Assembly (NCBI GenBank): GCA_947500415.1
Contig: CANMRT010000002.1
Coordinates: forward strand, 62,001-126,000
From: an uncultured Roseicyclus sp.
GTDB lineage: Bacteria > Pseudomonadota > Alphaproteobacteria > Rhodobacterales > Rhodobacteraceae
Direction: 5' to 3'
Length of the DNA: 64,000 bases
Shown here: positions 1 through 64,000 of the stretch, piece by piece
Position numbering within the stretch: position 1 is the stretch's first letter
Layout of the letters: the number at the start of each line of letters is the position of its first letter
The notes under the pieces: model-generated
Seen by the model: only the letters and a program-made list of their open reading frames with translations
Database searches by the model: none
Told to the model about the DNA's origin: nothing
Translations under genes and position numbers: made by a program

Positions 1-537
1 CTCGATACCGATGATCTGGAACGGCGGATGGAAGGGGCCATTGCATCGCTGCGCACGGAATTCGCATCCCTGCGGACGGGCCGCGCCTCGGCCTCCATGC
101 TGGAGCCGGTAATGGTGGACGCCTACGGCGCGATGACGCCGATCAACCAGGTGGGCACGGTTAATGTGCCGGAACCGCGGATGGTTACGGTAAACGTCTG
201 GGACAAGGGCTTGGTCGGCAAAGTCGAAAAGGCGATCCGCGAGAGCGGCCTGGGCATCAACCCACAGCTGAACGGCACGATCATCATGCTGCCGATCCCT
301 GAGTTGAACGAAGAGCGTCGCCGGGAGTTGGGGAAGGTCGCAGGCACCTACGCCGAGAATGCGCGCGTCTCAATCCGCAATATCCGGCGCGACGGGATGG
401 ATCAGATCAAGAAGGCCGATACGTCCGAGGATGATGCGAAATTCTGGGAAGGGGCGGTGCAGGAGCTGACCGATACCTTCATCAAGCGGGTCGACGAACA
501 ATTGGAGACCAAGCAAGAAGAAATCATGCAGGTTTGA
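1..537 (+). CDS. frr: Ribosome recycling factor, 5' end cut by the window
   Basis: This protein splits post-termination ribosomes together with EF-G. The reading frame is open to base 1 (LDTDDLERR before the first internal Met), so about nine or more N-terminal residues lie outside. The family hallmark SLRTGRAS is visible near the N-terminus, and the C-terminus is the usual charged helix ending in EEIMQV. About 178 residues are present; full-length family members have about 185. It is followed by a strong hairpin and T-run, so frr is transcriptionally separated from the uppS cluster although the gene order is the classical one. Confidence 0.97.
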
Positions 538-561
538 AACATGGACCGGACATACGTCCGG

Positions 562-590
562 CTGATGCTCCGATGGAGCATCAGATTTTT
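562..590 (+). terminator. Intrinsic terminator after frr
   Basis: CTGATGCTCC and GGAGCATCAG form a perfect 10-bp stem over the three-base loop gat, followed by ATTTTT. A smaller hairpin (CCGGAC/GTCCGG at 546-561) sits just before it. It lies 25 bases after the frr stop. Confidence 0.8.
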
Positions 591-692
591 CAAAGGGCGG
601 AGCCCAGGAACCCCATCAATTCACAGACACGCGTGGCCAAATCAATTGCCTGCTAGTCTTGTTTCCCCGGACGCCCCCCGAAAGGACGCCCA

Positions 693-1409
693 ATGAAAGA
701 CCAGACCCAAGTGCCGAAACACGTGGCCATCATCATGGATGGTAACGGCCGTTGGGCGCAGATGCGGCGCCGTCCGCGCCTTGTGGGCCACCATGCGGGG
801 GCCAAGCGGGTGCGTGAAGTGGTGCGGGCCTGCCCGGATCTGGGCGTGAAATACCTGACGATCTTTGCCTTCTCGACCGAGAACTGGAAGCGCACGCAGA
901 CGGAAGTGGCGGGCTTGATGAAGCTTTTCAAACGCTACATCCGGCGCGAGGCGCAGAACCTATTGGAAGAAGGCGTGCGGGTTCGCTTCATTGGCGATCG
1001 CGTCAAGCTGGAGCCTGCGTTGGTCGACTTGATGGACGGGCTAGAGCTTTTAACCGCGGACAACGACAAGGTTCACCTGACGATTGCGCTGAACTACGGC
1101 GGCCGGGATGAAGTGACACGCGCGGCCAAGCGGATGGCCTATGACGTCTCCATGGGGAAGCTGAACCCGCGTGATGTCTGTGATGAGACTTTCCCGAAGT
1201 ACCTCGACACCCACGTGTTGCCGGATCCGGATCTTGTGATCCGTACCAGTGGCGAGGCGCGCATTTCGAATTTCCTGCTGTGGCAGTCGGCTTATGCGGA
1301 ATACGAGTTCATCGACACGCTTTGGCCGGACTTCACCTCGGAAGTATTTGCCGAGGTCGTAGGCCGTTTCGGCGTCCGCGAGCGGCGCTTCGGCGCGGTG
1401 CCGGTCTAA
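693..1409 (+). CDS. uppS: Isoprenyl (undecaprenyl-diphosphate) synthase
   Basis: This cis-prenyltransferase extends farnesyl-PP with isopentenyl-PP to make the C55 carrier for peptidoglycan and O-antigen synthesis. The 238 residues match the family. The substrate-binding motif DGNGRW (residues 16-21, catalytic Asp16), FSTENWKR (60-67) and the C-terminal RTSGE region near residue 185 are all present. The start ATG follows GAAAGGA at a normal distance. It begins the run uppS-cdsA-dxr-rseP; cdsA starts three bases after the stop. Confidence 0.97.
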   Translation: MKDQTQVPKHVAIIMDGNGRWAQMRRRPRLVGHHAGAKRVREVVRACPDLGVKYLTIFAFSTENWKRTQTEVAGLMKLFKRYIRREAQNLLEEGVRVRFIGDRVKLEPALVDLMDGLELLTADNDKVHLTIALNYGGRDEVTRAAKRMAYDVSMGKLNPRDVCDETFPKYLDTHVLPDPDLVIRTSGEARISNFLLWQSAYAEYEFIDTLWPDFTSEVFAEVVGRFGVRERRFGAVPV

Positions 1410-1412
1410 CGC

Positions 1413-2246
1413 ATGGCGGGCGGCCCGAAATTCGCGGATCTGGTGCCGCGTATTCTATCGGCCTTTGTGCTGTTGGCGGTTGCGGGCGCAGGGCTTTGGC
1501 TTGGCGGAATGGTCTTGGCGTTGCTATTGGCAGTCTTCGGGGCGGTGATGTTGTGGGAATACTTCCGCCTTATCATCCGGTTGTCGCAGCGGGCGACGAC
1601 GATTTACACGGCGCTGACGTCGGCCTTGCTGGCCTTGGCGCTGATCCTTGAGGATCGGCTTGCGGGGGAGGCGGATGGCACCTTGACCCTTTCACCCGTC
1701 GCGGCAAGTGTTTTGGCCGTTACGATGATCGCCGTAATGATCCCGGTGCGCAAAAGCCGGCTTGAGACGCTTTTCGGGGCGATGATCCCGCTGGCGACGT
1801 TTCTGTTCTTTTACCTTCACCAATCCGTGCCGTTGGCGATGTGGTTGGTAGTGGCTGTCGTGATTTCCACGGACGTGGCGGGCTATTTCTTTGGCAAGCT
1901 GATTGGTGGGCCGAAGTTCTGGCCGAGCCTTAGCCCCAACAAGACATGGTCTGGCACGATGTCGGGGTGGGTGATGGCCGCGATCATCGCAATAGTCGTT
2001 GGGGTGCGCGCCTCTGACCCGATGCCCACGATGATCGTGGGTGTGTTGTTTCTGGTTGCCGTCGCCTTTGCGGCCCAGATGGCGGATATCGCGGAATCGG
2101 CGTTGAAACGCAGGGCAGGGGTCAAGGACAGCTCGAACCTTTTGCCTGGCCACGGCGGGGCGCTGGACCGGTTTGACGGTATGTTGGGCGGTTTCACGGT
2201 GGCAGGCCTCGCGTTCGTGCTGGCGGGTTTTGCGGTGGCGCTGTGA
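1413..2246 (+). CDS. cdsA: Phosphatidate cytidylyltransferase
   Basis: This membrane enzyme makes CDP-diacylglycerol from phosphatidate and CTP, the entry point to phospholipid head-group synthesis. The 277-residue protein is almost entirely hydrophobic helices. The C-terminal family signature is visible as SALKRRAGVKDSSNLLPGHGG, with the Lys-Asp pair and the Gly-rich end, followed by DRFD. It is translationally coupled: its TGA overlaps the GTG of dxr by four bases (GTGA). Confidence 0.95.
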   Translation: MAGGPKFADLVPRILSAFVLLAVAGAGLWLGGMVLALLLAVFGAVMLWEYFRLIIRLSQRATTIYTALTSALLALALILEDRLAGEADGTLTLSPVAASVLAVTMIAVMIPVRKSRLETLFGAMIPLATFLFFYLHQSVPLAMWLVVAVVISTDVAGYFFGKLIGGPKFWPSLSPNKTWSGTMSGWVMAAIIAIVVGVRASDPMPTMIVGVLFLVAVAFAAQMADIAESALKRRAGVKDSSNLLPGHGGALDRFDGMLGGFTVAGLAFVLAGFAVAL

Positions 2247-3430
2247 GCCGACGGCGGGTTTCGATCTTCGGGGCCACAGGCTCCATCGGGCAAAACACAA
2301 TCGACCTAATCGCGCGAGACCTGGACGCCTACGACGTCATTGCGCTGACGGGCGCGTCGAACATCACCCAACTCGCCACAGATGCGATCAGGTTGGGGGC
2401 GCAGATTGCGGTCACAGCCGAGGAGAGATTGTTGCCAGACCTGCGCGCCGCGTTGGATGGCAGCGGGATTGAGGCGGCAGCTGGCGAGGCGGCTTTGCTG
2501 GAGGCGGCAGATCGACCCGCGGATTGGATCATGTCAGCGATTGTGGGCGCGGCGGGCCTGGCGCCCGGGTTCCGCGCGTTGCGGCATGGTACGACCTTGG
2601 CGCTGGCCAACAAGGAAAGCCTTGTGACCGCCGGTCCGCTTTTGTTGCAGCAGGCGCAAGCGGATGGGGCCACAATCCTGCCCGTGGATAGCGAGCATTC
2701 GGCCGTGTTTCAGGGGCTTGTCGGTGAGGATATGAGCGCGGTTGAGCGCATCATCATCACTGCATCTGGCGGCGGTTTGCGCGATTGGCCGCTGGAGGCG
2801 TTGGCCAGCGCTACGCCAGAAGATGCCGGGGCCCATCCGAATTGGGACATGGGGCAGCGGATCACGATTGATTCCGCGTCGATGTTCAACAAGGCAATGG
2901 AGCTGATTGAAACGAAAGAGTTTTTCGGCGTGCGGCCCGAACAGATCGAGACTGTCATTCACCCGCAAAGCATCGTTCATGCGCTGGTGGGGTTCAACGA
3001 CGGCGCACTGATGGCGCATCTGGGCGCGCCCGATATGCGGCACGCCATCGGTTATGCGCTACATTACCCGGAGCGACGAGACCTGCCGGTGGCGCGGATC
3101 GACCTGGCGCAATTGGCGACATTGGAATTCTACGCGCCCTGCGATACGCGTTATCCTGCGTTGAAAATCGCGCGTGCGGTGATGGAAACCGGCGGCCATG
3201 CGGGCTGCATTTTCAACGCCGCCAAGGAAATCGCGCTGGACGGATTTCTGGCGGGCCGCATCGGCTTCATGGATATGAGCGGTGTGGTTGAGGCGACACT
3301 TGACGCGATCTCGTCAAAGATCAGCCTTTCAAATGCCGTGGAAACCCTTGAGGACGTCCTTCAAACGGACCAAATGGCACGTAAGACGGCCTGGACCATG
3401 ATCGAGCAACACGAAAAAAGGCATAGTTGA
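2243..3430 (+). CDS. dxr: 1-deoxy-D-xylulose-5-phosphate reductoisomerase
   Basis: It converts DXP to 2-C-methylerythritol 4-phosphate, the first committed step of the MEP isoprenoid pathway that supplies uppS upstream. The NADPH-binding GATGSIG (residues 10-16), the ANKESLVTAG motif and the metal/substrate-binding DSEHSAVFQ segment are all intact. The 395 residues are the normal length. The start is GTG in a GTGA overlap with cdsA. Its stop shares a base with the ATG of rseP (TGATG), which indicates coupled translation. Confidence 0.97.
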   Translation: MSRRRVSIFGATGSIGQNTIDLIARDLDAYDVIALTGASNITQLATDAIRLGAQIAVTAEERLLPDLRAALDGSGIEAAAGEAALLEAADRPADWIMSAIVGAAGLAPGFRALRHGTTLALANKESLVTAGPLLLQQAQADGATILPVDSEHSAVFQGLVGEDMSAVERIIITASGGGLRDWPLEALASATPEDAGAHPNWDMGQRITIDSASMFNKAMELIETKEFFGVRPEQIETVIHPQSIVHALVGFNDGALMAHLGAPDMRHAIGYALHYPERRDLPVARIDLAQLATLEFYAPCDTRYPALKIARAVMETGGHAGCIFNAAKEIALDGFLAGRIGFMDMSGVVEATLDAISSKISLSNAVETLEDVLQTDQMARKTAWTMIEQHEKRHS

Positions 3431-4755
3431 TGGATTTTCTCCCCGCATTCGGCAACTTCGGCTTCACGTTATTGGCCTTCGTCGCCGCCCTGTCGATCAT
3501 CGTGGCGATCCACGAATACGGCCACTACATCGTGGGCCGTTGGTCGGGCATACATGCGGAAGTGTTTTCAATTGGCTTTGGGCCGGTCCTGCTGAGCCGG
3601 GTCGACAAACGCGGGACCCGCTGGCAGCTCGCCGCGCTGCCGTTTGGCGGTTACGTGAAATTCCTGGGCGACGCCAATGCGGCCTCAGCCGGGGCTGATG
3701 GGGCTGTGTTGGACGCGCTTGATCCGGCGGAGCGTCGACGCTCAATGCCCGGCGCCCCGCTTTGGGCGCGAGCCGCGACGGTTGCCGCCGGCCCGATCTT
3801 CAACTTCATCCTGTCCATCGCGATTTTCGCGGGCGTTGTTCTGACCACGGGCCAAGCGGTGGAAGAGGCCCGCGTGGGTGCGCCCAAACTCTTGCCTGCT
3901 GACGTTGCCGTGTTGGAAGAAGGCGATCTTATTACGGCCATCGAAGGCCAACCGGTCGAGGGGCTTGGCGACATCTACGACATCGCGCGCGAGATCGAGC
4001 CTGCTGAAACGCTGACCTACGACATCGAACGTAATGGTGAGGCGATGCAGGTTGAGGCGGCCTTCCCGCTGCTGCCCATAGTGCGCACTGTCACACCGCA
4101 ATCGGCAGCGATTGAGGCGGGCATCGAAGAGGGTGACGTCATCCGCACCGTCAATGGAACGCCCATCGTGGGTTTCAGCCAATTGCGAGAGTTCGTGGAT
4201 GCCTCTGAAGGGGCACCGCTTGATCTGGGAATCTGGCGTGAGGGAGAGGTGTTGCAGCTGACCCTTAGCCCACGTCGCACCGATCTTCCGACGGACGGCG
4301 GGTTTGAATCGCGTTGGCTGATCGGGATCACCGGCGGCCTTCTGTTCAACCCCGAAACCGAAAGCGTGGGTGTGGTAGATGCTGTGCAATTCGGCGTCAC
4401 TCAGACCTATGAGATTGTGCGCATGTCCTTGATCGGATTGCGTGAAATCGTGACCGGAGCGATCTCTAGCTGTAACCTGCAAGGGCCAATCGGTATTGCC
4501 GAGACCTCGGGCGCGGCTGCGAGCCAGGGCCTCGACAACTTCATCTGGTTTATCGCGGTTCTGTCTACGGCAGTTGGTTTGTTGAACCTATTCCCGATCC
4601 CGGTTCTGGATGGCGGCCATCTGGTCTTTCACGGCTATGAGGCTGTGACAGGCAAGCCGCCTTCGGACAAAGTGCTGCGCGCCTTCATGTCGGTGGGCTT
4701 GGTAATGCTCTTGTCACTGATGCTGTTTGCGCTGACCAACGACATCTGGTGCTGA
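3430..4755 (+). CDS. rseP: RseP-type site-2 membrane metalloprotease
   Basis: This intramembrane zinc protease cleaves anti-sigma factors and leftover signal peptides in the inner membrane. HEYGH at residues 28-32 gives the zinc-binding HExxH in the first membrane helix. The second zinc ligand is in PVLDGGHL near residue 393. A central region around residues 130-270 reads as two PDZ-like domains (GVEAGI/GDVI patterns). A TTG three bases upstream of the ATG is in frame, but the ATG in the TGATG overlap with dxr is the better start. Confidence 0.94.
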   Translation: MDFLPAFGNFGFTLLAFVAALSIIVAIHEYGHYIVGRWSGIHAEVFSIGFGPVLLSRVDKRGTRWQLAALPFGGYVKFLGDANAASAGADGAVLDALDPAERRRSMPGAPLWARAATVAAGPIFNFILSIAIFAGVVLTTGQAVEEARVGAPKLLPADVAVLEEGDLITAIEGQPVEGLGDIYDIAREIEPAETLTYDIERNGEAMQVEAAFPLLPIVRTVTPQSAAIEAGIEEGDVIRTVNGTPIVGFSQLREFVDASEGAPLDLGIWREGEVLQLTLSPRRTDLPTDGGFESRWLIGITGGLLFNPETESVGVVDAVQFGVTQTYEIVRMSLIGLREIVTGAISSCNLQGPIGIAETSGAAASQGLDNFIWFIAVLSTAVGLLNLFPIPVLDGGHLVFHGYEAVTGKPPSDKVLRAFMSVGLVMLLSLMLFALTNDIWC

Positions 4756-4766
4756 TCAAGACGTAG

Positions 4767-4794
4767 GATTCGGGGGCGCCGAAACCCCCGAATC
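4767..4794 (+). terminator. Hairpin after rseP
   Basis: GATTCGGGGG and CCCCCGAATC pair perfectly over 10 bp with an 8-base loop, 11 bases after the rseP stop. No T-run follows, so it may be a Rho-dependent or RNA-stabilising hairpin rather than a classical terminator. Confidence 0.45.
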
Positions 4795-5196
4795 TCCACG
4801 GCGTGACCAACTTTCTGCCACATTTGACCGCGATTTATGGGGCATCGAAATTTAGTTGGACCAGTAGACCCATGCGTTACCTCGCCCAAAGCACTCGCGG
4901 AATGACCCAATTGCTTGCGGTCAATGTGGATCGTTTCCTGACGCCCCTGCTGATCACGGCTGCTTTGACGCTGGCTGGTTGGGTGTTGAGCCTTTCGTAG
5001 CGGGCCGCGCGCCGTTCAACCCACAGAAAAGACATGCTTTCCCGGCGGCCAGGTGACTGAGCCGCCGTGCCGGATTCGCCACAGGTTGTGACAATCGGCG
5101 AGAAAGGCACAACACTTCCACATCATGCGTTTGACTACCCCTTGGGGGCAGGCTACCCAGTGTCTGTCTGCAAATTTGACCAATGGGTGGGATTCT
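4795..5196. other. Gene-poor spacer between rseP and bamA
   Basis: There is about 400 bases between the rseP hairpin and the bamA start. The only notable open frame runs from an ATG at 4872 to 5000 (42 codons) and would encode one hydrophobic helix (TPLLITAALTLAGWVLSL). No ribosome-binding site is evident, so I do not call it a gene. The rest probably holds the bamA promoter; I see no clear -35/-10 pair. Confidence 0.4.
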
Positions 5197-7533
5197 ATGG
5201 TCCACAGTGCTTTTTCGCACGTGTCCGCGATTATCGGACGTTACGCGACCCCTGTCTTGGTGACATTCGTTTTGCTGTTGTCGGCGCCAGTCGCCAACGC
5301 GCAATCGTTTAGTTTCAGTAACTTCGATGTTCAGGGCAATGTTCGCACCAATGATGCGTCCGTTCTGGAAGTGGCCGGCATTGCGCCTGGTCAGGCTGTA
5401 TCCGCGGGCCAAGTCAACGACGCGCTGCAGCGGCTTCAGAACTCCGGCCTGTTTGAGCGCGTTGAAGTTGCCCCGCGTGGCAACACGCTGGTCATCACCG
5501 TCGTGGAATTCCCGACGATCAACCGCATCGCGATCGAAGGCAATCGCCGCTTGGATGACGACGACCTTCTGGCCGTTATATCGTCTACACCGCGCCGGGT
5601 ATACTCGCCGGTAACGGCTGAGCGTGACGCCGCCGCGATCGCCGAAGCCTATCGCGAATCCGGTCGTTTGACCGCAACTGCCGTGCCGCAGATCATCCGC
5701 CGCGATGAAGGCCGTGTTGACCTCGTGTTTGAAGTCACGGAAGGCGCAGTTGTTGAGACGCAGCGCATCGCCTTTGTGGGCAACCGCGACTATTCCGACC
5801 GTCGCCTGCGTCAGGTTCTGGAAAGCACGCAAGCGGGCCTTTTCCGCGCTCTGATCCGGTCTGACACTTTTATTCAGGATCGTATCGCGCTGGACCGTCA
5901 GCTGCTGATCGATTTCTACCAGGATCGCGGCTACATCGACTTCGAAATTCTGTCCGTCACGCCAGAACTGAGCCGTGACCGTGGCGCGTACTTTGTGACG
6001 TTCAACATTCGCGAAGGTCAAAGCTACCGTATCGGCACGCTCGGGGTTCGCTCGGAACTGCCCGGTGCCGAAGCTGCTGACTTCCAGAACATCATCAATA
6101 TCCGTCAAGGCGTGCGCTACAGCCCGCGGATCATCGACAACGTCATCACGCGCATGGAAAACCTGGCAGCGGATCAGGGACTGCGTTTTGTCCGGATCGA
6201 GCCGCGCCTTGTGCGCGACGATGCCAACCTGATCGTGAACGTGGAGTTTGTGATCTCGCGTGGTGAGCGGGTGTTTGTTGAACGCATCGATATTGAAGGC
6301 AACCAGACCACATTGGACCGCGTCATTCGCCGTCAATTCGATGTTGTCGAGGGCGATCCGCTGGACCCCAGCCAAATCCGCGCGGCGGCAGAGCGCATCC
6401 GCGCCACAGGCTTCTTCGCTGATGTGCAGGTTGAGGGGCGTCCGGGCACGACGCCTGAGCAAGTGATCATCGACGTTGATGTTGAAGAACAGCCGACTGG
6501 TTCGCTTGGCTTCTCGGCCAGTTACTCCACCGACTCCGGTGTTGGTTTTGCCGTGAACTTCTCGGAGGAGAATTTTCTTGGTCGTGGCCAGGCGGTGTCG
6601 TTGAACCTGAATACGGTCGATGGTTCGCAGTCGCTTAGCTTTTCGTTTGAAGAGCCAGCATTCCTGCGCCGCGATCTGGCCCTGGGTCTGAGCGCATATT
6701 ACGCGCAAACGCAGCAACAGAATAACTCTGCCTTTGATACCGTTCGATATGGGGTTGGCGTCGGTGTTGCGTTCCCGATCAGCGAAAACGGTCGTCTGAG
6801 GCTGTTCTACAACTACGACCACGATGAGGTTGCAGGGTTGGACGCGACGGCAGGCGTCAACTCTCCCATTCTTCTGGCGGAACCTTCTGAGGCGGATACA
6901 TCGCGGGTCGGTTTCACCTATAGCTTTGATAACCGTGCGACTGGCCTCAATCCGAACGCTGGCGTCGCGTTCTCCTTCACGGGTGAATACGCAGGTCTTG
7001 GCGGCGATACGGAATTCTACCGCTCAGAGATACGGGCCATTGCTGAGACGCGGGTAGCACGTGAAGAAGTGACGCTGCGTGCAACTTTCGAAGGTGGAGC
7101 GATCAATGCCCTTGGTGATGACGGCACGCGTATCGCCAACCGCTTCTCGCTCAACTCGCGCCAGATGCGTGGTTTTGAGAGCGGCGGGTTGGGTCCTCGT
7201 GATACCGACGCGACCAACCAAAACTTCCTTGGTGGTAATTTTTACGCGGTTGCGCGGTTCGAGGCGGCCTTCCCGCTTCCACTGCCTGAAGAATACGGCA
7301 TATCCGGTGGCGTTTTTGCCGATGTCGGTTCGGTCTGGGGTTTGGACGACACGAATGGTGTAGGTGGCGTGAATTCGGTGGACGACAGCTTCAGCCTTCG
7401 CTCTGCGGTTGGCGTCTCGATCTTCTGGGACACGGCACTTGGGCCGCTGCGCTTCAACTTCTCGCACCCCGTCCAGTTCGAAGACTATGACCGGACCCGC
7501 AATTTCGACTTTACCGTCGAGGCGCGTTTCTGA
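5197..7533 (+). CDS. bamA: Outer-membrane assembly factor BamA
   Basis: This is the central Omp85 protein that folds beta-barrels into the outer membrane. The Met at 5197 gives a normal signal peptide (hydrophobic core ATPVLVTFVLLL, cleavage after ANA), so the upstream in-frame ATG at 5125 is unlikely. About five POTRA repeats occupy roughly residues 30-400 (recurring GN-R patterns such as IEGNRRL and IEGNQTT), followed by the barrel. The last residue is Phe, the usual C-terminal barrel signal. It sits upstream of the skp-like chaperone and lipid A genes, the conserved order. Confidence 0.96.
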   Translation: MVHSAFSHVSAIIGRYATPVLVTFVLLLSAPVANAQSFSFSNFDVQGNVRTNDASVLEVAGIAPGQAVSAGQVNDALQRLQNSGLFERVEVAPRGNTLVITVVEFPTINRIAIEGNRRLDDDDLLAVISSTPRRVYSPVTAERDAAAIAEAYRESGRLTATAVPQIIRRDEGRVDLVFEVTEGAVVETQRIAFVGNRDYSDRRLRQVLESTQAGLFRALIRSDTFIQDRIALDRQLLIDFYQDRGYIDFEILSVTPELSRDRGAYFVTFNIREGQSYRIGTLGVRSELPGAEAADFQNIINIRQGVRYSPRIIDNVITRMENLAADQGLRFVRIEPRLVRDDANLIVNVEFVISRGERVFVERIDIEGNQTTLDRVIRRQFDVVEGDPLDPSQIRAAAERIRATGFFADVQVEGRPGTTPEQVIIDVDVEEQPTGSLGFSASYSTDSGVGFAVNFSEENFLGRGQAVSLNLNTVDGSQSLSFSFEEPAFLRRDLALGLSAYYAQTQQQNNSAFDTVRYGVGVGVAFPISENGRLRLFYNYDHDEVAGLDATAGVNSPILLAEPSEADTSRVGFTYSFDNRATGLNPNAGVAFSFTGEYAGLGGDTEFYRSEIRAIAETRVAREEVTLRATFEGGAINALGDDGTRIANRFSLNSRQMRGFESGGLGPRDTDATNQNFLGGNFYAVARFEAAFPLPLPEEYGISGGVFADVGSVWGLDDTNGVGGVNSVDDSFSLRSAVGVSIFWDTALGPLRFNFSHPVQFEDYDRTRNFDFTVEARF

Positions 7534-7538
7534 CCGCC

Positions 7539-8138
7539 ATGGGACAGGTTGCCAATGTTTTGCGCGCCGCCACCCTCGGGTTGGCGGCGCTTGCTTTTGC
7601 CCCGACAGAAATGTCCGCGCAAACCGGTCCCGTGCGCGCGGATATACTGGTGCTCAACCAAGATCGTCTGTTGAACCAGACCGCGTATGGTGCCCGCATT
7701 CAGCAGGAGCTTGAGGCGGCATCTCAGGCCTTGGCTAACGAGAATCGGCGCATTGAAGAGCAGCTCACAACGGAAGAGCTGGAACTAACGGCGCTGCGTC
7801 AAACGCTGGCCGCCGATGAATTCCGCGTGTTGGCTGATGAGTTCGATGCCCGTGTCCGCGACATTCGTGCAGCCCAAGATGCCAAAACGCGCGATTTGCA
7901 AAGTCAGGCCGAAGCCGCACAGCAGCGCTTCTTTGAGGAAACCGTACCGCTCTTGCTGGAGATTGTGCAGCAGCGTGGTGCATCCGTCTTGCTGGATAGC
8001 CGCACGGTTCTTTTGTCTGCCGGTGGCGTCGATATTACAGACGCCGCAATCACGTTGATCGATGAACGGCTTGGCAATGGGGGCGAGGATCCGTTGATTT
8101 CCGTGCCCGGCCTGGACCTGACTGCACCGGACGAATAG
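7539..8138 (+). CDS. Skp/OmpH-family periplasmic chaperone
   Basis: This small periplasmic chaperone holds unfolded outer-membrane proteins for delivery to BamA. The 199-residue protein starts with a signal peptide ending near MSAQ. It continues with the family pattern ILVLNQDRLLNQTAYG and a long charged, probably coiled-coil helix pair (residues about 55-130, rich in Glu, Gln and Arg). The C-terminal part returns to the body of the trimer (VLLDSRTVLLSAGGVDIT). Only six bases separate it from bamA. A C-terminal acidic tail extends past the usual family end. Confidence 0.9.
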   Translation: MGQVANVLRAATLGLAALAFAPTEMSAQTGPVRADILVLNQDRLLNQTAYGARIQQELEAASQALANENRRIEEQLTTEELELTALRQTLAADEFRVLADEFDARVRDIRAAQDAKTRDLQSQAEAAQQRFFEETVPLLLEIVQQRGASVLLDSRTVLLSAGGVDITDAAITLIDERLGNGGEDPLISVPGLDLTAPDE

Positions 8139-8213
8139 GCCCATGGCTTGCCGCGCGCGGGCGGAGTTGCTAGGCCACCGCGAACAAATGCCCAAACATC
8201 CGGAGCAGCGCCC

Positions 8214-8687
8214 ATGACGGTCGACACCCAGACCACCGCCGATATCGACCTGATCCAGCGCATACTGCCGCATCGCTATCCGTTTCTGCTGATCGACAAG
8301 GTCCGCGACATCGACCCGTTCAAGTCGGCCGTGGGCATCAAGAACGTCACTGTGAACGAGCCGCATTTTCAAGGGCATTTCCCAGGTGTGCCGATCATGC
8401 CGGGTGTCACCATTGTTGAGGCCATGGCGCAGACTGCAGCCGTGATGGTCGGCGTCTCTGCCGATCTCGCCGACAAGAATTTCCTCGTGTATTTCATGGG
8501 CATCGACACTTGCAAATTCCGCCGCAAGGTGGTGCCGGGTGATGTCTTGGAGCTCAACGTTACAGCCACAAGGGGTAAGCCCGGTGGCAAGGTCTGGAAG
8601 TTCGATGGCCGCGCCGAGGTTGAAGGTGAGTTGGCTTGCGAATGCAGCTTCACGGCCATGATGGATCTGCCCCAGGGAGGGGCCTGA
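8214..8687 (+). CDS. fabZ: 3-hydroxyacyl-ACP dehydratase FabZ
   Basis: It dehydrates 3-hydroxyacyl-ACP in fatty-acid elongation. The hot-dog fold motif [12 protein letters not shown] and the active-site stretch [14 protein letters not shown] followed by EAMAQ give the catalytic His and Glu. The ATG at 8214 follows GGAGC and yields 157 residues, the family norm; an upstream in-frame ATG at 8148 would add an unconserved tail. Its stop overlaps the lpxA start (TGATG). The pairing with lpxA reflects a shared 3-hydroxyacyl-ACP substrate. Confidence 0.96.
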
Positions 8688-9493
8688 TGGCCGTCGATCC
8701 CAGCGCAAAAGTTCATCCTTCGGCTGTTGTCGAAGACGGGGCTGTGATTGGGCCCGGATGTGAGATTGGGCCGTTCTGTGTGGTTGGACCCGAGGTTACA
8801 GTCGGCGCGAACGTGGTGTTGAAATCCCATGTCGTTCTGGCCGGTTGGACCGAGATTGGCGATGAGTGCCAAATCTTTCCCTTCGCCTCCATCGGGGAGA
8901 TCCCGCAGGACAAGAAATTCGGCGGTGAGCGTACACGCCTGATCGTGGGCAAACGTAACCGCATCCGCGAAGGTGTGACCATGAACACTGGTACCGAAGG
9001 CGGTGGCGGCGTGACCCGTGTGGGCGATGATGGCCTGTTCCTGGCCAACTGCCACGTGGCGCATGACTGCATCGTCGGCGACCGGGTGGTGATGGTGAAT
9101 TCCTCCGCTTTGGCGGGGCACTGCATTGTCGGGGATGACGTGATCCTCGGCGGGCTGTCCGGCGTGCACCAGTTTGTGCGTATCGGGCGTGGTGTGATTG
9201 TGGGCGCCTTGTCGATGGTGACCAATGACGTGATCCCCTACGGCCTTGTGCAGGGGCCGCGCGGACGTCTGGACGGGCTGAACCTTGTTGGTCTGAAGCG
9301 GCGTGGCGTGGCGAAGGCGGACATCACGGCGCTGCGGGCGGCGTTACAGGCGTTGAAGCAGGGCGAGGGCGACTCGTTTCAGGAACGCGCGCGTAGGCTT
9401 GGCGAAAGCGAAGACATCGACAGCGATTACGTTCGCTATATTGTTGATTTCGTTATGGGCGAAAGCGACCGTTCTTACCTGACGCCGGAGTAA
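8687..9493 (+). CDS. lpxA: UDP-N-acetylglucosamine acyltransferase
   Basis: It catalyses the first step of lipid A synthesis, transferring a 3-hydroxyacyl chain to UDP-GlcNAc. The protein is a left-handed parallel beta helix: hexapeptide repeats run through residues 1-190 (IGPGCEIGPFCVVGPEV, then HDCIVGD, AGHCIVGD). The catalytic His lies in NCHVAHDC. A helical C-terminus follows. The 268 residues match the family. The start was chosen at the TGATG overlap with fabZ. Confidence 0.96.
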   Translation: MAVDPSAKVHPSAVVEDGAVIGPGCEIGPFCVVGPEVTVGANVVLKSHVVLAGWTEIGDECQIFPFASIGEIPQDKKFGGERTRLIVGKRNRIREGVTMNTGTEGGGGVTRVGDDGLFLANCHVAHDCIVGDRVVMVNSSALAGHCIVGDDVILGGLSGVHQFVRIGRGVIVGALSMVTNDVIPYGLVQGPRGRLDGLNLVGLKRRGVAKADITALRAALQALKQGEGDSFQERARRLGESEDIDSDYVRYIVDFVMGESDRSYLTPE

Positions 9494-9499
9494 TCAGAC

Positions 9500-10273
9500 A
9501 TGCGCGCAATCCTTGCCGGTGCCGGGGCTTTGCCGGGCCTCTTGCTTGAAGTTGAGATGGCCTATGTCGTCCAATTCAAAGGTGTGGTGATCAACCGCCA
9601 CAAGTCACCTCCGATCAAGGCGCGGTTTGAGCAGTTGGGAAAACTGTTCGATGATTTGCGTGCCAAGGACGTGCAAGAGGTTTGCCTCGCCGGTGCGATG
9701 GGCCGCCCGTCGCTGGACCCCGTCGCGTTCGATCCGTTCACGGCGGCCAGGATGCCGATGTTGATGCAAGCCATGGGGCAGGGTGATGACGCGCTGCTGC
9801 GGGCCATTGTTGGTGTGATCGAGGGGGAAGGTTTCACCGTTGTGGGCGCCCATGACATTCGGCCCGATCTGGTTGTTTCCGCTGGCCTCATCGCAGGGGT
9901 TCAGGTTGCTGCGGCGGACGCGGCGCGTGCGCGTGCGGTGCTGGATGCGTTGGGTCCGTTGGATGTCGGGCAGGGCGCGGTGGCGGCCAAGGGCCAGGTG
10001 CTAGGGATCGAGACGTTGCAGGGCACAAATGCGCTGCTGGATTTCGTTGGACGCACGATGCCGAAGTCCGGCGGGATATTCGCCAAGCGCCCCAAGGCGG
10101 GTCAGGATTTGCGCGTGGATATGCCAGCAATTGGGCCGGATACGATCCGCAAGGTCGCGGAGGCGGGCCTTTCCGGGATCGAGATCGCACCGGGTGAGGT
10201 CATGATTCTGGACCGTCCCGCAGTTGAGGCGGCCTGCGCGGAAACGGGCGTCAACCTTTGGGCGGGCCCGTGA
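9500..10273 (+). CDS. lpxI: UDP-2,3-diacylglucosamine pyrophosphatase, LpxI type
   Basis: It hydrolyses UDP-2,3-diacylglucosamine to lipid X, filling the step done by LpxH in enteric bacteria. The N-terminus MRAILAGAGALPGLL and the C-terminal KRPKAGQDLRVDMPAIGPDT segment are family signatures. This places it in the alphaproteobacterial LpxI (former DUF1009) family. The 257 residues are slightly shorter than some members. It sits six bases after lpxA and directly before lpxB, which uses its product. Confidence 0.93.
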   Translation: MRAILAGAGALPGLLLEVEMAYVVQFKGVVINRHKSPPIKARFEQLGKLFDDLRAKDVQEVCLAGAMGRPSLDPVAFDPFTAARMPMLMQAMGQGDDALLRAIVGVIEGEGFTVVGAHDIRPDLVVSAGLIAGVQVAAADAARARAVLDALGPLDVGQGAVAAKGQVLGIETLQGTNALLDFVGRTMPKSGGIFAKRPKAGQDLRVDMPAIGPDTIRKVAEAGLSGIEIAPGEVMILDRPAVEAACAETGVNLWAGP

Positions 10274-10286
10274 GGTGCCCGCGCCC

Positions 10287-11414
10287 GTGAAGCTCTTCCT
10301 TGTGGCGGGCGAGCCTTCGGGCGACCGTCTTGGGGGTGCTTTGCTGAAAGGGATGGGTAAGGCCGGGGCGGCGGTTGAGGCGCGAGGCGTGGGCGGGCCT
10401 GAGATGGCCGCGCAAGGCATGGCCTCGATCTTTCCCTACGAAGAACTGGCGGTCATGGGCATTGCCGAGGTGCTGCCGAAGTATTTCCAACTGAAGCGGC
10501 GGATTGCGGAGGCGGCTGAGGCTGCGATTACGTCGGGCGCTGACGCCTTGGTCACGATAGACAGCCCCGATTTCGGCCTGCGCGTGGCGAAAATCGTGAA
10601 AGCTGCACGCCCGCAGATGAAGACGATCCACTATGTTGCACCGTCTGTTTGGGCCTGGCGGCCCGGTCGCGCCAACAAGATGGCGAAGGTCATCGACCAT
10701 GTGCTGGCACTTTTGCCGTTCGAGCCGCCCTATATGGAGGCCGCAGGCATGACCTGCGATTTCGTGGGGCATCCGGTGGTGGCAGAGCCCGCGGCGAGGG
10801 AGCACGAGGTTGCGGCGTTTCGGGCTTCCATTGGCATCGAAGCTAGTGAACGTATGGTTCTCGTTCTGCCGGGATCTCGTCGCTCCGAGGTATCTCGTCT
10901 TGCACCGGTATTTGGCGAGGCGCTTGCGGGTTTGGACGCGCGTCTGGTCCTGCCGACTCTGCCGCATATTCGGGACACGGTGACGGAGATGACGCGCGGT
11001 TGGAACTCGGCGCCGATCATCGTCGACGCGACCGACTTACCCCAGAAGCGGGCAGCCTTTGCGGCGGCAGATGTGGCGCTGGCAGCGTCTGGCACTGTTT
11101 CGCTGGAACTGGCCGCGGCGGGCACACCGATGGTCATCGCCTATGACTTCAACTGGCTTACGCGCGCCTTGGTGAAACGCGCTATCAAGGTGGACACGGT
11201 CACTCTGGTCAATTTGGTCTCAGAGACCCGCGCAGTGCCGGAGTACCTTGCCGAAAACTGCCGCCCCGCGCCGATCCGGGCGGGGTTGGAGGCCGTTCTG
11301 CGGGATGCGGGCGACCAGCAGGCGGCTATGGAATTGACGATGGAGCGACTAGGTAAAGATGGTCCCGCGCCGGGACTTCGTGCGGCTCAATCGGTGCTGC
11401 GCGCGCTTAGCTGA
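10287..11414 (+). CDS. lpxB: Lipid-A-disaccharide synthase
   Basis: It condenses lipid X with UDP-diacylglucosamine to form the lipid A disaccharide. It begins VKLFLVAGEPSGDRLGG, the invariant GEPSGD motif of the family. It also contains VAPSVWAWRPGRA and the nucleotide-binding GSRRSEVSRL segment. The GTG at 10287 is preferred: GAGGTG lies nine bases upstream and the motif then falls at the usual distance from the start. A GTG at 10275 is an alternative. The 3' end overlaps the convergent YbaK-type gene by eight bases. Confidence 0.93.
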   Translation: MKLFLVAGEPSGDRLGGALLKGMGKAGAAVEARGVGGPEMAAQGMASIFPYEELAVMGIAEVLPKYFQLKRRIAEAAEAAITSGADALVTIDSPDFGLRVAKIVKAARPQMKTIHYVAPSVWAWRPGRANKMAKVIDHVLALLPFEPPYMEAAGMTCDFVGHPVVAEPAAREHEVAAFRASIGIEASERMVLVLPGSRRSEVSRLAPVFGEALAGLDARLVLPTLPHIRDTVTEMTRGWNSAPIIVDATDLPQKRAAFAAADVALAASGTVSLELAAAGTPMVIAYDFNWLTRALVKRAIKVDTVTLVNLVSETRAVPEYLAENCRPAPIRAGLEAVLRDAGDQQAAMELTMERLGKDGPAPGLRAAQSVLRALS

Positions 11415-11877
11415 TGAAATCGGCTGTTTCCGCTCCGGACAGACGCTGCAAGTCGGACGGCGCAATCGGGAAGATATGGCGTGGCGTTCCAGCGGCGGCG
11501 TAGACCGCATCGAATTCGGACAACCGCGGATCCCACCACGCGCGGATCGGGTTCAGATGGCCAACCGGTGCGACGCCCCCGATGGCGAAACCCGTTTGCG
11601 CGCGGATCAGGCCTGCGTCGGCCTTCCCAAGTGGTGCCCCGGCGACCGCGCTGGCCTTTGCTGCATCCACCTGATTGCCGCCTGCCGTCACGAACAAAAC
11701 CGCCTGGCCAGTGGTCTCATCGCGAAAGATGATCGACTTGGCGATCTGATCCAGATGGCACCCGGCGGCAGCGGCAGCCTCAGCAGCCGTTCGGGTGCCT
11801 TCCGACATCTCCAGCACATCGACGCTGACGCCAGCCTCTTCCAATGCGCGCTTGACCCGTTTCAGAGATTTGGACAT
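11407..11877 (-). CDS. YbaK/EbsC-type aminoacyl-tRNA deacylase
   Basis: Proteins of this family hydrolyse mischarged tRNA (Cys-tRNA-Pro or related substrates). The 156 residues cover the whole single domain, with the conserved KSIIFRD segment and Gly-rich IGGVAPVGH near residue 105. It stands alone on the minus strand between lpxB and glnE, convergent with lpxB. Whether the substrate is Cys-, Ala- or another aa-tRNA cannot be told from the sequence. Confidence 0.85.
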   Translation of the reverse strand: MSKSLKRVKRALEEAGVSVDVLEMSEGTRTAAEAAAAAGCHLDQIAKSIIFRDETTGQAVLFVTAGGNQVDAAKASAVAGAPLGKADAGLIRAQTGFAIGGVAPVGHLNPIRAWWDPRLSEFDAVYAAAGTPRHIFPIAPSDLQRLSGAETADFIS

Positions 11878-11942
11878 GTCTTTTCCCGTATCGACCGCGC
11901 CGGACCTTACCCGGATCGCGCGCGGTCACAAGGGGACATCCG

Positions 11943-14747
11943 ATGAGCTTCGCCGCCCGCCTGACACGCGCTCCGATCCCGTTCTCCGTAGACCGGGGTG
12001 AGGAGGCCGTGCAGGCGGTGCCACATCTGGCCCCGGAGTTTCGGGAGTTGATCCGGGGCACAGGCGGCTCATCCCCGTTTCTGGCGGGCGTGATCGCCAA
12101 GGAAGGCCATTGGCTGTCCCACGCTTTGGACAGGCAGCCCGAAGATGTGATCGCCGAATTGATTGCGGAGACGGGAAAGCTTGATGCCTCGACGCTGGAT
12201 GCAGGTTTGCGGCAGGCCAAGCGCCGTGCGGCTCTGATCGTGGCCTTGGCGGATCTGGGCGGGGTTTGGAGCCTAACCACTGTAACGCAAGCCTGGACCG
12301 ATTTCGCCGACGCCTGCGTGTCCGCCGCCCTGGCGATCCACGTAGCGGCACAGGCCCGGCGCGGCAAAATCCCCGGCGTGACCGAGGAGGACGGCCTAAG
12401 CGATGGGGCGGGCATGGTCGCGCTGGCAATGGGCAAGATGGGCGCGGGCGAGCTGAATTATTCCAGCGATATCGACCTGATCTGCCTTTTCGACGAGACC
12501 CGCTTTGATGGCCCGGCTGAGGAAATGGAGGCACGCGCGGCCTTCATCAAAGCCACCCGCGCGATGGCTGCCAGCCTGAATGACGCAACGGCGGAGGGCT
12601 ATGTCTTTCGCACCGACCTGCGCCTGCGCCCCGATGCCAGCGTGACGCCGGTCTGTATCTCAATGGCGGCGGCGGAGCGATATTACGAGGCGGAGGGGCG
12701 CACCTGGGAACGCTCCGCCTACATCAAGGCGCGGGCCGCAGCGGGAGATGTCGCGGCGGGCGAACGGTTTATTGAGGCGCTGACGCCCTTCGTCTGGCGC
12801 AAGCATCTGGATTTCGCGACCGTGGCCGAGACGATGGATATGCGCCAGCGCATCCGCGACCACAAGGGCCTGCATGGTACGGCGCTAGAAGGGCGCAACA
12901 TCAAGCTCGGCTCGGGCGGGATCCGGGAGATCGAGTTCTTTGCCCAGACCCGGCAGCTTGTAGCGGGCGGGCGTGATCCGTCGCTCCGCCAGCCGCGCAC
13001 GATCAAGGCGTTGCAGGCGCTGGCCCGCGCCGACTGGATCACGCGGGAGGTGGCGGGTGAGCTGGCCGATCATTATACCGTGCTGCGAGAGGTCGAGCAT
13101 CGCCTGCAAATGATCGACGACGCGCAGACCCAGACCTTGCCGAAAAGCGACGAGGCCTTCGACCGTCTCGCACGGCTCAGCTGCGAGGAGAGCACGGCGC
13201 GATACCGCGCGATGCTCGAAGAGCGATTGGCGGCGGTCGATGCGATCACAGGCGATCTCTACGCCCCAAAGACGCGCAAACAAGCCGCGCCGGAGCTCAG
13301 CGAAGCGGCGCAGGACATCGTGGCGCGCTGGCCCGGCTATCCCGCGCTTCGGTCCGAACGGGGGCAGGGCATATTCGAGCGTTTGAAGCCCGACCTTCTG
13401 GCGCGTTTTGCGGCGGCTGACCGGCCGGATGAGGCTTTGGCGAATTTCGACGGCTTCCTGCGCGGTCTCCCAGCGGGTGTTCAGCTATTCTCATTGTTTG
13501 AGGCCAACCCGTCGCTGGTGGATCTGCTCGCCGATATTTGTGTGACGTCGCCAGGCCTGGCCGCCTATCTGTCGCGCCATTCCCGTGTGTTGGATGCCGT
13601 TTTGGATGGGCAGTTCTTCAGCGAATGGCCAGGTGCGAGTGGGCTTACCAAGGACCTGTCCGATACGCTTCAACGGCTGGATTATGAGGCGCAACTCGAC
13701 ACGGCGCGGCGCTGGCAAAAGGAATGGCACTTTCGCGTCGGCGTGCACATGCTGCGCGGGCTAATCGGGGCGGAGGATGCGGCCCAGCAGTACTCGGATG
13801 TGGGCGAGGCCGTGGTGGCGAGCCTTTGGTCGTGTGTTTGCGCTGAAATTGCGCGGCGTCATGGACCCGCACCCGGGCGGGGCGGCGTGGTTTTGGCGAT
13901 GGGCAGTCTGGGCACGACGTCGATGACGGCGACCTCAGACCTCGATCTGATCGTGATTTTCGACGCGGGCGACGTGGAGATAACCGATGGTCCAAGGCCA
14001 TTGGACCCGCGCGGTTGGTTTGCCAAGGCGACCAAGACAATGATCACAGCGCTGAGCGCGCTCACCGGCGAAGGCAAGCTCTACGACGTCGACATGCGCC
14101 TGCGCCCGTCTGGCGGACAGGGGCCGGTGGCCACATCGCTGGCGGCATTCGGCAGATACCAACGGGAAGAGGCGTGGACGTGGGAGCATATGGCACTTAC
14201 CCGCGCGCGTGTTGTGGCTGGCGAAACGTCGCTGGCGGAAGATGTGGAGGCCGTGCGGTGTTCAGTGATCGCTTCGCGCAAGGACGACGTGGCCACGATC
14301 CTGCAAGAGGCCGCGAACATGCGGGCGCGTTTGGCGAAAGCGGGCCGTGATGGCGATACGTGGGAGGTCAAGGACGGCCCGGGCGGGCTGCAGGACATCG
14401 CGTTGACCGCACAGGCCTTGGCATTGGCCGCGGGCAGTTCAGCACGGCAACCGCAGGTGCAGGTCGGTGAGGCCCGGTTTGCGGGGCTCATATCCGCGGA
14501 CGCAGAGCGTGATTTGGTGGAGGCACATCGGATCTTCGCGGCCCTCCAACAGGGCGCGCGCTTGCTGACGGGGCGCGCCCTGTCGCCCGAAGCGGTGGGT
14601 GCGGGCGGCATGGATTTTCTGCATCGTATGCTGGATGTGACGGAGGCAGACACTCTGGTGCCGCAGCTTGACGACTTGCGGGCGCGGGCGGCCGCTAGGG
14701 TTGGCGAAATACTAGGCGAGGCTACGAAGGACGGCGCCGATGCGTGA
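11943..14747 (+). CDS. glnE: Bifunctional glutamine synthetase adenylyltransferase/deadenylylase
   Basis: It adjusts glutamine synthetase activity to nitrogen status by adding or removing AMP. It has two nucleotidyltransferase halves: the first carries GAGELNYSSDIDLI (about residues 165-180), the second the weaker match TSMTATSDLDLIVIFD (about 660-675). Helical linker and regulatory segments lie between and after. The 934 residues are typical. The start ATG follows GGGACATCCG weakly. It overlaps the next small gene by eight bases, suggesting an operon. Confidence 0.95.
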   Translation: MSFAARLTRAPIPFSVDRGEEAVQAVPHLAPEFRELIRGTGGSSPFLAGVIAKEGHWLSHALDRQPEDVIAELIAETGKLDASTLDAGLRQAKRRAALIVALADLGGVWSLTTVTQAWTDFADACVSAALAIHVAAQARRGKIPGVTEEDGLSDGAGMVALAMGKMGAGELNYSSDIDLICLFDETRFDGPAEEMEARAAFIKATRAMAASLNDATAEGYVFRTDLRLRPDASVTPVCISMAAAERYYEAEGRTWERSAYIKARAAAGDVAAGERFIEALTPFVWRKHLDFATVAETMDMRQRIRDHKGLHGTALEGRNIKLGSGGIREIEFFAQTRQLVAGGRDPSLRQPRTIKALQALARADWITREVAGELADHYTVLREVEHRLQMIDDAQTQTLPKSDEAFDRLARLSCEESTARYRAMLEERLAAVDAITGDLYAPKTRKQAAPELSEAAQDIVARWPGYPALRSERGQGIFERLKPDLLARFAAADRPDEALANFDGFLRGLPAGVQLFSLFEANPSLVDLLADICVTSPGLAAYLSRHSRVLDAVLDGQFFSEWPGASGLTKDLSDTLQRLDYEAQLDTARRWQKEWHFRVGVHMLRGLIGAEDAAQQYSDVGEAVVASLWSCVCAEIARRHGPAPGRGGVVLAMGSLGTTSMTATSDLDLIVIFDAGDVEITDGPRPLDPRGWFAKATKTMITALSALTGEGKLYDVDMRLRPSGGQGPVATSLAAFGRYQREEAWTWEHMALTRARVVAGETSLAEDVEAVRCSVIASRKDDVATILQEAANMRARLAKAGRDGDTWEVKDGPGGLQDIALTAQALALAAGSSARQPQVQVGEARFAGLISADAERDLVEAHRIFAALQQGARLLTGRALSPEAVGAGGMDFLHRMLDVTEADTLVPQLDDLRARAAARVGEILGEATKDGADA

Positions 14748-15012
14748 CGACGACCCAAATGACCCCAAGGGGCTGATCCGAGAGGCGTTTCGTATCGAGG
14801 GGATCACGGCCTCAGAGTGTCGGTCGATCTTTGTGGATTGGGCGTTGAGCCTGAAGGCCTCCGACCCCAAGCCCGCGATTTCTGCCTTGCTGGAGAAACA
14901 CGCGGATGAGCCTGCGGACCATCCGATGAAGGGTGTGTTGTCGAAGGGTTTGGCGGCAGCGCCAGCAGCGCGCAGACGCGGCGGTCGTGCGGCGCGGGTG
15001 CCACAAAGCTAG
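14740..15012 (+). CDS. Small conserved-looking protein after glnE, unknown function
   Basis: It encodes 90 residues, mostly helical and acidic at the N-terminus (MRDDDPNDPKGLIREAF), with a basic Arg/Ala-rich tail. I do not recognise a named domain. The eight-base overlap with glnE and the good codon usage argue that it is translated. The position suggests coupling to glnE, but no role in nitrogen control is claimed. Confidence 0.6.
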   Translation: MRDDDPNDPKGLIREAFRIEGITASECRSIFVDWALSLKASDPKPAISALLEKHADEPADHPMKGVLSKGLAAAPAARRRGGRAARVPQS

Positions 15013-16082
15013 TCAGCGCCGCGCCGGATGTAGCGGACCTGATGAGTGATGGGTTCGATGTCACTCATCTCGATTGTGATCTCACCCAGAAGCTCGTCTT
15101 CAGTTGGAAACAGGGTGACAGGGACCGGACCATCGTCGCCATGGGGCGAAGCGACGGACCGCGAAAGGCCCTCCTCCAGTATCGAAGCGTCTCGGTTTGG
15201 TGCGAAGAATGGGGCAAGGTTCAGCGCATCAAGGACCGCGCAGCCCTCGGCCATGCACTCCACCCGGATGTCGAAGGGGAAGGCCCAGAGCCCGTCGATC
15301 ACATGTAGCGTGCCGTCGACATTGACGCCCATTCCCGAAGCGATCTGAGTGCCATCATTGTAGAGTGTCGGGTTTGGGGTCAGCCCATTGCGCTGGCGGA
15401 TATGCACGCGGGCCTCCCCGACTGCCTCCATGATGGCTGTCTCGATCCCATCCTCCATGTCTATCTGCGCGCGGCCACTTCCCGGCGGGAACCACGTGTA
15501 CGGTCCCATGATGCGACGTTGGTGCGAGAACCCCGACAGACGCGCGGGAAAGGACACCATGGCTTGATCCGGCGCATCTGCAATGCGAGCCGCGAGCGTT
15601 TCGAGGTCTGAGGCGGCGACTTGTTCGGTGACCAGTTCAACCGGTTCCGCAAAGGCACGGAGCGGGCCAAGGTCCATGCGAGATGGCGCACAGAACGCGT
15701 AGTCCTGTACGATTTCGCCCGCCACGATCACCCAAATGATCTTTCCAGATCGCGCCGTGCCTCCACAATAGGTCGCCACATGTTGGTTGCCGGTGAATGC
15801 ATCAAAAAGGCGCGGACCGTGGAAGCCAATCTCAGTGCCTTCAGGCACTGCGCTGACGTCAAGCGCGAACCATCCGGCCTCACCATCCTCAAATACCACC
15901 AAGTCGGGGCGCGCACCGCCTTCCAGCGCAAACATCGGCAAGACTTCGCGGCGGGGTAGGTCGGGTAGCGGTTGCGGCTCGGGCCGCGCCTGGGGTTGGA
16001 GAGTGACGGGGGTGCTAGAAAACGAGAGTAAGGCGATGGCTGCAAGGATGGCCAGCCCCAGAACAAGCGCGATCCATTTCAC
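15009..16082 (-). CDS. Membrane-anchored envelope protein, unknown function
   Basis: It has 357 residues: one N-terminal membrane helix (WIALVLGLAILAAIALLSF) followed by a Pro-rich linker and a large, probably periplasmic domain with several Cys residues (YCGGTA, AFCAP, VECMAEGCAV). No enzyme motif is recognised. Its start overlaps the stop of the upstream GlxA-type regulator gene by four bases, so the two are probably co-transcribed on the minus strand. The last bases overlap the convergent small gene after glnE. Confidence 0.7.
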   Translation of the reverse strand: MKWIALVLGLAILAAIALLSFSSTPVTLQPQARPEPQPLPDLPRREVLPMFALEGGARPDLVVFEDGEAGWFALDVSAVPEGTEIGFHGPRLFDAFTGNQHVATYCGGTARSGKIIWVIVAGEIVQDYAFCAPSRMDLGPLRAFAEPVELVTEQVAASDLETLAARIADAPDQAMVSFPARLSGFSHQRRIMGPYTWFPPGSGRAQIDMEDGIETAIMEAVGEARVHIRQRNGLTPNPTLYNDGTQIASGMGVNVDGTLHVIDGLWAFPFDIRVECMAEGCAVLDALNLAPFFAPNRDASILEEGLSRSVASPHGDDGPVPVTLFPTEDELLGEITIEMSDIEPITHQVRYIRRGAD

Positions 16083-17074
16083 GTTTTAACCCGCGTCGCG
16101 TGGGTGCCACGTTCGCGGTAGGGTGTTGTGTCGTAATGCGCGCGGTAGCATTTTGAGAAGTGCGAGGGTGAAGCAAAACCGCAAGCCAGCGCCACGTTGA
16201 TCACGCTCATGTCCGTTTGCATCAATAGGTTGCGCGCTTTGCCGAGGCGCAGTTCCATGTAATAGCGCTTGGGGGAGCGGTTGAGGTAACGCCGGAACAG
16301 CCGTTCCAATTGCCGCGTGGACATGCCGACATCTTCCGCCAATTGCGACGGGCTTATCGGGTCCTCGATGTTCTGTTCCATCATCCGGATCACGGCCCCC
16401 AATTTGGGGTGCCGCACGCCGATGCGTGTGGGGATCGACAGACGCTGCGTGTCTTGATCGGTGCGGATGGAGGTGTAGATCAGCTGATCTGCGACCAGAT
16501 TGGCCAGCTCTTCGCCATGATCTTCGGCAATCAATTTCAGCATCAGGTCGATGGACGCGGTGCCGCCAGCCGTGGTGATCCGGTTGCCGTCCACCACAAA
16601 AACCGACTTGGTCAGAGTGACCTCTTCGAATTCCTCGGCGAAGCTGTCCTGATTTTCCCAATGGATCGTGGCGCGCTTGCCGTCTAGTAAACCCGCCTTC
16701 GCCAAAGTGTAGCCGGCCGTACAGAGCCCTGCGATCACCGGGCCTTTGCGCGCTTCGCGGCGAAGCCAGCTGAGCAAACGTTTCGTGGTGGCGCCTGCCA
16801 CGTCGATACCGCCACACAGCAACACAACGTCCTCACGCCGGACTTCATCCAGATCACCGTCCAGTCGATACCAGATACCGGCCGAGCATTGTGCATAATC
16901 GCCGCCTTCGCCGACAAGCGACCATTGGTACAGCTCCCGGCCTGACATCCGATTTGCGATCCTGAGCGCTTCGACGGCCGAGGAAAAGCACAGCATTGTA
17001 AATTGATCGAGCAAGACGAAAACGAACCGCTTAGGTCCTTCGCCTGGCCGGGGTCTGACGGCTGTATCGGTCAT
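16079..17074 (-). CDS. GlxA-type AraC-family transcriptional regulator
   Basis: It has two parts. An N-terminal DJ-1/PfpI-like amidotransferase fold (about residues 15-185) carries a Cys in the nucleophile elbow GLCTAGYTLAKAG near residue 118. A C-terminal AraC HTH pair (about 225-325) contains the typical MSTRQLERLFRRYLNRSP and CGFASPSHFSKCYR helices. Family members control catabolism of quaternary amines such as glycine betaine and carnitine; the ligand here is unknown. It shares an upstream intergenic space with the DAHP synthase gene and overlaps the envelope-protein gene downstream. Confidence 0.9.
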   Translation of the reverse strand: MTDTAVRPRPGEGPKRFVFVLLDQFTMLCFSSAVEALRIANRMSGRELYQWSLVGEGGDYAQCSAGIWYRLDGDLDEVRREDVVLLCGGIDVAGATTKRLLSWLRREARKGPVIAGLCTAGYTLAKAGLLDGKRATIHWENQDSFAEEFEEVTLTKSVFVVDGNRITTAGGTASIDLMLKLIAEDHGEELANLVADQLIYTSIRTDQDTQRLSIPTRIGVRHPKLGAVIRMMEQNIEDPISPSQLAEDVGMSTRQLERLFRRYLNRSPKRYYMELRLGKARNLLMQTDMSVINVALACGFASPSHFSKCYRAHYDTTPYRERGTHATRVKT

Positions 17075-17265
17075 ACGCTAGTCTCCTACGGGTGGTGTCG
17101 GTTTGCCCGGCGCTTCTTCCCGTCGGGAAAATCGAAATCACCAAATCTTCGCGCGCGCAATCCCACAATTGTTCATGGTGGCGCTCACAAATTGCAAAAT
17201 GCGGGATTGGAAGCGGCAGGGTGCTTGTGTAGAGAGGGCTTCGACCCTTGGATATGGAGACGACC

Positions 17266-18639
17266 ATGGCATCCGCTACACCCTGGACGAAATCGGATTG
17301 GCGCGCCAAACCGCGCGTGCAGATGCCGGATTATCTGGACGAAGCTGCTTTGAACGCGGTTGAGACCCAGTTGGGCAAATACCCGCCGCTGGTTTTTGCC
17401 GGTGAGGCCCGGACACTGCGCGACGAACTCGCAGCCGTGTCACGGGGAGAGGGCTTTCTCCTGCAAGGTGGTGATTGCGCGGAAAGCTTCTCGGAATTCT
17501 CCGCCGACAATATCCGCGACACCTTCAAGGTTATGCTACAGATGGCGACCGTTCTGACCTTCGGGGCCAAGGTGCCGGTAGTGAAGATCGGGCGAATGGC
17601 CGGTCAATTCGCCAAGCCGCGTTCCGCACCCACTGAGGTGAAGGATGGGGTGGAACTTCCGTCCTACCGTGGCGACATCATCAATGAGCTGGACTTCACG
17701 TCTGAGGCGCGGATCCCCAACCCGCAGAAAATGCTGCAAGCCTACACGCAGGCGGCGGCATCGCTGAACCTTCTGCGCGCCTTCTCCAAAGGCGGTTTCG
17801 CGGACATTCACCGCGTGCATTCCTGGACTCTTGGCTTCACGGATATCGGCGATGCCGAGCGCTATGGCGATATGGCCAATCGCATTCAGGACTCCCTCGA
17901 TTTCATGAGCGCCGCTGGCTTCGCGCCCGGCAAGACCCATGAGCTTGAGCAAGTGGATTTCTACACGTCGCACGAAGCGCTGCTGCTGGAATATGAAGAG
18001 GCGCTTTGCCGTTTGGATTCGACCTCCGGAAAATGGCTCGCAGGCTCCGGTCACATGATCTGGATTGGCGACCGCACACGGCAGCCTGACGGCGCGCATG
18101 TGGAATTCTGCAAAGGCGTTCTGAACCCGATTGGCATCAAATGTGGCCCGTCGATCTCACGTTCGGACCTCAAGGAACTGCTCGACACGCTAAACCCGAA
18201 CCGCGAGGCGGGCCGGATCGTTCTGATCAACCGCTTTGGCGCGGGCAATGTGGCCGACCACATGCCCAAGCTGATCCGCGCGGTCGAGGAAGAGGCGCAT
18301 CCTGTCGTTTGGTCCTGTGATCCGATGCACGGCAACACGATCAAATCCGACAGTGGCTACAAGACACGGCCCTTCGACAGTGTGTTGCGTGAAGTGCAGG
18401 AGTTCTTCGGGGTTCACCGCGCGGAAGGAACCGTCCCGGGTGGCGTGCATTTCGAGATGACGGGTCAGGACGTGACCGAATGCACCGGTGGCGTGCGTGC
18501 TGTGACGGATGAGGATCTGTCGAGCCGCTATCACACGGCCTGCGATCCCCGCCTGAATGCCTCGCAATCACTGGAACTTGCGTTCCTGGTGGCCGAAGAA
18601 CTTTCGAGCACCCGCGAGGCCCTGCGCGCCGCAGGCTGA
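17266..18639 (+). CDS. Class II 3-deoxy-7-phosphoheptulonate synthase
   Basis: It condenses phosphoenolpyruvate and erythrose 4-phosphate, the first step of the shikimate pathway. The plant/actinobacterial class II type is shown by GGDCAESF, the [12 protein letters not shown] motif and [10 protein letters not shown] near residue 355. The start is the ATG at 17266 because GGAGA lies six bases upstream; TTG/ATG codons upstream in frame are poorer. 457 residues. A good terminator follows. Confidence 0.95.
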
Positions 18640-18654
18640 TCGCGATCAAACAAT

Positions 18655-18690
18655 AGCGCCCGCGTCCCTTACTGGGGCGCGGGCGCTTTG
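18655..18690 (+). terminator. Terminator of the DAHP synthase gene
   Basis: GCGCCCGCG (656-664) pairs perfectly with CGCGGGCGC (678-686) over a 13-base loop, followed by TTTGCGTTT. It lies 16 bases after the stop. Confidence 0.7.
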
Positions 18691-18708
18691 CGTTTGAGGA
18701 CTCTTTGC

Positions 18709-19431
18709 TCAGGCCAATCCGCCGTCAATCACCTGAAAAACAGGACGCGTGTGATTGGGCATTTCGCGGGCCTCTACTCTTGGTGCGGCGATGGAAGCGC
18801 GCGATTGGCGACTTGCGATGCGAACCGGCTTTGGCTTGGCCGTCGTTGTCTTGCCTACTGTGGCGACCGCTTTCGACAAACCCGGCAGGTACCCTGTTTC
18901 GGGGATTTCCAATGACCATTGATCGGTTACTTGAAACCGGCCTCTCAGGTCTGAGGCAATCGGCGTCACGGAAGGTGCCTCGGAATAGAGAGCGATGGCG
19001 CGGGTCAGCCCGCCGCGTGTGTCGGACAGCGGCAGGATGATCATTCGCGCTTCATGCTGGGACCCATGGCGTTCCGCACGGGCCAGTGTCAGCACGCTGA
19101 CGGCAGGGGTGACGATGGCGGTTTCAGCCGCATCCATGGCCAGCGCACGGTGATCCAGATCAAAGAGCGCGCGAAATGGCATCCCGCGCAATTCCATGCC
19201 CATACGGCCCGACAAGGTGGCGCCGGCCAGACGCATCCGCACGGTCCCGGCTTTGGGCCGTTCCAGAATGCAGACGCGCGACAGGTGCCCGGTGATCGCA
19301 GGGGGGCTGATTTCAACGCGGCCCGGAACCACGCGATCCCCGCGCAACGCGTCCCAATACTTCAAGAGGGCCAGTGTGCGGTCGTCCAGATGGCTCAACC
19401 GAGTCGTCGAGGTGTCCATGTCACTCATCAT
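18709..19431 (-). CDS. PAS_5-type PAS domain protein
   Basis: The N-terminal two-thirds read as the alphaproteobacterial PAS family (former DUF1488/PF07310-like), with LLKYWDALRG, VRMRLAGATLSGRMG and RMIILPLSD. The C-terminal third is a basic, low-complexity tail (KTTTAKPKPVRIASRQ) ending FQVIDGG. No output domain such as kinase or GGDEF is attached. It probably senses a small ligand or a redox cue; the partner is unknown. The start could be either of the first two Met codons or the one at 19419. Confidence 0.75.
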   Translation of the reverse strand: MMSDMDTSTTRLSHLDDRTLALLKYWDALRGDRVVPGRVEISPPAITGHLSRVCILERPKAGTVRMRLAGATLSGRMGMELRGMPFRALFDLDHRALAMDAAETAIVTPAVSVLTLARAERHGSQHEARMIILPLSDTRGGLTRAIALYSEAPSVTPIASDLRGRFQVTDQWSLEIPETGYLPGLSKAVATVGKTTTAKPKPVRIASRQSRASIAAPRVEAREMPNHTRPVFQVIDGGLA

Positions 19432-19596
19432 TCGGCCTCCGCCAAATCACTCATCAAATCTGCTCACGGCCCCCGCCGGGATCGCGCGTTCGGCTTGACC
19501 ACAGCGCGCTGATCCTGTCCCCTTTTCAAATACACTGAATAAAATTTTATGGGCAGGGGGAGTCTTTCCAGATGGTTAACGGATCAGGGGCGCGTC

Positions 19597-20484
19597 GTGG
19601 CGGGTAAGGCGATCGCCTCGATGACGGCATTTGCCGCGATGGATGGGGCCGATGGGCCGCTCAGCTGGCAATGGGAAATCCGGGGCGTGAATGGGCGCGG
19701 GTTGGACCTGCGCCTTCGGGTGCCGGAGGGCTTGGGTGCCTTGGAGCAACCCTTGCGTGCGGCCCTGCAGAAGGCATTGGCGCGGGGGAACGTTACGGTT
19801 TCGCTAAAGCTGCAACGCGCGACGGGTGGCGCGGCCCTGCAGTTGCAGGACGATGCGTTGGACGCGGTTCTGGGCGCTTTGGCGCAGGTCGAGGCACGGG
19901 CAAGCAGCGATCTGGCACCATCAAGCGCGGCAGATATCCTTGCTCTTCGTGGCGTAATGGACGTGAACGACGCCGCGCAACTACCTGAAACAGATGCGCT
20001 TTTGGCTGAGGCGAAGGCGCTGATCGCAGCTTTCGTTGAGATGCGCAGGACAGAAGGGGCTGCTTTGGCAGAGGTCATGGAAGGCCAATTGGACCGGATT
20101 GCAGAGCTGACCGACGCTGCCGGGACAACCGCAACTCTGCGTGCGGCCGCGGCGGGCACTCGGTTGCGTACTCAAGTCGCCGAATTGTTGGAGGCCACGG
20201 AAGTCGTCGATGAGGGACGCCTCGCGCAGGAGCTGGCGGTATTGGCCGTCAAAGCTGACGTCACCGAAGAAATCGACCGGCTGCGCGCGCACATCACCGC
20301 GGCTCGGGATATGATCGCTGGTGGTGGCCCGGTCGGACGCAAGCTGGATTTTCTGATGCAGGAGTTCAATCGGGAGGCGAATACGCTGTGTTCCAAGTCT
20401 GGCGACGCGGAGCTAACAGCCATCGGGCTTGACCTGAAACTGACCATCGATCAGATGCGCGAACAGGTTCAAAACGTGGAATGA
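19597..20484 (+). CDS. YicC-family endoribonuclease-like protein
   Basis: YicC proteins are conserved RNA-degradation factors. The family opening SMTAFA, the [18 protein letters not shown] segment and the C-terminal [21 protein letters not shown] signature are clear. The start is uncertain: a GTG at 19597 (AGGGG nearby) gives about 295 residues, a Met at 19621 is shorter, and an ATG at 19549 would add a non-family tail. Its TGA overlaps the gmk ATG (ATGA), the usual yicC-gmk pairing. Confidence 0.88.
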
Positions 20485-21134
20485 CGATGCAAGACAGCGA
20501 CCGCCGTGGCCTTTTGATCATCCTGTCCTCGCCCTCTGGCGCAGGCAAATCTACTCTGGCCAAACGTTTGATGGCGTGGGACGCGTCGCTGAGCTTTTCG
20601 GTCTCAGCCACAACGCGCGCGCCGCGCAACGGCGAGACGGACGGGCAGGACTACCATTTCCTCGACGAAGCGCAATTCAAGGCCATGGTGCGTGACGGAG
20701 AGATGTTGGAACACGCCCACGTCTTCGGCAACTTCTATGGCTCCCCCTTGGGCCCCGTATCCGAGGCGATTGAAGCTGGTCGCGATGTTCTGTTCGACAT
20801 CGACTGGCAAGGTGCGCAGCAGATCCAGAAAAGCGCGCTGTCGGCCCATGTTCTTTCGATTTTCATTCTGCCGCCTTCGATTTCGGAGTTGCGCCGAAGG
20901 TTGGAAAGCCGTGGTCAGGACGATGCCGAGGTGATTGCCAAGCGGATGCAGAAAAGCTGGGACGAGATCAGCCATTGGGATGGCTATGATTACGTGCTGG
21001 TTAACGACAACCTGGACCAGACCGAAGCGCGGCTGAAGGCCATCGTCACGGCAGAACGCATGAAGGCGAGCCAGCAACCGGGTCTGATGGATCACGTCCG
21101 GGTTCTGCAATCGGAATTCGAGGAAGCGCCATGA
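20481..21134 (+). CDS. gmk: Guanylate kinase
   Basis: It phosphorylates GMP to GDP. The P-loop SPSGAGKST is at residues 17-25, followed by the GMP-binding [27 protein letters not shown] follows in the core. The 217 residues fit. It sits between yicC and a gamma-carbonic anhydrase gene with four-base overlaps on both sides, so the three are one transcription unit. Confidence 0.97.
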
Positions 21135-21652
21135 CCCTATATGCGCTGGACGGTGTGGCCCCGCAGGTGGCCAACGACACCTGGATCGCGCCGGATGCAA
21201 ATGTCATTGGCAATGTGGTGGTGGAAGCGGGCGCTAGCATCTGGTTTGCTTGCACCCTGCGTGGCGACAACGAGGAAATCCGCGTCGGGCGTGGATCTAA
21301 CGTGCAGGAGAATGTGGTGTGCCACACGGATCCGGGTTGCCCGCTGACCATCGGGCCGGACTGCACGATTGGCCACAAGGCGATGCTGCATGGCTGCACG
21401 ATTGGTGCGGGCTCCTTGATTGGGATGGGCGCGACCGTCTTGAATGGCGCTGTGATCGGGGATGGCTGCCTGATCGGGGCGGGCGCGTTGATCCCAGAGG
21501 GCAAAGTCATCCCCGATGGCTCTCTCGTTATGGGAATGCCGGGCAAGGTCGTGCGCGAGTTGGATGAGGCCGCGAAAGCAGGTCTTTTGGCTTCTGCCGA
21601 GCATTATCGGCAAAACATGCGACGTTTCCGGGCCGGGTTGCGCGCGCTTTAA
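21131..21652 (+). CDS. Gamma-carbonic-anhydrase-like hexapeptide protein
   Basis: The 173 residues form a left-handed beta helix of hexapeptide repeats ([35 protein letters not shown]). Zinc-ligand positions are visible as VCHTD, IGHKAML and the downstream HGC. Such proteins are often annotated as YrdA/CaiE-type or gamma carbonic anhydrase; catalytic activity cannot be judged here. It overlaps gmk by four bases and converges on chpT with a four-base overlap. Confidence 0.88.
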
Positions 21653-22272
21653 GTGGCGGTCAGACGCACCGCCTCTTCCATGACGACATAGTTCAACGTC
21701 AGGCCAAGCGCCGCTGCGGCATAGATCAGCACCGGGAATTGAGTGTCGGAGGGGCGCAGATCTGCATCGGCAGGCGGCTCCCCAAACCGCAGCAGGCCCC
21801 AGACCTCCTCATTTACGTTCAGCCGGGCGCCACGCGCCTCAACGCTCCAATGGCCGTTTTCGTCCACCGCCACATCGATCTCGCCGCCCATCGGCAACAC
21901 GATCTCCGCGCAGAGCAGCATCAGAAAGGCCAGCTTGGTTTCCTGCCTCGGGCGGTCCGTATCGATCTGCCAATTCGCGGCGATGCGCGATTGGTGGAAG
22001 TAGCCTTCGACCGCCTGCGCCGCCTCGCGTCTGCTGGTGACCTGATCGGGGCCCGCGCCGCCGAATGCCAAGCGGAACAGTCGGATGCGCGCCTGGGCCG
22101 AAGCCACGGCATCGCGGATCAGATCCATCTCAGGGCCATCGGCCTTTCCGGTCATCTCCAACAGCTCAACACCATTGCCGATGGCGCCCAATGGGTTAAC
22201 TAGATCATGGCAGAGCCGCGAGGCCACCAGATCGGCGAGACGTGTGATCGGGTCGGTTTGCGCATCAAGCAT
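21649..22272 (-). CDS. chpT: Histidine phosphotransferase ChpT
   Basis: ChpT relays phosphate from the hybrid kinase CckA to the master regulator CtrA and to CpdR. The dimerisation/phosphoacceptor helix [20 protein letters not shown] carries the His. The rest is a degenerate ATPase-like domain with no nucleotide-binding N/G boxes, as in the family. The Met at 22272 gives 207 residues, close to the Caulobacter protein. It is divergent from the DUF3553 gene, and a CtrA-type box lies 250 bases away. Confidence 0.9.
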
Positions 22273-22294
22273 TTTGGAAAGGCCCCCTCGATCC

Positions 22295-22495
22295 ATGGAA
22301 CGTGACACAAGTGCGGCTGATATCACCGCCATCCTTGAGCCGGGAATGTATGTTCAGCATCCTGGTGCCCCCGATTGGGGACTAGGACAGGTGCAATCAA
22401 ACATAGGTGGCAAGGTCACGGTCAATTTTGAACATGAAGGCAAAGTGGTGCTGGACGGTCGAAATGTGGCGTTGAACATTGTCGATCCTTCGTGA
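22295..22495 (+). CDS. DUF3553 small protein
   Basis: It encodes 66 residues. The core EPGMYVQHPGAPDWGLGQVQ followed by NIGGKVTVNFEHEGK is the family pattern, a small beta-barrel resembling the UvrD/CarD tail fold. The start Met at 22295 is 23 bases from the chpT start on the other strand, so they share a promoter region. Its function is unknown. Confidence 0.8.
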   Translation: MERDTSAADITAILEPGMYVQHPGAPDWGLGQVQSNIGGKVTVNFEHEGKVVLDGRNVALNIVDPS

Positions 22496-22525
22496 ACTCG
22501 CGTATCCACATCTACATTGGTGTGG

Positions 22526-22540
22526 TTAACACGACCTTAA
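22526..22540 (+). promoter_or_regulatory. Perfect CtrA-type full site upstream of olsB
   Basis: TTAA-cacgacc-TTAA matches the CtrA consensus TTAA-N7-TTAA exactly. It lies in the spacer between the DUF3553 stop and the olsB start. CtrA regulation of olsBA is an inference; the nearby chpT makes it plausible. Confidence 0.55.
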
Positions 22541-22676
22541 CGTCAGGGTTACTCTGAGGTCTACCGACGGGGCAGGCGGCTTGCAAATGCGCCTGTGCCC
22601 GCTTAACCCTGCGCGCCAAGGCTGCGTGTAGGTGCGCGGCACGGCCAAGACCCGCAGCAAGGACGACCCTCGCACC

Positions 22677-23450
22677 ATGCAGATGGACGAGCCCCAATTC
22701 GAGTTGCGCCTGGCCGCCGATCCCACGGACATCCTTGCCGCCCAACGCCTGCGTTATGCGGTGTTTGTCGAAGAATTGGGCGGGGACGGGGCCCTTGTGG
22801 ACCACGAGGCGCGCATTGAGGCGGATAGGTTCGATCCGTTTTTTGAGCACCTCCTGCTTCTCGACAATCGTCGTGCGCCCGAGGATCGCGTGGTCGGCGT
22901 TTACCGCTTGATGCGAGAGGACGGGGCCAGCAAGGCTGGCAGCTTCTATTCTGAAGATGAATACGATCTGACGCCGCTTCGCGCGTCCGGCCGGCGCCTG
23001 TTAGAGCTCGGTCGGTCCTGTGTCCATCGCGACTACCGTGGTGGAACGGCAATGATGCACCTGTGGAATGGGTTGGCGGATTACATCGCGGATCACGGCA
23101 TTGAATTGATGTTCGGCGTCGCGAGTTTTCACGGTCTGGACCCTGCGCCCTTGGCCGGGCAATTGTCGTTGCTCCATCACCGCCACCTCGCGCCAGAGGA
23201 TATTCGCCCGATGGCGCGCGAAGACAGCTACCAAGCGATGGACTTGATTGCGGAAGATGCCCTCGACCGGCCCGCCGCAATCCGGGATATGCCAGCGCTG
23301 ATTAAAGCTTACCTCCGCCTTGGGGGGTTCGTGGGGCAGGGGGCCTATATCGACCGGCCGTTCAACTGCATCGACGTCTGCCTTGTAATTGATGTGGCCC
23401 GGATGTCTGCGACACACCGCGCGATCTACCAACGGGGTATGGCGAAGTGA
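22677..23450 (+). CDS. olsB: L-ornithine N(alpha)-acyltransferase
   Basis: It acylates ornithine with a 3-hydroxyacyl group from ACP, the first step to ornithine lipids. The GNAT-like fold is seen in LRYAVFVEELGG, VGVYRLMR and LELGRSCVHRDYRGG, then LMFGVASFHG. The start is uncertain between ATG 22677 (two Met codons close together) and an upstream GTG at 22632. About 257 residues. It overlaps olsA by four bases (GTGA). Confidence 0.85.
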   Translation: MQMDEPQFELRLAADPTDILAAQRLRYAVFVEELGGDGALVDHEARIEADRFDPFFEHLLLLDNRRAPEDRVVGVYRLMREDGASKAGSFYSEDEYDLTPLRASGRRLLELGRSCVHRDYRGGTAMMHLWNGLADYIADHGIELMFGVASFHGLDPAPLAGQLSLLHHRHLAPEDIRPMAREDSYQAMDLIAEDALDRPAAIRDMPALIKAYLRLGGFVGQGAYIDRPFNCIDVCLVIDVARMSATHRAIYQRGMAK

Positions 23451-24280
23451 GTGACACCTGGTATGGACCGCCGCCGCCCCAGCCTAGGCGGATCGGAGTT
23501 TTGGAGATTCTGCGGATTATCTGGCGCGGCGGACCATTGCTGTTGCTCCTGCTGATCTGTTTTCCACTGCTCTTGCTGCTGCGGATGCCAGAGGCCGCCA
23601 TCTGGGGCCTAAAGCGCCCCTTCACACCCTCCATCACGCGCTTTGTCTGCGTCTGGGCTTGTCGGTTGCTGTCGCTGCAACGCGTCGTGGTCGGCCAACC
23701 GATGCAACGGCCCGGTGCCTATGTCTGCAATCATGTGAGCTTTCTCGACATCTTCGTTTTGAACGCCTGCAAGCGGCTCTACTTTGTCGCAAAGTCAGAG
23801 GTCAGCACCTGGCCCGGCGTCGGCTGGCTGGCGAGGGGCACTGGCACCGTCTTTATCCGACGTGACCGGCGTGAGGCTGCAGCGCAGACCAAGCTGTTCG
23901 AGGATCGTTTGATTGCGGGCCACCAACTGCTGTTCTTCCCGGAAGGGACATCTACCGACGGCCAACAGGTCTTGCCGTTCAAAACGACGCTTTTTGCCGC
24001 CTTCTTCTCGGACCGGCTCAAGGAAGAGATCGCCGTGCAGCCTGTCACCCTGCGTTATCACGCGCCAAAGGGCACGGATCCGCGCCATTACGGGTGGTGG
24101 GGTGACATGGATTTCGGACCGAGCATTGTGCAGATCCTCGCCACGCCGGGTCGTGGAAAGGTCGAGGTGGTCTATCACCCGCCACTTCCTGTTGCCGCAG
24201 CCACAAACCGCAAGGCCTTGGCGAAGGACGCCGAGACCGCCGTGCGCCACGGCTTGGCGACGGGCACGGCTTTGGTCTAG
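23447..24280 (+). CDS. olsA: Lyso-ornithine lipid O-acyltransferase
   Basis: This membrane acyltransferase adds the second acyl chain to lyso-ornithine lipid (PlsC family). It has an N-terminal hydrophobic segment (PLLLLLLICFPLLLLL) and the catalytic NHVSFLD, with His about residue 96 and Asp about 101. FPEGTSTDG follows near residue 164. Start is GTG in a GTGA overlap with olsB. The pair is the complete OlsBA pathway for phosphorus-free membrane lipids. Confidence 0.88.
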   Translation: MSDTWYGPPPPQPRRIGVLEILRIIWRGGPLLLLLLICFPLLLLLRMPEAAIWGLKRPFTPSITRFVCVWACRLLSLQRVVVGQPMQRPGAYVCNHVSFLDIFVLNACKRLYFVAKSEVSTWPGVGWLARGTGTVFIRRDRREAAAQTKLFEDRLIAGHQLLFFPEGTSTDGQQVLPFKTTLFAAFFSDRLKEEIAVQPVTLRYHAPKGTDPRHYGWWGDMDFGPSIVQILATPGRGKVEVVYHPPLPVAAATNRKALAKDAETAVRHGLATGTALV

Positions 24281-24897
24281 CCGAGCGGCGCGATCAGAGT
24301 GCGGAGGGCCGCGAAGGGATCGTCAGCAGACCAGATTTCAGGCCCGATGGCGAAGAAATCCGTGGCGGGTGCCAAGGCTTCGACGATGTCCACGTCCAAC
24401 GCGCCTTCCGCCACAACCGGCAATTCGATCATCTGCGACCACCAGGCGAACAACTCGGCTTCGGCCTTCGTGCCGTCGCCAAGGGCGCTGTCTCCCACAG
24501 GGCCAAAACTTATGTAATCGGCCCCGGCCTCACCCGCATTCATTCCGTCATGGCGCGATGCGCCGCAATAGCTGCCGATGATCGGGTCGCTTCCCAGTGC
24601 TTTGCGGGCGGCGCGGATGTTGCGGGCACCATCTGGCAGATGCACGCCATCTAGGCCAAGGCGTTCGACCAGCTGGATATGGCGATCAATGACCAGAGGC
24701 ACGTCGCGGGCGTGGGCCAGTTCACGGCAGGCGTCGGCGGCGCGCGACAGCATGTCTTCGTCTTCCCCCGCAAGCGCCATGCGCACACACGCGATGTCTA
24801 CGCTGTCGAGCACGGCCGCCAATTGCGGCGCAAACACCTCTGGCTCAAAACTATGCGGTGTAATCAGGTAGATCTGGGGGCGGTCTTCGTCGGCCAT
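24277..24897 (-). CDS. Thiamine-phosphate synthase-like protein
   Basis: It has a TIM-barrel of 206 residues. LVIDRHIQLVERLGLDGVHL and the glycine-rich ISFGPVG loop are the ThiE/TenI pattern, and SYCGASRHDGMNAGEAGADY is a divergent form of the CSxH region. It stands alone rather than in a thi operon, so it may be a TenI-like relative rather than the synthase. The start was chosen at Met 24897 because AGGAG precedes it; a longer open frame upstream is low complexity. Confidence 0.75.
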   Translation of the reverse strand: MADEDRPQIYLITPHSFEPEVFAPQLAAVLDSVDIACVRMALAGEDEDMLSRAADACRELAHARDVPLVIDRHIQLVERLGLDGVHLPDGARNIRAARKALGSDPIIGSYCGASRHDGMNAGEAGADYISFGPVGDSALGDGTKAEAELFAWWSQMIELPVVAEGALDVDIVEALAPATDFFAIGPEIWSADDPFAALRTLIAPLG

Positions 24898-25003
24898 GGT
24901 GCGCTCCTGGCGTGTTTTGAGGCTGATACCGCGCCCGTGCCAATGGGGCAATGGGCGGCGCGGATGGCTTGCGGGGGCCTGTGCCTTTGGATATGCGGCG
25001 CCC

Positions 25004-25771
25004 ATGTCTGATCAAGCCTCTCCCCAGCGCCAACCGGCCTTCGTTCTTGTTCGCCCCCAGATGGGGGAGAATATCGGAGCCGCCGCGCGCGCAATGTGGA
25101 ATTTCGGGCTGGATCATATGCGCGTCGTAGCCCCGCGCGACGGCTGGCCCAACGAGCGTGCTGTCGCCTTGGCTAGTGGCGCGGGTCGGCTTCTGGACCA
25201 AGCGGGCTTGTTCGGCGACCTGCCGGATGCACTAGCCGATTGCACATATGTGTTTGCCACCACCGCTCGTGAACGCGGAATGACCAAGCCTGTGGTCACG
25301 CCGGAACGCGCGATGGAGCAGGCCCGCGCGATTGCGGCCGAGGGCGGCAAGGTTGGTGTGTTGTTTGGACCCGAGCGGGCCGGGTTGGAAAATGCCGACA
25401 TTGCGCGGGCCGACGCGATTATCTCCGTCCCGGTGAACCCGGAATTCCCTTCGCTGAACCTGGCGCAATGCGTTTTGCTCTGCGGCTACGAGTGGCAAAG
25501 GCAGCCGACTGATGTGCCGCCCGAGGTCATGGAAATGGCCAAGACGGATTTCGCCAGCGGCGTCGAAGTTGCGGCCTTGGGCGACCACTACGAGGCCCAA
25601 CTGGACGAGGCCGGGTTCTTCTGGCCGCCCGAAAAAGCCGACAGCATGAAGCTGACGCTACGCAATCTGTGGGGGCGACTGCACCTGACGCGGGCGGATG
25701 TGCAGACGTTGCATGGTGTGCTGCGCCAGATGCGAAGGTGGGCCGAAGGCAAGCGCAAGGACAACCGTTAA
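25004..25771 (+). CDS. TrmJ-like tRNA (cytidine/uridine-2'-O)-methyltransferase
   Basis: This SPOUT-family RNA methyltransferase (TrmH group 1) puts 2'-O-methyl on the tRNA anticodon loop. FVLVRPQMGENIGAAARAM is the N-terminal family mark. VLFGPERAGLENADI and PVNPEFPSLNLAQ form the knotted SAM-binding region. The 255 residues start at Met 25004 (frame-only extension upstream is rejected). It is transcribed away from the ThiE-like gene. Confidence 0.88.
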   Translation: MSDQASPQRQPAFVLVRPQMGENIGAAARAMWNFGLDHMRVVAPRDGWPNERAVALASGAGRLLDQAGLFGDLPDALADCTYVFATTARERGMTKPVVTPERAMEQARAIAAEGGKVGVLFGPERAGLENADIARADAIISVPVNPEFPSLNLAQCVLLCGYEWQRQPTDVPPEVMEMAKTDFASGVEVAALGDHYEAQLDEAGFFWPPEKADSMKLTLRNLWGRLHLTRADVQTLHGVLRQMRRWAEGKRKDNR

Positions 25772-25851
25772 GCCATTGCCAGTGTGTCGCGGGCGCTTGA
25801 AGGGGGGCGGGGGCCGGGTTAGGTCTGCCCCAAGAGCGAAGAGGGACAAAC

Positions 25852-26991
25852 ATGGCCGGCGGACGCAGCATTTTCGAAGAGGTCAGTGAGACGCAAAAAC
25901 CGGCGGCAACGCCCGGTGGCGTAACCGGTGATCGCGGGCGCGGTCGGCGGCTTGTTCGCGTGTTTATCATGATCCTGTTTGCGATGGTCGTCGTGCAAAT
26001 CGCCGTGGGTGGCTTGACGCGCCTGACCGACTCCGGGCTTTCGATCACGGAATGGGCCCCGATCTCGGGCGCAATCCCACCGCTAAATGAGGCGGATTGG
26101 GAGGCTGAGCTGGAGGCCTACCGCGCCACTACCGAATATCAGGAACAAAACCGCGGCATGTCGATGTCGGAGTTCCAGTTCATCTACTGGTGGGAATGGG
26201 GCCACCGGCAATGGGCGCGGCTGCTGGGGTTGGTCTGGGGTGTCGGATTCCTGGGGCTTCTGGCCACAAAATCCGTACCCACCGGCTGGACCAGTCGCCT
26301 GCTGCTGTTGGGCGTCTTGGGGGGGCTTCAAGGCGTCGCGGGCTGGTGGATGGTCCATTCCGGCCTCGCACCCGGCATGTTTGACGTCGCCTCCTACCGC
26401 TTGGCCGTACATCTGGTGCTGGCCTTTGTGATCCTTGCGTTGATGGCGTGGTACATCCTGCGGCTTGGTCGCGCCGAGGCGGAGTTGATGACCGCGCGCC
26501 GTGATGGCGACCGCAAACTCAATGGGATGGCGACCGGATTGCTGCATCTGACCTTCGTGCAAATCCTGATTGGGGCGCTGGTCGCGGGTATCGACGCGGG
26601 CCGCAATTACATCGATTGGCCGCTGATGGCGGGGGCGTTCACCCCGCCCGACATGTGGGCGCTTGAGCCGTGGTACCGGAACCTCTTTGAGAACGACGGG
26701 ACGGTGCAGTTCATCCACCGCATTACCGGCTATGTGCTGCTTCTGTTCGGCATCGGCGCCTGGATGGCCGCACGGCGCACTGCGCGCGTGGCCACGAAGC
26801 GGGCCTTTGATTGGGTGATGGTGATGATGTTTGGCCAGATCGTCCTTGGCATCGTGACCGTCATGCATTCCTCGCCCTGGTATCTGGCCATCCTGCACCA
26901 ATTCGGGGCGGTTGTTCTGATCACCCTGATCCTGCGGGCGCGTTTTCTGGCGCGCTACCCGCTGCCCCAATCCGTGAGAGGAGCTGCCTGA
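25852..26991 (+). CDS. ctaA: Heme A synthase (COX15/CtaA)
   Basis: This inner-membrane enzyme oxidises heme O to heme A for cytochrome aa3 oxidase. The 379 residues contain about eight hydrophobic segments with the conserved ITEWAPISGAIPP, WEWGHRQWARL and FIHRITGYVLL motifs holding the heme-binding His residues. An N-terminal hydrophilic tail of about 40 residues precedes the first helix, as in alphaproteobacteria. Its stop shares one base with the next gene's ATG (TGATG). Confidence 0.94.
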   Translation: MAGGRSIFEEVSETQKPAATPGGVTGDRGRGRRLVRVFIMILFAMVVVQIAVGGLTRLTDSGLSITEWAPISGAIPPLNEADWEAELEAYRATTEYQEQNRGMSMSEFQFIYWWEWGHRQWARLLGLVWGVGFLGLLATKSVPTGWTSRLLLLGVLGGLQGVAGWWMVHSGLAPGMFDVASYRLAVHLVLAFVILALMAWYILRLGRAEAELMTARRDGDRKLNGMATGLLHLTFVQILIGALVAGIDAGRNYIDWPLMAGAFTPPDMWALEPWYRNLFENDGTVQFIHRITGYVLLLFGIGAWMAARRTARVATKRAFDWVMVMMFGQIVLGIVTVMHSSPWYLAILHQFGAVVLITLILRARFLARYPLPQSVRGAA

Positions 26992-28457
26992 TGGCTGCAA
27001 TCGATAATCTGCTGGCGCACCAGCGCACGACCGAGGCTTTGGGTCAGGTGATGGGACGCCTTGGGTGGGATCAGGAGACGATGATGCCGCCGGGGGCTGC
27101 GGAACAGCGCGGCGAGGAAATGGCGGCTTTGGAGGCAGTTCTGCATGAACGCCGCACAGACCCGCGTGTTGGGGACTGGTTGGATCACGCTGAGGCTTCG
27201 GACGACGTTCAAGCAGCGCAAATACGGGAAATCCGGCGCGGCTATGATCGGGCCGTGAAGGTGCCGGCGGAACTGGCGACCGAGCTGGCGCGCCTGACCT
27301 CACTCAGCCAGGGCATCTGGGCCAAGGCACGGGCGGCGGATGATGTGGCGGCGTTCCTGCCGACCCTCAAACAAGTCGTGGCGTTGCGGCGCGAAGAGGC
27401 TTCGGCCATCGCGGACGGCGGCGATCTCTACGACGCGCTGTTGCAGGACTATGAGCCGGGCACAAATGCCGCCGAGATTGGCGCGCTGTTCGACCGGATG
27501 CGTCCGCGTCTGGTGGCTTTGCGTGACCGTCTGGCTGGCGCGGACATGCCTGCGCCGCTGAACGGCACTTTCCCGAAAGAGGCGCAACTGGCCCTGAGCG
27601 CCGAGGTTGCGGGCGCGTTCGGGTATGATTTTGACCTCGGACGCATCGATCTGGCGGTGCATCCGTTCAGTTCCGGCTCGGGCGCAGATGTGCGGATCAC
27701 CACGCGGGTGGATGAGGCGGAGCCTCTGGGCTGCCTCTATTCCACGATCCACGAAGTCGGACACGCCACCTACGAGCAGAACATTGCGCCCGAGCTGCGT
27801 CTGACCGCGTTGGGGCAGGGCGTCTCGATGGGGGTCCATGAGAGCCAAAGCCGCATTTACGAGAACCAATTGGCGCGGTCGGCCCTGTTCACACGGTTCC
27901 TGCATGGTCGGATGGAGGCGCATTTTGGCACGCTTTCGGCCGGTGCCGACGACTTTGCGCGGGTCATCAATCGGGTTGAAACCGGCTTCATCCGGACCGA
28001 AGCGGATGAGGTGCATTACAATCTGCACGTCATGCTGCGCTTCGATCTGGAGCGGCAGTTGTTTGGCGGTGCGCTTGAGGTTGAGGACCTTGAAGAGGCT
28101 TGGAATGCGCGCTTTGCCTCCGACTTTGGGTTGGCAGTCGACAAGCCGTCGAACGGCGTGCTGCAGGATGTGCATTGGTCCGTCGGATTGTTTGGCTACT
28201 TCCCGACCTATGCGCTTGGGAACGTCTATGCGGGCTGCCTGAACGAGGCGCTGCGCCGCGATGTGTCCGATCTGGACGCGCGGCTGGAGGCCGGCGATCC
28301 GTCGGCTGCGCTGGATTGGTTGCGGGAGAATTTGCAGCGCCATGGCGGCCTCAGGACGCCGCGCGAAACGATTATGCACGCGACGGGCGGCGAGATCAGC
28401 GAAGCGCCGCTGCTGGACTATCTGGATGAAAAATATGGGGCGTTGTTTGGGGTTTGA
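26991..28457 (+). CDS. M32-family (Taq-type) carboxypeptidase
   Basis: This cytoplasmic zinc carboxypeptidase has 488 residues. HEVGH near residue 253 is the zinc-binding HExxH; HESQSRIYEN downstream supplies further ligands (family HES/GQ motif). Several Trp-Asp-Gln-Glu residues near the N-terminus (GWDQETMMPP) are family hallmarks. The start is the ATG in the TGATG overlap with ctaA, so the pair is co-transcribed, though there is no obvious functional link. Confidence 0.9.
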   Translation: MAAIDNLLAHQRTTEALGQVMGRLGWDQETMMPPGAAEQRGEEMAALEAVLHERRTDPRVGDWLDHAEASDDVQAAQIREIRRGYDRAVKVPAELATELARLTSLSQGIWAKARAADDVAAFLPTLKQVVALRREEASAIADGGDLYDALLQDYEPGTNAAEIGALFDRMRPRLVALRDRLAGADMPAPLNGTFPKEAQLALSAEVAGAFGYDFDLGRIDLAVHPFSSGSGADVRITTRVDEAEPLGCLYSTIHEVGHATYEQNIAPELRLTALGQGVSMGVHESQSRIYENQLARSALFTRFLHGRMEAHFGTLSAGADDFARVINRVETGFIRTEADEVHYNLHVMLRFDLERQLFGGALEVEDLEEAWNARFASDFGLAVDKPSNGVLQDVHWSVGLFGYFPTYALGNVYAGCLNEALRRDVSDLDARLEAGDPSAALDWLRENLQRHGGLRTPRETIMHATGGEISEAPLLDYLDEKYGALFGV

Positions 28458-28462
28458 GAGGC

Positions 28463-28542
28463 GGTTGCAAGGTTGCAACCCCTACTTATGTATTTGGAAA
28501 CGCGCAATATTCCCACCAACGTTTACCATTCGTTAACCCTTG
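28463..28542 (+). repeat. Box-spacer-box repeat, copy 1
   Basis: An 18-base box (GGTTGCAAGGTTGCAACC) is followed after exactly 41 bases by TTTACCATTCGTTAACC. The same arrangement occurs at 48101-48180, with the identical 18-mer and the same 41-base gap. It lies between two convergent genes, so no plus-strand gene starts behind it in this copy. Confidence 0.75.
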
Positions 28543-28606
28543 TGAAGCGGGCTCAGCGGGCAACCCGTTCCGGCCTTTGGGGGGCCTCATCCCGGGCTTG
28601 CGGCGG

Positions 28607-29398
28607 TCAAGTCCAAGTCGGTGGGCGCTTTTCGAGGAAGGCGTTGATCCCCTCGTCCGTGTCGCGATTGAGCATGTTTTCGACCATCACCGCGCCGGTC
28701 AACGCATAGGCCTCAGCCGTGGTCAATTCGGCCTGAGCATAGAAGGCCTGTTTGCCGACGCGGACGGCGGAGCCGAGTTTGGTGGCGATGGTCTCGGCCA
28801 GCTCAGAAGTGGCCGCCTCCAGATTGTCCAAGGCGGCGGTGCGGTTGATCAGGCCCGCGGCCTGCGCCTCCGACGCCTTCAGAAATTTACCTGTGGTCAG
28901 CATCTCGAACACCTGCTTGCGATGCATGACCCGGGAGAGTGCGACCATGGGCGTGGAGCAGAAGAGCCCGATATTGACGCCATTGACGCCGAATTTCGCC
29001 TCCTCCTCAGCCACGGCCAGATCGCAGGAGGCCACCAACTGGCAGCCCGCCGCCGCCGCAAGACCGTGGACCTGCGCGATCACGGGTTGGGGCAGGCGGG
29101 GGATCGTTTGCATCAGATGTGCGCAGCGATCAAAGAGGTCCTTCCACGCAGCGGCTCCGTTATCCTCGGACTGACGCGCGGCCTGCATTTGCTTGAGATC
29201 ATGGCCCGCGCAAAAAGCCCGGCCCGCGCCCTTGAGAATGATCACCTTTTGGGACGGCGTGCCGTGGAGCGTGTCGAATTCGGCCTGAAGCGCGGCCAAC
29301 ATCTCATCACTCAGCGCATTGAGGTTCTTCGGGCTGTTGAGCGTCAGGTGGGTGATGGCACCCTGGTCGTCACGCAGGACAAGGGGATCAGATGACAT
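28607..29398 (-). CDS. Enoyl-CoA hydratase/isomerase family protein
   Basis: A crotonase-fold enzyme of 263 residues. GAGRAFCAGHDLKQ is the first oxyanion-hole region and HGLAAAAGCQLVASCDLAVA the second; the acidic catalytic position is less clear (AEEEAKFGVNGVNIGL follows). The overall pattern fits the ECHDC3-like group more than fatty-acid beta-oxidation EchA. The substrate is not predictable. It is divergent from the thioesterase gene 74 bases away. Confidence 0.88.
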   Translation of the reverse strand: MSSDPLVLRDDQGAITHLTLNSPKNLNALSDEMLAALQAEFDTLHGTPSQKVIILKGAGRAFCAGHDLKQMQAARQSEDNGAAAWKDLFDRCAHLMQTIPRLPQPVIAQVHGLAAAAGCQLVASCDLAVAEEEAKFGVNGVNIGLFCSTPMVALSRVMHRKQVFEMLTTGKFLKASEAQAAGLINRTAALDNLEAATSELAETIATKLGSAVRVGKQAFYAQAELTTAEAYALTGAVMVENMLNRDTDEGINAFLEKRPPTWT

Positions 29399-29471
29399 GG
29401 GCGCGCCTCCCTTGCGCTGGTCGTGAGCTTTGGCGAAAGGTAGCGGGCGAAATCGATGGGGGGCAAGTCCA

Positions 29472-29891
29472 ATGACCGTAAAGATGAACGCCGAAGAGGT
29501 TGCGGCCTATCTGGATGAGGTTTTCCCTCAGGTGCGCGGTGATTTCGTGATTGAAGAGGTAGCCGACATGGCTGTTCGGGTGCGGATGCCAGTGGCCGAG
29601 CGTCACTTGCGACCCGGTGGCACGGTGTCGGGCCCTGCGATGTTTTCGCTGGCCGACGTGTCAGTCTACATCGCCGTGATTGCGATGCTAGGGCGCGAGG
29701 CATTGGCGGTGACGACAAGCGGATCGTTCGATTTCATGCGGAAACCGGCAGCGGGCGCGGACCTGATCTGCGAATGCCGGTTGCTGAAGCTGGGACGGGT
29801 GCTGGCAGTCGGCGAGTGTCTATTGTTCTCGGACGGAGTAGATAAGCCCGTGGCGCGGGCGTCGATGACTTATTCGATTCCACCGCGCTGA
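29472..29891 (+). CDS. PaaI-type hot-dog thioesterase
   Basis: It has 139 residues with the hot-dog pattern PGGTVSGPAMFSLADVSVY, then TTSGSFDFMRKP, near the active-site helix. Such enzymes hydrolyse aryl- or acyl-CoA. The ATG at 29472 was preferred; an in-frame GTG-like start 14 codons earlier (29430) would add an unconserved tail. Divergence from an enoyl-CoA hydratase suggests a shared acyl-CoA context. Confidence 0.82.
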   Translation: MTVKMNAEEVAAYLDEVFPQVRGDFVIEEVADMAVRVRMPVAERHLRPGGTVSGPAMFSLADVSVYIAVIAMLGREALAVTTSGSFDFMRKPAAGADLICECRLLKLGRVLAVGECLLFSDGVDKPVARASMTYSIPPR

Positions 29892-29943
29892 TGGCACTGC
29901 CCCAAACCCCGGAGTTGTAGAGCCAAGATGAAGGAGGCGCGGG

Positions 29944-30339
29944 TCAGCCGTTGTGGTGGCCGCGGTGGAGTTCGGTGACGCGGATGTCGGTGGTCTCAAA
30001 CGCGTGGGACAGGACGGGCAGGGCGGCGTGGGGATCGGTGTTGCCGCACATGAAGATGTCGAAGGCCGCGTAGCCGATCTCGGGCCATGTGTGGCAAGAG
30101 ATGTGGCTTTCCGCGAGGATCGCCATGGCGGTGACGCCCTGGGGTGAGAAGTGGTGGGAATGCAGACTCAGGAGCGTGGCGCCGGTGGCTTCGGTGGCAT
30201 CGCGCAGGGCCTGTTCGATGTGGGGGCGGTCGTTGAGGTGGAATGCGCCGTGGAGGTCCACGATCAGATGGGTGCCGGCGTAGGTGGTCCCATCTTTGCG
30301 GGTCAGGTGGGTCTGTTTTGGTGGGACGGATTGGTTCAT
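29944..30339 (-). CDS. speD: S-adenosylmethionine decarboxylase proenzyme
   Basis: It produces decarboxylated SAM, the aminopropyl donor for spermidine. The 131-residue prokaryotic class form has the self-cleavage motif ESHISCHTWPE: cleavage falls between Glu77 and Ser78, turning Ser78 into the pyruvoyl cofactor. Cys82 and His83 are the conserved catalytic pair. The start at Met 30339 gives the normal length. It lies divergent from rplM with a 236-base gap. A polyamine-type transporter set lies 2.6 kb downstream. Confidence 0.92.
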   Translation of the reverse strand: MNQSVPPKQTHLTRKDGTTYAGTHLIVDLHGAFHLNDRPHIEQALRDATEATGATLLSLHSHHFSPQGVTAMAILAESHISCHTWPEIGYAAFDIFMCGNTDPHAALPVLSHAFETTDIRVTELHRGHHNG

Positions 30340-30473
30340 GGGGCCGTAATGCGCGCTCGGGTCCGGGAAGAGCAAGGCCAGAGAGGGTGCGGAGAGGGTC
30401 GAAAATGTGGGGTAAAATAGAACCCCATATGCAAGTTACTGATTTTGCTATCAATTCGATAGGCCGATGCCCT

Positions 30474-30575
30474 TGACGCCAGCGCAAAGATGCTTAGAAA
30501 GCGCCCATGTTCGGGGGGCACGCGCCCCTCTTTCGTTTTTCTAGGCCGGATTGGCCCCCGAAAGGAAACGTCGAA
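30474..30575 (+). promoter_or_regulatory. rplM promoter and hairpin leader
   Basis: TTGACG (474-479) fits a -35 and TAGAAA (496-501, 16-base spacing) is a weak -10. The leader then contains GGGGGGC-acgc-GCCCCT (515-531) followed by CTTTCGTTTTT, which could act as an attenuator. AAGGAAA precedes the rplM ATG. Confidence 0.45.
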
Positions 30576-31037
30576 ATGAAAACCTTCTCTGCCACGCCGG
30601 CGGATATCGACAAGAAATGGATCCTGATCGACGCCGAAGGCATCGTTCTGGGCCGTCTTGCCTCGATCGTCGCCATGCGTCTTCGCGGCAAGCACAAGCC
30701 GTCTTTCACGCCGTCCATGGACATGGGCGACAACGTTATCGTCATAAACGCCGACAAGGTGCAGGTGACGGGCAACAAGCGTGACAAGCCGAACTACTGG
30801 CACACCGGGTATCCGGGTGGGATCAAGTCCCGCACCACCGGCCAGATCCTTGAAGGCGCGCATCCTGAGCGTGTTGTGACCATGGCCGTTAAGCGGATGC
30901 TGCCCGGCAACAAGCTGAGCCGTCAGCAGATGACCAACCTGCGCGTTTATGCCGGTGCCGAGCACCCGCATGAGGCCCAGGATCCAACCGTTCTCGACGT
31001 TGCGTCGATGAACAAGAAAAACACGCGGAGCGCTTGA
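30576..31037 (+). CDS. rplM: 50S ribosomal protein L13
   Basis: An early-assembly 23S rRNA-binding protein. [32 protein letters not shown] and [11 protein letters not shown] are strongly conserved. 153 residues, a little longer than the enteric form because of the N-terminal strand [11 protein letters not shown]. Met 30576 was chosen because AAGGAAA lies nine bases upstream. rpsI follows after two bases. Confidence 0.98.
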
Positions 31038-31039
31038 TC

Positions 31040-31534
31040 ATGACCGAGACACTCACATCGCTCGACGAACTGCGCGGCTCCGTTGAGGGCACCGAGGCGG
31101 CAGCGCCCGTGGTCGAGACCGTTCACCGTGAGCCCCAGCGCGACGCGCTTGGCCGCTCCTACGCCACCGGCAAGCGGAAGGACGCGGTCGCCCGCGTCTG
31201 GATCAAGCCGGGCTCTGGCAAGGTGACGGTGAACGGCAAAGAGATGGACAAGTATTTCGCCCGTCCCGTGCTTCAGATGATCCTGCGCCAGCCCTTCACG
31301 GTTGCGGGCGTTGATGGCGAATTCGACGTCAATGCAACTGTCAAAGGTGGTGGCCTTTCGGGTCAGGCCGGTGCGGTCAAGCACGGCATCTCGAAAGCGC
31401 TGCAGCTTTATGAACCGAGCTTGCGCGGCGCGCTGAAAGCGGCAGGCTTCCTGACCCGCGACAGCCGTGTGGTGGAACGGAAGAAATACGGTAAGCGCAA
31501 GGCGCGCCGGAGCTTCCAGTTCTCCAAGCGCTGA
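31040..31534 (+). CDS. rpsI: 30S ribosomal protein S9
   Basis: The S9 core runs from [18 protein letters not shown] to the Lys/Arg-rich end [10 protein letters not shown], which reaches the decoding centre. It carries an N-terminal extension of about 35 residues ([17 protein letters not shown]), as in other alphaproteobacteria; total 164 residues. A TTG at 31034 is in frame but ATG 31040 is preferred. The rplM-rpsI pair ends in a strong terminator. Confidence 0.98.
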
Positions 31535-31558
31535 TCGCATACGCGATAGCAGTTTCCG

Positions 31559-31590
31559 AAAGGGCCGCCCGGTTGGGTGGCCCTTTTTTA
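31559..31590 (+). terminator. Terminator of rplM-rpsI
   Basis: GGGCCGCCC and GGGTGGCCC pair (one G-T) over the loop ggtt, followed by TTTTTTA. It starts 24 bases after the rpsI stop. Confidence 0.9.
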
Positions 31591-31654
31591 TTCAGCTTAT
31601 CACGTTTGATAAGTAGCCTTAAGTCTTTGTAAAATATACGAAAACCCAAAAAGG

Positions 31655-31669
31655 TTTACCGAATATTAA
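31655..31669 (+). promoter_or_regulatory. CtrA-like box upstream of a membrane-protein gene
   Basis: TTTA-ccgaata-TTAA has the CtrA spacing with one changed half-site base. It lies 114 bases before the ATG at 31784. Support is limited to the pattern and the similar boxes at 28522 and 48160. Confidence 0.3.
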
Positions 31670-31783
31670 GGGTTTGGCATCGCTTTCGCGGCGCAAAGCC
31701 TGCCCAATTTCAGGCCCGATTGCGCCCCTCTGATGCCGTGGTGAGCCGCTAAGCACGGGTCAAATGGTATGGGAGCCGAAACC

Positions 31784-32845
31784 ATGTCTGAGGACAAAAA
31801 GACCGTCGGAAAAGGCATTTTGATCGATCACCTTGCGGGGCTGGCTTTGGCCTTCGCAGTGAGCTTTTCCATCGGTTGGCTTTTGCGCGCTTTTGGCGTC
31901 AATGAAGAGTTCGCTAGCAACGTGAACCTGTTCTGCTTTTTTGCATTGCTCTTTTCCGACCCGGTTGCCGCATGGCGCGGTTCGCAGAGTTGGCGGAAGT
32001 TTGCCATCAAGATTGCGGTTGGCCTGATCACGGCGCTGGTCTTGGCCATGGTGTTCAACCTGATGTTCCCCGAGACCGGCACGCCGCAAGCGCAGGCAGC
32101 CGATGCCGCGCCGGTCGAAGAGTCGGAAGGATCATTTGCTTGGATCATGCTGATGCCCGTCATCATCATCCCAATCGTTTTCCTTGCGCCTACGCTTGAG
32201 CGTGTGTTGTCCGGCGAAGGTCCCAAAGGGGAGCCGCTGACATCGGAAGACTTACAGATTGGGTTGACCTTTCCGCTCTACATAACGGCGCATTTCTTGT
32301 TGCTTGGGGTCGTGGCTGGGGCGCTTTGGCTTGTCGATGTGCCTTGGTCCGTCGGTGTGATCGTTCTGACGCTTGGCGTGCTCTGCGCGGTGGCTGAGGC
32401 GTGGCTTGCCGGGCCTGATGACTCCCTGCCGGAATGGGATGAAGATGGGAAATGGCAACCGCGGGCCGAAAGTGCCGCTGAAGCGTGGTCCGGTCTGCGT
32501 ATGGCGATCCGCACCTCGTTCACATCGGCCCTGTTTTTGGGCGGCATGACGTTCACCACAGTTTCGCTGGCCGTGTCGATGGGCGACAACGGCATGGCTT
32601 TGGATGACGGCATGTCGTTCCTGCTGGATTTCGCATGGATCATCGGCGTGGTTTTGGGCGGGTCGCTTGCCCTGTTGCTGTACGGCCTGATGCTGACAGC
32701 GACATTGGCTTACGTGGTCGCGCGCCTTCATGGTCTGGACCCGTTGGCTATGGAGCACTTGGCCAAGCAGGCGTTGGGACGGTTGTTCATGGGCGGCATG
32801 TCCTATGTGCGGCCCGACATCGATGAGGACGAAGCAGCGCGGTAA
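31784..32845 (+). CDS. Polytopic membrane protein, unknown function
   Basis: About 353 residues with roughly eight hydrophobic segments (for example HLAGLALAFAVSFSIGWLL and the final LAYVVARLHG region) and acidic termini (MSEDKKTVGKG; DIDEDEAAR). A hydrophilic loop after the fifth segment holds WDEDGKWQPRAES. No transporter family is recognised. The ATG at 31784 has GGGAG eight bases upstream; ATG 31769 is the alternative. A CtrA-like box sits upstream. Confidence 0.75.
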   Translation: MSEDKKTVGKGILIDHLAGLALAFAVSFSIGWLLRAFGVNEEFASNVNLFCFFALLFSDPVAAWRGSQSWRKFAIKIAVGLITALVLAMVFNLMFPETGTPQAQAADAAPVEESEGSFAWIMLMPVIIIPIVFLAPTLERVLSGEGPKGEPLTSEDLQIGLTFPLYITAHFLLLGVVAGALWLVDVPWSVGVIVLTLGVLCAVAEAWLAGPDDSLPEWDEDGKWQPRAESAAEAWSGLRMAIRTSFTSALFLGGMTFTTVSLAVSMGDNGMALDDGMSFLLDFAWIIGVVLGGSLALLLYGLMLTATLAYVVARLHGLDPLAMEHLAKQALGRLFMGGMSYVRPDIDEDEAAR

Positions 32846-32928
32846 GCGTTCACGTTCCAATGCCCCCTTGCGAACACGCCCCGATCCGGTGATTGTTTTC
32901 CAACGTCTTGGGGCGAAGGGGCGCGCGG

Positions 32929-33993
32929 TTGGCGCAGGGACTTTCACGTGAAGCAAAGCAAGGCCTGACCATTGTCAGCCCGGCTCTGATCTTTGCGCTT
33001 TTGTTGTTGGCGGTTCCGCTGCTGACGATCATCCTGTTCAGCTTCTGGACGCAGAACTTCCTGACCATCGACCGGACGTTCACGCTGGAAAATTACAGTG
33101 AAGCGCTGACGGATCCGCTCTATCGCGCGCTGATGATGCGGAGCCTACGCATCTCGGCGAGCGTGACGGCGGTGACGGTCGTGACGGCCTTTCCGATTGC
33201 CTATTTCATCAGCTTTTATGTGCGCCCCGAAAAGAAGGCGCTGTGGCTGTTCCTGATCACCATTCCGTTCTGGACCAGCTACCTGATCCGCATCTTTCTG
33301 TGGCGTGTGATCCTGGCCTACGATGGGCCGGTAAACGGCACGCTGTTAGAATTGGGGATCATCGAAGAGCCGCTTTCGTGGATCTTGTACAACGCAAATG
33401 CCGTTGTGATTACGCTGGCCCACGCCTTTGCACCCTTTGCGATCCTTCCGATCTTCGTGAGTTTGGAGAAGATTGACCGCTCGCTTCTTGAGGCTGCGAA
33501 GGATCTGGGCGAGGGGGCAGTGATGACGTTTTTCCGCGTGACCCTGCCCTTGGCCATGCCGGGCGTGCTGGCGGCGGTGTTGATCGTGTTCATCCCGACG
33601 GTGGGTGACTACGTAACGCCGAGGCTGGTGGGCGGATCCGGCGGCACCATGATCGCGAACATGATCTATGTGCAGATTTTCGACCTGTCGAACCGGCCCA
33701 TGGGGGCGACTTTGGCTGTGGTGGCGATGCTGACGGTGACGATCACGTTGGCCTGGGCGATCCTGCACATGCGGTTCTGGGTGCATTTGAGCGACAGGGT
33801 TGGCGGCGGGGTCGCGGGGCTTGCGCTGGCGGGCGTGGCGGCAGCGGTGGATATTGGGATTCTGTGGTGGTTGTTTAACAAAGGAGACGCCTGGTTCGGC
33901 CCGGCGGGCACCTTGGGGATCATGGCGGCGATCATGGTGTTTGGAGCCGTTTCGATTGCTGTACTCCTTCCGAAAGGGAGGTGGGGGATATGA
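32929..33993 (+). CDS. Polyamine-type ABC transporter permease (PotB-like)
   Basis: It is a permease of the spermidine/putrescine import family. Six main hydrophobic segments are visible. The EAA loop SLLEAAKDLGEGAVMTFFRVTLPLAMPG is at about residues 185-215. No ATG occurs before residue 70, so the start must be a rare codon: TTG at 32929 is preferred because AAGGGG lies eight bases upstream (TTG 32893 or 32908 are alternatives). A C-terminal extra pair of helices lengthens it to about 354 residues. It overlaps the next permease by four bases. Confidence 0.85.
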   Translation: MAQGLSREAKQGLTIVSPALIFALLLLAVPLLTIILFSFWTQNFLTIDRTFTLENYSEALTDPLYRALMMRSLRISASVTAVTVVTAFPIAYFISFYVRPEKKALWLFLITIPFWTSYLIRIFLWRVILAYDGPVNGTLLELGIIEEPLSWILYNANAVVITLAHAFAPFAILPIFVSLEKIDRSLLEAAKDLGEGAVMTFFRVTLPLAMPGVLAAVLIVFIPTVGDYVTPRLVGGSGGTMIANMIYVQIFDLSNRPMGATLAVVAMLTVTITLAWAILHMRFWVHLSDRVGGGVAGLALAGVAAAVDIGILWWLFNKGDAWFGPAGTLGIMAAIMVFGAVSIAVLLPKGRWGI

Positions 33994-34796
33994 GAGTACG
34001 GCCCCTTGGCGTCTTCGCGGTGCTTTATCTGATGTTCCTTTACGCGCCGATCATCCTGCTGCCGATCTTCGCCTTCAACGACGGGACCGTGATCGCCTTC
34101 CCGTTGCGCGGCTTCACGACAGGGTGGTTTGCGGAATTGACGCAAATCCCCGCACTGCATGAGGCGACGCTGAATTCGCTTATCATCGCGTGCTCGGTGG
34201 CCGTGCTGGCGACTTGTCTGGGCCTCTTCGCGGCTCGCGCGGCTACACGCTACAAGTTCCCGCTGAAGGGCGGGATCATGGGGTTCATCATGCTGCCGCT
34301 GGTCCTGCCGGAGGTGATCGTGGCGATCTCGCTTCTGGTGGTGCTGATGCAGTTGGGGATCGAGACGTCGATCTTCACGATCATTCTGGGCCATACTTTG
34401 CTGTGCATGCCCTTCGCGATTGCGATCCTTCAGGGGAGTTTCTCGGGCCTCGATCAATCGCTGGAAGAGGCGGCGGTGGATTTGGGTGAGACGCGGGCGG
34501 GGGCGTTTCGGCTCGTGATCCTGCCACTGGTGACGCCGGGGATCATCGCGTCACTGCTGATCTGTTTCATCATCAGCTTGGACGAATTCATCATTGCCTT
34601 CTTCCTGTCGGGCAATGAGCCGACGCTGCCCGTTTATCTCTGGGGCCAATTGCGGTTCCCGGCGCGGCTGCCTGTGGTGATGGCACTGGGCACGATCCTG
34701 GTGGGGCTGTCGATTGTGTTGCTGATCGTGGCGGATGTGTTCCGGCGCAGGGGATTGCGGAAAATGGGCCAACAAGATGCGGGGGGCTTCCTGTGA
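33990..34796 (+). CDS. Polyamine-type ABC transporter permease (PotC-like)
   Basis: The second permease subunit, about 268 residues. The EAA loop SLEEAAVDLGETRAGAFRLVILPLVTPG near residue 155-180 contacts the ATPase. Six hydrophobic segments. ATG 33990 overlaps the preceding stop (ATGA) and GGGAGG lies nine bases upstream. Downstream its TGA overlaps the ATPase GTG, so the three are one operon. Confidence 0.9.
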   Translation: MRVRPLGVFAVLYLMFLYAPIILLPIFAFNDGTVIAFPLRGFTTGWFAELTQIPALHEATLNSLIIACSVAVLATCLGLFAARAATRYKFPLKGGIMGFIMLPLVLPEVIVAISLLVVLMQLGIETSIFTIILGHTLLCMPFAIAILQGSFSGLDQSLEEAAVDLGETRAGAFRLVILPLVTPGIIASLLICFIISLDEFIIAFFLSGNEPTLPVYLWGQLRFPARLPVVMALGTILVGLSIVLLIVADVFRRRGLRKMGQQDAGGFL

Positions 34797-35869
34797 GCGA
34801 GCCACTGATCGCGATGCGCGATGTGAACAAATATTATGGCGAGTATCATGCGTTGCGCGGGATCACGGCTGAGATCGGTGCGGGGGAGTTCTTCTCGCTG
34901 CTCGGGCCGTCGGGGTGTGGGAAGACGACATTGCTGCGCGCGATTGCGGGGTTTGAGGAGATATCCTCGGGCGTGATTTCGCTGTTGGGCAAGGACATGG
35001 CAGGTGTGCCGCCGAACCAGCGGCCGACGAATATGGTCTTCCAGAGCTACGCAATTTTTCCGCATTTGAGCGTCAAGCAGAATGTGGGCTTCGGCCTGCG
35101 GAAGTCGGGGATGGGTGTGGCTGAGAAGACCCGCGCGATTGGCGAGGCGCTGGAGATGGTGGGGCTTGGCCATCTGGGAGGTCGTGCGGCCCATGCGCTG
35201 TCGGGTGGGCAGAGGCAGAGGGTTGCTCTGGCGCGTGCGTTGATCCTGAAGCCGAAGGTTTTGTTGCTGGATGAGCCGTTGTCCGCGTTGGATCGGAAGA
35301 TGCGCGAGGACATGCAGGTTGAGTTGATGAAGCTACAGCGCGAGGTGGGGATTACCTTTGTGCTCGTGACCCACGATCAGGAAGAAGCGCTGGTCATGTC
35401 GGACCGGATCGCAGTGATGTTCGAGGGGGAGATTGCGCAGCTCGCGGACCCAGAGGTGCTGTATCGACGGCCCGCCACGAAGCGGGTGGCGGATTTCATC
35501 GGGGTGATGAATTTTCTACCCGGCCAGGCCGCGGACGGCACGCTGGAGGTTGCTGGTCTGGGGCAGGTTGATCTGGACGGCACCTTTGTGCCGGATGGAT
35601 CTGTGTCCGGGGCATGCTCGGTTGGGCTGCGGCCGGAAACGCTGACGTTGCTGGCAGACGGTGAGGCCGGGTCTGCGCGGGAGGCCTCCGGTGTGATCGA
35701 TGAAGTCGTCTATTATGGCGACATGACCTATTACGATGTGCGCCTTGAAGGTCTGCCCGAGCCGGTGCGCCTGTCGATGCGCAATATCGTGGGGCGCGAC
35801 GTTCTGGATGTCGGCGCGCCCGCGCGCGTGGCCTGGGACCCCAGGGCGATGGTGGTCTTCCCTGATTGA
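34793..35869 (+). CDS. Polyamine-type ABC transporter ATPase (PotA-like)
   Basis: It energises import through the two permeases before it. Walker A GPSGCGKTT is at residues 38-46, then the signature LSGGQRQRVALARAL, Walker B VLLLDEPLSALD and the switch His in VLVTHDQEEAL. A C-terminal TOBE domain (about residues 250-358) follows, with VGLRPETL. 358 residues is the PotA length. No binding-protein gene is adjacent; the nearest candidate is the orphan at 46974-48008. Confidence 0.92.
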   Translation: MSEPLIAMRDVNKYYGEYHALRGITAEIGAGEFFSLLGPSGCGKTTLLRAIAGFEEISSGVISLLGKDMAGVPPNQRPTNMVFQSYAIFPHLSVKQNVGFGLRKSGMGVAEKTRAIGEALEMVGLGHLGGRAAHALSGGQRQRVALARALILKPKVLLLDEPLSALDRKMREDMQVELMKLQREVGITFVLVTHDQEEALVMSDRIAVMFEGEIAQLADPEVLYRRPATKRVADFIGVMNFLPGQAADGTLEVAGLGQVDLDGTFVPDGSVSGACSVGLRPETLTLLADGEAGSAREASGVIDEVVYYGDMTYYDVRLEGLPEPVRLSMRNIVGRDVLDVGAPARVAWDPRAMVVFPD

Positions 35870-35884
35870 GCGAGGCGTCTCAGC

Positions 35885-36115
35885 CTAGCCGGATTTCTTG
35901 ACTTGATAAGTGGTTGTCGGGCCGTTTTCTGACGTCGCGAGCAGGGTGTGGCCTTGCTCGGCGCAGAAGTGGGGCACGTCGATATGGGCGGCGGGATCCG
36001 TTGCAAGCAGGTGAATCTCAGTGCCTGGAGGGGCCGTTGCCAGTGCCTTGCGAAGGCGCAGGACGGGCAGGGGGCAAAGCAGATCGCGTGCGTCGATGAG
36101 AATTGGATCAGACAT
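35885..36115 (-). CDS. TusA-family sulfur carrier-like protein
   Basis: 76 residues with the ferredoxin-like TusA fold. DARDLLCPLPVLRLRKAL places the conserved sulfur-carrying Cys at residue 14 (CPxP). Such proteins carry persulfide sulfur for tRNA thiolation, molybdenum cofactor or dissimilation. Convergent with the transporter operon; divergent from ccdA. Met 36115 is preferred over one seven codons upstream. Confidence 0.85.
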   Translation of the reverse strand: MSDPILIDARDLLCPLPVLRLRKALATAPPGTEIHLLATDPAAHIDVPHFCAEQGHTLLATSENGPTTTYQVKKSG

Positions 36116-36209
36116 CGCCAAAGTGGTTAGCGCCACCGACGGCGCGCGTCCACGCGATTGTGAGCGGATGGCGGGTGACGGCGCTGCACGGGGCCGCTAA
36201 GGGTGGGCC

Positions 36210-36965
36210 ATGTTCGGGATCGATCTTTTTGACGCGTCGCTTTTGCCCGCGATGTTGGTGGCGCTCGCCGCCGGTGTGTTGAGTTTCCTCAGCCCCTGTG
36301 TCTTGCCGATTGTGCCACCGTACCTCGCCTATATGGGCGGGATCACGATGACGGACATTCAGGACGAGGCACGTGCGGCGCGGCGCAAGGCGCTGTTGCC
36401 CGCTGTTTTCTTCGTGCTTGGCCTATCGACGGTCTTTATCTTCCTTGGCTTCACAGCCTCAATCCTTGGGCAGTTTTTTCTGCAAAACCAGATCCTTCTG
36501 GCGCGGATATCCGGCGCAGTCGTCATCATCTTCGGTCTGCATTTTCTAGGTATCATCCGCATTCCGCTGCTGGACCGTGAGGCGCGGTTGGATGCAGGCG
36601 ACAAGGGCGGCTCTACCCTGGGTGCATACGTTCTTGGTCTGGCCTTCGCCTTTGGCTGGACGCCCTGCATTGGCCCCCAACTTGGCGCGATCCTGTCTAT
36701 TGCGGCGCAGGAGGCTAGCGTGGCCCGGGGCACAACGCTGCTTGCGATCTATGCAGTCGGTCTTGGCCTGCCATTCCTGATTGCAGCCGCCTTCATCGAT
36801 CGGGCGCAAGGCTTGATGGCGCGCATGAAGCGGCACATGAAGCTGATCGAGCGGATCATGGGCGTGCTGTTGGTTGTGGTTGGCATCGCCCTGATGACGG
36901 GAGCGTTTTCCGCCTTTGCGTTTTGGCTACTTGAGACCTTCCCCGCGCTTGGCCAATTGGGCTGA
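36210..36965 (+). CDS. ccdA: CcdA-type cytochrome c biogenesis / thiol-reductant transporter
   Basis: A six-helix membrane protein (251 residues) that moves electrons from cytoplasmic thioredoxin to periplasmic thiols. The paired Cys are in PCVLPIVPPYLAYMGG in the first helix and GWTPCIGPQLGAIL in the fourth. No DsbD-like soluble domain is attached. Divergent from the TusA-like gene, a sulfur-related neighbour. Confidence 0.9.
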   Translation: MFGIDLFDASLLPAMLVALAAGVLSFLSPCVLPIVPPYLAYMGGITMTDIQDEARAARRKALLPAVFFVLGLSTVFIFLGFTASILGQFFLQNQILLARISGAVVIIFGLHFLGIIRIPLLDREARLDAGDKGGSTLGAYVLGLAFAFGWTPCIGPQLGAILSIAAQEASVARGTTLLAIYAVGLGLPFLIAAAFIDRAQGLMARMKRHMKLIERIMGVLLVVVGIALMTGAFSAFAFWLLETFPALGQLG

Positions 36966-37007
36966 ATTGCCCTAGCGCCGCCATATTGGGTGGCTATGCT
37001 GGCGCCC

Positions 37008-38267
37008 ATGCGCCAGGTGACCCGCAGACATGTCCTCTACATCCCCGGTTTCGATCCGGTGCCGCCGCGTGCCTATCGCGAACGCTACAGGCGGGAGGCC
37101 GCGCGGCAGGCGGAAATCTCGGGCTATGGGATTGAAAAGGGTGAACCGCCGGAGGGAGCGCGCTTTGGTTGGCACGTAGATGCGGTTGTTGAAGGGGCTG
37201 AGGTCGCCGTTGATCTGGAAGTGCTCTACTGGGCCGATATTGTACGGGACGGGATGAAGGGCGGCATTTGGGCGACCTATTTGGCGCTGATGCGCACGGC
37301 TTGGGCCTATATCGGATCAGGCGCGTTGTTCCGACTGATGCGGCTGCGGAAAGGTCCGGTGATTGCGGCGCTTTACCCGGTTCTAGTGTTGTTGGGGCAG
37401 GGGCTTATTGCGCTGGCTATTGCCGCGCTTGTCGCGTGGGGCGTCTATCGTGGGGCCCATGGGATGATGTCCCTGATTGGCGCGGGCAGACTGGCCGATC
37501 CGTTTGATGCCTTCCGCCCGATTGCCGCTTTGGTGGGGCTTGGGGTTGCCTACTTGTTCCTGCGATGGTGCGCGAAACGCGATCAGCTCTACGCCTGGTA
37601 TCTGATGAAGGATTACGCGTTTTCCTCGTCGCTGCGTGGCGCCTATCCGCCGGAGCAAGAGGCGCGGATGGCGGACTTTGCGGACCGGATTGCGGAGGTT
37701 TTGGAAGGCGACGCGGATGAGGTTCTTGTCGTTGGCCATTCTTCGGGCGCCTATATTGCCGTCTCGGTTCTGGCAGATTTGATCCGCGCGGGCCGTGTGC
37801 CTGAGGGCGGGCCGCTCCTGTCGCTGCTGACGTTGGGCCATGTGGTGCCGATGGTGAGTTTCCTGCCCGATGCGGGCCGGTTGCGAGCGGATCTGGCATT
37901 CATGTCCACGCAAGCCGTGACCTGGGTCGATGTAACGGCGCCAGGCGATGGCTGTTCCTTCGCGTTGTGCGACCCCGTGGCGGTTTCGGGAGTGGCGCCG
38001 GAGGGCAAGCAGTGGCCGCTGGTGATCTCGGCGGCCTTTACGCAAACGCTTTCGGAGGCCGAGCAGGCTCGGCTGAAATGGAAGCTGTTCGAGCTGCACT
38101 TCCAGTACCTCAATGCGTTCGACAACTTGCCGGATGCCCGGGACGCCTACGATTATTTCCGTGTCACGGCGGGGCCGTTGACCTTGGGGGATCGCTACGG
38201 CGAGCGGGTGCCGTCGAAGTCGCGGATCGAGCGGGCCGTTAACAAGTTCACGGACGTCGCCGCATGA
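37008..38267 (+). CDS. Membrane-embedded alpha/beta-hydrolase-like protein
   Basis: About 419 residues. The N-terminal HVLYIPGFDPV resembles the first strand and oxyanion loop of a hydrolase. Two hydrophobic helices follow (about residues 115-185), then VLVVGHSSGAYIA, whose GHSSG is a nucleophile elbow Gly-x-Ser-x-Gly. A plausible Asp/His triad cannot be fixed by eye. The start may be ATG 37008 or 36996. Its last codons overlap the P450 start (ATGA), so the two are translationally coupled. Substrate unknown. Confidence 0.7.
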   Translation: MRQVTRRHVLYIPGFDPVPPRAYRERYRREAARQAEISGYGIEKGEPPEGARFGWHVDAVVEGAEVAVDLEVLYWADIVRDGMKGGIWATYLALMRTAWAYIGSGALFRLMRLRKGPVIAALYPVLVLLGQGLIALAIAALVAWGVYRGAHGMMSLIGAGRLADPFDAFRPIAALVGLGVAYLFLRWCAKRDQLYAWYLMKDYAFSSSLRGAYPPEQEARMADFADRIAEVLEGDADEVLVVGHSSGAYIAVSVLADLIRAGRVPEGGPLLSLLTLGHVVPMVSFLPDAGRLRADLAFMSTQAVTWVDVTAPGDGCSFALCDPVAVSGVAPEGKQWPLVISAAFTQTLSEAEQARLKWKLFELHFQYLNAFDNLPDARDAYDYFRVTAGPLTLGDRYGERVPSKSRIERAVNKFTDVAA

Positions 38268-39640
38268 ATGATCTGCCGCCGAAGCCACCCGCGCGGGCGG
38301 AGCGTGTGTCGCTGTGGCGCTATATGCGGTTGTTCCGGGAAGACATCCTATCAGCGCAGCCCGCGCGGCTTTATCGGGCGTGGATGGCGGAGTTTCGGAC
38401 GCCGTTCTTTCGATCCTACATGATCAATCAGCCGTCGCTTGTGGACGAAGTGCTAAAGGCGCGGCCGTTGGATTTTCCGAAGTCGGATCGTGTGGGCGAA
38501 GGGTTGCGGCCTTTGCTGGGGAACTCGGTGTTCCTGACCAATGGCGCGGAATGGCAGCGGCAGCGGCGGATCATTGACCCGGCCTTTGAGGGCGGGCGGC
38601 TGCGCGATACGTTTCCCGCCATGTGGGAGGCGGGCGAGGCGTCAGTGACGCGGATGGCGGACGGGGTCGCGCCAGAGGGCGCGCAAGCCAGCATTGTGGA
38701 AGTAGAGGAGGAGATGAGCCATGCGGCGGCGGATGTGATCTTTCGCACGCTCTTCTCACTGCCGATCGAGGCCGAGATTGCGACGCGGGTGTTCCATGAG
38801 TTCCGCGCCTACCAGCGAACGCAACCGATCCTGAATGCAGCCGCTTTCGTGCCGCTGCCGGGTTGGCTTCCAAGGGGGCACCGAGCCGAGACGCGGCGCA
38901 CGGCGAAAGCGATCCGGGCGCTGATCACTGAGATGACCGAAGCGCGAATGGCGGAGATCAAGGCTGGGACTGCGCCGGATGATCTGGCCACGAAGATCAT
39001 GACGACCGAAGACCCTGAAACGGGGGAGCGGTTCACGACGCAAGAGATGGTCGATCAGGTTGCGATCTTCTTTTTGGCAGGCCACGAGACGAGTGCATCG
39101 GCGTTAGGGTGGGCGTTGTATTTGTTGGCGCGCTATCCGGAGTGGCAGGAGAAAGTGGCTGAGGAGGCTGCGTTATTGCCTGAGGGGCCGGATTTTGGCG
39201 CAATGTCGAAACTGCGCTTGACGCGGGATGTGTTTCGCGAAGCGCTGCGGCTTTACCCGCCGGTGCCGATGATGGTGCGGGAAACAACGCAGGCCGAGAC
39301 ATTCCGGGAGCGTGCGGTGAAGCGCGGCAGTCAGGTTGTGATCTCGCCCTGGCACCTGCATCGACAAACGCGGCTTTGGGACAACCCGGATGGGTTTGAT
39401 CCAGGGCGGTGGGAGACCGAGAACGGCAAGCAATGTATGCGCGAGGCGTTTATTCCCTTTTCAACCGGCGCGCGGGTCTGCACGGGTGCGGGCTTTGCCA
39501 TGGTGGAAGGTGTTTTGCTGCTGGCCATGCTGGTGAGGGCGTTTCGGTTTGAGCGGATTGAGGGCGATGATCCGGTGCCGGTTGCTTACCTGACGGTGCG
39601 GGCGAAGGATGGGATCCGGTTGCGGGTGGCGCGGCGGTAG
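38264..39640 (+). CDS. Cytochrome P450
   Basis: A soluble monooxygenase of 458 residues. The I-helix oxygen-binding AGHETSAS is near residues 272-279, the ExxR motif is in FREALR (about 325) and the heme ligand Cys is about residue 406 in FSTGARVCTGAGFAM. It begins in an ATGA overlap with the hydrolase-like gene. A reductase or ferredoxin gene is not nearby, so electron transfer partners are elsewhere. The substrate cannot be predicted. Confidence 0.93.
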   Translation: MNDLPPKPPARAERVSLWRYMRLFREDILSAQPARLYRAWMAEFRTPFFRSYMINQPSLVDEVLKARPLDFPKSDRVGEGLRPLLGNSVFLTNGAEWQRQRRIIDPAFEGGRLRDTFPAMWEAGEASVTRMADGVAPEGAQASIVEVEEEMSHAAADVIFRTLFSLPIEAEIATRVFHEFRAYQRTQPILNAAAFVPLPGWLPRGHRAETRRTAKAIRALITEMTEARMAEIKAGTAPDDLATKIMTTEDPETGERFTTQEMVDQVAIFFLAGHETSASALGWALYLLARYPEWQEKVAEEAALLPEGPDFGAMSKLRLTRDVFREALRLYPPVPMMVRETTQAETFRERAVKRGSQVVISPWHLHRQTRLWDNPDGFDPGRWETENGKQCMREAFIPFSTGARVCTGAGFAMVEGVLLLAMLVRAFRFERIEGDDPVPVAYLTVRAKDGIRLRVARR

Positions 39641-39660
39641 AGGGCGCGCAACGCCTGGCG

Positions 39661-39882
39661 TTAACGTTGCTTCAGGTCCGTTAGAATATGCACTCGGATC
39701 GCCGACGCCAGACCCGCAGACACGCCCCGTGCAGCGTCGATCTCGGCCACCAATGCGTTGACCGATATGCCGCGAGCCTCGGCCATCGCCTGGAGCTCCT
39801 CCCAAAATGCATCTTCCAGCGATACGCTGGTTCGGTGGCCTTGCAAGGTTAACGAGCGTTTGCGAGGGCGGGCGTCATTCAT
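39661..39882 (-). CDS. Ribbon-helix-helix (RHH_4) small DNA-binding protein
   Basis: 73 residues: a basic N-terminus (RPRKRSLTLQGHRTSVSLE) forming the ribbon strand, followed by two helices (FWEELQAMAEARGISVNALVAEI). It matches the DUF/RHH_4 group of MetJ/Arc-like proteins common in alphaproteobacteria. Its ATG lies inside the end of the DUF4169 gene (eight-base overlap), so fumC-DUF4169-RHH form one coupled unit on the minus strand. Confidence 0.85.
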   Translation of the reverse strand: MNDARPRKRSLTLQGHRTSVSLEDAFWEELQAMAEARGISVNALVAEIDAARGVSAGLASAIRVHILTDLKQR

Positions 39883-40054
39883 CGCGCCTGTGTCCGTCGA
39901 GATCGCGGTTCAGCTTGGCTTCGCGTTCGGCTTCCGCCACCTTTTCCGCTTTCGCGCGGCCATGGCGCGCGGCGTTTTCATCCGCGCGGCGCCGATCCGC
40001 ATCCCGCGCCTTACTCTTCCGGGCACGGGATAGGCTGACGACTTTGCCCGTCAC
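39875..40054 (-). CDS. DUF4169 small protein
   Basis: 59 residues, extremely charged: starts [20 protein letters not shown], then [20 protein letters not shown] and [17 protein letters not shown]. The family signature VVxLxRARKxKAR and NRxxHGRxKAExxxxxAE is plain. It is too short for a 60-codon ORF cut-off. It begins with GTG in a GTGA overlap with the fumC stop and ends inside the RHH gene start. Function unknown, probably a nucleic-acid-associated protein. Confidence 0.85.
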
Positions 40055-41439
40055 TTTGGACCGATCATCGTCTCGGGCCGCACAACGCGGTCGAAGGTTT
40101 CTTCATCGACGAAACCAAGGCCAATCGCCTCTTCCTTCAGGGTCGTGCCGTTCTTGTGGGCGGTCTTGGCCACGGTGGTCGCGTTGTCATAGCCGATAGT
40201 GGGCGCGAGGGCCGTGACCAGCATAAGGCTCTCGTTCATGATTTTGTCGATGCGCTGCGTATTCGCCTCGATCCCGGCAACGCAATTGTCGGTGAAGGCC
40301 ACGCAGGCGTCGCCGACCAACTGCATGGATTGGAGCACGTTGTAGGCCATCATGGGTTTGTAGACGTTCAGCTCGAAATGGCCCTGGCTGCCCGCAAAAC
40401 CTACGGCGGCGTCGTTTCCGATGACATGGGCGCAGACTTGCGTCATGGCCTCGCATTGGGTGGGGTTCACCTTGCCGGGCATGATGGAGGAGCCGGGCTC
40501 ATTCTCTGGCAGCATCAATTCGCCGAGACCGCAGCGGGGGCCGGAGCCCAGAAGGCGGATATCATTGGCGATCTTGAAGAGCGATGCGGCCACGGTTTTC
40601 ATGGCACCGGACATGGCGACCATGGCGTCGTGGCCCGCGAGAGCCTCGAATTTGTTAGGGGCGGTGACAAAAGGCAGGCCCGTGATGCGGGCCATGTTGG
40701 CGGCGACTTCCTCACCCCAGCCTATGGGCGAGTTCAGGCCGGTGCCGACGGCGGTGCCGCCTTGGGCCAATTCGTAGATATCACCCAGAGCGGCCTCGAC
40801 CCGTTCGATGCCTTTGCGGACCTGATGGGCGTAGCCGCCGAATTCCTGTTCCAGCGTCAGCGGCGTCGCATCCATCGTGTGGGTGCGGCCGATCTTGATG
40901 ATGCCCTCAAACGCCGTTGCCCGCTCTTCCAACGCGGTCAGCAGCTTGCGCAGACCGGGCAGGGTCACATCGCGCGCCGTCATCGCGGTGGCGATGTGCA
41001 TGGCTGTGGGGAAGGTGTCGTTGGACGATTGACCCATATTGCAATGGTCGTTGGGGTGAACGGGCGTCTTGGACCCGATCTCGCCGCCGAGGATCTCAAT
41101 CGCGCGGTTGGCGATAACCTCATTGGAATTCATGTTCGATTGTGTGCCTGATCCCGTTTGCCAGACAACCAGAGGGAAGTTGTCGTCGAGCTTGCCGTCA
41201 ATGACCTCTTGCGCAGCTTCGACGATCGCATCGCCGATGCCGTCGAGCTTGCCAGCCTTCTGGTTGGCCTCGGCGCAGGCGCGTTTGATGACGCCGAGGG
41301 CGCGGACGATTGCAACGGGCTGTTTTTCCCATCCAATCGGGAAGTTCATAATTGAGCGCTGGGTTTGCGCGCCCCAGTATTTGTCGGAAGGAACCTCCAA
41401 CGGGCCAAAGCTGTCGGTTTCGGTGCGAGTCTGGGCCAT
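40051..41439 (-). CDS. fumC: Class II fumarate hydratase
   Basis: The oxygen-stable fumarase of the TCA cycle. The signature [15 protein letters not shown] (about residues 315-330) is complete and the catalytic His region appears in [17 protein letters not shown]. 462 residues is normal. It starts the minus-strand unit fumC-DUF4169-RHH. No terminator is obvious behind it. Confidence 0.97.
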
Positions 41440-41522
41440 CGTGTCCTCCGGTCTGCGGGCTTATCCAGCGGTTTACCGGGGGGCGTGGGCAGAGGCAACG
41501 CGGTGTCGTGGGGTTTGCGCTA

Positions 41523-42083
41523 TCAGCTGGCCTGCGTGAAGCGATAGACGCGCGCAGGCGGCATGTTCCACCAGATCTTATGGCTCTTGCGCCATGTCAG
41601 ATCCAATTCCTCGCGCACGATCTTAGTGACTGGTGGTTTCGGGCCATAGGTGAACTGCACATACGCGCCGCCCGGCTGCACCTTTTGGGTGAACCCCGTC
41701 AGTATGTCGCGCTGTAGCTGGGTCGGCATCGACAAAAGCGGCAAGCCAGAAACGACGGCCTGAACGTTCTCGACCGGCAATTCACCGCAATCGCCCGCGC
41801 TCATTTGATAGACGTTCAGACCCGGAAAATTGGAGCGCAAGCGGTCGCAGAAGTCCGGGTTCATTTCGATGGAATGGCAATCTTCGGGCGCGATGCCCGC
41901 GTCCAGAATGGCGCGCGTGATGTTGCCGGTGCCAGCCCCCAACTCGATAACGGGGCCTTTGGCTGGATCAAGCTCTGCCACCATCTCGGCGCAGAGCTCC
42001 TTCGATGACGGCGCAAGGGCCACAACCTGGTGCGGTTTGCGGAAAAGCTGCCTCATGAACAGGGCAAAATCACTGGAGGCCAT
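41523..42083 (-). CDS. pmtA: Phospholipid N-methyltransferase PmtA-like
   Basis: A SAM methyltransferase of 186 residues. The glycine-rich ELGAGTGNITRAIL loop (about residue 46) binds SAM, IEMNPDF is motif II, and the PPARVYRFTQ end is typical of the rhizobial/Rhodobacter type PmtA that methylates phosphatidylethanolamine toward phosphatidylcholine. Similarity to KsgA-type rRNA dimethylases exists, so the lipid role is an inference. A lone gene between fumC and sspB. Confidence 0.65.
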   Translation of the reverse strand: MASSDFALFMRQLFRKPHQVVALAPSSKELCAEMVAELDPAKGPVIELGAGTGNITRAILDAGIAPEDCHSIEMNPDFCDRLRSNFPGLNVYQMSAGDCGELPVENVQAVVSGLPLLSMPTQLQRDILTGFTQKVQPGGAYVQFTYGPKPPVTKIVREELDLTWRKSHKIWWNMPPARVYRFTQAS

Positions 42084-42116
42084 CGGGAAACTCCGCGTCT
42101 TTCTGGAAGGGGTGGG

Positions 42117-42611
42117 TCAGGTGTTGCGGCGGAAGGTGTCGAGGCTCACAACCTCTGCGTCGCGGGGCGCGTCGTCTTCGGGCTCGGGCGTGTCATTCGT
42201 TGTGTCATCGGACGGGCTGTCATCGGGGGCAGGGCCGTCTGGGTCATCTTCATTCCGCTCAAATCGCCAACCGAATTCGACGGAGGGGTCAACGAAGGTC
42301 AGGATCGCATCGAAGGGCACTTTGAGACGTTCCGGCGCGTCGCCGAAGTTTAGCGTGACGGCGAAATGATCCTCTTCCACCACCAGATCATCGTACCAAT
42401 TCTGGATCACGATCATCATTTCTTCAGGGTAGCGATCGCGCAGCCAATCGGCCAATTCCACGTCTTCATGCGGCGTGTTGAACGTGATGAAGAAGTGATG
42501 CTCGCCCGGCAATCCGTTTTGCGAAACGCCCCGCAACACGTCCCGGATCACACCGCACACTGCCTCATGCATGAGGCGGCCGTAGGGAATGGAGGACGGG
42601 GATTCCGACAT
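42117..42611 (-). CDS. sspB: ClpXP adaptor SspB (alphaproteobacterial type)
   Basis: SspB delivers ssrA-tagged proteins to ClpXP. The folded part runs PYGRLMHEAVCGVIRDVL, then HHFFITFNTPHEDVELADW and VTLNFGDAPERLKVPFDA. An acidic flexible linker with many Asp/Pro residues follows, ending AEVVSLDTFRRNT, the ClpX-binding tail. Met 42611 gives 164 residues. The tmRNA gene that makes its substrates lies 2.4 kb away. Confidence 0.9.
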   Translation of the reverse strand: MSESPSSIPYGRLMHEAVCGVIRDVLRGVSQNGLPGEHHFFITFNTPHEDVELADWLRDRYPEEMMIVIQNWYDDLVVEEDHFAVTLNFGDAPERLKVPFDAILTFVDPSVEFGWRFERNEDDPDGPAPDDSPSDDTTNDTPEPEDDAPRDAEVVSLDTFRRNT

Positions 42612-42718
42612 GTGTTTTGACCCGATGCAAGCAGACATCTTCACCATACGAGATTCGTCTCGAGATGAAAGGAAGTCCCGCCGTTTCAAGAGCATCCCGG
42701 AGCGGTTGTGACTTTGGT

Positions 42719-43087
42719 TCAGCTTTGCGTGGGAAAGTTCGCGAGAACGAGCCACGCCGCGAGTGCTGCCTCGGTGCCAAAAAATGTCCAGCTTTGACGC
42801 GAGCCCGCCTGATCGCGCAGGATCGACGTGACACGGCCCACGGCTGCCCCGCCATATGCCAATCCAAGGGCGACCCAGGCCATCGGCTCATTCAGGTACA
42901 ACACCCCGGAACCGATGCCGACGAACAAGCAGCCAGAGACGGCAGAGACTTCAGTATAGGCCATATTGGTTGGGCCGGATTTCATATCCAGAACATCCAT
43001 TGTCCAACGCGGCGCAAGCCACCCGCATAGGCCCAAGCCAATGGTCAAGATAGCAACGGCGTAGTTGACGTAGTCGATGGCGGTCAT
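42719..43087 (-). CDS. Small four-helix membrane protein (DUF4345-like)
   Basis: 122 residues with about four hydrophobic helices: YAVAILTIGLGLCGWLAP, then VSAVSGCLFVGIGSGVLYL, MAWVALGLAYGGAAVG and TEAALAAWLVLANF. The pattern, with Arg in GRVTSIL after the third helix, recalls the DUF4345 group. No function known. A 200-base AT-rich spacer separates it from the divergent VWA-Hint gene. Confidence 0.6.
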   Translation of the reverse strand: MTAIDYVNYAVAILTIGLGLCGWLAPRWTMDVLDMKSGPTNMAYTEVSAVSGCLFVGIGSGVLYLNEPMAWVALGLAYGGAAVGRVTSILRDQAGSRQSWTFFGTEAALAAWLVLANFPTQS

Positions 43088-43291
43088 TTGATTTGAAACC
43101 CGATTGTGTGCCCTAATCTTCCTTTAACGGCTCAGCCACCGGATTGGATCATTCTATTGCTGAAAAAGCAGGCAAATAACTGATCAGAGGCGTTCATTTG
43201 AAGTTTCCCCTTTTGCCGTCGAAAAAGTCACTTTAGTGTTGATTTTAAGTGATTTTTTCGAATTCGGAAACAATAAGCACTGGGGGTGCGC

Positions 43292-44860
43292 ATGGTTTCT
43301 TCAACCGATACACAGACCGGCTCTGACACCGGCACGATCAACGACATCGATGTCGGGTTGACGGCGGAGCTTCCTACATTCGCTACTGAAAGCTTCGAAG
43401 TCACAGCGGACATCACAACCGGCGCCACCAGTCAGGACGTAAATGTCGCGCTTGTCATCGATACATCGGGATCGGCCGGGCGGGACTCAGGCTCGGACGT
43501 TGATGGCGACGGCAACAACGATACATTCCTTGAGGCGCAGCAGCTCGCGGCAAAGGCCGTGTTCCAAAATCTGATCGACGCGGGATACGACCCGGCTGAT
43601 GTGACCGTGACACTGATCGAATACAATTCCGACGGTGACACGTTGGGGAATTTCACGCTGGACCAGCAAGATGCATTCGACACGGCGGTTGATGGGTTGA
43701 CCGCAGGTGGTGGCACGAACTTTGAGCAGGGCCTCAATGAGGTTGTCGATGAGTGGCGTGATGCGGGGGACGTCGGACCCGATGACAACAACCTTGTGTT
43801 GTTCCTGTCCGATGGCCGCTCAAACGCTGGCAACTTCGACAGTGAAGTGGTCGAGTTGGAGAGCGAATTCAATGCGGCCATTACCGCTATTGGCATCGGT
43901 GCGAATTCGAACCTGGCGCAGCTGCATTTGGTGGACAACACGGATCCGGATCCCGGGCCGCCGGACACTTCGGCCACGCAGATCACAGACCTGAGCCAGT
44001 TGACCGACCTGATCACAACACCTCCGCCACTGCCGGAGTTGGAGAAGCTTGAGATCATCGTGACGGATTCCGATGGGGTGCAAACCATCATCACGATCCC
44101 CGCCGGCGATCCTGCGATCATCGAAACGCCACTTGGGTTGCGGATCGATTGCTTTGAGGTTTCCGGCTACGATTTTGAACTTGGCGAAACGCTTCAGGTT
44201 GAGGTTGTGGCGACCTTCACACCGAATGGCGACACACTGGTTGTGGACGGCTTCGCGCTTCCGATGTTTGTCTGCTTCACCCGCGGCACGCATATCCTGA
44301 CCTTGCAGGGGGAGCGCGCGGTGGAAGACCTGCAAATCGGCGACCGCGTCGTGACCCGTGACCATGGAACTCAAGTGATCCGTTGGATTGGGTCTACTCG
44401 TTTGCCCGCCATGGCTTTGTCTGCACGGCCTGAGCTACGTCCTGTGCGGATCAGCGCCGGCGCAATTGCTGAAGGTGTGCCGATCCGCGATCTGTGTGTC
44501 TCGCGCCAGCACCGTGTTCTGGTGCGTGATTGGCGGGCTGAAATGCTGTTCGGCAGCCCGGAGGGTGTGCTGACGCCTGCCTTCACGCTGATCAACGACA
44601 GCACGATCCGCCCGGATGACGTGCAGGCCGACGGTGTGGAGTATTTCCATGTCGCCTTCGATCAGCACGAGGTTATCTATTCGGAGGGGCTGGAGACGGA
44701 AAGCTTCCACCCGGCGGCCGACACAGTCTCGGTCCTGACAGAACCGCAGCGGCAGGAGCTTTATGCGATTTTCCCTGAGCTCGAAGAGGGTGTGGCACGG
44801 ATGCCAGCGGCCCGTGTTGGCCTGAGAGGCCGCGAGGGCCGTGCGCTCAGCATCGACTGA
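43292..44860 (+). CDS. Secreted-type protein with VWA and Hint domains
   Basis: 522 residues. An N-terminal Thr/Asp-rich stretch is followed by a von Willebrand A domain (about 45-240) with the metal site DTSGS (Asp57, Ser59, Ser61), a Ca-binding-like DVDGDGNND insert and LFLSDGRSN. A beta-rich linker follows, then a Hint (Hedgehog/intein-like, Hint_2) domain from Cys328 (CFTRGTHILTLQGERAVEDL) with VSRQHRVLVRDW. No classical signal peptide is present, which would fit type I or other secretion. GGGGG precedes ATG 43292; GTG 43286 is an alternative. Autoprocessing is inferred from the fold only. Confidence 0.8.
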   Translation: MVSSTDTQTGSDTGTINDIDVGLTAELPTFATESFEVTADITTGATSQDVNVALVIDTSGSAGRDSGSDVDGDGNNDTFLEAQQLAAKAVFQNLIDAGYDPADVTVTLIEYNSDGDTLGNFTLDQQDAFDTAVDGLTAGGGTNFEQGLNEVVDEWRDAGDVGPDDNNLVLFLSDGRSNAGNFDSEVVELESEFNAAITAIGIGANSNLAQLHLVDNTDPDPGPPDTSATQITDLSQLTDLITTPPPLPELEKLEIIVTDSDGVQTIITIPAGDPAIIETPLGLRIDCFEVSGYDFELGETLQVEVVATFTPNGDTLVVDGFALPMFVCFTRGTHILTLQGERAVEDLQIGDRVVTRDHGTQVIRWIGSTRLPAMALSARPELRPVRISAGAIAEGVPIRDLCVSRQHRVLVRDWRAEMLFGSPEGVLTPAFTLINDSTIRPDDVQADGVEYFHVAFDQHEVIYSEGLETESFHPAADTVSVLTEPQRQELYAIFPELEEGVARMPAARVGLRGREGRALSID

Positions 44861-44883
44861 CACGAACTAGACTGCTCAAACCT

Positions 44884-44920
44884 ACGCCCGTCCGGTTGCC
44901 CCGTGGCGGGCGTTTTCGTT
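44884..44920 (+). terminator. Terminator of the VWA-Hint gene
   Basis: ACGCCCG (884-890) pairs with CGGGCGT (907-913), then TTTCGTT. A small GG/CC pair may extend the stem. It lies 24 bases after the stop. Confidence 0.65.
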
Positions 44921-44989
44921 CCGGGACGTTGGCACGGAAATGTTGCGCTCAATGAGGGCGCTGAAATTTGACTTTAGCAGGGGGAGGTA

Positions 44990-45320
44990 AGTGCAGGCTT
45001 CTGTTGCCAGGTGCCTGCGAACCCCGCCTAACGCGGCTAGGCGCTAGGGCTTAAATTCGGCGACTCAGGACAGCTTACGCTGCGAGAGCCATTGCCGGAG
45101 CACGATTGTCATTTGCAATTGTACTTGTCGGGCCGATACGGTGGCACCCCGCCGAAACAAAGCTAACCCCTTTAGACGTTCGTCGATCCTATTTCGGCCC
45201 CGTGCCATCCCCAAATGAGGGATATGTTGGTGGAGCCGCCGGGTACCGCCCCCGGGTCCGATCCGCTTATTACGAGCGCGTTTATGTTCATAGTCCCCGA
45301 AGGGACACGTCATATATACG
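44990..45320 (-). ncRNA. ssrA: Two-piece (permuted) tmRNA
   Basis: On the minus strand the acceptor piece ends GGCTCCACCA at 45228, preceded by the GGGGGCGGTACCCG arm; a 26-base intervening segment follows, and the coding piece begins GGGGCCGAAATAGGATCGAC at 45201. GGGGCC pairs with GGCTCC, giving a G3-U70 pair, the alanyl-tRNA synthetase identity. The tag frame (45116-45075) reads ANDNRAPAMALAA and a TAA stop. The GCCTAGCCGCGTTAGGC hairpin follows. Mature ends, especially the 5' end of the acceptor piece near 45310 and the 3' end near 44990, are approximate. TATATA at 45312-45318 could be the -10. Confidence 0.93.
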
Positions 45321-45337
45321 CGCGGGTCAGTGGTTTT

Positions 45338-45952
45338 TCAACCGTTTGCGGGCACGGGCAGTTGCGCTTCAAGCAATGCACGAACGGTGCCTGCGCGTGT
45401 GGCTTCCGCCATATCGGCCATGACCTGCCGCAGCCTGTCATCAATGCCAGACCCGCTTTCCGCAGCTTCTGCCATGCGCCATCGGAACAGGCGCCAGAGC
45501 GCGGACTTGAGGGCGTCGGCCAGGATATCGCTCGACATTTCGCGGGCGATGATCGTCAGTGATGTGGAGCGGATGGTGAAGTTCGTCTCAAGATCCAACG
45601 CGCTTGCCGCGCTGACCTGCTGTTCAAGGGCCACGATATAGGCATTGGCCTCAACCGACAGCGGGCGATCGCCTTCCGTTTCAGCCGCCACACGCAAAAG
45701 CGCGAAGGCCAGTTCAACGTCGCGGGCTTTTTCAGATGGATCAAGCGGAGAGACGACCGTGCCTACGCCTGAGCGCACCTCAACAAGGCGCTCATAGGCC
45801 AACCGTTGCAAGGCCTGACGCACTGGCGTGCGGGAGACACCAAATTCCTCCGCCAATGCCTGTTCATGCAAGAGCGGACTGGCCGTTGGCGGCTCCAGGC
45901 AGATGCGGCGGCGCAGGGCGTTTGCGATGGTTTCAGCGTTGTTTTTGGCCAT
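45338..45952 (-). CDS. GntR-family regulator (short, FCD-like C-terminus)
   Basis: 204 residues. The winged HTH is at about 10-70 (LAEEFGVSRTPVRQALQRLAYERLVEV). An all-helical ligand domain of reduced length follows. It is divergent from the tyrosine-phosphatase gene with an operator-like CTGTATACAG between, so it likely autoregulates and controls that gene. The effector is unknown. Confidence 0.88.
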   Translation of the reverse strand: MAKNNAETIANALRRRICLEPPTASPLLHEQALAEEFGVSRTPVRQALQRLAYERLVEVRSGVGTVVSPLDPSEKARDVELAFALLRVAAETEGDRPLSVEANAYIVALEQQVSAASALDLETNFTIRSTSLTIIAREMSSDILADALKSALWRLFRWRMAEAAESGSGIDDRLRQVMADMAEATRAGTVRALLEAQLPVPANG

Positions 45953-46000
45953 GGCGATGCCCGTAAACCTTTGTTTGCAAAGCTAGTCTTCCAAGTATAT

Positions 46001-46010
46001 CTGTATACAG
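46001..46010 (+). promoter_or_regulatory. Palindromic GntR-type operator, copy 1
   Basis: CTGTATACAG is a perfect 10-bp palindrome in the 79-base spacer between the GntR gene and the phosphatase gene. The core TGTATACA recurs at 46665 and 46685. Binding by the neighbouring GntR is inferred. Confidence 0.6.
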
Positions 46011-46031
46011 CAGCACTGGAAAGTCATTCTC

Positions 46032-46589
46032 ATGTCCATGAAAGCACGCGCCGCGGACGCCGGCCCTTTGCCGGGTTCGATTAGGGCCGCCATTCCGCAC
46101 CCCGCAGGTGGGCTGGTCGTGATGACCGGGTTCCCGGGGCTTGAGACCGGGGTCGATGGCTCGGCTGTTTTCATGCCAGATCAATGTGCTGAGACGCTGC
46201 ACGGGCTGCGGGCGCTTGGGGCCGATACGCTGACCGTGTTGATCGAAAGCGACGAGTTGGACGAAAGCTTCCTGAAGTTTCTGGAAGCGGCGGCGAAGGC
46301 GGAGGGGCTTGCTTTGGTGCATTTCCCGATCGTCGACTATTCCGTGCCGTCCGACGAGAACGCTGCCGCTTGGGCCAAGGGCCTGGTGGACCGTCTTGAT
46401 GCCTTCAGGGCCGGTCAGACGCGGGCGTTTTCATGCCAATACGGGGCAGGGCGGAGCGGCTTGATGGCCGCCCTCTGCCTAATCGAAGGCGGTGAAACGC
46501 CGGAGCGCGCGATTACCCTTGTTCGACAGCACTTTTCCGAGGCCATCGAAAGCGATGAGCAAGAGGTTTGGTTGCGCGAACGCGGCTGA
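46032..46589 (+). CDS. Tyrosine-phosphatase-like protein
   Basis: 185 residues. The phosphate-binding loop CQYGAGR (C-x5-R; Cys135, Arg141) followed by SG is intact, and an upstream Asp in FPIVDYSVPSDE can act as general acid. The fold is the cysteine-dependent dual-specificity/tyrosine phosphatase type. Substrate unknown; the gene is paired with a GntR regulator. Confidence 0.85.
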   Translation: MSMKARAADAGPLPGSIRAAIPHPAGGLVVMTGFPGLETGVDGSAVFMPDQCAETLHGLRALGADTLTVLIESDELDESFLKFLEAAAKAEGLALVHFPIVDYSVPSDENAAAWAKGLVDRLDAFRAGQTRAFSCQYGAGRSGLMAALCLIEGGETPERAITLVRQHFSEAIESDEQEVWLRERG

Positions 46590-46663
46590 TTTCGAGCGGA
46601 TGACGTTGCGTCAATAATCCCAAAATGGACCCAATTTCGAGCCGGTTGGTCTCAAAATACTAC

Positions 46664-46695
46664 TTGTATACAGCTGAGTGGACATGTATACAGCT
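46664..46695 (+). promoter_or_regulatory. Paired GntR-type operators over a promoter
   Basis: TGTATACAGCT occurs at 46665-46675 and again at 46685-46695, a 20-bp repeat distance. TTGTAT (664-669) and TATACA (687-692) with 17 bases between fit a -35/-10, so both copies would cover the promoter. No protein gene clearly follows. Confidence 0.55.
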
Positions 46696-46698
46696 AGG

Positions 46699-46892
46699 GA
46701 AAGGGAGCGAGGCGATTGAAGCGTGCCCGGAGCAATCCGGAGATCACTTCGCAAACTTCACCTTTGCAACCGTGGCCGACTTACCCGTGTCGCGGTTGCG
46801 GTTGCAAAGGACCAAATACCGCCCGACTACGCGGCGGATCGACCGTAAGGTCACCTGAAACGCGACGAGCCTCGGCTCGGACGCGTTTTTTC
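46699..46892 (+). ncRNA. Candidate small transcript under GntR control
   Basis: A promoter (46664-46692) and a hairpin/T6 terminator (46858-46892) bracket about 190 bases. Inside, CCTTTGCAACC (761-771) pairs with GGTTGCAAAGG (800-810). Short frames exist (for example 46723-46848, 41 codons) but none reads as a convincing protein. Either a small RNA or an unrecognised short peptide is possible. Confidence 0.35.
46858..46892 (+). terminator. Terminator of the candidate small transcript
   Basis: AAACGCG with CGCGTTT and an inner CGAGC/GCTCG stem over ctcg, followed by T6 (886-891). On the minus strand the tail is poor, so it mainly acts on plus-strand transcription. Confidence 0.65.
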
Positions 46893-46911
46893 TTGTCTAC
46901 TTGGCGCCTTG

Positions 46912-46947
46912 CAAAAGAAAACGCGCCGCATATGGCAGGGCGCGTTT
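46912..46947 (-). terminator. Terminator of the polyamine-type binding protein gene
   Basis: On the minus strand ACGCGCC pairs with GGCGCGT over an 11-base loop, followed by TTTCTTTT. It lies about 30 bases after the stop at 46974. Confidence 0.75.
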
Positions 46948-46973
46948 CGCTTTTTAGTAGGTTTGCTATAGGC

Positions 46974-48008
46974 TTAGAAGCCAGCCTTAATGCGCTCAAA
47001 GGCTTCCGCCTGACGCTCGCGCTGTTCGTTGGAGATCGGCAGCTGCGCCAGAACCGGCACGCTGACCTCGCCCAGACCGGCAGCTTCCATGGCCTCTGCA
47101 CCGAGCGCTTGCAGCGCCGCGTCGTTGGCGGAGCCGAAGCCACTTCCCAGAAGTGGGCCAGCGGAGGCATCGCTGAGGATCGCATTCACGTAGTCGTAGG
47201 CCAGTGCTTCGTCTGCGGTGCCTTCGACCATGTTCACATAGCCGCACAGCCAGACAGAAGTGCCTTCCGACGTGTTCCGCTCAAAGCCCACATTGAAGCC
47301 TTCCTCGGCCATGGCGACGGGCACTTCGTTCCAGACCCAAGCGGCGAGAACTTCGCCTGAGCCGATCAGCTGGCTGATCTCGGCAGGGTCGGTCCAATAG
47401 GTGCGCAGGTTCTGGTGGATGCCGCGGAGCCAGTCGGTGGCGGCTTCGAATTGTTCGTCCGTCACGTTCGACCAATCGGAGACGCCGGTGGCGAGGTAGG
47501 CCAGCGCATAAGCGTCGTCGACATTGTCGGGGATCGAAAGGCGGCCTGCGTATTCAGGGTTGTTGAAGATTTCGAGCGAGGTCACGTCATCCGCGCTGAG
47601 CTCATCCGCATTGTAGGCGACGGCGGTGGAGCCGTAGTCGGTGGGCAGGAAGAACAGCTCTTCCGAACCGGACAGCACGTTCTGGCCCACGAGGTCTGCG
47701 TTCAGCGTCTCGAACGCAGCAATCTGATCGCTGTCCCAAGCCTCGATGATGCCGGAGGCCTGCCAGCGTGGCACGGAGCCTGCGCAGATGTGGGTGACGT
47801 CCGACTGGAAGCCTGCGAGGAGGCGCTGGAACGCTTCGTCTTCATCGCCGAAGAACACGAATTCCGGCGCGCCGTTGGCGTCAATGAAAGGCTGGTGGAA
47901 GGCCGGGTCTTCAAAGCCCGAATAGTCGAAAACGGTGAGGCTCTGCGCGCTGGCGGCACCCGCAAGAGCAAGGGTCGCGGCGGAGGCGAGGAGGGTTGTT
48001 TTGGTCAT
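46974..48008 (-). CDS. Polyamine-type ABC substrate-binding protein (PotD-like)
   Basis: A periplasmic binding protein of 344 residues. Signal peptide MTKTTLLASAATLALAGAASAQ with cleavage after AxA. FLPTDYGSTAVAYNADEL is the typical hinge/ligand strand pair, and LIGSGEVLAAWVWNEVPVAM fits the PotD/PotF fold. No permease genes are adjacent; the matching PotB/C/A set lies at 32929-35869. The ligand is unproven. Confidence 0.85.
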   Translation of the reverse strand: MTKTTLLASAATLALAGAASAQSLTVFDYSGFEDPAFHQPFIDANGAPEFVFFGDEDEAFQRLLAGFQSDVTHICAGSVPRWQASGIIEAWDSDQIAAFETLNADLVGQNVLSGSEELFFLPTDYGSTAVAYNADELSADDVTSLEIFNNPEYAGRLSIPDNVDDAYALAYLATGVSDWSNVTDEQFEAATDWLRGIHQNLRTYWTDPAEISQLIGSGEVLAAWVWNEVPVAMAEEGFNVGFERNTSEGTSVWLCGYVNMVEGTADEALAYDYVNAILSDASAGPLLGSGFGSANDAALQALGAEAMEAAGLGEVSVPVLAQLPISNEQRERQAEAFERIKAGF

Positions 48009-48100
48009 GTTTTACGGGTCCCTGTTGGCGTCTTGTTACGATCAGACTGCCGGAGAGTTTAGGGCGCAGGCGAAGTGTGGTCCAGTGGATTTGAATGCGA

Positions 48101-48180
48101 GGTTGCAAGGTTGCAACCGGTGTTTAAGTCGCTGAAAAATAACGACATACAGATTTTTCTTTACCAATTCTTAACCTTTG
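48101..48180 (+). repeat. Box-spacer-box repeat, copy 2
   Basis: The same GGTTGCAAGGTTGCAACC 18-mer as at 28463, then a 41-base gap, then TTTACCAATTCTTAACCTTTG. The TTTA-N7-TTAA (48160-48174) is CtrA-like and lies 75 bases before the membrane-protein gene. See copy 1 at 28463-28542. Confidence 0.75.
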
Positions 48181-48249
48181 GACAGCGCCAATTCGCTTGA
48201 CGAGCCACGCAAGTCTGACACGATCAGAGCAATTACCCGCGGAGACGGC

Positions 48250-49101
48250 ATGGATACTCGAACGACCTCCAATTCGCTATTCTTCGGCGCCATTGGCGAT
48301 CTTCTGGGCAACTTGGGAGCGGTGCTCAGGATCGGCGGGCCGTGGTTTGCCCTCTACATCGCTCTGCATATGCTGGCGGGCCGTGTCTATGCCCATTGGG
48401 TGCTTTATGACGTCAATGCACGGAGCGCGCCGCCGAGCCAATGGTATCTGAACTTGATGTTCCTCGTGATGCTTGGAACGGTTGCGGCGTCCTGGCACCG
48501 GTTCATGGCTTTGAATGAGCCGCCCCGTTTCCTGCCGCAGATGCGGTTGATGATCATCCTGAAATACATGCTGGCCTGGGTCGTGATAGGAATCATCATC
48601 GGTTTGATCCTGCTGATCTGCTTTGGTCTGCCTGCAGTGGTGCTGTCGGCACTTGTCGATCAGGCGTTGCAGGATGTCGTGGTGATGACCTTGCAGGACG
48701 AGGTCTTTGACCCGTTTGGTCTGTCTACTGGCCTTCTTGCGCTGGCGATTGGCTTCGTCTTCCTGATCATTTTCGGATCGATCCTTCTTCTGTTCCGCAT
48801 GGGTGTCGGCCTACCATCCGTCGCCATTCTGGACGGGCAGGGGATCGGGATGCGCGCGTCTTGGCGGGCCACGTGTGGGATGGCGCGGGCGATATTCGGG
48901 GCGAGCCTTTTGGCGACTTTGGCGTCGATCCTTCTTTACGGCCTGTCGTTTGGGATGCTGTTTGCCCTGGACCAGGATTATTCCACCGGACGAGAGATCA
49001 TCATGCGCGTTGGAATTGCTTTGGTCGACATCGTGATTTTGTTGGTCGGCACTGCCGTTTTGACGCGGATCTACCGTTCGGTGCCCGCAGAGTCGCTTTG
49101 A
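48250..49101 (+). CDS. Polytopic membrane protein, unknown function
   Basis: 283 residues with about six long hydrophobic helices (for example YMLAWVVIGIIIGLILLICFG and FDPFGLSTGLLALAIGFVF). MDTRTTSNSLFFGA is the chosen start; an in-frame TTG 72 bases upstream would add a polar tail. No family recognised. The repeat element with a CtrA-like box precedes it. Its end overlaps the convergent FadR-type gene by 31 bases. Confidence 0.7.
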   Translation: MDTRTTSNSLFFGAIGDLLGNLGAVLRIGGPWFALYIALHMLAGRVYAHWVLYDVNARSAPPSQWYLNLMFLVMLGTVAASWHRFMALNEPPRFLPQMRLMIILKYMLAWVVIGIIIGLILLICFGLPAVVLSALVDQALQDVVVMTLQDEVFDPFGLSTGLLALAIGFVFLIIFGSILLLFRMGVGLPSVAILDGQGIGMRASWRATCGMARAIFGASLLATLASILLYGLSFGMLFALDQDYSTGREIIMRVGIALVDIVILLVGTAVLTRIYRSVPAESL

Positions 49102-49826
49102 CCTTTCGCGCGCGCATCGAAAACGGATTGCGCGAGGGTCTTGGTGTAGCCTTCCAGCTCGGTCAGCGCAGTGCTGACGGCGGCCCCATTACGGGCCTCG
49201 GCCGCATCGGCGATCAATTCATGCAGGCGCACGATTTCTTCGCGGTTGCGGGCGGTGAACGTAATCATGTTCATCAGCGGCTGCATTGCCTCGACCGCAC
49301 CGGCCAGCTGGTAGGACATGACCGGATTGTCGGCCCCGTCGACCAGAGCGCGGTGGAAGGCCACGTCCGAGGCGCAGAAGGCTTCATCGGAAAGGCCCGG
49401 CTGCGCCTGGCGCACGATCTCGGCCCGCATGGTGGCGAGGTGATCGGCATCGCGGCGTTCTGCTGACAGCCCGGCGCAGGCGCGTTCCAAGGCAAAGCGC
49501 GCCTCGCAGGCGGTATCAAAGCTGACGTGGTTCATGCCGAGGAGCAGGGTGGAGGTGGTGATGTGGCCGCGATAAGCATCCTCATAAGACAGCCGGTTCA
49601 CAAAGGCCCCACCGAAGGCCCCGCGTTGGGTGCGGATCAGGCTTTGGGCAGCGAGCCGTTTGAGGGCCTCGCGCACTGTGGAGCGGGACACTTCGAATTG
49701 TTCTGCAAGCTCGGCCTCGGACGGCAAACGCTCATCCACGATCAATTTGCCACCAACGATGGCGTCGCGGATGGCGGAGGCGATTTGCGCCGAGAGATCG
49801 GCGGAGCTGTTGGGATCAATTTTCAT
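49071..49826 (-). CDS. GntR-family regulator, FadR/FCD type
   Basis: 251 residues: winged HTH (LAEQFEVSRSTVREALKRLAAQSLI, about 38-65) and an all-helical FCD ligand domain (about 95-230), where DVAFHRALVDGADNP carries the usual metal-binding Asp/His. A 14-bp palindrome sits right before the start, which suggests autoregulation. Effector not predictable. Confidence 0.9.
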   Translation of the reverse strand: MKIDPNSSADLSAQIASAIRDAIVGGKLIVDERLPSEAELAEQFEVSRSTVREALKRLAAQSLIRTQRGAFGGAFVNRLSYEDAYRGHITTSTLLLGMNHVSFDTACEARFALERACAGLSAERRDADHLATMRAEIVRQAQPGLSDEAFCASDVAFHRALVDGADNPVMSYQLAGAVEAMQPLMNMITFTARNREEIVRLHELIADAAEARNGAAVSTALTELEGYTKTLAQSVFDARAKGQSDSAGTER

Positions 49827-49827
49827 T

Positions 49828-49852
49828 TGTCTGACATTTAAATGTCTGACAT
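49828..49852 (+). promoter_or_regulatory. FadR-type operator at its own gene
   Basis: TGTCTGACAT is directly repeated (49828-49837 and 49843-49852). The centre, GACATTTAAATGTC (49833-49846), is a perfect 14-bp palindrome. It starts one base from the regulator's ATG, so a repressor there would block its own transcription. Confidence 0.6.
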
Positions 49853-49878
49853 CACCTTGGGCAAGCAGAATCGCCGTT

Positions 49879-49994
49879 TAAAGCGTTTCGATTTGAACCT
49901 GCGTCAGCAGATGAAATCGAAGCGCCCAAGACGGTTGGAAGTTTCGCGCGCTTCGAGGCAAGCTGATGCATCAGGTTTGTCTCGAAACGCTTTA
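49879..49994. repeat. Inverted-repeat-bounded element
   Basis: TAAAGCGTTTCGA (49879-49891) and TCGAAACGCTTTA (49982-49994) are perfect 13-base inverted repeats about 90 bases apart. The segment between carries no gene. It ends 11 bases before the DUF2182 gene, whose ribosome-binding site overlaps its edge. Possibly an old interspersed repeat. Confidence 0.55.
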
Positions 49995-50005
49995 GGGAGT
50001 GACCG

Positions 50006-50953
50006 GTGACGCATGTAATCCGCAACACGCTGTGGCTTGGCTTCTTTGGCGGCATCCTCGTGGCGTGGGCGGTGCTGTATCAGATGGCAAGCGGCATGGG
50101 TTTGGATTGGGTCGGCCGGATGTCCATGGAGATGGATATGGGCATGGAGATGCCCATGGACGACGGTGCCGAGATGCCGATGGATGGCATGGCCATCGAC
50201 GGTGGTGCCATGGCAACGGGCGACGACATCGACGCTATGCCGATGGGCGATATGGCCATGGACGGCGAAGCGATGCCGGCCGAGGGCATGTCGATGGACG
50301 GCGACATGCCGATGGCCATGGACCACATGGATATGTCCGCGATGACGCGCTTCGGGTCGCTCTTTGGCATGTGGTCGATCATGATGGCGGCCATGATGCT
50401 GCCGACGCTGGTGCCCACGCTGGTGAACTACGAGCGGCTGATGACCTCCGCCGATGGCACGCGGGCCGGATGGTTGGGCGTTTTGGGCGGCTATTCCATT
50501 GTCTGGATTGGCGTGGCCGCGATCTTCGCGATTGTGCAGATTGGCCTGCTGCGGGCCGGGATCATCGACATGATGGGTGTGCCGAATGCGCTGTGGGTTT
50601 CGGGCGCGTTGCTGATCGTCGTAGGCGCGTTCCAGTTCACCCGAGCGAAAGAGGTTTGCCACGGCGTCTGCCACGCGCCGATGAACTATTTTCTGGGCCA
50701 TTGGAAGACGGGTTTCGCGGGCGGTGTGCGCATGGGGCTAGGCCTTGGCGCGTTCTGCGCGGGCTGCTGCTGGGGCTTCATGGCGCTTGGCTTCGTAGGC
50801 GGAATGATGAGCCTGTTGTGGATGGGCCTCGCCACCTTGTTCATGGTCATCGAAAAGCTGCCGCAAGTGGGGCATTATGTGACCAAGCCACTGGGTGTGG
50901 CACTGATTTTGGGCGGTCTGGGTGTGCTCGCGTACCCCATGATTGCGGCATAG
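50006..50953 (+). CDS. DUF2182 membrane protein with methionine-rich insert
   Basis: 315 residues. One N-terminal helix (WLGFFGGILVAWAVLYQMA) is followed by a region of about 75 residues packed with Met-Asp, Met-Gly and Met-Ala steps (MEMDMGMEMPMDDGAEMPM and similar), and then several helices with AAMMLPTLVPTLVNYE. DUF2182 proteins are predicted metal-binding membrane proteins; the Met cluster could bind copper. Start is GTG, GGGAG seven bases upstream. First gene of an operon with DUF1326 and DinB. Confidence 0.82.
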   Translation: MTHVIRNTLWLGFFGGILVAWAVLYQMASGMGLDWVGRMSMEMDMGMEMPMDDGAEMPMDGMAIDGGAMATGDDIDAMPMGDMAMDGEAMPAEGMSMDGDMPMAMDHMDMSAMTRFGSLFGMWSIMMAAMMLPTLVPTLVNYERLMTSADGTRAGWLGVLGGYSIVWIGVAAIFAIVQIGLLRAGIIDMMGVPNALWVSGALLIVVGAFQFTRAKEVCHGVCHAPMNYFLGHWKTGFAGGVRMGLGLGAFCAGCCWGFMALGFVGGMMSLLWMGLATLFMVIEKLPQVGHYVTKPLGVALILGGLGVLAYPMIAA

Positions 50954-50965
50954 GGAGAGACGGAC

Positions 50966-51679
50966 ATGGCCATCAAGAAACGCCCCGACGCGGACCGCTT
51001 GCCGGTTAGCCAGCGCATTGATCAGCGGATGGACAACCCCAAGCGGCGTCAGCTGAAGCCACGCGATTGGGCGATCAAGGGGGAGTTGATCCTGAACTGT
51101 TCCTGCACGGTGTTCTGCCCCTGTGTGGTATCGCTCGGGAAGCACGATCCAACGGACGGCGATTGTAAGGCCTGGATGGGAATTGCGATCGACGAGGGCC
51201 ATTTCGAGGGCGAGGACCTGAGCGGTCTGAACGTGGGCCTGATGGTTTATATCCCGGGCAAGATGGCCGAGGGCGGCTGGCAGGTTGCGGCCTACGTCGA
51301 CGAGCGCGCCAGCGGGAAGGCGTATCAGGGACTGCTGGAGATCTTCTCAGGCTCCGCAGGCGGGACCACGGGGCTGTTCACGCTGCTGGTGTCCGACATC
51401 GTTTCGGCGGAGCGGGAGAAGGTCGAAATCACTCGCGACGGCAAGAAACGCGGGCTGTTTGTCGGCAAGAAGATCCAAGGCGAGATCGAGATGATCGACG
51501 GGGCAAGCCCGGATCATCCGGTGATGATCACGAACTCCAAGTATTGGATGGGGCCCGACATCATCGCGGCACGTGGTCTGAAATCGAAGGTGCGCGACTT
51601 CGGCAAGATGTGGGATTTCTCAGGCAAGTCGGCAGAAATCTGTCCCATTGAATGGGGCGGATCGGCGGGCGGCAAGTAA
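50966..51679 (+). CDS. DUF1326 protein
   Basis: 237 residues. A Cys cluster, LNCSCTVFCPC at about residue 43, could bind a metal or form disulfides. The rest, with AAYVDERASGKAYQGLLEIF, is the family's beta-rich domain. DUF1326 and DUF2182 genes are commonly neighbours, so they probably act together. No signal peptide. Twelve bases after DUF2182; its stop shares a base with the DinB gene ATG (TAATG). Confidence 0.82.
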   Translation: MAIKKRPDADRLPVSQRIDQRMDNPKRRQLKPRDWAIKGELILNCSCTVFCPCVVSLGKHDPTDGDCKAWMGIAIDEGHFEGEDLSGLNVGLMVYIPGKMAEGGWQVAAYVDERASGKAYQGLLEIFSGSAGGTTGLFTLLVSDIVSAEREKVEITRDGKKRGLFVGKKIQGEIEMIDGASPDHPVMITNSKYWMGPDIIAARGLKSKVRDFGKMWDFSGKSAEICPIEWGGSAGGK

Positions 51680-52194
51680 TGGTTGGCCCCGCCTGGGCGC
51701 AGACCATGGCGCGCTACAACGCCTGGCAGAACCAATGGATGTTTCAGGCCTGTGATGGGCTGAGCGATGCGCAGCGTACCGAGGATCGCGGCCTGTTCTG
51801 GGGTTCCATTCAGGGCACGCTCAGCCATTCGTTCTGGGGCGACCTCATCTGGATCTCGCGCTTTGACGGGGGCGAGGGGCCGGAGGCGCCGTTGACCGAC
51901 ACGGCCAATGCCTATGACTGGCCCACGATGATGGCAGAACGTCCCAAGCTCGATGCGCGCATTGCGGCCTGGGCCTGGAGCACGGACGACACCGATTTCG
52001 AGGGCGATCTGAGCTGGTATTCGCAAGGCGCCGGGCGTCAGATGACCATGGCGCGGACGTTGTGCGCCATGCAGCTTTTCAATCACCAGACGCACCATCG
52101 CGGACAAGTTCATGCCGCCCTGACCGCGCTTGGCGTCAAGACTGTGGACACGGACCTGCCGTTCATGCCGGACGAGGTGCCGGAATGGGTCTAA
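51679..52194 (+). CDS. DinB-family protein
   Basis: 171 residues of the four-helix DinB fold. The metal-binding His are in LSHSFWGDLIW (helix 2) and NHQTHHRGQVHAALT (helix 4). DinB-like proteins are often thiol-dependent enzymes with no known substrate. Last gene of the DUF2182-DUF1326 operon. The 3' end overlaps the convergent secreted protein gene by four bases. Confidence 0.85.
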   Translation: MVGPAWAQTMARYNAWQNQWMFQACDGLSDAQRTEDRGLFWGSIQGTLSHSFWGDLIWISRFDGGEGPEAPLTDTANAYDWPTMMAERPKLDARIAAWAWSTDDTDFEGDLSWYSQGAGRQMTMARTLCAMQLFNHQTHHRGQVHAALTALGVKTVDTDLPFMPDEVPEWV

Positions 52195-52673
52195 AGCGGT
52201 TCAGCAGAGCGGTTTTCGTAACTGGCGCGGGGGAACAAACCGATGTCGGCGTAGCGCCACGTCGGAGTGTCGGTTCCCTCCAATTGAAGTCGCACCACAA
52301 GGTACGGCCCGTCCACGCCGCTTGCCAAAGGCGCCGGACCATTGGGGCCGTTTATCGCAAACGGCACGAAGGCCACGTAGCGCTCGTAACGGGCGGGCAG
52401 GAGGGTGCCGTCCCATTGGCGGGCGGCGGTGGCGCGATCGCGACCGAACAGCGGATCGGCATTGGCGGTCCCGTCGAGAATGCGTTGCAAAAGGTCGGCG
52501 TTAAGAGCGGTGCTGACCTGTTGGATCGCGGCCACGTCCTGTTGGACAAATCCGTTCAACACAGTGATCGCCACCAAGTCTGCGGGCCGGTCCTGTGCCC
52601 CAGCAGCGGCTGTGAAAAGCCACGCCAAAAGCAGGGCGCCCAGGCGGATCGTCAAGGACAGTTTTCCAATCAT
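52191..52673 (-). CDS. Secreted DUF4864-type protein, copy A
   Basis: 160 residues with a signal peptide (LTIRLGALLLAWLFTAAAGAQ, cleavage after AQ). RQWDGTLLPARYERYVAFVP and the preceding FVQQDVAAI resemble the tandem gene at 52770-53237 (shared DAxI, WDG-LPAR motifs). The family fold is cystatin/NTF2-like and periplasmic; function unknown. Confidence 0.75.
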   Translation of the reverse strand: MIGKLSLTIRLGALLLAWLFTAAAGAQDRPADLVAITVLNGFVQQDVAAIQQVSTALNADLLQRILDGTANADPLFGRDRATAARQWDGTLLPARYERYVAFVPFAINGPNGPAPLASGVDGPYLVVRLQLEGTDTPTWRYADIGLFPRASYENRSAEPL

Positions 52674-52769
52674 ACCAGTCGCATAGCACGTTGCCCCAGG
52701 GGTGGTAAGACGCTGATCCTGGATCGTAGCAAAGTCAGAGGCATTGTGCCGTCCGATGCGATGGCGAGA

Positions 52770-53237
52770 TCAGCGGCTTTCAGACAGCGCCATGTAGTCG
52801 TTCACCTCGATGAAGTTCAGATCGTCGATGCCCCAGCTTGTGTCGTCGGGGCCGTCGAGGGTCAGGACGACCGCAATCAACCGTGCATCGAGTTGCACTT
52901 CGAGGCTGACGGCGCCTTCTCCGACCTCTCGGGCGAAGGGTATGACGGCGTTCCCATCCGGGCGGTAGCGGGCGGGCAGGATCAGGCCATCCCAGGCCAT
53001 TGCCGCGCGCCCCTCGGTGCCGTTGAAGACCGATGCACTGTCCTGTTCACCGGAAATCACCGAGGCGAAGAAATCTGCGTTATACGCGCTGGAATGGGCG
53101 CCAATGGTGGCCACATCGCGCTGCTGGAATGCGGTCAGGATCGCCGACGCTACCGCCTCGGCACTGTGGGTTTGGGCAGAACCCGTAGCCGTGCTGAGCG
53201 CCAGTGCGCCAAGAGCCCCGAAAAGAATGCGCTTCAT
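52770..53237 (-). CDS. Secreted DUF4864-type protein, copy B
   Basis: 155 residues. Met 53237 opens a signal peptide (ILFGALGALALSTATGSAQ). RAAMAWDGLILPARYRPDGN corresponds to RQWDGTLLPARY in the adjacent copy, and FQQRDVATI to FVQQDVAAI, so these are diverged tandem duplicates. Copy B is divergent from dmdA with 74 bases between. Confidence 0.75.
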   Translation of the reverse strand: MKRILFGALGALALSTATGSAQTHSAEAVASAILTAFQQRDVATIGAHSSAYNADFFASVISGEQDSASVFNGTEGRAAMAWDGLILPARYRPDGNAVIPFAREVGEGAVSLEVQLDARLIAVVLTLDGPDDTSWGIDDLNFIEVNDYMALSESR

Positions 53238-53311
53238 CTGAATAGTCCCTTTGTGACTGCGATGAAGGCTAAGCCACAAAACAACATCCGCCAAGGTAAG
53301 GAGACCCGGCC

Positions 53312-54415
53312 ATGGCAATGATTTCACCGTCCCGCCGGTTGCGCAGAACGCCTTTTTCCGAGGGCGTCGAGGCGGCAGGCGTCAAGGCCTACACGATCTA
53401 TAACCGGATGCTTTTGCCGACGGTCTTCCGCTCGGTCGAGGAAGATTACCGCCACCTCAAGGATGCGGTGCAGCTTTGGGACGTGGCGGTTGAACGGCAG
53501 GTTGAGGTGCGTGGTCCGGATGCAGGTAAGCTGATCCAGATGCTGACGCCGCGCGACCTGCGCGGGATGCTGCCCGGGCAATGCTACTACATGCCGGTGG
53601 TGGATGAGACGGGCGGTATGCTCAATGACCCAGTGGTCGTGAAGCTTTCTGAAGATCGGTGGTGGATCTCCATCGCGGACAGCGATTTGTTGTTGTGGGT
53701 CAAGGGCGTAGCCTATGGCTACCGCCTAGATGTGCTGGTGGATGAGCCCGATATTTCTCCGCTCGCCGTGCAGGGACCCAAGGCCGATGACCTCATGGCG
53801 CGGGTCTTTGGAGAGAGCGTGCGCGACGTGCGGTTCTTCCGTTTTGGTTGGTTTGAATTTCAGGGGCGCAGCCTTGTGGTGGCGCGGTCGGGCTATTCGA
53901 AACAGGGCGGGTTTGAGATCTACGTTGAAGGCGCAGACATCGGGATGCCACTTTGGAATGCATTGATGGAGGCCGGCAAGGACCTAGATGTCCATGCCGG
54001 ATGCCCCAACAATATCGAACGCATCGAGGGCGGATTGTTGAGCTATGGCAATGACATGACCGACGACAACACACCCCACGAATGCGGGCTTGGGCGGTTC
54101 TGCAATACCGCAACCGCAATCGGGTGCATTGGCCGCGACGCTCTGCTACGGGTGTCGATGGAGGGGCCGGTGCAGCAAATTCGGCCGATTGCGATCAATG
54201 CCAAGGCGCTGCCGTCGTGTGATCGGGCGTGGCCGTTGATGGCGGGGTCGCGGCGTGTGGGGCAAGTGACCTCTGCCGCGATCAGCCTGGATCATGGGGA
54301 AGGCGTGGCCATCGGCATGGTGCGGATGACCCATTGGGATGCGGGCACGCCGCTGCATCTTGAAACGCCCGAAGGCAGTTTCGACGCGGAAGTGCGGGAA
54401 CAATTCTGGAATTAA
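53312..54415 (+). CDS. dmdA: Dimethylsulfoniopropionate demethylase
   Basis: DmdA moves a methyl group from DMSP to tetrahydrofolate, yielding 3-methylmercaptopropionate. It is a GcvT-like protein of 367 residues. RRLRRTPFSEGVEAAGVKAYTIYN at the start, DVAVERQVEVRGPDA and ARSGYSKQGGFEIY closely follow the marine DmdA pattern; plain GcvT has no such N-terminus. AAGGAG nine bases upstream fixes the start. acuI follows after 43 bases, the typical roseobacter pair. Confidence 0.92.
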   Translation: MAMISPSRRLRRTPFSEGVEAAGVKAYTIYNRMLLPTVFRSVEEDYRHLKDAVQLWDVAVERQVEVRGPDAGKLIQMLTPRDLRGMLPGQCYYMPVVDETGGMLNDPVVVKLSEDRWWISIADSDLLLWVKGVAYGYRLDVLVDEPDISPLAVQGPKADDLMARVFGESVRDVRFFRFGWFEFQGRSLVVARSGYSKQGGFEIYVEGADIGMPLWNALMEAGKDLDVHAGCPNNIERIEGGLLSYGNDMTDDNTPHECGLGRFCNTATAIGCIGRDALLRVSMEGPVQQIRPIAINAKALPSCDRAWPLMAGSRRVGQVTSAAISLDHGEGVAIGMVRMTHWDAGTPLHLETPEGSFDAEVREQFWN

Positions 54416-54458
54416 TTCTGTGGCTTGCAGAGCGAACTTAATGTGACGGAGAGATGAG

Positions 54459-55451
54459 ATGAGCTTCAATGCCTTGATGGTCGAGAAGAATGACGAGGGC
54501 AAAACGAGTGCTGCCGTCACGCAGATCACCGAAGATCAATTGTCCGAGGGGGATGTCACGGTTGCGGTCGAATATTCGACCGTGAACTACAAGGATGGTC
54601 TGTGCATCGGGCCAGGCGGCGGGCTGGTGCGCAACTACCCGCATGTGCCCGGGATTGACTTTAGCGGCACCGTGGAAGCCTCTGACGATCCACGATATTC
54701 GCCTGGCGACCGTGTTGTCCTGACCGGCTGGCGTGTGGGGGAGGCCCATTGGGGTGGCTATTCGCAGAAGGCGCGCGTGAAGGCCGATTGGCTGGTGCCG
54801 CTGCCTGATGGTCTGACTGCGCGCCAGGCGATGGCTGTTGGCACGGCTGGGTTTACTTCGATGCTCGCCGTCATGGCACTTGAAGATCATGGCTTAACCC
54901 CCGGAAACGGTGAGGTTTTGGTGACAGGTGCTGCAGGTGGTGTGGGCTCGGTCGCAACGGCGATTCTGGCCAATCTGGGCTATGAAGTGGCGGCTGTGAC
55001 GGGGCGCCCGGAGCAGGAAGATTACCTCAAATCGCTGGGGGCGAGCCGGATTGTGGCCCGGGAAGAACTGAACGAAACCACGAAAAGGCCTTTGGAAGCC
55101 GAGACTTGGGCGGGCTGCGTGGATGCCGTGGGCGGCGACATGCTGGCGCGTGTGCTGGGGCAGATGAAGTATGGTGCGTCCGTTTCTGCTGTGGGTCTGG
55201 CCGGTGGGGCTGGACTGCCTGCAACCGTGATTCCCTTTTTGTTGCGAGGGGTTAACCTGCTTGGCATCGACAGCGTGATGCAGCCCTACGACAACCGTGT
55301 GCGGGCCTGGGAGCGGATCGCGAAGGATCTGCCGATGGATAAGCTGGAGGCGATGGTGCATCCAGCGACCTTGGCCGATCTGCCGGAGCTTGGTCGCGCC
55401 ATCCTGAAGGGTGGTGTGCGGGGCCGTGTCGTCGTTGATGTGAATGCCTAA
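54459..55451 (+). CDS. acuI: Acryloyl-CoA reductase (MDR family)
   Basis: It reduces acryloyl-CoA to propionyl-CoA with NADPH, so it clears the toxic product of DMSP cleavage. 330 residues of the medium-chain reductase type: YSTVNYKDGLCI, FSGTVEASDDPRY, GGYSQKARV and the nucleotide-binding TGAAGGVGSVA near residue 150. Located behind dmdA in one unit. Confidence 0.9.
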   Translation: MSFNALMVEKNDEGKTSAAVTQITEDQLSEGDVTVAVEYSTVNYKDGLCIGPGGGLVRNYPHVPGIDFSGTVEASDDPRYSPGDRVVLTGWRVGEAHWGGYSQKARVKADWLVPLPDGLTARQAMAVGTAGFTSMLAVMALEDHGLTPGNGEVLVTGAAGGVGSVATAILANLGYEVAAVTGRPEQEDYLKSLGASRIVAREELNETTKRPLEAETWAGCVDAVGGDMLARVLGQMKYGASVSAVGLAGGAGLPATVIPFLLRGVNLLGIDSVMQPYDNRVRAWERIAKDLPMDKLEAMVHPATLADLPELGRAILKGGVRGRVVVDVNA

Positions 55452-55456
55452 AACCC

Positions 55457-55570
55457 GTCCAGATGAACGCATAAGCGTTCATCTGGACGCATATTTCGCG
55501 TAAACTGCGTTCATCTGAACGCATTTGGGTCCGTTCACGTGAACGCATCGAACTGCGTCCAAGTGAACGG
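55457..55570. repeat. Array of 16-bp palindromes with 24-bp period
   Basis: A stem GTCCAGATGAACGC/ataa/GCGTTCATCTGGAC (55457-55488) is followed by three 16-mers at 55507, 55531 and 55555, each spaced 24 bases: GCGTTCATCTGAACGC, CCGTTCACGTGAACGC, GCGTCCAAGTGAACGG. The first is a near-perfect self-complement. The spacers are unrelated 8-mers (atttgggt, atcgaact). The array fills the convergent gap between acuI and lrp. It is not CRISPR-like in size. Confidence 0.85.
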
Positions 55571-55573
55571 GTT

Positions 55574-56032
55574 TCACAAGGGCAGGGCTTGCCCCTCTTT
55601 CAACTCTTCCATCACGAAGCTGGCGGAGACATCGCCCATCTCCACCTTCTCGATGAGGCGCTGATAGAGGCGGTCGTAATCGGCCATGTCAGCGACGCGG
55701 GCCCGGATGAGGTAATCGAGGTCGCCGGTCATCCGGTAGACCCCGAGGATTTCGGGGATGGCGCGCACGGCACGGCGGAATTGGTTGAGCCAGTCGGCGG
55801 AGTGATGGGCGGCGCGGACCTGGATGAAGACCATGAGGCCAAGGCCCACGGCAGAGGGGTCTACTACGGCCACGCGGCCCTTCAAGATGCCACGATCTTC
55901 CAATGCCTTGATGCGCCGCCAGACGGCGTTGCGGCTGAGGCCGACGTGGCGGCCAAGCTCTTCCAACGGTTCATCGGCGCGGCGTTGCAGATGGGCGAGG
56001 ATTCGGCGGTCGGCTTCATCAAGTGTCATCAT
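55574..56032 (-). CDS. Lrp/AsnC-family regulator
   Basis: 152 residues. N-terminal HTH (LAHLQRRADEPLEELGRHVGLSRNAVWRR, about 10-45) and a C-terminal RAM ligand domain (YRMTGDLDYLIRARVADMADY). The start is Met 56032 (Met 56029 also possible). Its 3' end runs into the palindrome array. An inverted repeat in the upstream spacer could be its own operator. Confidence 0.9.
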   Translation of the reverse strand: MMTLDEADRRILAHLQRRADEPLEELGRHVGLSRNAVWRRIKALEDRGILKGRVAVVDPSAVGLGLMVFIQVRAAHHSADWLNQFRRAVRAIPEILGVYRMTGDLDYLIRARVADMADYDRLYQRLIEKVEMGDVSASFVMEELKEGQALPL

Positions 56033-56046
56033 GTATGAGGGTCTAG

Positions 56047-56103
56047 GTGGAAAATATCCCACTGTCACGCTGAATGATGCGAAGAATTGGGAGCATTTTC
56101 CAC
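56047..56103. promoter_or_regulatory. Inverted repeat upstream of the Lrp gene
   Basis: GTGGAAAAT (56047-56055) and ATTTTCCAC (56095-56103) form a 9-base inverted repeat with 39 bases between; extending it gives GTGGAAAATATCCCA against TGGGAGCATTTTCCAC. It lies between the divergent Lrp and DUF6356 genes and is a good candidate operator. Confidence 0.5.
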
Positions 56104-56150
56104 AAGTGGGCTGGCAATCTGTTCGCATAAGCCGAACAGGAGCAGCCAAA

Positions 56151-56357
56151 ATGATCAATCGCGTCTTTCTCGACCACCCTTCGAGCGTGGATGAAACCTA
56201 TCTTGAGCACATGGCTTTCGCGGGCAAGTTCAGCGGAAAGCTGGCGCTGGCCGCCGCGGCGGCCGCTGTCCATGCGGTGATCCCTTGCTTGTTTGAGAAA
56301 ACCGCCAGCCGCATGATTGCGGACATGTATGCGAAAACCCACAACCGAGGTCAGTGA
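56151..56357 (+). CDS. DUF6356 small protein
   Basis: 68 residues. FLDHPSSVDETYLEHMAFAG is the family hallmark; a hydrophobic helix (KLALAAAAAAVHAVIPCLF) follows and the tail is EKTASRMIADMYAKTHNRG. AGGAG nine bases upstream fixes the start. The next gene starts directly after its stop, so the two are co-translated. Function unknown. Confidence 0.8.
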   Translation: MINRVFLDHPSSVDETYLEHMAFAGKFSGKLALAAAAAAVHAVIPCLFEKTASRMIADMYAKTHNRGQ

Positions 56358-57140
56358 ATGTGCCGTTGGGCCGCCTATCTGGGGCAACCCATCTACATGG
56401 ATGAGCTGGTGACGCAGCCCGGCCATTCTTTGATGCATCAGTCGCGCGAAGCGACGGAGTGTAAGACGGCCTTGAATGGGGACGGGGTTGGGCTGGCGTG
56501 GTACGGGGATCGGGCGGAGCCGGGACTATACCGCGATGTCTATCCGGCGTGGTCGGATACGAACCTTGCAGGCCTTTGCAGGACCGTGCGGTCGGGCTGT
56601 TTTCTGGCCCATGTGCGCGCCTCGACCGGGGCGGCGACCAGCCGGAACAATTGCCACCCGTTTGCCTATGGTCGGTGGAGCTTCATGCACAATGGCCAGA
56701 TCGGCGGTTTCGACACGTTCCGCCGCAGGGCCGATATGGGGGTGAGCGACGCGCTTTATCCCCATCGCAAGGGCGCGACGGACAGCGAGTTGCTGTTTCT
56801 GTATGCGTTGGAGACCGGGCTGGACGAGGATCCGATCGGAGCGATGGTGGCCGCCCATCGCACCCTTTGGGACATGTCGATTGCGCAAGGAACGACGCCG
56901 CATCTGCGATCCTCTGCGGCGTGGAGCGATGGCGAGCGGCTTTATGCGCTGCGCCTGTCCTCGGACCACATCGCGCCATCGGTCTACTATCGGTGGAACG
57001 CAGAAGCCGGGGGATGGGCGATTGTGTCGGAGCCGCCGGAGCTTGGGCAATCGGGGTGGACGGAACTGCGCCCCGGCCAGGTTGCCGCGTTTGACGGGGC
57101 CGATATGTGGATTGCGGAGGTTGAGGCCGAGGCGGCCTGA
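56358..57140 (+). CDS. Class II glutamine amidotransferase (EgtC-like)
   Basis: 260 residues with an N-terminal nucleophile: Cys2 in MCRWAAYLG becomes exposed after Met removal. SFMHNGQIGG and CFLAHVRASTGA are the N-terminal hydrolase and substrate patterns. It resembles EgtC/YafJ-type hydrolases of gamma-glutamyl compounds; no ergothioneine genes are next to it, so I do not assign EgtC itself. Starts directly after the DUF6356 stop. Confidence 0.85.
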   Translation: MCRWAAYLGQPIYMDELVTQPGHSLMHQSREATECKTALNGDGVGLAWYGDRAEPGLYRDVYPAWSDTNLAGLCRTVRSGCFLAHVRASTGAATSRNNCHPFAYGRWSFMHNGQIGGFDTFRRRADMGVSDALYPHRKGATDSELLFLYALETGLDEDPIGAMVAAHRTLWDMSIAQGTTPHLRSSAAWSDGERLYALRLSSDHIAPSVYYRWNAEAGGWAIVSEPPELGQSGWTELRPGQVAAFDGADMWIAEVEAEAA

Positions 57141-57170
57141 ACCTTCCTATCGAGCCCGTTTCAGGGCGGC

Positions 57171-57722
57171 TTAGAACAGCAGGTCGATGTCGAACATGCT
57201 GATATCCGTGATAGCGTCGACATTGGCCACCATGTGGTCGAAATGCAGGGAATTGCTGGTGTTGTCGAGGCGCGTTTCCAGCTCGCCCCTCAGATCGCGT
57301 CCGATGGCTTCGACCAGAAAGCTGGTCGTGGCGACAACGATCTCGTCATAGGTCTGGAAGCCGCGATCACTGCTGCTCATGAAGAGGCTCCCATCGGACC
57401 CCACGGTGATCTGGCCGGGCGGGACGTTGAGAACGAATTGGCTTCCGTCGGGCCGCGTCACGACGGTGTGCGATACGAATTCAGGACCGAAATAGTCGCC
57501 GCCGCTGCCAGACCCCGGGGCGTTTTGGGTCGTGTCGCGGATGAAATAGGTGATCTCGGCCGAATAGACCTGGCTGGGATCGTTGGGGTCTGCGACTTCG
57601 ACAGTGTAGCTGACAACAGGTTCAGCCGGGCCGCTGTAGGTTATGCACCCCGACAGCGTAAGGCTGCCAAGAATGAGAAGAAGGATTGGCAGGCGGAGGG
57701 CGGGCAATCGGGTGAGCATCAT
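57171..57722 (-). CDS. Lipoprotein, unknown function
   Basis: 183 residues. A hydrophobic N-terminus ends in the lipobox LTLSGC, so the mature protein is probably anchored by Cys. The rest is Ser/Gly- and Asp-rich with beta-like segments (FVSHTVVTRPDGSQF). No enzymatic motif. Same strand as the beta-barrel gene upstream, 21 bases apart, so possibly an outer-membrane pair. Confidence 0.7.
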   Translation of the reverse strand: MMLTRLPALRLPILLLILGSLTLSGCITYSGPAEPVVSYTVEVADPNDPSQVYSAEITYFIRDTTQNAPGSGSGGDYFGPEFVSHTVVTRPDGSQFVLNVPPGQITVGSDGSLFMSSSDRGFQTYDEIVVATTSFLVEAIGRDLRGELETRLDNTSNSLHFDHMVANVDAITDISMFDIDLLF

Positions 57723-57743
57723 CTGGGTCTCCTTCGCGCGTGC

Positions 57744-58544
57744 TTAGAAACGGTGCGTGAGCCCGAGGCTCAACATGTTGTGCGTGTCTTCGGCCTCCAA
57801 GGCCTCTGAGTAACTGACGCGAAGATCCAGTTGGTCGGAAAATGACCAGTTGGCTCCAAGTGTGGCGCGGGTCAACTCTGTGTCGCCGGTGATGGTCAAC
57901 ACCTGATTTGATGTTGTGTAGTCAACGCCGCCAATCAGGGTCAGGTCGGGCGTTGCCGCATAAGCAAGCGCGCCAGCAAAGCTGTAGCGGCGGCTGAATG
58001 CATCATCGAGAAACAAGGTTGAGGGTGTGGTCACCGTGCCCTCGGTCAGTGCAACGGAAATGTCAGCAATCGCAAGCAGCCGGTAGGTGATCGGCACGAA
58101 TTGCTGATAGGCTAGGGAAAGGCCGAGAACGTCCCCAGCGCTTTGCGACGGCGTGAAAATGACATTGGTCTCGTCTATTTGGCCGTAAACCGCCACGGCC
58201 GAAAGGGTGCCGCCACGCAGGCCGGTATAGCTGATGCCAACGCCAACGCTGCCTGCATCGGTTTCTTGCGTCGCGGTGCTGCCTGCAGCCGTTACCTCAG
58301 TCGCAGTGGTGGTTATCCCAAGCTGGGTGATGAACTGCCAATCGGAGCTGAATTGGTAGGTGTGGCTTGCCACAATTCCGGTGGCATTGCGCGCCATCGC
58401 CCCGTCCGACCTGGTCAGGATGAACGTGTCTACGGAGAGCGTTTGGTCGCCTTGGTTCAGGCTTTGAGCGGTCGCCGGAGTGGTCAATATGAGGGGCGAG
58501 AGCGTTGTGGCGAAAAAGAGGAAAAGGGGGCGAAGTGGGCGCAT
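57744..58544 (-). CDS. Outer-membrane beta-barrel protein, unknown function
   Basis: 266 residues with a signal peptide (LFLFFATTLSPLILTTPATAQ) and alternating hydrophobic/polar strands ending in the typical LGLTHRF with C-terminal Phe. Met 58544 is preferred; an earlier in-frame Met (58640) gives a poor leader. Likely an autotransporter-free porin-like or OmpW/opacity-type protein. It precedes the lipoprotein gene. Confidence 0.7.
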   Translation of the reverse strand: MRPLRPLFLFFATTLSPLILTTPATAQSLNQGDQTLSVDTFILTRSDGAMARNATGIVASHTYQFSSDWQFITQLGITTTATEVTAAGSTATQETDAGSVGVGISYTGLRGGTLSAVAVYGQIDETNVIFTPSQSAGDVLGLSLAYQQFVPITYRLLAIADISVALTEGTVTTPSTLFLDDAFSRRYSFAGALAYAATPDLTLIGGVDYTTSNQVLTITGDTELTRATLGANWSFSDQLDLRVSYSEALEAEDTHNMLSLGLTHRF

Positions 58545-58793
58545 AGATCGTTGTCCTGTGGTGCTATGCCGATGTGGCAAAAGCTGCACATTGGTGTCAA
58601 AGGGCGGCGGACAAAGACGGAAAATTTTCCGATATTCCAAGGCCTAAATGCAACACCAGCTGCGTGACCTGAAGTCAGACCGGTATGGGTCAAAACTACG
58701 TGCCCGGCAGGCCGCCGTTACGCAGAGATCAAGGAATGCTGGACACTTCGGCGCAGAAAACTGGTCGTGCATGGGGCAGGGCGGGGTCTGTGC

Positions 58794-59549
58794 CTAGATC
58801 GAGCCAGCCTCGACCATGTAGTTGTTTGCCGAACACATGGCGGCATCGTCGGAGGCGAGAAACAGGACCATGCGCACGACGTAGACCGGGTCGATGGGGT
58901 CGGGCAGGCATTGGCGCGCGGTTTGGGCGGCAAGCGCTTCCTCGGTCACCCAAAGTTCGCGTTGGCGCTGGGTCATAATCCAGCCCGGCACAACTGTATT
59001 CACGCGGATGCGGTGTTTTCCGAGGTCACGCGCCATGGTGCGGGTCAGCCCATGAACGGCGGCCTTGGCGGTGGCGTAGCCCGGGAACCCACCGCCCGCC
59101 TCCCACCACGAATTGCTGCCCATATTGATGATGGATCCCTTGCCGGCTTCGATCATCGCAGGTGCCACGGCCTGGATGGCGAAGAACTGGTGGCGGAGGT
59201 TGGTGGCCTGGCGGTCATCCCAATACTCGGGCGTCACCTCGGTCCAATCGTGCCGGTCATCGCGGGCGGCGTTGTTCACAAGCACCTCGGCGGGGCCATT
59301 GGCGTCCGCGAGGGTGGCGAAGGCCGTGCGGAGGGCCGCGATGTCGCGCAGGTCACATTGGGCGAAGGTTGCGCCGGTTTCGGAAGCGAGGGCTTCGCCG
59401 GCCTCTGCATCCAGATCCACGAACCCGACCTTGGCACCCTGTTCCGCGAAAGCGCGCACCAAGCCCGCACCGATGCCGGAAGCTCCGCCGGTGATGATGA
59501 CGCTGGCGTTCCGCAGGCTGGGGTAAGTGGCGAATTGTGGGGTGCTCAT
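58794..59549 (-). CDS. Short-chain dehydrogenase/reductase
   Basis: 251 residues with the Rossmann motif TGGASGIG (residues 20-27), the VNNAA motif and the active-site YATAK (about 158-162), and a Ser earlier in GSNSWWEAGG. Such enzymes act on sugars or hydroxy acids; substrate unknown. Alone between spacer and the arsC gene. The preceding 250 bases (58545-58793) hold nothing I can identify. Confidence 0.88.
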   Translation of the reverse strand: MSTPQFATYPSLRNASVIITGGASGIGAGLVRAFAEQGAKVGFVDLDAEAGEALASETGATFAQCDLRDIAALRTAFATLADANGPAEVLVNNAARDDRHDWTEVTPEYWDDRQATNLRHQFFAIQAVAPAMIEAGKGSIINMGSNSWWEAGGGFPGYATAKAAVHGLTRTMARDLGKHRIRVNTVVPGWIMTQRQRELWVTEEALAAQTARQCLPDPIDPVYVVRMVLFLASDDAAMCSANNYMVEAGSI

Positions 59550-59627
59550 GGTGCGGGCCTCGGCAAGAAAACGGGCCCGCGCACCGTTATGGGCAAGCGG
59601 GCGAACGTCAATACCGGGACGGGTCTG

Positions 59628-60032
59628 TCAGGGGGCGGGCCAGATAATGGCGCCAGTTTCGTCATGGACCGGGCCGTCGGGCGGCGCAGCCAAGATGTCC
59701 ACAACCGTGTAAGACGGACGGCACAGTGCGACGCCCTTTGCGGTGCAGACGATGGGCCGGTTCACGAGGATGGGGTGTTCAAGCATTGCGTCGAGGATCG
59801 CATCATCGGAGACGGCGGGATCGGTCAACCCAAGCTCCTCCGCTGGGGATTTCGATGTGCGCAACGCATCGCGTGGTGTGAGATCAGCGGCTGCGAACAG
59901 GGCCAGCAGATGTGGACGGGTCCAACCGGTTTGCAGGTATTCGATCACCTCAGGCTCCGCACCAGTGGCGCGGATGATGGCGAGCACATTGCGGGAGGTT
60001 CCGCAGGCGGGGTTGTGGTGGATAACGATCAT
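59628..60032 (-). CDS. arsC: ArsC-family arsenate reductase (glutaredoxin type)
   Basis: 134 residues. The catalytic Cys is at position 10 in HHNPACGTSRN; VNRPIVCTAKGVAL supplies the conserved Arg. Such reductases use glutathione/glutaredoxin to convert arsenate to arsenite; no other ars gene is near. Some family members (Spx-like) are regulators, but the CGTSR motif favours the enzyme. Confidence 0.85.
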   Translation of the reverse strand: MIVIHHNPACGTSRNVLAIIRATGAEPEVIEYLQTGWTRPHLLALFAAADLTPRDALRTSKSPAEELGLTDPAVSDDAILDAMLEHPILVNRPIVCTAKGVALCRPSYTVVDILAAPPDGPVHDETGAIIWPAP

Positions 60033-60098
60033 GGCGCTCAGTTAATGGCGGTTTGTAACGGGACGATGTCAGTGGGCCGAACGGGTGGGGTGGGACGT

Positions 60099-60986
60099 TC
60101 AAACGGCGACGACGGTTTCCAAGTCTTCCGACAGCAGCGCGCCGAGATGGCCGAAGGTCGACAACATGGTCAGAACCATTCGTTTGTGGCCCGACAAGAG
60201 GAGACATTCCTCCATCGCGGCTAACGCACCTTGTTGGGTCGTCGTGGCGAACCCCGGCTCGCGGTTCGCGGCACGCAGCTGCGCCACAATCGACAGAACG
60301 TCTGGATGGTCCCGCCGGTCAGTGTAAAGCGCGACCGGATCGCCGGGGTTCGTGAGCGTGGTGATCATGGCAACTGCGGAGGCGATGCGCGGTGCGCTCC
60401 ACGCTTCCTTGACGATATGACGGCTTGGGGCCGCGTGTTTGCCCGGCGGCGAATATTGCGTCGCGTAGTTGCGGCCAAACATCCGCAAATGCACGGCAAG
60501 TGTATCTGGATTGGACCGTGCGGCGGTTTCCTTGCGGTCGATTGCCGGCCCAAAGCTATCGAACAGGGTCTGCACCCGGGCGCGCAAGTCAGGCAGTTGG
60601 GGCAGGATGGAGGGGTTGATGATGCCCGAGAAGTTCAGGGCATTGAACATGACCGCAGCCTCTTCCGGGTTCAGGGCGTCCCAAGGGGGGATCACCCAAT
60701 CCCTGTAGGATCCGGCCCGCAGGTGCGAGGCGTCTTCCAGCGTGAGACCATGGAAAAGGGCCCGCATGTCGATGCCTTCTTCCTGCATCGCACGCGCCTG
60801 ATAGGCTTCGTTGGTCTGGATGACGGGGACAAGGTCGTTCAAAGCCACGGCCAATGCCGCGCGCACCTGATTTGCAAATCCCGCCGTGGACGCAAGCATG
60901 ACAGGGCTGCCCGCCGGTTGCGATGAAAGCGCATCCAGCGGAATGTTCTTCATCTGCAGCCATCGCTTGCGCAGGCCCGATTTCAT
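60099..60986 (-). CDS. Possible glycosyltransferase-like protein coupled to icd
   Basis: 295 residues. [24 protein letters not shown] and [27 protein letters not shown] recall the HxRxGD, SDD and ST-F-G patterns of fucosyltransferase-type (GT11/GT23) enzymes, but the match is weak and no donor motif is certain. It starts in an ATGA overlap with the icd stop, so translation is coupled to isocitrate dehydrogenase. An alternative Met at 60953 is possible. Function uncertain. Confidence 0.55.
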
Positions 60987-62197
60987 CCCGTCAGCGCCTT
61001 GTTGAGGTTCTCATCGATCTTCTCAAGGAAGCCCATGGTGGTGAGCCATTTCTGATCGGGGCCAACCAGAAGCGCGAGGTCTTTGGTCATATGGCCGGAT
61101 TCCACCGTCTCCACGATCACGCGTTCCAGCGTTTCAGCGAATTCCATCAGCTTGTCATTATCGTCCAGCTTGGCGCGGTGCTTGAGGCCGCCAGTCCAGG
61201 CGTAGATGGAGGCGATGGAGTTGGTCGACGTCGCCTTGCCTTCCTGATGGTTGCGGTAGTGGCGTGTGACGGTACCGTGGGCGGCCTCGGATTCGACGAT
61301 CTTGCCGTCGGGCGTCATCAGGACCGACGCCATCATGCCAAGCGAGCCGAACCCTTGCGCCACAACATCGGATTGCACGTCGCCGTCGTAGTTCTTGCAG
61401 GCCCAGACAAATCCGCCGTTCCACTTGATCGCGCAGGCGACCATGTCGTCGATCAGGCGGTGTTCGTACCAGATGCCCTTCTCCTCGAACGCCTCTTTGA
61501 ATTCGGCCTCGAAGACCTCGGTGAAGATTTCAAGGAAGCGGCCATCGTATTGCTTGAGGATGGTGTTCTTGGTGGAGAGGTAGACCGGCCAGCCGAGGTT
61601 GAGCCCGTAGTTCAGGGAGGCGCGGGCGAAGTCATAAATGCTCTTGTCGATGTTATACATGGACATGAAGACGCCAGGGCCGTCGGCCTTGTAGACCTCA
61701 TGCTCGGTCTCCGTGCCGTCTTCGGCGGTGAACTTCATCGTGAGGGTGCCCGGGCCGGGGAATTTCATATCCGTGGCTTTGTACTGGTCGCCGAAAGCGT
61801 GGCGGCCCACGACGATCGGCTGGGTCCAGCCGGGCACGAGGCGGGGGACGTTTTTGCAGATGATCGGCTGGCGGAAAATCACGCCGCCCAGGATATTGCG
61901 GATCGTGCCGTTGGGAGAGCGCCACATCTTCTTGAGGCCGAATTCCTCGACGCGGGCCTCGTCGGGCGTGATGGTTGCGCATTTGACCGCAACGCCGACT
62001 TCCTTCGTTTTCTCTGCCGCGTCGATGGTGATCTGATCTTCGGTCTCATCCCGGGATTCGATGCCCAGATCGTAGTAGAGCAGGTCGATATCAAGATAGG
62101 GCAGGATCAGCTTGTCCTTGATGAAAGCCCACATGATGCGGGTCATCTCGTCGCCGTCCATCTCGACGATGGGGTTGTCTACTTTGATTTTGGTCAT
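60983..62197 (-). CDS. icd: NADP-dependent isocitrate dehydrogenase (eukaryotic-type dimer)
   Basis: 404 residues. The conserved [11 protein letters not shown] (residues 13-23) belongs to the mitochondrial/cytosolic-like IDH group, and [17 protein letters not shown] binds isocitrate. [24 protein letters not shown] carries metal-binding Asp residues. The gene runs left into the glycosyltransferase-like gene and is preceded by long inverted repeats. A monomeric IDH of another family lies 300 bases upstream. Confidence 0.95.
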
Positions 62198-62267
62198 GTC
62201 TGGATCCCGGTCGGTCGCGGTTGTGTTTGGTTAGAGCGGAGTGGGGGGCTTGAGGCAAGGGGTGGGG

Positions 62268-62324
62268 CCTTGCCGGGATGGCATATGGCCCACCCGCCCG
62301 CCCCCATACGCCATCCCGGCAAGG
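62268..62324. repeat. Long inverted repeat, unit 1
   Basis: CCTTGCCGGGATGGCATATGG (62268-62288) faces its reverse complement at 62304-62324 with a single mismatch in 21 bases and a 15-base GC-rich loop. It lies upstream of icd on the minus strand. Confidence 0.8.
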
Positions 62325-62415
62325 GGCAGGTGTGGCGAAGAGTTGAGGGTTCGATTTTTGCTGAGAGGCGGTTCAGGGGCAGGTGTGCTCTTGAACGCGC
62401 CTTGTCGAGGGTTTT

Positions 62416-62491
62416 CCGAGTCGTGGGGCAGTCAAGGACAAGCGGCCGGAGGGCCGTCGCTGGCGCGATCCTTGACAGCCCCAAGACTCGG
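62416..62491. repeat. Long inverted repeat, unit 2
   Basis: Two 23-base arms (starting CCGAGTCGTGGGGC at 62416 and ending at 62491) match with two mismatches; the loop is about 30 bases. It begins 12 bases behind the monomeric IDH stop (minus strand) and probably ends its transcript. No T-run follows. Confidence 0.8.
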
Positions 62492-62502
62492 GGAGCGTGA
62501 GG

Positions 62503-64000
62503 TTAGCCGATGATGCGGTTGAGCGTGGCCGAGGGGCGCATGACCGAGGCGAGTTTCGCGTCCTCGTTCATGTAATAGCCGCCGGTATCCACTGCACTGC
62601 CAGCGCCTGCGTCGAGTTCTGCGATGATAGTCGCTTCGTTCTCGGCCAGCGCCTGCGCCATGGCGGCGAACTCAGTGGCGAGGTCGGCGTCGGGGCCGTT
62701 TGCCAGCGCCTCGGCCCAGTAGCGGGCGAACCAGTAATGGCTGTCGCGGTTGTCGGGCTGGCCGACTTTGCGACCGGGAGAGCGGTTGTCATCGAGGATG
62801 CCTTGGGTGGCTTGTTCGACCGCGTCGCCGAGGACTTGGGCTTTGGCATTGCCTTTGGCGTCGGCGAGGAACTTGAAGCTTTCGCCGAGAGCGCAGAATT
62901 CACCGAGGCTGTCCCAACGCAGGTGGTTTTCGGCGTGGAGTTGCTGGACGTGTTTGGGGGCGGAACCGCCCGCACCCGTTTCGAACAGACCGCCGCCCTG
63001 CATCAGCTTCACGATGGAGAGCATCTTGGCCGACGTCGCCAGTTCGAGGATCGGGAAGAGGTCGGTCAGGTAATCGCGCAGCACGTTGCCGGTGATGGCG
63101 ATAGTGTTCTCGCCCTTGGTGATGGTCTCGAGCGAGGCGCGGGTGGCTTCGCGGGGTGCCATGATCTCAAATTTATCAGCAACACCAGCAGCTTCCAGGA
63201 TGGGCTTCACGTATTGGATCAACTGCGCGTCGTGGGCGCGGCTCTCGTCCAACCAGAAGATGGAGCGGTAGCCGGTGGCCTTTTGGCGGGATATCGCAAG
63301 CTGCACCCAGTCTTCGATGGGGGCCTTGCGGGCCGACGCCGAACGCCAGATGTCGCCCGGCTGTACGTCATGGCTTTGCAGGATTGTGCCGTCATCGAGG
63401 ATCATTTTGACGATGCCGGCCTCCGCGATCTCGAAGGTCGTTGGGTGGGAGCCGTATTCTTCGGCTTTCTGCGCCATCAGGCCGAGATTCTGGACGGTGC
63501 CTGCGGTGGCGGGGTTCAGCGCGCCATTGGCTTTGAAGAAGTTGATGCTTTCGTCATAAACGGGCGCGTAGCTGTTGTCGGGGATGACGCAGACGGCATC
63601 GGCTTCCTTGCCGTCCGGACCCCAGCCCTTGCCGCCCGCGCGGATCAGCGCGGGCATGGAGGCGTCGATGATGACGTCGGAGGGGACGTGCAGGTTGGTG
63701 ATGCCGCGGTCGCTGTCGACCATGTACATCGGCGGGCGGTCGGCCATGGTGGCGTCGATGGCGGACATGATCTCGGAGTTGCCGTTCACACGTTCCAGCA
63801 GGTCGCCGAGGCCGGAATTGGGGTTCACGCCAAGCGCCTTCATCTCATCACCGAAATGGTGGAAGACGGGGGCGAGGAAAGTTTTGACGGCATGGCCGAA
63901 GATGATCGGGTCAGAGACCTTCATCATGGTGGCCTTCATGTGGAGCGAGAAGAGAACGCCTTCGGCTTTGGTCTTCTCGATCTCGTCGGCCAAGAAAGCA
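62503..64000 (-). CDS. Monomeric NADP-dependent isocitrate dehydrogenase, 5' end outside
   Basis: The single-chain IDH (about 740 residues in full) found in Azotobacter/Corynebacterium-type bacteria; unrelated in sequence to the dimeric icd at 60983. About 499 C-terminal residues are here; the frame continues to base 64000. GVLFSLHMKATMMKVSDPIIFGHAV, HVPSDVIIDASMPALIR and IAITGNVLRDYLTD are family segments. The C-terminus ends VMRPSATLNRIIG. Two isocitrate dehydrogenases in one neighbourhood is notable. Confidence 0.95.
   Translation of the reverse strand, partial: AFLADEIEKTKAEGVLFSLHMKATMMKVSDPIIFGHAVKTFLAPVFHHFGDEMKALGVNPNSGLGDLLERVNGNSEIMSAIDATMADRPPMYMVDSDRGITNLHVPSDVIIDASMPALIRAGGKGWGPDGKEADAVCVIPDNSYAPVYDESINFFKANGALNPATAGTVQNLGLMAQKAEEYGSHPTTFEIAEAGIVKMILDDGTILQSHDVQPGDIWRSASARKAPIEDWVQLAISRQKATGYRSIFWLDESRAHDAQLIQYVKPILEAAGVADKFEIMAPREATRASLETITKGENTIAITGNVLRDYLTDLFPILELATSAKMLSIVKLMQGGGLFETGAGGSAPKHVQQLHAENHLRWDSLGEFCALGESFKFLADAKGNAKAQVLGDAVEQATQGILDDNRSPGRKVGQPDNRDSHYWFARYWAEALANGPDADLATEFAAMAQALAENEATIIAELDAGAGSAVDTGGYYMNEDAKLASVMRPSATLNRIIG

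Follow-up and report, generated by a model that had tools for sequence, protein, structure and literature searches.

Evenly spaced, polar palindrome arrays at conserved chromosomal positions in Roseicyclus, and a motif that differs between species

In Bacillus and Staphylococcus, the Noc system uses palindromic sites (NBS) that are scattered round the chromosome and read by a ParB-family protein (PMC4331003, PMC7383237), and the specificity of ParB and Noc is reportedly conserved among species (PMC7383237). The arrays described here, from Roseicyclus, resemble NBS in being scattered palindromic sites but differ in that their motif varies between sister species. Noc sites are also single, whereas the Roseicyclus dyads stand in arrays of fixed spacing. 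In E. coli, the TetR-family division regulator SlmA has dispersed, specific DNA sites (SBS), which are commoner near the origin (PMC4117426). The Roseicyclus arrays are likewise dispersed, but evenly so, with no clear gap at the terminus and with a putative binder. The near-palindromic RefZ motifs (RBM) of Bacillus, which are bound by a TetR protein, hold chromosomal positions that are conserved genus-wide (PMC6657595); they number five and are conserved in sequence, whereas Roseicyclus carries about 40 arrays whose sequence changes.

REP, BIME and REPIN elements are extragenic palindromic repeats that occur in tens of copies and are long-persisting (PMC8049555). The Roseicyclus arrays differ from these in that no RAYT was found in the array-rich genomes checked, spacing is even and unrelated motifs occupy orthologous places. 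DNA uptake sequences form dialects in which a short motif changes genome-wide between relatives, at hundreds to thousands of single sites; the likeness lies in the change of motif among relatives, and the difference in the number and form of the sites, which in Roseicyclus make up about 40 arrays. The literature searched, at the level of abstract openings, gave no description of such arrays.

The array is real and its family wider than was first noted, and its regularity and apparent change of motif in place are surprising; its function and binder are putative. Positions and polarity are kept while the motif changes between sisters, which would separate 'where' from 'what' in chromosome organisation. 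RefZ sites, in contrast, are conserved in both sequence and place (PMC6657595). Judged from the sequences, the arrays point to an unrecognised chromosome-organising system with a putative binder. If this is true, the system would permit direct tests of joint change in a DNA-binding protein and tens of its sites.

The array in the window and its family

The window is a stretch of 64,000 nucleotides from an uncultured Roseicyclus sp. (contig CANMRT010000002.1, positions 62,001 to 126,000, forward strand). The gap at 55452-55573, between two stop codons, contains five 14-bp dyads of the pattern CGTYCANNTGRACG, at dyad spacings of 20, 32, 24 and 24 bp. The features of the locus are as follows.

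54459..55451, + strand: acrylyl-CoA reductase (AcuI) gene (NF051456, E 1.8e-132, above cut-off)
55452..55573, + strand: whole array, filling the gap from stop codon to stop codon
55453..55524, + strand: 72-nt family core (P1, 6 nt, P2, 18 nt, P3, with 3-nt flanks)
55456..55469: dyad P1, CGTCCAGATGAACG
55476..55489: dyad P2, CGTTCATCTGGACG, which pairs with P1 in a hairpin of 15 perfect bp
55490..55507: 18-nt spacer, T-rich then A-rich, of a length fixed across the family
55508..55521: dyad P3, CGTTCATCTGAACG
55532..55545: dyad P4, CGTTCACGTGAACG
55556..55569: dyad P5, CGTCCAAGTGAACG
55574..56032, - strand: Lrp/AsnC-type regulator gene, convergent (NF008370, E 3.3e-27, below cut-off), with its start picked by eye within ORF 55574-56158

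The initial annotation had described three palindromic 16-mers at an exact 24-bp period, preceded by a hairpin. Self-complementary sites at a 24-bp step are indeed present, but that step is limited to the last three dyads of five (starts 55456, 55476, 55508, 55532 and 55556), and the spacing conserved across the family is instead 20 then 32. The hairpin exists too, although it is formed by dyads P1 and P2 themselves, as 15-bp perfect complements around a 4-nt loop. The real unit has 14 bases; in the 16-mers at 55531 and 55555 the outermost bases do not pair, and the third core, given as a CGTTCA repeat with AA in the middle, reads CGTCCA-AG-TGAACG, with middle bases AG. The setting is convergent: the array sits between the stop codons of acuI (+) and the Lrp/AsnC-type gene (-). 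Upstream of acuI, ORF 53312-54415 reads by eye as a DmdA-type aminomethyltransferase (DMSP pathway).

Within the window, the dyad pattern occurs five times exactly and six times at <=1 mismatch, whereas 100 shuffles average 0.85 and never reach six, so chance is excluded there. The window's own genome (G000, 4.01 Mb) holds 72 exact sites, compared with 0 for a reversed-pattern control. All but one of these sites (71) fall in 40 arrays at 39 places, the remaining one lying within a coding gene. The suggestion that the locus might seed a repeat family was thus well placed, and the array family is common to several Roseicyclus genomes. Among 61 genomes, only G000 (72 sites) and the sister species G005 (36) are rich in the pattern; the other 11 genomes of the genus hold 1-6 sites each (control 0-4), and 48 genomes from elsewhere in the family or class hold 0-6 (control 0-9). 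A two-dyad pattern searched in one genome per species across 84,980 species, a set from which the window's own records may have been left out, matched two Roseicyclus assemblies only. Plasmids, phages and viral contigs (0 for the last) gave no array match in searches that may likewise have left out records near the window's genome.

A covariance model built from 22 aligned copies finds at least 40 cores in G000 (first pass on 150 of 1309 candidates), at least 44 in G005 and at least 4 in G010. The window core is one of its matches (G000:C2:117453-117524, +) and also a row of the family alignment. In all 88 of 88 copies from these three Roseicyclus genomes, the core, three dyads set first 6 bp and then 18 bp (T-run, A-run) apart, is ungapped; dyads beyond it differ in number and place, giving 2-6 dyads per G000 array. 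The motif is therefore not confined to the window and the family spacing is not lost in relatives, although the 24-bp step is: the G005 copy of the window site has three dyads, at 20 and 32, and lacks that step.

Regular spacing and inherited polarity under a changing motif

The 39 places in G000 have a mean interval of 103 kb. Within contigs, the interval CV is 0.484, against 0.908 for random placement, and none of 20,000 simulations was as regular; treated as a circle, with contig order inferred from collinearity with G001, the genome gives 0.467 against 0.966, again with 0 of 20,000 simulations as regular. The regularity stands when a 20-kb exclusion zone is allowed (P 0.00015), and counts per 200 kb range only from 1 to 3 (variance/mean 0.24, P 0.0003). 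Intervals in G005 have a CV of 0.560 (P 0.00015), a result that is not independent of G000 because most places are common to both. These are the two genomes in which regularity was assessed, parts of the array set having been mapped in the remaining species. Sparse GC skew puts the G000 terminus at about C2:126-300 kb; arrays lie at C2:117 and 236 kb, followed by a 224-kb gap, and with origin and terminus roughly placed there is no clear depletion of arrays around the terminus in G000. A bias of array orientation by replichore was considered and rejected (12+/8- vs 6+/14-, P 0.11, not significant, with approximate origin and terminus).

Positions are strongly conserved. G005 carries an array at 36 of the 39 G000 places, 35 of them matched by both flanks, with identical orientation at all 36 and flanks that are 72-93% identical; C1:905625, C1:1314749 and C2:459507 found no match among the fetched G005 arrays. 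All four G010 cores also lie at G000 places. The motif, meanwhile, is divided: at 14 of the 36 shared places both species have CGTTCA-type arms, at 17 the arms are CGTTCA-type in G000 and TGACCA-type in G005, and at five they are TGACCA-type in both. Identity at the neutral middle bases is 0.57 for CGTTCA pairs, 0.37 for switched pairs and 0.37 for TGACCA pairs, compared with 0.31 for unrelated copies; the corresponding figures for the spacer are 0.80, 0.66 and 0.71, compared with 0.66. Three CGTTCA pairs have all middle bases identical, and without those three the middle-base identity of the class is 0.45. Visible descent differs between the 17 switched and the 14 CGTTCA pairs (Fisher P 0.008), but low identity was rejected as the mark of a switch by whole-unit replacement, the five unswitched TGACCA pairs being equally low (0.37). 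Common descent within the core thus appears scarcely visible, apart from some CGTTCA pairs, a pattern that the turnover of a repeat would also fit.

A third motif occupies some of the same places in G001, where a separate dyad, TCCCNNNNGGGA (TCCC), forms 13 arrays; the draft genome G007 has two, and at <=1 mismatch the other 11 genomes of the genus have none. All 13 G001 arrays lie at G000/G005 places by both flanks; the G007 arrays also lie at such places, the first with both flanks matched and the second, which is at a contig end, with one. Twelve of the 13 have at least three dyads, and in all 12 the spacing is 20 and 43. In each of the 12 informative cases the short and long steps give the polarity seen in the G000/G005 array, L196 and the G007 array L195 being uninformative with two dyads each. 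Further CTGAGTCAGAAAA-type repeats, of yet another motif, are seen in the C1:721381 gap of G001 and G003 (L336, L325).

In other members of the genus, 11-bp direct repeats are found. Pairs matching ATTGATATACC (<=1 mismatch) number 7-23 in G002, G004, G006, G008, G009, G010 and G011 and 0-2 in the remaining genus genomes, and are not numerous outside the genus (one each in 5 of 120 genomes, G000 being among those five). By both flanks, 6 of 15 such loci in G006 and 5 of 10 in G008 share a gap with a G000/G005 array; one of the five in G008 is the window gap, and some shared gaps hold an inserted gene. Such an overlap (11 of 25) has P <=4e-6, assuming 500 to 3000 gaps. All told, 50 such loci were drawn from 12 of the 13 genomes, a set that takes in the gene-linked operator copies, and both flanks matched for 13 of them.

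The reverse comparison, in which 11 array places were looked up in seven species, gave 75 gaps, 62 of them resolved by both flanks and 13 not. Six of the resolved gaps hold G001 TCCC arrays and 19 hold GTA-core 11-bp repeats (by eye, four degenerate); the remaining 37 hold neither dyads nor 11-bp repeats, again by eye, so stations of this kind would often be absent. At the C3:517149 place, nothing was found in the other species examined. An automatic period-11 score reached >=10/11 at 8 of the 75 loci, and periods of 8, 9, 10, 12, 13 and 14 did so at 0, 4, 1, 1, 2 and 2. The GTA strand agrees with array polarity at 13 of 13 loci from eight places, and by eye at C1:1265685; it is opposite to the array at the window gap (G008, G011) and at C1:1619814 (G011), so that 9 of 11 places agree. 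The window gap itself holds ATTGATCTACC-type direct repeats, of polarity opposite to the window array, in G011 (L147) and G008 (L141), and in G001, G003, G002 and G006 it is 11-15 bp long with no array. The 11-bp repeats are not dyads, which makes it less certain that they are related to the dyad arrays. Separately, a GGTATATCAATGGTATATCAAT 11-bp repeat stands at an apparent shared promoter region beside a gene read by eye as a GntR regulator (L210, L213, L221, L229, L231 and, from the other side, L211, L234, L237).

Proposed stations for a DNA-binding protein and the alternatives

The explanation that we favour, with a confidence just short of an even chance, is that the arrays serve as polar stations at fixed points of the chromosome where a DNA-binding protein attaches, in the manner of the nucleoid-anchor sites of Noc, SlmA and RefZ. 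Each station would be a rigid, polar set of dyads in a gene-end gap, about 100 kb from the next, with its first three dyads approximately whole helical turns apart (20, 32 or 43 bp). These steps amount to 1.9, 3.05 and 4.1 turns, and the distance from P1 to P3 (52 or 63) to 4.95 or 6.0; dyads P4 and P5 are out of helical phase. A dimeric protein would recognise the dyads in double-stranded DNA, the stations may organise or mark the chromosome in a role of the nucleoid-anchor, nucleoid-occlusion or segregation type, and the recognition code would have changed in place in separate lineages. The rigid, near-helical layout, the dyads without RNA covariation, the regular spacing and the inherited polarity are all in keeping with a dimeric DNA-binding protein that acts at such stations on the scale of the chromosome. 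Positions along the chromosome are conserved, as expected of nucleoid anchors (36 of 39 in G005, CV 0.47 vs 0.97), with many gaps empty elsewhere. The initial annotation had named a protein-binding array, an architecture site or a partition site as possible roles; regular spacing, conserved position and polarity favour architecture.

More tentatively, and on the unlikely side, there may be about 40 permanent, even, polar stations whose recognition code changes in place while position and direction persist, the codes being CGTTCA or TGACCA dyads, TCCC dyads and GTA-type 11-bp repeats. The same reading would make the arrays a fast-evolving chromosome-organising code, akin in its rapid change to centromere or PRDM9 motifs, possibly read by a variable-helix orphan ParB-like protein.

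It is rather unlikely that the arrays are instead palindromic repeats of the REP, BIME or REPIN kind: once-mobile, non-autonomous elements that spread to gene-end gaps and now turn over between copies without host function. Amplification is lineage-specific, G000 and G005 having 72 and 36 sites and the other 11 genomes of the genus 1-6 each, copies are extragenic, and the family has the many copies and mosaic combinations by which such repeats are recognised (40 cores, 2-6 dyads); the scant sequence descent within the core at shared places is as turnover would have it. Such repeats would not account for regular spacing, nor for the use of the same gaps, in the same polarity, by species with unrelated motifs. 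The RAYT (Y1) transposase family PF01797 has 0 matches in G000, G005 and G001, although 5 of 14 control genomes match, and weak matches occur in 2 of the 13 genus genomes (G007, G003). REP and REPIN palindromes carry a 5' guide tetranucleotide such as GTAG; by eye, none is conserved in the 22-copy alignment. The lack of any plasmid, phage or viral-contig match, in sets that may have left out records near the window's genome, and, by eye, of target duplication at the window's empty sites also speaks against a mobile origin.

That the arrays end transcription from both directions, or act as protein roadblocks where genes end, we consider quite unlikely. As to gene context, 36 of the 40 G000 cores are clear of called ORFs, and the four that overlap one do so by about 14 nt at a gene end in two cases and by 62 and 85 nt in the others. 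Fifteen arrays plus that of the window are convergent, 21 tandem and 3 divergent, counts that are approximate because ORF calling labelled the convergent window copy tandem; in favour of terminators, these calls put no more than 3 of 40 arrays in divergent gaps, with most facing the end of a gene. Terminator-like matches occur in 27 of 40 G000 array regions as against 29 of 160 control stretches, and among tandem copies the strand opposite the genes is preferred (16 vs 6, the six including the miscalled window; P 0.05). With both strands scored, however, no more than 22 of 40 bare cores in G000 and 17 of 44 in G005 are terminator-like, and the window copy has 0 intrinsic terminator matches. 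Termination would account neither for the ~100-kb regularity nor for the change of motif, and the 11-bp repeats that share these gaps are direct repeats, not hairpins.

Operators of a TetR- or GntR-type regulator, forming a regulon, or decoys for one, are very unlikely. The dyad form would suit such a regulator, and one array lies beside a RutR-like TetR gene (L089:876-1487; TIGR03613, E 4.7e-69, below cut-off) whose promoter holds TTGACCAATTGGTCAA (L089, about 1621-1636). The second motif of G005, TGACCANNTGGTCA, presumably resembles the RutR box. Most arrays, however, are away from divergent-gene promoters, and their flanking genes are by eye unrelated housekeeping genes; a promoter or regulon reading was rejected because gene contexts and neighbours do not fit it. 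With 71 of 72 sites in arrays and the other in a coding gene, no ordinary operator is seen.

A structured RNA element is extremely improbable: hairpins are strong, with perfect P1-P2 pairing in the window, but covariation across 22 copies is no higher than in shuffles (248 of 500 pair at least as well), which favours recognition as DNA, and Rfam gives no match at the array in 10 loci. Directly before one array, at L066:1311-1487, lies the one Rfam hit, to RF01867 (Caulobacter sRNA CC2171; E 4.6e-6, below the gathering score).

A candidate binding protein

The ParB site parS is TGTTTCACGTGAAACA, and the arrays do not match it: by eye only TTCACGTGAA is common, and only where NN is CG, which applies to 9 of 120 G000 core dyads, all of them at P1. 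In the genus, 11 of 13 genomes encode an orphan ParB-like protein, about 277-300 aa long; G002 and the draft G007 gave none. It has two sequence types, and among solved structures it comes closest to Noc (E 2.1e-8).

G000:C4:144321-144599 (L295): orphan ParB-like protein (PF02195, E 1.3e-10)

This protein, whose presumed recognition helix varies between species, is a candidate binder of the arrays, though on balance an unlikely one. Among seven type-A proteins, nine alignment columns have >=4 residues. Two of these, the adjacent positions 140 and 141 (of 277), fall in an otherwise conserved presumed recognition helix (placed by eye); the seven other columns, including the adjacent pair 74-75, are equally variable. 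The helix core of the chromosomal ParB, GKSRSHLAN, is invariant in 13 of 13 genomes. Type A is found in G003, G008 and G009 as well, species in which no dyad arrays were found, and type does not track motif; the protein is therefore a lead only. In G000, some 6 kb separate its gene from an array that is flanked, by eye, by smc. Arrays L099 (G000:C4:137903) and L085 (G000:C2:921555) adjoin what look by eye like the condensin genes smc and scpB.
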